From positions 1-21,380 of IMG/VR virus record IMGVR_UViG_3300020152_000060: a stretch of 21,380 bases of DNA, one strand, 5' to 3'. Made by a program: the position numbers and the translations under genes. This document shows positions 1 through 21,380 of this stretch, piece by piece. Position 1 is the stretch's first letter; every line of letters starts with the position of its first letter. Below the pieces are notes generated by a model. That model was not told the DNA's origin. It ran no database searches and was given only the letters and a program-made list of their open reading frames with translations. The stretch comes from a virus.

Positions 1-1968
1 GGTCGCTGGTACCTCGCCGACAAGGGCAAGGTGCACGAGGCGGTGCGCGCGCACGTGGCTTTCATCGCCTCGCAGCAGCGCGAGCAGCGCCGCGAGGTGC
101 GCCACTTCCTCGACCTCTACTCGGCCGGCAACGTCGCGGGGCTCGGCACGCAGACGCCGCGTGAGCGCTTGCTCGACTACCTGTTCGAGGGTCGCGCAGC
201 GACGCGCTTCAACATGGTGGCGGCGGTCTGCGACACGGCGGTGTCGATGATCGCCCAGCAGCCGGCGGTACCGCAGTACCTCACGACGGGCGGCGACTTC
301 TCGCTGATGCGTCGCGCGGAGAAGCGCTCGCAGGTGCTGCAGTGCCAGATGAACGATCTCGCAGGCGACCTCTGCCCGCGCGCGTTCCTCGACGCCACGA
401 AAGCCGGTAGCGGCTTCGTCACCGGCTATCTCGACGACAACGGGCTTCCCGCGCTCGAGCGCGTGCACATGCTTGAGCTGTTCGTCGAGCACGCGGACGG
501 CATCAACGGCAAGCCGCGCTCCATCCACCGCGTGTACCTCCGCTCGAAAGAGGTGCTCAAGGCGCAGTTCCCGGGCTTCGAGCGCGAGATCGAGAAGGCG
601 CCTCCGCCGAGTAAGGAGACGGTCGACGCGCTCTTTCTCGACGTGAAGGGCTGCCACGACATGGTGGAGGTGTACGAGTCGCATCACCTGCGCTCGATCA
701 AACGCCTCAAGCGCGACCACGACGGGCGTCACGCGGTCTGCATCGCCACAGCAGACTTGCTCGATGAGAAGTACGAGCACGACGACTTCCCCTATGTGAA
801 GGTCGACTATCGCGAGCGCGATTTCGGCTACTACGGCTCAGGACTCGCTGAGTCCGCCCGCGAGGCGCAGACGCGCGTCAACGAGCTGATCGCGCGCGTC
901 GCACGAGCGCAGGACCTCGCCAGCACACTGATCATCGCGAACCCGACGGGCGGCGATGTCAGCGTGAAGCACGAGCAGATCTCGAACGAGCTCGGGCTGA
1001 TCATCGACTACGACCCGGCGAATGGTCCGCCGCAGCTGATGAAGTGGGACGGGACGCTCGGAGATCTCCAGGAGCAGATCGACCTCGAGTTTCAGCGCGT
1101 GCTGATGGTCGAAGGGCTCTCGCAAGAGCAGGTCAACGGCGAGGGCGCTGGCAAGGGTCTCACGAGCGGTGTCGCGGTGCGCGCTGCAGACGACGTGCAG
1201 AGCCGTCGCCTCGTGTCGCCGACCAAGCGCTACCAGAGCTTCTGCATCGGCGTGGCGAAGCTCATCGAACGGCTCAACGATGACGCGGTAGAGGACGCGA
1301 AGCGGCGCGAGGAGCAGTACGAGGTCCGCGGCAAGGCCACGCAGGGCCGGCGCACGTTCCTGCGCAGCTCGCGCTGGGAAGAGCTCTCCATTCCCGAGGG
1401 CCAGGCGGACATCGTCATGGCGCCGATGAGCGCGCTTCCCACCACGCCACAAGGCAAGTGGGCGGCGGTGCAGGAGTGGATCGGCTCGGGCTTCGTCTCG
1501 AAGCAGTACGCCATGTCGCTCCTGCAGTTCCCCGACATCGACGCGTACGCGGACATCGAGCTTGCGCACCTCGACATGGTCCAGTGGCAGATCGAGCGGA
1601 TGCTGGATGGCGAGAGCGTGATCCCGTTCCCCCGTCAGGATTTGCAGATGGCGATGGACCTCGTCACCAAGAGCGAGCTCAAGGCGATCACCATGGGCGC
1701 TCCGCCCGAGGTTATCGATCTGATGGAGGCTTACCTCGTGCAGGTGAGCGAGATGCTGAAGCCACCAGCGCCGCCGCCTGGGATGCAGCCACCCGGCGCG
1801 CCTGGGCCAGTAGCAGGTCCGCAGGGTCCTGGGCCGATGCCGCCTGGAGGACCGCGACCAGGCCAGCCGATGCCGCCTCCGCAGATGGCTCCGGGCGGCC
1901 CGATGGGTGCGCCTGTGATGGTGCCGCGTCCGCCGCCTCAGCCCGTGCGTCCGGGCGTCGCAGCCTGA
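1..1968 (+). CDS. Portal protein, 5' end beyond the window
   Basis: The portal is the dodecameric ring at the capsid vertex through which DNA is packaged and ejected. The reading frame is open from base 1 and gives 655 residues to the TGA stop. A GTG at 31 with AAGGG just upstream is a possible start, but the in-frame residues before it (RWYLADKGKVHEAV) look like the Trp-containing opening that many portals have before the first long helix, so the true start is probably just left of the window. The frame has a helical N-terminal part, a mixed alpha/beta middle (KVDYRERDFGYYGSG) and a helical core (LAESAREAQTRVNELIARV), consistent with portals. About the last 70 residues are an unusual Pro/Gly/Met-rich, probably disordered tail. 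The call rests on size, overall pattern and position directly before scaffold and capsid genes; the exact portal family is not established. Confidence 0.8.
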   Translation, partial: GRWYLADKGKVHEAVRAHVAFIASQQREQRREVRHFLDLYSAGNVAGLGTQTPRERLLDYLFEGRAATRFNMVAAVCDTAVSMIAQQPAVPQYLTTGGDFSLMRRAEKRSQVLQCQMNDLAGDLCPRAFLDATKAGSGFVTGYLDDNGLPALERVHMLELFVEHADGINGKPRSIHRVYLRSKEVLKAQFPGFEREIEKAPPPSKETVDALFLDVKGCHDMVEVYESHHLRSIKRLKRDHDGRHAVCIATADLLDEKYEHDDFPYVKVDYRERDFGYYGSGLAESAREAQTRVNELIARVARAQDLASTLIIANPTGGDVSVKHEQISNELGLIIDYDPANGPPQLMKWDGTLGDLQEQIDLEFQRVLMVEGLSQEQVNGEGAGKGLTSGVAVRAADDVQSRRLVSPTKRYQSFCIGVAKLIERLNDDAVEDAKRREEQYEVRGKATQGRRTFLRSSRWEELSIPEGQADIVMAPMSALPTTPQGKWAAVQEWIGSGFVSKQYAMSLLQFPDIDAYADIELAHLDMVQWQIERMLDGESVIPFPRQDLQMAMDLVTKSELKAITMGAPPEVIDLMEAYLVQVSEMLKPPAPPPGMQPPGAPGPVAGPQGPGPMPPGGPRPGQPMPPPQMAPGGPMGAPVMVPRPPPQPVRPGVAA

Positions 1969-1974
1969 GCGCGC

Positions 1975-2004
1975 AGGCCACTACGTATCAGCACTGAGCA
2001 GCCT
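1975..2004 (+). promoter_or_regulatory. Putative phage promoter copy 1 (AGGCC element), before scaffold
   Basis: The copy begins AGGCCACTAC at 1975, seven bases after the portal stop. A −10-like CAGCCT lies at 1999-2004, with A at offset 25 and T at offset 29 as in the other five copies. The predicted transcription start is near 2011, giving a leader of about 40 nt that begins at the 2008-2034 stem-loop and keeps a clear Shine-Dalgarno sequence. The base after GGCCA is C rather than G, so this is a weaker copy. Function is inferred from the six-way alignment. Confidence 0.4.
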
Positions 2005-2007
2005 CGC

Positions 2008-2034
2008 GCTCAGCGGCATTCGTGCCGCCTGAGC
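2008..2034 (+). other. TTCG-loop hairpin in the scaffold leader
   Basis: GCTCAGCGGCA pairs with TGCCGCCTGAGC across a TTCG loop at 2019-2022, giving 11 base pairs with one bulged C. It ends immediately before the ribosome binding site and would sit at or near the 5' end of a transcript from the 1975 promoter. A 5'-terminal stem-loop that stabilises the mRNA, or an RNase III-type processing site as in T7 late mRNAs, would both fit. There is no T-run, so it is not an intrinsic terminator. Confidence 0.55.
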
Positions 2035-2042
2035 AAAGGGAG
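2035..2042 (+). promoter_or_regulatory. Ribosome binding site deciding the scaffold start
   Basis: AAAGGGAG lies 8 nt before the GTG at 2051. The in-frame ATG at 2078 has no such sequence upstream, so the GTG start is preferred. Confidence 0.6.
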
Positions 2043-2050
2043 TCCCTGGA

Positions 2051-3289
2051 GTGCTGATCAGACTGAGCAACGTGTGCATGAACGCGGCGACGGGCGGAGA
2101 GGGATCGAGCGGAGCCCCCGCGCCAGCAGCAGCATCGACGACGGCGCCCACCGCGCCGACGCAGCCCACCGAGAGCGCCCCGAGCGCCCCGGCAGAGGCT
2201 GCTCCCAAGAAGACGGCGAAGGAGCTCAAGGCGGAGCTGCTCAACGGCGGCTTTCGCAAGTTCGTCACCGAGCAAAAGGCGGCGAAGTCCGCTCCGGCGC
2301 AGCCAGCGCCCGCACAAGGCGGCGAGGGCGCGAACGCGGCCACGATTGCGAACGCGCCCACCGAAGCCGCACAGGCCGCTGCTGAGGCGCTCGCCGACGC
2401 AGGCAAGGAGGTGCCCGAGCAGAAGGAGGGCGAGAGCGACAAGCGCTACGAGCTGCGTCTCGCCACGCTGCTCCAGCGCACGCGCGAGCTCGAGGGACTG
2501 CACAAGAAGGAGTCAGCGGGCAGGGAGGCGGCCGAGAAGCGAGCGGCGGAGAACGAGGCGAAAGCCAAGGAGTTCGCCGAGCGCTTCGAGCGCATGAAGG
2601 ACAAGCGCGCCGCGCTGAAGACGCTCTACGAGACCACGGGCCTCACGCTCGAGGACATCGTCAAGGGCATCAACGCGGGCGACATCGAGCCGCACGGCAA
2701 GCAGCCCGACCTGCCGCCCGAGGTGCGTAAGCAGCTCGAGGAGCAGCGCGCCGAGATCGAGCGCATCAAGCAGGTCGAGGAGCAGCGCGCGCTAGAGCAA
2801 AAGCAGGCCGAGCAGCAGCGCACGTTCCAGGCGCACACCGAGCAGACCACGAAGTGGCTCGCGGCCAACGCCGACGACTACCCGATCCTCGCCGCGAGCG
2901 AGTGGGCGCCCGCCACGATCGTCAACAACGCCTACCAGTCGAACAACCTCGACATCGCCACGCATGCAAAGGCGATGGAGGATGGCTTCGGCAAGAGCGT
3001 GCTCTCCGTGCTCGGAGATGAGCGCGCCATCAAGGCACTGGCCAAGCGTGACCCCGCCGTGAAGGAGAGGATCGCGAAGGCGCTCGGCCTCACGGCAGCG
3101 CAAGCGCGCGCCGTCGCGCAGCAGGCCGCAGAGCAAGCGCCCGCGCCGAGAGTAGCGCCGCGTGCGGTGAGCGCCGTGCCGAGCGAGGCCACGACTCCGC
3201 CCGACCGCAAGCCGACCCGCGCCGAGCTCAAGGCGCAGGTGTTGGCGGGCCTGTCGGAGATGAAGAGGCAGCGGCGCGCGGGCGGCTGA
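2051..3289 (+). CDS. Capsid scaffolding protein
   Basis: Scaffolding proteins guide assembly of the procapsid and then leave or are degraded. This 412-residue protein has the expected composition: an Ala/Pro/Thr-rich disordered N-terminus (about 10-55), highly charged coiled-coil-like helices (about 140-190 and 222-268), a short ordered stretch with Trp residues (about 268-330, KWLAANADDYPILAASEW) and a basic C-terminal helix ending KRQRRAGG. Basic C-terminal helices bind coat protein in the P22 scaffold. It sits between portal and capsid genes, the usual place. A helix near residues 53-66 resembles one at 386-399. The start is GTG at 2051 because of the Shine-Dalgarno sequence at 2035. No protease domain is apparent. 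The identification is by composition and location, as scaffolds diverge too far for simple motif recognition. Confidence 0.75.
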   Translation: MLIRLSNVCMNAATGGEGSSGAPAPAAASTTAPTAPTQPTESAPSAPAEAAPKKTAKELKAELLNGGFRKFVTEQKAAKSAPAQPAPAQGGEGANAATIANAPTEAAQAAAEALADAGKEVPEQKEGESDKRYELRLATLLQRTRELEGLHKKESAGREAAEKRAAENEAKAKEFAERFERMKDKRAALKTLYETTGLTLEDIVKGINAGDIEPHGKQPDLPPEVRKQLEEQRAEIERIKQVEEQRALEQKQAEQQRTFQAHTEQTTKWLAANADDYPILAASEWAPATIVNNAYQSNNLDIATHAKAMEDGFGKSVLSVLGDERAIKALAKRDPAVKERIAKALGLTAAQARAVAQQAAEQAPAPRVAPRAVSAVPSEATTPPDRKPTRAELKAQVLAGLSEMKRQRRAGG

Positions 3290-3290
3290 C

Positions 3291-3320
3291 AGGCCGACAC
3301 GCAGTTCGCGCTCTTACTAT
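3291..3320 (+). promoter_or_regulatory. Putative phage promoter copy 2 (AGGCC element), before capsid gene
   Basis: AGGCCGACAC starts one base after the scaffold TGA. A −10-like TACTAT lies at 3315-3320, the best match to a bacterial TATAAT box among the six copies, with A at offset 25 and T at offset 29. The predicted start near 3327 gives a leader of about 206 nt for the major capsid mRNA. The first box departs from the others (AGGCCGA instead of AGGCCAG). Confidence 0.4.
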
Positions 3321-3321
3321 C

Positions 3322-3390
3322 AGACCACTCCCTGACTCGCTGTGCGCGGCTTCAGCAATCCCCTGCCGGCGCGTGAGTCGCGAGTGGTCT
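3322..3390 (+). other. Long stem-loop in the capsid leader
   Basis: AGACCACTC (3322-3330) is perfectly complementary to GAGTGGTCT (3382-3390). Inside it GACTC (3334-3338) pairs with GAGTC (3375-3379), and further GC-rich pairing is possible in the loop. The hairpin overlaps the predicted transcription start, so part of the 5' arm could be missing from the RNA. No T-run follows. It may be an mRNA-stability or processing element, or a DNA-level dyad for a regulator. Confidence 0.45.
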
Positions 3391-3437
3391 CTCTGTCTCT
3401 GAGCCACGCAAAGCACCTGCCGAAGACGAGCAACGAG

Positions 3438-3486
3438 GTTCGGCGCGCAACCAGGCAACGCGGATAGGCCGCGTCTGCCGCCGAAC
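3438..3486 (+). other. Nested stem-loop in the capsid leader
   Basis: GTTCGGC (3438-3444) pairs with GCCGAAC (3480-3486). Nested inside, GGCAACGCGG (3454-3463) pairs with CCGCGTCTGCC (3469-3479) with one bulged C and a five-base loop. The stems are perfect or nearly so, which suggests selection for RNA structure in the otherwise gene-free 3290-3532 interval. Confidence 0.5.
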
Positions 3487-3502
3487 ACCGATCACGTCTC
3501 AT

Positions 3503-3520
3503 CGCCTCGTTCGCGAGGCG
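3503..3520 (+). other. TTCG-loop hairpin just upstream of the capsid start
   Basis: CGCCTCG (3503-3509), loop TTCG, CGAGGCG (3514-3520) form a perfect 7-bp hairpin ending 12 nt before the capsid ATG. The 3' arm contains GAGG, a possible Shine-Dalgarno sequence at long spacing, while an exposed AGG at 3524-3526 lies at normal spacing. The stem could therefore tune ribosome access or protect the mRNA end. Confidence 0.5.
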
Positions 3521-3532
3521 CGCAGGTTCGCA

Positions 3533-4762
3533 ATGGCACTCGACAACTCAACCGCACAGTACGTCTTCAAGACGCTGTACTCCGACGGTTTCGATCCCAA
3601 GAGCCTCGTCCGCAAGAAGCCACTGCTTCAGTGGTGCGAGCACAAGACCGACTTCACCAGCGCGCGCGGCATGGAGATCCCCGCGCCGTACGTCAACCCG
3701 CAGGGCATCGGCGCGACCAACGCTGCAGCGTCCTCGAACGAGGTCTCCGGCAAGGGCGTCACGTTCCTTCTGCCGCAGCGCAGCGTCTACGGCTTCGGTG
3801 CCATCAACGGCAGCGTCGTCCGAAACGCGGTGAACGGCAACGATGACAGCCAGTTCATCAACGCGATGGAGCGCGAGGTCGACGGCGCCACCGAGTCGAT
3901 CGCGGTCGAGCTCCATCAGCGCATGTACGGCACGAACACGGGCATTCGCGCCTATCTGAGCGGCACGGCCGCGATCACCACGACCACCTGGACGTTTGCG
4001 AACGTCGAGGATGTGCAGTTCTTCGAGCCGGGTATGAAGGTCGTGCTCGTCAACCCCGCGACCGGCGCCGCGCGCGTCGGCAGCGCCGTGACCGTGACTT
4101 CTGTGGACCCGGATGCGGGCACGATGGTCTGCTCCGGCAACCCGAACAGCTTCACCTCTGCGGCGGCTGGCGACGGCATCGCGCGCGACTCGATGGTGGG
4201 CGCGGATCTCGACGGCCTCTCCGCCTGGTGCCCGACCACGGTCAGTGGCTCCGACTCGTTCCTGGGCGTCAACCGCTCCGTGTATCGCTCGCGTCTCGCT
4301 GGCGTGTACTCGGACATCAGCAATGACCCGATCCGCTCGGGCTTCATCAAGGCGATCGCCAAGGCGGAGCAGCAGGTCGGAACCATGTTCGACGCTGACT
4401 CGCCGTTCTTCATCCACCCGAAGAACCTCGCGCAGATCATGCAGTCGGTCGAGCAGGCGAAGATCGTGCACCAGGAGCTGGACGACAAGTTCGGCATCGG
4501 TCTCAAGGCAGTGAAGATCATGGACTGGACCTTCGTGCGTGACGCGATGTGTCCGGTCAACACCGCCTACCTCGTCGGCGAGGACGCGTTCATTCGCGCG
4601 AGCTGCGGTTCTCAGCCGAAGCTCGATGACTCAGGCGGCAACGAGTTCTTCATGAACTTCCGCACCGGCGTTCTCGAGTTCGTGCTGGTGCACGACGGCA
4701 ACTGCGGCTCTCCCGCGCCCTACAACATCCTTCGCTGCTCGCTGCCGACCACGGCGCTCTGA
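3533..4762 (+). CDS. Major capsid protein (HK97-like fold expected)
   Basis: The major capsid protein forms the icosahedral shell. The 409 residues have an N-terminal region with the likely extended loop (about 30-100), a long helix with charged faces (about 106-135, FINAMEREVDGATESIAVELHQRMYG), and a C-terminal domain in which a helix (FIKAIAKAEQQVG) is followed by FFIHPKNLAQIMQSVEQ, a pattern common in HK97-fold coat proteins. Residues about 145-221 look like an inserted beta domain (FFEPGMKVVLV, RVGSAVTVTSVD, GTMVCSG). The start is ATG at 3533 with AGG 6 nt upstream. It follows the scaffold after a structured leader, and two small genes follow it before a strong terminator, an arrangement that would favour high capsid expression. 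The role is well supported by order and size; the fold is inferred. Confidence 0.85.
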   Translation: MALDNSTAQYVFKTLYSDGFDPKSLVRKKPLLQWCEHKTDFTSARGMEIPAPYVNPQGIGATNAAASSNEVSGKGVTFLLPQRSVYGFGAINGSVVRNAVNGNDDSQFINAMEREVDGATESIAVELHQRMYGTNTGIRAYLSGTAAITTTTWTFANVEDVQFFEPGMKVVLVNPATGAARVGSAVTVTSVDPDAGTMVCSGNPNSFTSAAAGDGIARDSMVGADLDGLSAWCPTTVSGSDSFLGVNRSVYRSRLAGVYSDISNDPIRSGFIKAIAKAEQQVGTMFDADSPFFIHPKNLAQIMQSVEQAKIVHQELDDKFGIGLKAVKIMDWTFVRDAMCPVNTAYLVGEDAFIRASCGSQPKLDDSGGNEFFMNFRTGVLEFVLVHDGNCGSPAPYNILRCSLPTTAL

Positions 4763-4768
4763 GGCACC

Positions 4769-5170
4769 ATGCAGGCGAACTATCAAGGCGGGCCGGTCTT
4801 CGGCTATGGACCTACGCAGTGCGTGGCACGCGCGCGCTTTCAGTGCGCGGGCGCTTCCGCAGGCGCGCAGACGCTCCTCGACAACTTCGGCATCAAGTCG
4901 ATCGTTCGGGGCGCGTCCGCGGGCCTGTTCACCGTGACACTCTCAGACAAGCTCCCCGAGTTCACGCCGATCGTGAATGGCGTGGAGGCAGGCGCTCGCC
5001 TGCACAACTACGCGATTACGGCGATCGACACTACGGCGGGCACGTTCACGTTCCAGCACCGTGCAAGCTCGGCGGCTGGATTCGGCGTGGCGGGCACGGC
5101 GGATGATGGCTTGGTCGGAACCGACCTGGTCACGTTCCAGGTCATCGTCCTTGGACGGATGACGCTCTAA
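4769..5170 (+). CDS. Small virion protein, probable capsid decoration or head fibre
   Basis: This is a 133-residue predominantly beta protein. The segment GIKSIVRGASAGLFTVTLSDKLPEF followed by YAITAID and GTFTFQHRAS is typical of small phage surface proteins found directly after the capsid gene, where they often decorate the shell. The start is set by GAGG at 4761-4764, which overlaps the capsid stop and lies 4 nt before ATG, so translation is coupled to the capsid gene. The stop overlaps the next ATG by one base (TAATG). No catalytic motif is visible. It could instead be a head-completion protein, but the beta-rich, Gly/Ala-rich sequence favours decoration. Confidence 0.5.
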   Translation: MQANYQGGPVFGYGPTQCVARARFQCAGASAGAQTLLDNFGIKSIVRGASAGLFTVTLSDKLPEFTPIVNGVEAGARLHNYAITAIDTTAGTFTFQHRASSAAGFGVAGTADDGLVGTDLVTFQVIVLGRMTL

Positions 5171-5409
5171 TGGCCGCTGACGAAAAGGTCCCCGGCGTCC
5201 TCATCGCTTTCGGCAAGGGCAAGCCCGAGTCGAAGCCGGCGGACGACGAGGAGTCTTCGGAGGAAAGCCCCGGCGCGCTGGCAGCCAAGGCGTTCTGGAA
5301 TGCGGCTCAGTCGAAAGACTGGACCGGCGCGTTCGAGGCGTTCGAATCGCTCGTCGCCGAGTGCGACTACCGATCCGAGCCCAAGGACAGCGGCCCCGAC
5401 GACGAGTAA
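5170..5409 (+). CDS. Small acidic protein of unknown function
   Basis: This 79-residue protein is not recognised. A lysine-containing N-terminus (PGVLIAFGKGKPESK) is followed by a Glu/Ser/Asp-rich stretch (about 24-35), a likely helix (LAAKAFWNAAQSKDWTGAF, about 37-55) that continues into FESLVAECD, and an acidic end. It overlaps the upstream gene by one base and ends just before the tandem terminators, so it is the last gene of the capsid unit. The same position in other phages often holds small head proteins of unknown role. Its frame is supported by the tight coupling and by the terminator right after its stop. Confidence 0.6.
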   Translation: MAADEKVPGVLIAFGKGKPESKPADDEESSEESPGALAAKAFWNAAQSKDWTGAFEAFESLVAECDYRSEPKDSGPDDE

Positions 5410-5420
5410 CAATCGCTCTT

Positions 5421-5446
5421 AGTCCGAGTCCCCTCACCCTCGGACT
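5421..5446 (+). terminator. First hairpin of a tandem terminator
   Basis: AGTCCGAG (5421-5428) and CTCGGACT (5439-5446) form a perfect 8-bp stem with a ten-base loop, 11 nt after the stop of the acidic protein gene. Only TT follows, so alone it would be a weak terminator; it probably acts with the next hairpin, or protects the 3' end of the capsid mRNA. Confidence 0.55.
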
Positions 5447-5448
5447 TT

Positions 5449-5494
5449 CGCCCGCCGCTGGCTCCTCTCCTCCAGCGGCGGGCGTCTCTTTTTC
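5449..5494 (+). terminator. Strong intrinsic terminator after the capsid cluster
   Basis: CGCCCGCCGCTGG (5449-5461) and CCAGCGGCGGGCG (5472-5484) are perfectly complementary over 13 bp with a ten-base loop, followed by TCTCTTTTTC. This is the standard rho-independent form. It separates capsid from adaptor/tail genes, the same place as T-phi after gene 10 in T7. Confidence 0.92.
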
Positions 5495-5499
5495 TGGCC

Positions 5500-5529
5500 A
5501 GGCCAGCGCGCGAGCCACGCTGCGACTCT
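5500..5529 (+). promoter_or_regulatory. Putative phage promoter copy 3 (AGGCCAG element), before adaptor
   Basis: AGGCCAGCGC at 5500 and a −10-like GACTCT at 5524-5529 are spaced as in the other copies. The ATG at 5539 follows after 9 nt, so the mRNA would have a leader of 0-3 nt. It lies directly after a strong terminator, just where a new promoter is needed. GGCCAG (5501-5506) is also complementary to CTGGCC (5528-5533), so an operator-like dyad is an alternative. The gene has no convincing Shine-Dalgarno sequence. Confidence 0.55.
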
Positions 5530-5538
5530 GGCCGTGGA

Positions 5539-6234
5539 ATGGCCACCACCTTCGCGGTCTCGGACCTGCTGAGCGACATCGCGGCGCGTGCGAACGTGCC
5601 TCCCTTCACGACGAGCACGCACGTCACGAGCACGCGCGTCACCTACTGGATCTCGCAGTCGGTACGCGCCGCGAGCGCGCTCATGCGGCAGTGGTTCCCC
5701 GATGACCGCGAGCTGCTTCAGACCGCGACGCTCGCCACCGTGCCGGACTTCGAACTCGTCTCGCTCCCCGCCGACTGCGGCGAGGTGCACAGCGTCATCT
5801 GGCAGCGCGACACGAACGATTTCGTGCTGCTCGAGAGCAGCCAGGGCGACGACATCGCCGACCGGCTCAACGCCGGGGAGACCTGGGAGAGCGCGTACGT
5901 GGAGCCGCGCTGGCGGCTCGAAGGCCAGACGATCGCCATCTACCCGACGTGCTCCACGTCCGAGACGATCACCGTCTACTACACGACGCACCTCGTCGCG
6001 GGGAGCACCTTCGCGGCCAAGGTCGACTTCGACGAGTGGGTCACGCTCGACGTGCTGGTCAAGGTCTACACGGCGAAGGACAAGCCGCAGAAGGTCGCCG
6101 AGACGCTGCAGAACAAGAAGCTGCTCGAGGACGACCTGCTCTCGAAGGCGCGTCAGCGCGACCCCTATCGCACGAACACGATCCGCGACGTGCGCTACGC
6201 GCGCGCCATCCGCGATCACCGGCGCAGGTGGTGA
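5539..6234 (+). CDS. Head-tail adaptor (connector) protein
   Basis: Adaptors form a ring under the portal and link it to the tail nozzle. The 231 residues show N-terminal helices (about 6-52, including VTYWISQSVRAASALMRQW), a beta region with the motif LVSLPADCGEVHSVIW (about 73-88) common in podovirus adaptors of the T7 tubular-A and SU10-adaptor kind, a second beta block (YVEPRWRLEGQTIAIYP and TITVYYTTHLV, about 120-153), a helical segment and a very basic C-terminus (RDHRRRW). A basic or extended C-terminus that docks into the portal is usual for such proteins. It follows the terminator and a putative promoter and precedes the nozzle gene by one small gene. The family is inferred from pattern and position. 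Confidence 0.7.
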   Translation: MATTFAVSDLLSDIAARANVPPFTTSTHVTSTRVTYWISQSVRAASALMRQWFPDDRELLQTATLATVPDFELVSLPADCGEVHSVIWQRDTNDFVLLESSQGDDIADRLNAGETWESAYVEPRWRLEGQTIAIYPTCSTSETITVYYTTHLVAGSTFAAKVDFDEWVTLDVLVKVYTAKDKPQKVAETLQNKKLLEDDLLSKARQRDPYRTNTIRDVRYARAIRDHRRRW

Positions 6235-6236
6235 GC

Positions 6237-6527
6237 ATGTTCGACGATCTCCTGCGGCGTCTCTCGCTCGATGTGACGGGCCTCTCCGACCGCCTCCGCA
6301 CGCTGCTCTACGACCAGCCGCTGCCACGTGTAGTCACCTCGGTGACGCTCGCTGCCGGCGCGACCACGGCCAGCGTCGCGCATGGGCTCGGCCGCATGCC
6401 CGTGGCGGTGTTTGCGTCGCCAAGCAGTCCTGTAGCGCTCGGGGTCACGTCGACCGAGACGCTGGTGCAGCTCGAGGCGGCGTCCGGGCCGAGCGCTGAC
6501 GTGCGCGTGACGCTGGTGGTGTACTGA
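6237..6527 (+). CDS. Small beta-rich virion protein
   Basis: A 96-residue frame starts at ATG 6237, two bases after the adaptor stop, and its TGA overlaps the next ATG (TGATG), which supports it as a translated gene. The N-terminal 30 residues are helical (FDDLLRRLS, SDRLRTLLYDQPLP). The rest is beta-like, with VTLAAGATTASVAHGLGRMPVAV, a pattern found in small domains of phage tail and fibre proteins (V.HGLGR.P..V). It may be a tail accessory or cap subunit. No enzymatic motif is visible. Confidence 0.55.
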   Translation: MFDDLLRRLSLDVTGLSDRLRTLLYDQPLPRVVTSVTLAAGATTASVAHGLGRMPVAVFASPSSPVALGVTSTETLVQLEAASGPSADVRVTLVVY

Positions 6528-9500
6528 TGGTCAGCCCTGATCGCAAAATCTCGATCCTGCTCAATGGCGGGATCAACAACCGGAGCTTTCCCGAACTCGT
6601 CTCGCCGATTATCCAGCAAGGCGAGTCACCTCCGCTCATTGCGAGTACGAACACACGGCTGAGCAAGCGGCCGGGGACGTGCACGCGCAGCCCTGCGGTG
6701 ACGCAGATCTCCTACTCGGGACCTGGTTATAAGCGCTGGGGGCTCGCTCCCTCATCGGTCGGACGGGTGACGATACGCTACGGCGCGACAGCGTACTTGA
6801 CGACTGTATTCTCGGACGACGGCAGCAGCCCGACAGGTTTTGGCGCGATGTACGGCATGACCTCGTCATACTTCCCGGCGCGCATCGATTCCGCAGGCCC
6901 ACTCGACTCGATTCGCTGCGTCGCGAATATCGCCGTAACATACAACGGGACGAACGACCGCGTCTGGCGCGCGTATCCAGCGATGGACACCACTGGATCC
7001 GTGGTCTCGATCCACGTGGCCGCTTGGACACTCGACGGCCGTTCTCTTTGCGAACCGACACAGGTCACAATCTTCCCATATTCGGCATCTCGAATCGTAT
7101 GGGTGGGGCTAACCAGCCACGGAGCGCTCGGCGACGTGTTGTGGTACACGGGGCCGAACGGCATCTGCTACCGAGGACTCACGCTCTCGGCGCGGACCGC
7201 AAACGTCAACGCGGAGAACGTCGTCGTGGTTCCCGGCGCATCGGCAACAGGCGTCGACGTGCTTTCTGATGGCTCGTCGAGCGTCTATCTAGCGCATTCG
7301 CAAGCCGGCTCCGCTTCGGGGGCCACGCTACGGCGGGTCAACGTCACAACGAATACGACCACGCACAGCGTGACGATTGCCGGCGCACTCGATGGCGGCG
7401 GCGACTGCGCCGTGCACTACGGCACGCTAGCGGGCGTCCCGCGAGTGGCCGTGGCGTTCTCCCGCGTGACGGGAGCGAAGACCACGGCAGCAATCTATGA
7501 CGCGACGTTGGGAGCCGTGGGCGCAGCGACCGAGCTTGACGGCTACGGCGACGTAGCAGTGAAGTTCTGCGAGGAGGGCACACAGCGCCACGTGATGGTG
7601 TTCGTCAGCTCCACATTGGGAGACCTGGCGGGATCGCCCGGCACACTGTTCGCGACAACGTTTCTTGGCACGAGGATTTACTCCGTGAATGCCTCGGCGT
7701 GGCCGACAGTTAGCTACACACGTTCGCTGCCGTGGCTACTCTTGCAGTCGCATGGCGTGCAGTGGTCAGCGAACGGCAACCAGTATGCGATCATGTTCTA
7801 CGGTCGATCGTACGGGAGCACTGGCTACGATCCAGGCAGCGACAACTACGTGGAGGACGCGAGCCACGAGGCGTATTTCCACCTGCCATGGCAAGTCACG
7901 CCGATTGCACGGTACGGCACGGTGCGTGGCATCGCGCAGCCGGCACAGACCTGGACTCACCAAGCGCTCGCGAGTCGCGGGGCGTTCATCGTCGGAGACA
8001 AGATCTTTACGACGTACAAGAAGCAGTCAACGAGCACCACATTTCCGGTGCTGTCAACGGGCCGCTATGTTGTGCTCGACCTCAGCCCGCATCAGCCGCC
8101 ACTCGCGCACGACAAGGACGGTGCCACGCTCATCGCTGCAGCGCTTCCCGTGCAATTCGACGGGTCAGTGTCGATCGAGATGTGTGGGCCTCTGCACGCG
8201 CCAAAGATCGCTTACGAGAACGCTGGCGGCTGGGTGTTGCCCGCCGGCAGCTACCGCTGGTGCGCCGTGTACCAGTGGACCGACGCGGCTGGCAACACGC
8301 ACCGTTCAAAGCCGAGTAACATCGTTTCGCGGACGATGAACGGCACGAGCGATCTCGCCACGATCTACGTGACTGCTCCCGATTCTACCGATGCTTGGAC
8401 CGAGCAGCGTGTCACGATCGTGCTTTACATGAGCGCCGCGAACGGCACGTCCATGCATCACTACGCAGAGCAGGGATCGTACGCTATCGCGCACCCGCTG
8501 ACAGCGTTCACGATCAGTGGCGTCGTGGACACCGCCAAGCCGCAGATCTACTCGAGCGGCGCAGGCGGCGAAGAGATCGCGCCGCAAGTGCCCCCAGCAT
8601 TGCGAGACATTGCTATCGTAGGCTCTCGCGCATGGGCCATCGACGCCGAGATTCCAACGCGGTTCGTGTACAGCAAGTACCGCGTGGCCGGCGTGGGCTA
8701 CGAGTTCTTCCCCGCGGGCGAAATGCAGCTGCCGAGTGGTGCGGGCGAGGCCATGGCGATCCGCGACTGGCAGGGGACCGCGATCATTTTGGCCGAGCGA
8801 GGCGTCTACCAGGTCTCGGGCGACGGACCCAACAACAACAACTCTGGAGGCTCGTTCAGCCCCCCGGTGAAGCTCTCCGAGATCGGCTGCTCGAACACGA
8901 GTAGCGCCGTGTGCTTCCCAGGCGGCATTATCTGGCAGTCGGGAGGGCGCTTTGCGCTGCTCACCGGCGCTGGTGTCGACTACGTGGCCGACTACGCCTG
9001 CACCTACGACGTGTCGCACGCGATCTTACTGCGCCGATACGACGAGGTCCTGTTCTTCAGCGACACCATCGCCGAGATTCGCGTCTACAACTACGCCCGC
9101 AAGGCGTGGTCGACGTGGGACAGCCAGACGCTCGCCGACCCTGTCTCCTGCGCGGCGCTGTGTCCCTGGGACGAAGACATGATCTTTTTGTACTCGTCAA
9201 GCACGGGTATCACGCGTCGGCTCGAGGCCGACACCGTCTCGACCGCCGCCAACATGGTCTGGGACACGGACTGGCTCTTGCTGGGCGGCGACTTCCAGGA
9301 GCACGTGATCCTACGCGATGTGGTGCTGAACGGGACCATCGTCGGCGCGCACGACGTGACGATTGAGGTCTACGTCGACTACGAGACTACCGCATCCCGC
9401 ACGAACACGTGGACCTCATCGCAGCTCGACGCGATCGACGTAGGAGGGCGGTACACGGTGCGGCTCGAGCCGAGCTCGCAGAACTGCCGTGCCGTGCGCA

Positions 9501-9619
9501 TCCGCGTCTACGACACGCGCGTGGCAGGCGAGGGCATGGCGCCGCGCACGCTGACGCTGGTCTACGCGACCAACGGCATTCTCTACGAAGAGGCATTCGT
9601 GCAGGGCTCGCGGGCGTAG
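6527..9619 (+). CDS. Tail nozzle (tubular B / stabilisation-like) protein
   Basis: The nozzle is the main tube of short-tailed phages, below the adaptor. This 1030-residue beta-rich protein opens with ILLNGGINNRSFPEL and NTRLSKRPGTCTRS, the opening typical of podovirus nozzle and stabilisation proteins. A later segment (about 693-740) has IVGSRAWAIDAE, FVYSKYRVAG and YEFFPAGEM, then ILAERGVYQVSG and WQSGGRFALLTG, repeated blade-like motifs consistent with the beta-propeller of T7 gp12-type nozzles. It is longer than T7 gp12 (about 800 residues). The start ATG overlaps the upstream TGA. The stop TAG lies inside the next putative promoter. Third-position AT looks somewhat higher here than in neighbouring genes, as in the tailspike gene. 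Confidence 0.72.
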   Translation: MVSPDRKISILLNGGINNRSFPELVSPIIQQGESPPLIASTNTRLSKRPGTCTRSPAVTQISYSGPGYKRWGLAPSSVGRVTIRYGATAYLTTVFSDDGSSPTGFGAMYGMTSSYFPARIDSAGPLDSIRCVANIAVTYNGTNDRVWRAYPAMDTTGSVVSIHVAAWTLDGRSLCEPTQVTIFPYSASRIVWVGLTSHGALGDVLWYTGPNGICYRGLTLSARTANVNAENVVVVPGASATGVDVLSDGSSSVYLAHSQAGSASGATLRRVNVTTNTTTHSVTIAGALDGGGDCAVHYGTLAGVPRVAVAFSRVTGAKTTAAIYDATLGAVGAATELDGYGDVAVKFCEEGTQRHVMVFVSSTLGDLAGSPGTLFATTFLGTRIYSVNASAWPTVSYTRSLPWLLLQSHGVQWSANGNQYAIMFYGRSYGSTGYDPGSDNYVEDASHEAYFHLPWQVTPIARYGTVRGIAQPAQTWTHQALASRGAFIVGDKIFTTYKKQSTSTTFPVLSTGRYVVLDLSPHQPPLAHDKDGATLIAAALPVQFDGSVSIEMCGPLHAPKIAYENAGGWVLPAGSYRWCAVYQWTDAAGNTHRSKPSNIVSRTMNGTSDLATIYVTAPDSTDAWTEQRVTIVLYMSAANGTSMHHYAEQGSYAIAHPLTAFTISGVVDTAKPQIYSSGAGGEEIAPQVPPALRDIAIVGSRAWAIDAEIPTRFVYSKYRVAGVGYEFFPAGEMQLPSGAGEAMAIRDWQGTAIILAERGVYQVSGDGPNNNNSGGSFSPPVKLSEIGCSNTSSAVCFPGGIIWQSGGRFALLTGAGVDYVADYACTYDVSHAILLRRYDEVLFFSDTIAEIRVYNYARKAWSTWDSQTLADPVSCAALCPWDEDMIFLYSSSTGITRRLEADTVSTAANMVWDTDWLLLGGDFQEHVILRDVVLNGTIVGAHDVTIEVYVDYETTASRTNTWTSSQLDAIDVGGRYTVRLEPSSQNCRAVRIRVYDTRVAGEGMAPRTLTLVYATNGILYEEAFVQGSRA

Positions 9620-9647
9620 GCCAGCGGCAGCACGCAACCGCCACGCT
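9618..9647 (+). promoter_or_regulatory. Putative phage promoter copy 4 (AGGCCAG element), before repeat-protein gene
   Basis: AGGCCAGCGG starts inside the TAG stop of the nozzle gene. A −10-like CACGCT lies at 9642-9647, and exactly six bases separate it from the ATG at 9654, so transcription would start at the A of ATG. There is no Shine-Dalgarno sequence. GCCAGCG (9620-9626) also pairs with CGCTGGC (9644-9650), a dyad that spans both boxes. Confidence 0.55.
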
Positions 9648-9653
9648 GGCGGT

Positions 9654-11666
9654 ATGGCCCTGCCGAGAGCTGACATCCGCAAGAAGCGCCGTGCGGAGCG
9701 GCGCGAGAACAAGCGCCTACGTAAGGAAGGCCCAGCGACCACCTACTACGGCGGCTCGAAGGAGACGCACGACGCGGCCATAGAGCGCGCGCAGCGCCAG
9801 CGCGAGACGATGAACGCGCGCGCCTCGCAAGAGATTGCCGCCTACGACGCGTACGGGCAGGACATGCGGTCGGCGGCGCAGCTCGCCGATGCGGAGTACC
9901 AGCAGCAGCGCGACGTGTCGGCGCTGTCGCGCCTGAGCTCGCAGAACGCGATCGGGGATATCGCGGGCGCTGCACAGTACGGCTCCATGCTGCGTGACGC
10001 GGCGCTCGGCAACAACGACATGCGGATCGCCGGCAACAGCGCGATGGGCATTCGGGACGCCGCCTTGGCGCAGACGAACCTGCAGAACAACGCGCTGCAG
10101 TCGAACAACATGCGCAACCAGGCGCTGGCGCAGACAGACCTACGCCGCGACGCGTTCGCCGCGAACAACCTGCTGGACTCGGCGCTCGCGAGCACGAACC
10201 TCGAGCGCTCCGCGAGCAACGCGAACGCGATCCGCTCGAACGCGCTCGCCACCGGTCCGAACCTGCAGCAGGAGGCCGCGCGCGCTGCCGGCACACGCTC
10301 TGCGGCGCTCGCCCAGACAAACCTCGAGCTGTCCGCCTCGCGTGCGAACCAGCTGCGGGATGCGGCGTTTGCGCAGACCAACCTGGAGGCCGCCTCTGCG
10401 CGCGCGAACGCGGAGCGCAACGCGGCGCTAGGCCGGACAGACCTCGAAGGGTCCGCCTCGAGCGCGAACAACATCCTCGCGGCGGCGCTGGCGAGCGGAG
10501 ATCTCAACCTCGCGGCGAACACGGCGATCGAGAAGAACGACGCGCTGGCGCAGGCTCGGCTCGAGCAGCAGATCGGGACGCTGAACCGCTCGGCGCGCGG
10601 GCTTGCTGGCTCCATGGGGGAGGGCTCGGCGCTCGCGATGCAGGCTGCCATCGCGCAGTCGGGGCTCGGCTCGGCGGACCTGGCCGCGCAGGACCAGATC
10701 GTGCGCGCGCAGATGGCGAACGACATGCGCTATCAAGCCGCGAACCAGCAGATCGCGAACCAGCTCGGGGTGGCGAGTCAGCAGTCTTCGCAAGCGTACA
10801 CGGGCGCGCGCGACCAGGCTGGCAACATCCTGAACGTCGGCAACGCCAACGCGAACCAGACCTACCTCGGCGCGAGCGAGCAGGCGGCGAACCGGCTCAA
10901 CGTGGCGAACGCGAACGCCAACACCGCGTACCAGGGCTCGGCGGACCAGGCGCACAACGTCATCTTCGTGGGCGATGCAAACGCGAACCAGCTCTACGGC
11001 GGTGCGCGCGATCAGCTTGGGGCGAACCTGGACGTAGCGAACGCGAACGCGAACACGGCCTACACGGGTGCGCGTGACCAGGCGGGCAACGTACTGGATG
11101 TGGCCAACTCGAACGCGGACCGCTCGTTCCTTGGATCGCAGTTGCAGACGCGTAACCAGCTGGAGACAGCCAACCTGAACGCGAACCAGTGGTACGACGG
11201 TTCCCGCGATCAGGTCAGCAACATCCTGGACGTTGCTGACGCGAACGCGCAGACGTACTTCGATGCGTACGATCGCCAGGCATACAACGCGCTCGGTGTC
11301 GCCGACGCAAATGCCGAGGGCCGCTACAACAGCGCCGTGGACACGCAGAACGCGTGGAACAACCTGTATGGGCAGAACATCACCGCACAGGCCGCTGCCA
11401 GCAATCGCCAGATCAACTTCAACGACGCGGCGATCAACATGGCCGGCAACACGGTGAACGCGCGCATCGGCCAGCAGCAGCAGGCGCAGCAGAACGAGTT
11501 CAACATGAACATGCTCGCGATGGACCAGCAGGCCGCTGAGAACATGCGCAAGTATCAGATCGCGGTGAACAACAACCCGATGGAGAAGTTCAAGAGCGCG
11601 ATCTTCGACCCGGCGAACCTACGCGGGGCCGAGGGTGGCGATCAGACGTACTTCCACGGGAAGTGA
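9654..11666 (+). CDS. Large repeat-rich virion protein, probable internal/ejection protein
   Basis: The 670 residues are rich in Ala, Asn and Gln. A strongly basic N-terminus (RKKRRAERRENKRLRKE, about 9-25) leads into charged helix, then a 20-residue repeat array (about 114-294, nine copies resembling RSAALAQTNLELSASRANQL), a linker, a second array of 22-residue repeats (about 382-557, eight copies resembling YTGARDQAGNVLDVANANAN), and a Gln-rich helical tail. Aromatic residues head each 22-mer. The protein starts the module between nozzle and tailspike, where podoviruses encode internal virion proteins that travel with the DNA into the host. Long amphipathic helices that assemble a channel or rod would suit such a role, but this is inference. 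It has no recognised enzyme domain. Confidence 0.65.
   Translation: MALPRADIRKKRRAERRENKRLRKEGPATTYYGGSKETHDAAIERAQRQRETMNARASQEIAAYDAYGQDMRSAAQLADAEYQQQRDVSALSRLSSQNAIGDIAGAAQYGSMLRDAALGNNDMRIAGNSAMGIRDAALAQTNLQNNALQSNNMRNQALAQTDLRRDAFAANNLLDSALASTNLERSASNANAIRSNALATGPNLQQEAARAAGTRSAALAQTNLELSASRANQLRDAAFAQTNLEAASARANAERNAALGRTDLEGSASSANNILAAALASGDLNLAANTAIEKNDALAQARLEQQIGTLNRSARGLAGSMGEGSALAMQAAIAQSGLGSADLAAQDQIVRAQMANDMRYQAANQQIANQLGVASQQSSQAYTGARDQAGNILNVGNANANQTYLGASEQAANRLNVANANANTAYQGSADQAHNVIFVGDANANQLYGGARDQLGANLDVANANANTAYTGARDQAGNVLDVANSNADRSFLGSQLQTRNQLETANLNANQWYDGSRDQVSNILDVADANAQTYFDAYDRQAYNALGVADANAEGRYNSAVDTQNAWNNLYGQNITAQAAASNRQINFNDAAINMAGNTVNARIGQQQQAQQNEFNMNMLAMDQQAAENMRKYQIAVNNNPMEKFKSAIFDPANLRGAEGGDQTYFHGK
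9993..10535 (+). repeat. Nine tandem copies of a 20-residue (60-nt) coding repeat
   Basis: Copies begin with R/L at 20-residue steps and follow the form R.AALAQTNL..SA..AN.. ; one copy has 21 residues. DNA copies have diverged, so the selection is on protein. The period differs from the second array in the same gene. Confidence 0.85.
10797..11324 (+). repeat. Eight tandem copies of a 22-residue (66-nt) coding repeat
   Basis: Each copy begins with Tyr or Phe and follows the form Y.GARDQA.N.L.VANANAN.. with no indels across eight units; a decayed ninth (YNSAVDTQN) follows at 11325. A 22-residue period equals two 11-residue turns, as in amphipathic apolipoprotein-like helices. Confidence 0.88.
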
Positions 11667-11672
11667 AGGAGG
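11666..11672 (+). promoter_or_regulatory. Consensus ribosome binding site deciding the next start
   Basis: AAGGAGG, overlapping the upstream TGA, lies 5 nt before ATG 11678. It favours that ATG over the in-frame GTG at 11663. Confidence 0.8.
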
Positions 11673-11677
11673 CGGCA

Positions 11678-12052
11678 ATGCTCAATGGACGTAGCGTGTT
11701 CGGCAACGTCGGCGACGACGAGATGAACCAGGCGCTGGCAAAGACAGGCAGCACGCATCGCGTGGAGCCGTACGCGGGCAACCCCGTGCACATCAACCCG
11801 CAGGGCGAGAAGTTCGTAAAGGACGCTGGCGGCGGCGGCATGAAAGGCATGCTCGGTGGCATCATGGGCGGTGGCGGCGGCGGTGGTGGCGGAGGGGGCT
11901 TCGCCAACGCAGGTGGCAAACCGTACCAATCGCCGCCTGTGGGCGAGACGCAGGCGCAGATGATCGAGCGCCAGTTCGCCCTGCGCAATGCCGCTGAGGC
12001 GCAGCGCAAAGAGCAGCTGTTCTCGCTGGTCGGCAAGGTCTTCGGCTTCTGA
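11678..12052 (+). CDS. Small Gly-rich virion-associated protein
   Basis: This 124-residue protein is not recognised by family. It has an N-terminal segment with MNQALAKTGSTHRV (16-29), a Gly/Met stretch with eleven consecutive Gly residues (64-74), and a C-terminal amphipathic helix ending LFSLVGKVFGF. The N-terminal motif is closely similar to LNDALARTGAEYRV at 47-60 of the next gene's product, so the two may share a binding module. Gene order places it among the probable internal virion proteins. It has the best Shine-Dalgarno sequence in the window, which suggests efficient translation. Confidence 0.65.
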   Translation: MLNGRSVFGNVGDDEMNQALAKTGSTHRVEPYAGNPVHINPQGEKFVKDAGGGGMKGMLGGIMGGGGGGGGGGGFANAGGKPYQSPPVGETQAQMIERQFALRNAAEAQRKEQLFSLVGKVFGF

Positions 12053-12066
12053 GCACGAGGTAACGC

Positions 12067-13923
12067 GTGGACTTCGACTTCAACCCGTACGAGACCGACG
12101 AGGAACGCGCTGCTCGCAAGCGCGCCGAGGTCGCACGCGCGCTCGAGCTGGCTAGCGGCGCCGGGCAGCCACCGGAAGCGGTGGTGCAGGACCGCGTGGG
12201 GATGCTCAACGATGCGCTCGCGCGCACGGGCGCCGAGTACCGAGTGCCAGTCCATGCGCAGGAGGCGCAGGAGCGCTTTGAAGCTCGTGGCGGAACGAAG
12301 CAGCCTATCGCGCAGTTGAACGCCGAGCAGGAGGCAGCGTTGGCGGCAGCACTCCCGCGAGCCCCTGCATCGGGTCCGGTGTCGGCGCCCGAGCCCGAGC
12401 CGGTGAGCCGCACGGAGTTCAACCCGCGCGTGAGCACGCGCCAGCTGCAGGAGGAGTTCACCGGCGCGCAGAACGAGTCGCTCGGCAACTACGCAGCGAG
12501 GAGCGACGTAATCGCAGCGTCCGGCGAGCGTCGAGAGGCGCTCTACGACGAGGCCGAGCAGCTCAACCGCGCCGGCACCGACGAGGCTCGTGCACACACG
12601 GAAGCCGCGCGCGCCGAGCGCGAGCAGTTCGAGCGCCTCGCCGACGAGCGACTGAACAGGCTCGCCGCGCTGGTCGACAACCCTCCCGAGGAGGCGTTCA
12701 ACGCCGGACGCGCCATCATGGGCGCCATCCTGAGCCATGGCAGCAACGGACGCGTGAGCGATGGCCGCGAGGCGATGGCACGCGAGACGGCGATGATGAT
12801 GGCGCGCTGGAAGGCGGAGATTGAGGGCAACAAGGAGCTCGCCGAGGCGTATCTCGGTCGCTCGAAGCATGCGACAGGCAAGGCTTTCGACGATCAGAAG
12901 CTCGACGCTGCGCTGCTCGACATGGCCATGGGCTCCATGAAGGTCGCGCTGGAGCGCGAGAAGGCGGCTGCCGACACCGAGGAGAAGGTCATTGCCGCCG
13001 ACGAGGCGCTGAACACGCTGCGCCAAGGCATGGTGAACAGCGAGCTCATGAAGCGACAGCAGCAGGCAGCGACGCAAGCGGGAGGCCAGCGCTCGAAGCA
13101 GGACGACGAGATCCTGCGCTACCTCGCGGGCCTGCCCGAGGAGCAGCGCTCGGAAGCGGCGATGCAGCTCGGCGGGCGCGCCGTGGAGCTGTGGAAGAAG
13201 GCGCAGGCGAACTTCGCTGGCGATGCGGCGCTCACCGAGAAGCGCACGCAGGCCGTAAAGAATCTCGCCGACGGCAGTCCCGCGAGCAAGGCCGAGCAGA
13301 TCGAGGTGCCTGGGCTGAAGCCGCTCGCGGGCGCCACCGACAAGGACAAGACAGAGGCGCAGAAGATCATGGATGCGCACGCTACGCTGGACGCCTCGCT
13401 CGTCGCGATGAAGAGCCTGCAGGGCAAGGTCGACTCGAACTCGATGAAGGAGTACGAGCTCCAGCATGCACTCGCGGTCGGTGCGTTGAACGGCCTCGCG
13501 AATGCTGGCGTGCTGAACCCTGGCGAGCTGCAGGCTTGGAACAAGCGGCTCCCCAAGCACGCGATCCGCAATGCTACGGACATCGCCACAGGCGGCGAGA
13601 CAGGCGGCATCTCGGGTCGCCTCGGCGCGCTGGTGAATGTCGCGGGCGTGGACGAGGAGGAGTTCTTCGACTCGACACGTTCGCACTTCAAAGCGATCAC
13701 GGACACCAAGCTCCGCACGCACAAGTACGAGCGCGCACCGCTTGACGCGCAGTCAGAGCAGCCGACCGCCCCCGCACGCGCGCCCGCTGGTACGGGAGGC
13801 GGTACCGTGCAGATGCTCTCGCCGAGCGGGCGTCCGTTCGCGATCCCTGCCGATCGGGTAAAGGACGCGGAGGCGAAGGGCTTCAAGCTGCAGCGCTTGG
13901 CGGGCACGAGCGGGGGCTGGTAA
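12067..13923 (+). CDS. Large helical virion protein, probable internal/ejection protein
   Basis: The 618 residues are almost entirely charged helix. The start is GTG at 12067 with GAGG six bases upstream. Features in order: acidic N-terminus (DFDFNPYETDEE), LNDALARTGAEYRV motif (47-60) shared with the preceding protein, a Pro-rich linker (about 97-115), long coiled-coil-like helices (about 120-350), a more globular stretch (about 440-560, containing LQHALAVGALNGLANAGVLNPGELQAWNKRLP) and a C-terminal VQMLSPSGRPFAIP module (about 581-608) that resembles a segment near the N-terminus of the next protein. The stop abuts the next start (TAAGTG). No lytic transglycosylase or peptidase motif is seen. 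The role is inferred from position and from the large helical internal proteins of podoviruses. Confidence 0.62.
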   Translation: MDFDFNPYETDEERAARKRAEVARALELASGAGQPPEAVVQDRVGMLNDALARTGAEYRVPVHAQEAQERFEARGGTKQPIAQLNAEQEAALAAALPRAPASGPVSAPEPEPVSRTEFNPRVSTRQLQEEFTGAQNESLGNYAARSDVIAASGERREALYDEAEQLNRAGTDEARAHTEAARAEREQFERLADERLNRLAALVDNPPEEAFNAGRAIMGAILSHGSNGRVSDGREAMARETAMMMARWKAEIEGNKELAEAYLGRSKHATGKAFDDQKLDAALLDMAMGSMKVALEREKAAADTEEKVIAADEALNTLRQGMVNSELMKRQQQAATQAGGQRSKQDDEILRYLAGLPEEQRSEAAMQLGGRAVELWKKAQANFAGDAALTEKRTQAVKNLADGSPASKAEQIEVPGLKPLAGATDKDKTEAQKIMDAHATLDASLVAMKSLQGKVDSNSMKEYELQHALAVGALNGLANAGVLNPGELQAWNKRLPKHAIRNATDIATGGETGGISGRLGALVNVAGVDEEEFFDSTRSHFKAITDTKLRTHKYERAPLDAQSEQPTAPARAPAGTGGGTVQMLSPSGRPFAIPADRVKDAEAKGFKLQRLAGTSGGW

Positions 13924-16548
13924 GTGCCCAGCCTGAGCGACGAGCTCGACTTCGTCCGCCAGCTCGGCGGAAGCCCGCTCGACGAGGAGCCGGAGCAGCA
14001 GCCGGAGCCGTTCGACGAGGAGGCGTTCGTCGCGTCTCTGCATGGCTCCGCGCCTGAGCCTGCGGTCGACCCCGATCGTGTGCGCATGTTCGCGCCCGAC
14101 GGATCGGCGGTCACGGTCCCCAAGCTCGACATGCAGCGAGCGCTGGACGAGGGGTATCAGACCGCCGAGCAGCAACACCAGGCTGCGCTCGAGGCAGAGT
14201 ACGGTGGCGCTGGTGGTGCCGCGCTGGCGGGCGCCATGGGCGGGCTGCGTGGCCTCTCGCTAGGGCTCTCGGACGCGGCGAGCGCGGCGCTCACAGGCGC
14301 GCTCACGCCAGAGGCGCCACAGCTGACCCCAGAAGCGCGCGCGCGTGCCGAGCAGATGGGACTTGCCGTCCCCGAGGACAAGGGCTCCTTCCTGACCGGC
14401 TACGAGGCGGCTCGCGAGTACCAGCGAGGGCTGCAGGAAGCGCACCCGACCGCCTCACTGACCGGGGAGCTTGGCGGAGCGCTCCTTGGCGGCGGCGCAG
14501 GGCTCGTGCGCGGCACGGCGGGCCGCATGCTCTCGGCTACGCCAGCAGCGCTCGCGACGCGTGCGGCGGTGGCCTCGTCGGAAGCGGCGGCGGCGCGACT
14601 CGGCGGCGGGGTGATGGGCCGCATTGGTGCCACCGCGCTGGGCTCTGCCGTGGAGGGCGGGATTGCCGGCGCGGCTGTCCAGGTGGCGGACGCGGTGCCC
14701 GAGTTCGCGACCGATCCCGCCGAAGCGGCCGAGCACCTGCTTGCCGGCGCGGGCGAGGGCGCTCTGCTCGGTGCAGCCATCGGCGGCGGACTCATGGCGT
14801 CGGGCGAGCTCGCGCGCGCGGCAGGTCGCGGCGCGCTGAGCCTCACGGACAGCATGATGGGCAGCCTCATGCCGAGCACCGACACGCTGCGGCAGCTCGC
14901 CGGGGAGAGCGCATACAAGGCAGCCGTCGGACGCACGAGCAAGGCGGCGATGAAGTTCGCCGATCGGCACGGCGGAGCCGCTGCAGTGGGCAAGACGCTG
15001 CTCGACGAGGGCGTTCCGCTCGCGGGCTCTGCCGAAGAGATCCTGGAGGCCACCTCGCGCAAGGCAGACGAGGTCGGCGCGGCCCTCGGCGCGAAGGTGA
15101 AGGAGATCGACGCGCTCGGGGGTATCCCCGTCAGCCGCGCCGAGGTGATGCAGCGCATCGACGACGAGGTTTTGGCGCCGCTGCGCGGTAACGTGTTCGG
15201 GCAAGACATCCTGGCTGCCGTGGAGCGCAAGATCGAGCCGTTTCGCGGCGCCATGTCAGCCGGCGAGCGTCCCGTGATGGTCCGCGGAGCCGACGGCGCG
15301 ACCCGTGCGGTCAATCGCGACGCGATTAGCTTCGAGGAGCTGCATGCGATGCGCAGGGACCTCGATCAGACGCTCCGCTACGAGTCTGCGGGGCCTCCGA
15401 CGCCCACCACGCAGGTCATGCGCGACGTGCGCACGGTGCTCGAGGATTCGTGGCTGGAAGCAGCCGAGCGGAGCGCGCAGAGCGTCGGCGTGGACGGCTT
15501 CGCGGACTCCGTACGCGGTCTCAAGCGCAAATACGCCCACCTTCGGCTCGCGGCAGACCAAGCCGAGGAGGCCGTGCAGACGCAGCTCGCCAATCGCTCG
15601 CTCTCGCTCACGGACAACATCTGGGGAGCGGGCGCCGCGGGCGCTCTCACCGCTGGTGGTGGGCTCTTCGGGCTCGCTGCGGGCGCGGGGACGGCCGTCG
15701 CTCACAAGATGGTGCGCGAGCGGGGGCGTGGTATCGCGGCCATCGCGTTCAATCAGATGGCCGACCTCGCAGAGCGTAAGACAAGCCTTGTCGCGCTCTC
15801 CGCGAGCGGTCAGCAGAGGCTGGCGCGCACCGCGCAAGCGCTCGTGGAGCGCACGGGACGCGCTGCCTACGCAGCGGAGGGCGCTGCCATCTCCAAGTTC
15901 AGCGAGCGCGACCTGCAGGAGGCGATTGCGGAGGCGCAGGAGCTCGAGGACCCGAGCAGCGAGACCTCCGCGCACCTGCACAACACCGCTCAGCAGCTCG
16001 ACATGGTCAATCCAGGCATGGGCCAGGCGTACGCGCAGACCGTGGTGCGCCGCTCGCAGATGATCCGAGGCATGCTGCCGACGAAACCGCTCAGCACGGC
16101 GGTGTTTTCGCCTCAGCGGCAGCTCGATCCGACCACGGAGCGCAAGGTCCACCGCGCGATCGCCGCCTCTCACGAGCCGCAGAAGGCGCTCGAGCGTGTC
16201 GCAGCGGGGAATCACTCGCCGGAGGACCTTCGCGCCGTCAAGACGGTGTATCCGGCGATGTGGAAGCGCTTCCAGCAGAGCGTGCTCGAGCAGTTCCGCG
16301 CCATGCAGCGCCCGCCGAGCCACGAGACGCGTCTGCGCATCGCCTACGCCACGGGCTTGAACCTCGATCCAACGGTGGAGCCCGGCGCGATCCAGATGCT
16401 GCAGCGCGTGGCGCAGTCGCCCGACCAGCAGCAGCAAGCCGAAGCGAAGCAGGACGCTTCCGCACAGGCCGTCGCGCAGCAGTTCAAGCCGATCGACGCA
16501 GACAGCGTGTACGCCGCACCTGTCGATGCTCGTATCGATCGCAGGTAG
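13924..16548 (+). CDS. Very large virion protein with glycine-zipper-like segments, probable ejection/membrane channel protein
   Basis: The 874 residues start at GTG directly after the upstream TAA. An acidic N-terminus and a VRMFAPDGSAVTVP module (53-67) precede a long Ala/Gly-rich region (about 95-300) with small-residue zipper patterns such as GELGGALLGGGAGLVRG (about 181-197) and GALLGAAIGGGLMASGEL. A second one, GALTAGGGLFGLAAGAG, lies at about 572-588. The intervening and C-terminal parts are charged helix. The segment YEAAREYQRGLQEAHPTASLTGELGG recalls a pattern seen in several phage internal virion proteins. Membrane-inserting zipper helices would suit a protein that forms the DNA translocation channel through the host envelope, as T7 gp15/gp16 do. 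The stop TAG lies inside the next putative promoter. No peptidoglycan hydrolase motif is recognised. Confidence 0.62.
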   Translation: MPSLSDELDFVRQLGGSPLDEEPEQQPEPFDEEAFVASLHGSAPEPAVDPDRVRMFAPDGSAVTVPKLDMQRALDEGYQTAEQQHQAALEAEYGGAGGAALAGAMGGLRGLSLGLSDAASAALTGALTPEAPQLTPEARARAEQMGLAVPEDKGSFLTGYEAAREYQRGLQEAHPTASLTGELGGALLGGGAGLVRGTAGRMLSATPAALATRAAVASSEAAAARLGGGVMGRIGATALGSAVEGGIAGAAVQVADAVPEFATDPAEAAEHLLAGAGEGALLGAAIGGGLMASGELARAAGRGALSLTDSMMGSLMPSTDTLRQLAGESAYKAAVGRTSKAAMKFADRHGGAAAVGKTLLDEGVPLAGSAEEILEATSRKADEVGAALGAKVKEIDALGGIPVSRAEVMQRIDDEVLAPLRGNVFGQDILAAVERKIEPFRGAMSAGERPVMVRGADGATRAVNRDAISFEELHAMRRDLDQTLRYESAGPPTPTTQVMRDVRTVLEDSWLEAAERSAQSVGVDGFADSVRGLKRKYAHLRLAADQAEEAVQTQLANRSLSLTDNIWGAGAAGALTAGGGLFGLAAGAGTAVAHKMVRERGRGIAAIAFNQMADLAERKTSLVALSASGQQRLARTAQALVERTGRAAYAAEGAAISKFSERDLQEAIAEAQELEDPSSETSAHLHNTAQQLDMVNPGMGQAYAQTVVRRSQMIRGMLPTKPLSTAVFSPQRQLDPTTERKVHRAIAASHEPQKALERVAAGNHSPEDLRAVKTVYPAMWKRFQQSVLEQFRAMQRPPSHETRLRIAYATGLNLDPTVEPGAIQMLQRVAQSPDQQQQAEAKQDASAQAVAQQFKPIDADSVYAAPVDARIDRR

Positions 16549-16576
16549 GCCAGTGCGCCGGTCGCGTCCGCAGACT
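16547..16576 (+). promoter_or_regulatory. Putative phage promoter copy 5 (AGGCCAG element), before receptor module
   Basis: AGGCCAGTGC starts inside the TAG stop of the preceding gene. A −10-like CAGACT lies at 16571-16576 and seven bases separate it from ATG 16584. No Shine-Dalgarno sequence is present. A perfect 7-bp dyad, GTCCGCA / GACT / TGCGGAC (16566-16583), covers the −10 box and ends directly against the ATG; it would mostly lie upstream of the predicted transcript and may act on DNA. Confidence 0.52.
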
Positions 16577-16583
16577 TGCGGAC

Positions 16584-16991
16584 ATGTCATCTGCCGCTGA
16601 ATACCAGGCAGCTCGCGCCACCGGGCCGATCGCCTCCACGAGCACGACGGGCCTACGCGGGGTCGCACGCGCAGCGCTCTCCGGCACCACGCAGAGCTGG
16701 GCCATCCCCCCCGAGCTACGCGGCAAGTGGGTGCGGATGGTGGCCAACAGCCAGGATGATGTGCAGTACGCGTTCGGCGAGGGCTCCGCGCCCGGCATCG
16801 TGCTGACCCAGATCTCGGTGCTCGGGACGGGTCACGGCAGCGCGGGGACCACGATCTTCTCGCGCACGTCCGAGGAGCGCTTGGTTCCGCCGAGCGCTAC
16901 GCATCTCGCGTTTCGCTCCATGACGGTGAACACGGGGACGAGCGGCGCGCTCGGGGGCTGGTTCGAGCTCTACTGCTCCGAGACGCCCTGA
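16584..16991 (+). CDS. Small virion protein of unknown function
   Basis: This is a 135-residue frame from ATG 16584. After a Ser/Thr/Ala-rich N-terminus come SWAIPPELRGKWVRMVANSQDDVQYAFGEG (about 38-67) and several beta strands ending WFELYCSETP. Such short proteins with an 'IPPELRGKWV' type segment occur in phage virion gene blocks, possibly as tail or decoration components. Its stop is nine bases before the tailspike start, so both should be translated from one mRNA. No motif points to a catalytic function. Confidence 0.6.
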   Translation: MSSAAEYQAARATGPIASTSTTGLRGVARAALSGTTQSWAIPPELRGKWVRMVANSQDDVQYAFGEGSAPGIVLTQISVLGTGHGSAGTTIFSRTSEERLVPPSATHLAFRSMTVNTGTSGALGGWFELYCSETP

Positions 16992-17000
16992 GCCGTATCG

Positions 17001-19349
17001 ATGGCGACAATCGACGTGTGGCCAGCGTCCGGGACGGTGACGCTCGAAAGCGGCGCCGTGATCACGTCGGTGGGCGCAGAAGTGCTCGTCACGAACGAGA
17101 TTCAGCGACTGCTGCGCTCGCGCGTGCTGCTGACGAGTGATCCTTCGGGCGAAAGCGCTGACCCAAGCCCGCTTCCGGGCGGTGGGGGAGGTGGCGGCAG
17201 CGGCGTCGGTGATGCAACGACGTATGTGGTCCCTGCGGGTGGATTCGGCGTCGCGGCGGACGGCAGCACGGACGACTACACGGCTCTTCACACGCTCTGC
17301 AACGTCACGGTCAGCGCCGACGGTGGCACGGTCACGCTTCAAGGGCCGTATACGTACCGCATTTCGACTAACCTCACGATTCCGTCCAACGTCACGCTGA
17401 GGATCCTGCACGGCGCCGTAATCAAGCCGGACGCTGGCGTGACGCTGACGGTCAACGGTCCAGTCGAGGCGCCCTGCGTGCGGTGCTTCGACACCACGCA
17501 GGGGCTCAGCGTCGTCTCGTACATCCGGCTGCCCGGCAAGACTGTCTATCCAGAGTGGTTCGGCGCCAAGAACGACAGCGGCGCGACTGACAACCACGCG
17601 GCCATCATGGCCGCCTTCGAGGCGCTCAAGGGCGCGAACGGCACCATCGAGTTCTCCGGGACGCAGGGGTACTACGGCCTCTCCAAGGGAGTCGGGTTGA
17701 TTCCATCGGACGGCAGCGCCGCCAACATCCTTGGCGAGGTGACGATCAAGGGGCAAGGGTGGGGCACGCAGATCAAGCACACGCTAGAGTACGCGTTCGG
17801 TGCCGACTACGGGGCGGACCTCGCGATCTTCCGGGTCCAGGGCCACGTGAACCAGTACGTCAAGCATCTGCACGTTCGCGACATTCGCATCAGCGGGTAC
17901 AGCTCCGCGGACCACATCCAGTGCTTCCGCCTCGGCTTCGTGAACAAGGCGCACTTTGAACGCGTGTACATCGACAGCACGGCGAATGAGGGCATTACGT
18001 CGGTCTCCACCGATGCCTGTAACGTGTTCCTGATCGATCACTGCTACGCGGAGAACGTCGGGCGGAACACGCAGAACGTGGCCGCGTACAACACGAACGC
18101 GAACTGGACCATGGTCACGAACTGCACCGCGATAGGTTGCGGTCAGGGCGTCGAGCACACGGGGCGCGGAGCCATCTTCTCGAATAACACCTTTGAGCGG
18201 TGCCTCGCGAACGGTCTGCTGGTGGCGAGTTCCACCTACCACAGTGAAGAGATCCTTGTGACCGGCAATCGCCTCTTTCGTTGCCCCGTCGCGATTACGA
18301 CCGCATCGCAGACCGACTCGCTCGGCAAGATGATCATCGCAAACAACGTCATCTCGTTTTGCGATACGGGCGTCACAGTCGTGTCCGGCAACAACAACGG
18401 GGCCATCATCGAGGGCAACTATTTCTACGGCGGTGAATCGACCGTTGGCGCGGCCGTCGTGCTTGCGACCGGGCGTCACACTGTCCGCGGCAACGAGTTC
18501 GTGTACCTGACCGGGACGCACACGCTATCAACCACCAACGGCTCTGTGACGGCCACTGGCAACCGTGGGTCCGGCATTACGGATGGTATGTACGTCACGA
18601 TCGCGGGAGTCACGGGCGAGAAGCGCGTCGAGTCGATGGTCTGGAGCATCAGCACGGGCATCGTGTGCACGCTCAGCAGCGCATGCGACGCGACCGTAAC
18701 CGGCGCATCGTGCACGTACCACTCCGGCAAGTGGGCGTACTACATCAACGTCACGACTGACGACTACCACATCATCGAGGGGAACACGTTCCGCGGCGAA
18801 GGCTGGACGACGCTCTGCATCTCGCTCAAGGGGCTTCGGGCCACCGTGAAGGACAACCTTTGGGACAACGGGGGCGTCGCGTGGTCCGCGTTTCTAGTCG
18901 GGATCGGCGGCTCCCTCGCCTCGCTGCGCGGCGTGCACACGAACAATCCGAGTTCGCTTATCTACGGCCCCTCCGAGCGCAGTCAGCTGCAAATCGCAGG
19001 CGACCCTCCAGCGCTAACCTGGAAGGTCGGAGACGTGACCTACGATCCAGCGCCAACGGCGGGCGGAACTGTTGGCCGCGTGTGTGTCACCGCAGGCACG
19101 GCGGGAACCATCCCGTTTGCCGCAACCGGCTCCATCACGAGTGGCTCGACCACGCTTACTTTGTCGTCGAGCGGCTCGCTGTACATCGGCGCGTACATCA
19201 CGATCGCTGGCGTCACGGGCACGAAGCGAATCGCCAACCTAAGCGGCACCACGGCAACGCTGGATAGCGCGGCCAACGCGACGGTGTCCGGCGCAGCCAT
19301 CGCGTTCTCTGCGCCGGTTTGGAAAACCTTCGGGAGCATCACAGCATGA
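17001..19349 (+). CDS. Tailspike / tail fibre with right-handed beta-helix (pectate-lyase-like) domain
   Basis: Tailspikes bind and often degrade host surface polysaccharide. This 782-residue protein has an N-terminal virion-anchoring part (1-50), a Pro/Gly hinge with seven consecutive Gly (about 60-66), then two pectate-lyase-superfamily opening motifs: FGVAADGSTDDYTALHTL (82-99) and PEWFGAKNDSGATDNHAAI (about 183-201). A long run of beta-helix rungs follows (repeated N/T/G turns such as NNTFERC, GNRLFRC, NNVISFC, GNYFYGG). Two copies of a small beta module (about 505-578 and 709-780) carry YVTIAGVTGEKRV and YITIAGVTGTKRI. The catalytic residues cannot be assigned, so enzyme activity is unproven. 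The stop overlaps the next start (ATGA). No Shine-Dalgarno sequence is evident; coupling to the gene nine bases upstream is likely. Confidence 0.8.
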   Translation: MATIDVWPASGTVTLESGAVITSVGAEVLVTNEIQRLLRSRVLLTSDPSGESADPSPLPGGGGGGGSGVGDATTYVVPAGGFGVAADGSTDDYTALHTLCNVTVSADGGTVTLQGPYTYRISTNLTIPSNVTLRILHGAVIKPDAGVTLTVNGPVEAPCVRCFDTTQGLSVVSYIRLPGKTVYPEWFGAKNDSGATDNHAAIMAAFEALKGANGTIEFSGTQGYYGLSKGVGLIPSDGSAANILGEVTIKGQGWGTQIKHTLEYAFGADYGADLAIFRVQGHVNQYVKHLHVRDIRISGYSSADHIQCFRLGFVNKAHFERVYIDSTANEGITSVSTDACNVFLIDHCYAENVGRNTQNVAAYNTNANWTMVTNCTAIGCGQGVEHTGRGAIFSNNTFERCLANGLLVASSTYHSEEILVTGNRLFRCPVAITTASQTDSLGKMIIANNVISFCDTGVTVVSGNNNGAIIEGNYFYGGESTVGAAVVLATGRHTVRGNEFVYLTGTHTLSTTNGSVTATGNRGSGITDGMYVTIAGVTGEKRVESMVWSISTGIVCTLSSACDATVTGASCTYHSGKWAYYINVTTDDYHIIEGNTFRGEGWTTLCISLKGLRATVKDNLWDNGGVAWSAFLVGIGGSLASLRGVHTNNPSSLIYGPSERSQLQIAGDPPALTWKVGDVTYDPAPTAGGTVGRVCVTAGTAGTIPFAATGSITSGSTTLTLSSSGSLYIGAYITIAGVTGTKRIANLSGTTATLDSAANATVSGAAIAFSAPVWKTFGSITA
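18513..19338 (+). repeat. Duplicated ~70-residue beta module in the tailspike
   Basis: The first copy is about 18513-18734 and the second about 19125-19338. They share TIAGVTG.KR at the same internal position, then a CTLSSACDATVTGA versus ATLDSAANATVSGA segment, and end at a Trp. The second copy is at the C-terminus. Confidence 0.7.
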
Positions 19350-20128
19350 GAAGCAGGAGCAGAGCCTTTCGAAGGAATCTATTGCCGCGTGCACTATCCG
19401 TTACTGCCGCGGAGTTCGACCCTCTCGAGCACGCTGCAATCTTCGCTGCTTACCGCGCTGACACCACGGATACCGCGACAAACTTCGATTGGACCGACCT
19501 CACGGGAAACGGCCACACGCTGCGTCAGGCGACGACGGACGACAAGCCGACTGTCACGACTGCGGCGGAGCTCGGTGGCCGAGAGGTCATCCGCTTCGAC
19601 GGCGTGAGCGACTACCTCGCGGCCATCGACGTAGCGGCGACGTACACGTTCTTGCATGACGGTGCTGGCGCAGACGTGTGGGCAGTCGGCGTGATGCGCG
19701 ACAACACTGCGGGTGAGTCTGTCATCGACACGTACTCAGCTGGTGCGGCGACGGGCTTTCGCATTCTGCGCGGCGGGACGGGTCCAGTCGTGCGCACGAC
19801 GACGCTGACGAACGCGGGCGGCTTCTCGGCGGATCTCACCAGCACGGGTCCTTTCACGCAGGACCAGCCGTTCATCGTACGCGTCACGGTGAAGACCGGG
19901 GCGACGCGGGAGGTGGAGCTGTTTGCCAATGGCGCATCCGTGGCCAACAGCGCGCTGACGACGCCCGGCACGAACGCGCCGCCCGCCACGCTCAACGTGG
20001 GCCGGCGCCCGAACGGCTCCTCGTTCTGTCAGGTGGATCTCGCGGCGATCTACATCTTCAGCGACGTGCTCTCGACCTCGGACGCGACGAGCATGCAGGA
20101 CCTGCTGTCTACGTACTACGCGCTGTAG
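19346..20128 (+). CDS. LamG / concanavalin A-like virion protein
   Basis: The 260-residue frame starts at ATG 19346, which overlaps the tailspike stop; GGGAG at 19332-19336 is a good ribosome binding site for it. A basic N-terminus (RSRSRAFRRNLLPR) is followed by a jelly-roll lectin-like domain: DWTDLTGNGHTLRQ (about 48-61), VIRFDGVSDYLAA (81-93), alternating strands, and a terminal helix after VDLAAIYIFSDVL. This W.D.(S/T)GNG...FDG..D.L pattern is typical of LamG-like (concanavalin A-like) domains that bind glycans or serve as fibre tips. It probably assembles with the tailspike. The TAG stop lies inside the next putative promoter. Confidence 0.75.
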   Translation: MRSRSRAFRRNLLPRALSVTAAEFDPLEHAAIFAAYRADTTDTATNFDWTDLTGNGHTLRQATTDDKPTVTTAAELGGREVIRFDGVSDYLAAIDVAATYTFLHDGAGADVWAVGVMRDNTAGESVIDTYSAGAATGFRILRGGTGPVVRTTTLTNAGGFSADLTSTGPFTQDQPFIVRVTVKTGATREVELFANGASVANSALTTPGTNAPPATLNVGRRPNGSSFCQVDLAAIYIFSDVLSTSDATSMQDLLSTYYAL

Positions 20129-20156
20129 GCCAGCGCTCGAGCGCGACCCTTACCGT
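20127..20156 (+). promoter_or_regulatory. Putative phage promoter copy 6 (AGGCCAG element), before distal fibre genes
   Basis: AGGCCAGCGC starts inside the TAG stop of the LamG-like gene. A −10-like TACCGT lies at 20151-20156, exactly six bases before ATG 20163, so transcription would begin at the start codon. No Shine-Dalgarno sequence is seen. A palindrome GCGCTCGAGCGC lies between the boxes at 20133-20144 and could be an operator or simply reflect GC-rich sequence. Confidence 0.55.
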
Positions 20157-20162
20157 CGGCGC

Positions 20163-20567
20163 ATGAGGCTTGCGGTAGCACGACGAAACGAAGCGCTCGA
20201 CGCCATCCGAGACAACGCGAACAGCGGCATCCTGCGCATCTACTCGGGCACGCGCCCGACTGACGCCGACACCTCGCTCAGCGGCAACACGGTACTTGCT
20301 GAGCTGGTGCTCAATGCGACCGCGTTCGCCGCGGCGAGCGGTGGTGTCCTCACCGCCAACGCGATCACGCAGGACGCGAGCGCAAACGCGTCGGGTACCG
20401 CGTCGTTTGCGCGGCTGTTCCAGAGCGACGGCACCACGGTGTTCGGCGACCTGTCGGTGAGCGCGAGCGGTGGCGGCGGCGAGATTCAGTTCGCCACGAC
20501 CACGTTCACGGCCGGCGTCGCGGTCAGCATCTCGAGCTTCACGATCACGTTCCCCGTCGGCACCTGA
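20163..20567 (+). CDS. Small phage structural protein, probable fibre-associated
   Basis: This is a 134-residue protein with a helical N-terminus (LAVARRNEALDAIRDN) and a beta domain. ILRIYSGTRPTDADT (23-37), the GTASFARLFQSDGT segment (78-91) and a final ISSFTITFP match a pattern common to small virion proteins in many phages (RIYSG.RP....D, then GTA.FFR, then G..V.I.SFT.T.P). Its precise role is not known. It leads the gene cluster that continues past the right edge; 15 nt separate it from the next start. Confidence 0.65.
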   Translation: MRLAVARRNEALDAIRDNANSGILRIYSGTRPTDADTSLSGNTVLAELVLNATAFAAASGGVLTANAITQDASANASGTASFARLFQSDGTTVFGDLSVSASGGGGEIQFATTTFTAGVAVSISSFTITFPVGT

Positions 20568-20582
20568 GCAGAGTAGGGCCTC

Positions 20583-21380
20583 GTGGCCGTCATACTCGAC
20601 CTCAGCTCGCACCAGCCTCCGAGCACGCTCACGTCCGGCAACTGGCCGGCGACGATGCGCACGGGGCGCTGGCAGTTCACGTTCACGCCGAGCTATGCAT
20701 CGGGCGCTGCGCCTGAGCAGTTCTACGTCCTGCTCAACTTTGCGTCGAATACGCCCGTCGGCGACATCTACCTCGCGGACGACTCGATCAACGGACGCGC
20801 GGAGCTGTGGTTTCCCGGCGCGAACGGCTACGAGCTGCTGACGCACGTCACGTTCGCCGCCGCGCAGACGGTCACGGTCGAACTCAACATCCCCACCGGA
20901 CAGGTGGTGGTCTCCGGGGCGACTGCTGGCAATGGCACGTTCGCTTTCACCAACGCGCCGAGCTCGTACGCCGACGGCAATCTCGACATCGGCCACATCG
21001 GCAGCGCGTACGTCTTTCCCGGCACGATCGGCAACGTCGAGGACTTCACCAGCTCGGGCACAGGCACCGCCGCAGGCGCGCTCTCCGGGCTGACGGGGGC
21101 TGCGACTGGAGCCATGAGCATGGCTGGCACGGCGGCAGCCAGCGTGCCGGTGCTCGCAGGCGCGGCGACGGGCGCGAACACGACCAGCATCGACGGCGTG
21201 GCGGCGGCCCCGACCGGCATTCTCGTGCCGCTCACAGGCGTCGCGCTGCCTGCCACGTTCGCCGACAGCCACGCGCTGATCCGCAGTCCGTACGGACGCT
21301 GGCAGTTCACGTTCACGCCAGCGTTCGCATCGAGCTCGATGGCGCTCGGCGAAACGCAGTGGCTGCTCTCGTTCAACGGC
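20583..21380 (+). CDS. Fibre-like protein with duplicated domain, 3' end beyond the window
   Basis: A frame open from GTG 20583 to the window edge gives 266 residues with no stop. AGGG at 20575-20578 is a weak ribosome binding site. It begins AVILDLSSHQPPSTLTSGNW, has a beta domain containing GRWQFTFTP (28-36), then an Ala/Gly/Thr-rich linker (about 157-225), and then a second copy of the domain starting with GRWQFTFTP again (238-246) and cut by the edge. Repeated beta domains joined by flexible linkers suit a tail fibre or adhesin-like virion protein. The family is not recognised. Confidence 0.6.
   Translation, partial: MAVILDLSSHQPPSTLTSGNWPATMRTGRWQFTFTPSYASGAAPEQFYVLLNFASNTPVGDIYLADDSINGRAELWFPGANGYELLTHVTFAAAQTVTVELNIPTGQVVVSGATAGNGTFAFTNAPSSYADGNLDIGHIGSAYVFPGTIGNVEDFTSSGTGTAAGALSGLTGAATGAMSMAGTAAASVPVLAGAATGANTTSIDGVAAAPTGILVPLTGVALPATFADSHALIRSPYGRWQFTFTPAFASSSMALGETQWLLSFNG
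20667..21319 (+). repeat. Exact 23-nt direct repeat within the fibre-like gene
   Basis: The copies are at 20667-20689 and 21297-21319, identical in sequence and in frame, 630 nt (210 codons) apart. They encode RWQFTFT and the following Pro codon. Conservation at DNA level suggests a recent domain duplication or recombination. Confidence 0.85.

Follow-up and report, generated by a model that had tools for sequence, protein, structure and literature searches.

Genomic context of the capsid gene

The DNA analysed here is the virus record IMGVR_UViG_3300020152_000060, whose whole stretch of 21,380 bases is referred to below as the window. It carries a tailed-phage virion module, in which the portal and capsid genes were assigned by PHROG match and the scaffold-like gene by its position. 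The capsid gene is preceded by a gap (3290-3532) that extends from the end of the scaffold-like open reading frame (ORF; 3289) to the capsid start codon (ATG, 3533); with 243 nt, this is the longest gene-free interval, as a preliminary description of the same DNA had noted, and the next gene gap measures 129 nt. Downstream of the capsid gene lie two small genes, both with tblastn matches in the closest relative of the phage (E 2e-17 and 5e-5), which are probably part of the same transcript, and a hairpin recognised by eye as an intrinsic terminator, which would close the capsid unit (capsid gene and two small genes). A consensus terminator scan of positions 1500-6000 on the + strand, which had a loop limit of 8, found none and also missed this terminator.

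3533-4762, + strand: major capsid protein gene (phrog_14242, major head protein, E 2.9e-10)
4769-5409, + strand: two small genes, 4769-5170 and 5170-5409
5449-5494, + strand: putative intrinsic terminator, with a perfect 13-bp stem, a 10-nt loop and a T-rich tail

Elsewhere in the window, repeats with a 66-nt period are found at 10782-11255, inside the 670-aa gene at 9654-11666, and a 42-nt repeat with 81% identity between its copies (20664-20705 and 21294-21335) lies near the record end.

Related phages and the gap before their capsid genes

A search of a phage record collection gave no match to the whole window or to its capsid, portal or large tail protein. The closest relative identified is IMGVR_UViG_3300046747_000237 (G001; 60 kb), in which the portal protein is 68% and the capsid protein 55% identical; the records L004, L005 and L006 are pieces of G001 (all but its last 75 bases), and G002 is the L018 record. 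Portal scans added L018, L011/L073, L015, L013/L075, L076, L077 and L078, the last of which showed the portal alone. Among bacterial genomes, the portal search matched none of 7 and, at E 1e-10, none of 396, none of 392 and one of 235; the sole match (L082), with 27% identity, comes from a genome in the phylum of Nannocystis exedens, and its capsid gene follows a gap of 50 nt and lacks a promoter-like box of the kind described below. Among genome contigs, 51 pattern matches included no relative, and L009, which had been retrieved with the stem 2 pattern, was discarded as an apparent chance match inside a minus-strand reading frame. G001 encodes a phage integrase family protein (PF00589, L005 12209-13372) and may thus be temperate. 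An HNH-like gene, recognised by eye, directly follows the capsid gene in G001 (L004 6680-7438) and L077 (12547-13128) and is not found there in the window.

The gap before the capsid gene measures 222 nt in G001, about 295 nt in L077, 61 nt in L075, 28 nt in L015, 12 nt in L076, 11 nt in L018 and 9 nt in L011. The G001 value was measured to ATG 5337, which aligns with the window start codon, while the G001 ORF opens at ATG 5262; in L075, L076 and L082, the gene upstream of the gap was judged by position only. In L077, the gap includes a hairpin resembling a terminator and shows no more structure than expected (z 0.23). This comparison leaves the window and G001 as the only genomes in which a homologous leader was seen. 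Seven of the eight relatives with a readable gap, G001 being the exception, have an unrelated leader or none; unrelated leaders in related phages, with no compensatory changes in the stems, had been named in the preliminary description as evidence against an RNA element.

A recurrent promoter-like box

The 5' end of the gap is occupied by a promoter-like element that is missing from the preliminary description, and boxes of the same kind occur at five further places in the window, three of them beginning in the TAG stop codon of the upstream gene.

3290-3320, + strand: promoter-like element of the capsid gap, with CAGGCC at 3290-3295 (-35-type) and TACTAT at 3315-3320 (-10-type)
1974-2004, + strand: promoter-like box before the scaffold-like gene; held-out rank 5 of 42,698, predicted start at about 2011
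5499-5529, + strand: promoter-like box; held-out rank 2, start codon 5539 at +40
9617-9647, + strand: promoter-like box beginning in the upstream TAG stop; held-out rank 1, start codon 9654 at +37
16546-16576, + strand: promoter-like box beginning in the upstream TAG stop; held-out rank 4, start codon 16584 at +38
20126-20156, + strand: promoter-like box beginning in the upstream TAG stop; held-out rank 3, start codon 20163 at +37

The box was discovered by eye, and 17 sites were likewise gathered by eye; A27 and T31 are invariant among them, T31 partly as a result of the selection rule. The pattern YAGGCC-N19-YANNNT occurs five times in the window, compared with 0.26 times in shuffled sequences, and all five sites lie on the + strand at gene gaps, while two G001 pieces contain four and three sites (0.27 in shuffles for each). 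All six window gaps of at least 30 nt contain a YAGGCC box, and (C/T)AGGCC is present in many G001 gene gaps too. When a held-out matrix of 15 box columns, trained on 11 non-window sites, was applied to 42,698 window positions, the top five all fell at gene gaps on the coding (+) strand; this reduced set of columns was chosen after the result with all 31 columns, in which four boxes (9617, 5499, 20126 and 16546) lead, the box at 3290 is 8th and that at 1974 lies outside the top 16. The capsid box at 3290 is the weakest in the window (held-out rank 12 of 42,698; 10th in the leave-one-out ranking) and has G in place of A at column 7, and the homologous capsid site in G001 is strong (rank 7 of 119,814, with a matrix trained on 8 non-G001 sites). 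The stricter pattern YAGGCCA-N19-A-N3-T yielded 19 sites, comprising five in the window, ten in G001 and four in G002, and none in the five other relatives searched; the same pattern read backwards as a control gave two sites over all eight records. No description of a box or leader of this kind was found in the literature searched. We infer that the box represents a promoter class of the phage, repeated before genes of the window phage and of two relatives.

Start-codon spacing and putatively leaderless genes

At 13 of the 19 stricter sites, a start codon lies at +36 to +42 from the box, and two G002 sites first seen after this spacing rule had been set both have an ATG at +38. Among the 15 sites of the first pattern, those at L006 9503 and L018 168 are not located before a start. 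Box-adjacent starts also show reduced pairing with the anti-Shine-Dalgarno (anti-SD) sequence: duplexes weaker than -3 kcal/mol were calculated for 10 of the 13 such starts and for 4 of the 24 other starts (Fisher p 0.0008). Adding the two independent G002 starts, both of which pair with the anti-SD sequence (-6.4 and -5.0), gives 10 of 15 without a Shine-Dalgarno sequence at this threshold vs 4 of 24 (p 0.002), and five of the 15 pair at -5.0 kcal/mol or better.

In bacteria, leaderless genes are marked by TANNNT some 12 bp upstream of the start (PMC3160421), and a report on AR9 describes phage transcripts as frequently leaderless and long leaders as unusual (PMC5312081). At many box genes, only 7 nt separate the -10-like hexamer from the start, so that their mRNAs would be leaderless; the hexamer-to-start spacing of the leaderless class, about 7-12 nt, is found at 13 of the 19 boxes and not at the capsid and scaffold copies. 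Box recurrence, start spacing, reduced Shine-Dalgarno pairing and the published TANNNT mark together point to a promoter class with many leaderless mRNAs, and we read the box-driven mRNAs as probably leaderless for the most part, with the capsid and scaffold mRNAs as leadered exceptions. For the capsid mRNA, the transcription start was predicted by the same spacing.

3327, + strand: predicted transcription start of the capsid mRNA, at +37 from the box start, where many boxes have the start codon

Stem-loops and folding of the gap

The gap contains three perfect stems, which were confirmed as inverted repeats at the places given for them in the preliminary description.

3322-3390, + strand: stem-loop 1, with a 9-bp outer stem (3322-3330/3382-3390) and 25 pairs in the fold
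3438-3486, + strand: stem-loop 2, with a perfect 8-bp stem (3438-3445/3479-3486) and an inner stem (3454-3463/3469-3479)
3503-3520, + strand: stem-loop 3, with 7 bp (3503-3509/3514-3520) and a TTCG loop, ending 12 nt before the ATG

The density of such stems, which had been presented as unusual, proved to be near chance in both count and stability. Three perfect stems of at least 7 bp with loops of 3-60 nt were observed vs 1.30 expected, a number reached in 15% of 500 shuffles, and the observed count of stems of at least 8 bp was reached in 7% of shuffles. Folding of 3290-3540 gave a z-score of -2.46, with 4 of 200 shuffles equally good; when the gap was compared with 175 same-size windows of the record, it ranked 10th by z-score (-2.17 in this ranking, from 25 shuffles) and 78th by energy. 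On the basis of this ranking and of the stem-count shuffles, unusual overall folding of the gap was rejected. When folded from the predicted start at 3327, the leader is no more stable than its shuffles (z -1.00). The 9-bp outer stem of stem-loop 1 straddles the predicted start site and is unformed in this fold; with a start near 3327, five of its nine pairs would be untranscribed, and stem 1 as first drawn would be full only in read-through RNA.

Tight hairpins (at least 7 bp, loop 3-8) number eight in the window, where 20 shuffles average 16.75, and three of the eight lie within the 598 non-gene bases of our gene list, an enrichment (binomial p 0.001). Two of these three directly abut a start codon (9637-9653 and 16566-16583), and the third (3503-3520) is located 12 nt before one. 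The idea that hairpins regularly precede box-adjacent starts found no significant support (12 starts vs 28 others, Mann-Whitney p 0.18) and was rejected. The suggestion that the gap might encode a small RNA gained no support from Rfam, which gave no match above the gathering score in the window, nor from the terminator scan mentioned above.

Conserved core of the predicted leader and ribosome site

The capsid leader predicted from the start at 3327 is about 206 nt long and was compared with its G001 counterpart from the predicted start to the ATG. The alignment covers 3428-3501 with a score of 47, the best of 1000 shuffles reaching 35, and a covariance-model search of 18 sources returned only the window and G001 copies, with nothing further below E 0.76.

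3428-3502, + strand: conserved leader core containing stem-loop 2, homologous in G001 only
3522-3526, + strand: weak Shine-Dalgarno candidate GCAGG, 6 nt before the ATG, anti-SD duplex -3.7 kcal/mol
1999-2020, + strand: 22-nt block identical in G001, within 1999-2028, close to where the scaffold mRNA is predicted to begin
2013-2028, + strand: hairpin GCGGCA-TTCG-TGCCGC, likewise close to the predicted start of the scaffold mRNA

Of the ten pairs in the inner stem of loop 2, seven are the same in both genomes, one shows a two-sided change (G-C to C-G), one a wobble change, and one lacks pairing in the aligned window sequence. Pairing falls from 95% to 25-55% when the stem partners are slid, and the shuffle control for covariation gave a chance-level result (265 of 500) in this comparison of two sequences. 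The check by covariation in relatives, proposed in the preliminary description, thus yielded one compensatory pair in stem 2, in G001, together with a shuffle control at chance. We consider an RNA function of the core likely.

The best anti-SD match in the leader is GAGG (3515-3518), situated in the 3' arm of stem 3, and the anti-SD duplex of -5.9 for the capsid start depends on it; stem 3 would for this reason probably control access to the ribosome site. It has no sequence counterpart in G001, where a perfect 6-bp hairpin of unrelated sequence (GGTCCC-TGATC-GGGACC) occupies a comparable position. Three upstream ORFs with GTG starts, of 9 to 41 codons, lie inside the leader, and an antisense protein over the leader was rejected, the two 60-aa antisense ORFs showing no similarity. 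The earlier idea of a regulatory leader is retained in part: the capsid leader is probably untranslated and its core at 3428-3502 is kept in G001, while the structure as a whole is not unusual.

Proposed model and alternative explanations

We lean towards reading the interval as a promoter followed by the 5' untranslated leader, about 206 nt long, of a separate capsid transcription unit. Transcription would start near 3327 from a phage-specific promoter at 3290-3320, and the capsid and scaffold genes would carry a leader, unlike the many box genes with predicted leaderless mRNAs. Within the capsid leader, an RNA role would be most likely for stem 2 and its conserved neighbours, which might stabilise the mRNA or shape ribosome loading.

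Were the gap instead unremarkable GC-rich intergenic sequence with chance stems, the capsid would be expressed by read-through from upstream promoters, in agreement with near-chance stem counts and energy, with the weakness of the capsid box and with the 9-61 nt that suffice at this place in six of the eight relatives with a readable gap; we regard this as unlikely in view of the core homology with G001, the placement of a box of a recurring class at the homologous position in both genomes, and the putative terminator downstream of the capsid unit. The core might also be, or have been, coding, as an N-terminal capsid extension starting at ATG 5262 in G001, with a lost or rare start codon in the window. 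In both genomes, the capsid reading frame runs open through the core up to the capsid ATG (from 3377 in the window and 5238 in G001), so that a coding remnant is possible, and with the in-frame ATG 5262 inside the core, G001 may have a shorter leader and a coding core. The core-to-ATG distance is likewise equal in both (84 nt), and nine of the first 11 codons specify the same residue; however, the next 17 residues match at three, the third-position bias is not significant (4/7, p 0.17), the capsid alignment places MA at the start in both genomes, and an extension would hardly fit into the 9-28 nt gaps of some relatives. Because no in-frame ATG, GTG or TTG precedes 3533 in the window, a coding origin of the core is considered less likely than an RNA one and, on the whole, improbable, though still a serious rival. 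The window has just two CTCTTA copies, each as CGCTCTTA on the + strand in a gene gap (3309-3316 and 5414-5421) and each followed by a hairpin; CGCTCTTA resembles the start of lambda boxA. Nevertheless, a lambda-type boxA/hairpin antitermination site at 3309-3390, with CGCTCTTA and then the hairpin, is very improbable, and a lambda nut site was rejected because the boxA-like sequence at 3309-3316 forms part of the promoter-like element, before the predicted start, and does not occur in L004, L005 or L006.

A role of the YAGGCCA boxes in RNA, as translation or processing signals about 37 nt before starts and not as a promoter, would fit their fixed distance to the start and their strand bias, as well as the hairpins that abut two start codons. 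Such hairpins are not general, however, the box lies far from the start at the capsid and scaffold genes, and its two conserved blocks have -35/-10 spacing, the second (YANNNT) being like that of leaderless promoters (PMC3160421); we therefore give this reading little credence. Similarly improbable is that stem-loop 1 acts as a double-stranded processing site or silences read-through RNA, such that RNA arriving from upstream would contain the complete hairpin and RNA from the local promoter would lack part of the 5' arm, as in T4 gene e. A long hairpin is folded at the same place in both genomes (25 pairs in the window and 27 in G001), the G001 box at 5117-5147 overlaps the 5' arm of its hairpin, and T4 gene e offers a precedent (PMC3014915), but here some 140 nt separate the end of the hairpin from the capsid ATG, in contrast to gene e, and the stretch over which the window and G001 leaders can be aligned does not include its arms.

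Beyond the promoter-and-leader reading of the capsid gap, we propose, as a speculation held with low confidence, a dedicated virion-gene regulon under a private promoter, YAGGCC-N19-YANNNT, perhaps with a phage activator, in which much of the output would be leaderless, the scaffold and capsid genes would be leadered, and the type of leader would help to set virion-protein stoichiometry. A small PhoB/OmpR-type DNA-binding protein encoded by G001 near the small terminase gene (PF00486, L006 12132-12434) is a candidate activator; PF00486 was found in one of eight records, several of which are fragments, and the activator idea is thus unsupported by the relatives. If this picture of the box genes is right, transcription units, start codons and expected protein dosage could be read from sequence in an uncultured phage group, in which virion genes with and without a leader, all behind a single promoter type, would also offer a natural setting for studying what a capsid leader contributes. 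The most interesting part of the locus is the box with its leaderless pattern, and not the density of hairpins.

Comparison with known systems

In phage T7, the leader of gene 10 combines a phage promoter with a structured capsid leader between the scaffold and capsid genes. The promoter-like box and structured leader described here are likewise located between scaffold and capsid genes, whereas the predicted leader is much longer. A search for a T7-type RNA polymerase (PF00940) in G001 gave no match, and the control genomes were silent too.

In T4 gene e, promoters lie inside a hairpin arm and the structure inhibits the ribosome site (PMC3014915). The capsid gap resembles this arrangement in that the putative promoter extends into the 5' arm of a hairpin, which only the longer RNA would contain in full, a likeness that is clear in G001 and partial in the window; unlike in gene e, the hairpin lies far upstream of the ribosome site.

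The box itself may be compared with the leaderless promoters of high-GC bacteria (PMC3160421). The similarities are that YANNNT ends about 7 nt before many starts and that the genome is GC-rich; most of the box-adjacent starts, 10 of 15, also appear to lack a Shine-Dalgarno sequence. In contrast to those promoters, the phage box contains an additional upstream AGGCC block, found in three of the eight related records searched, and its capsid and scaffold copies would drive mRNAs that are not leaderless.
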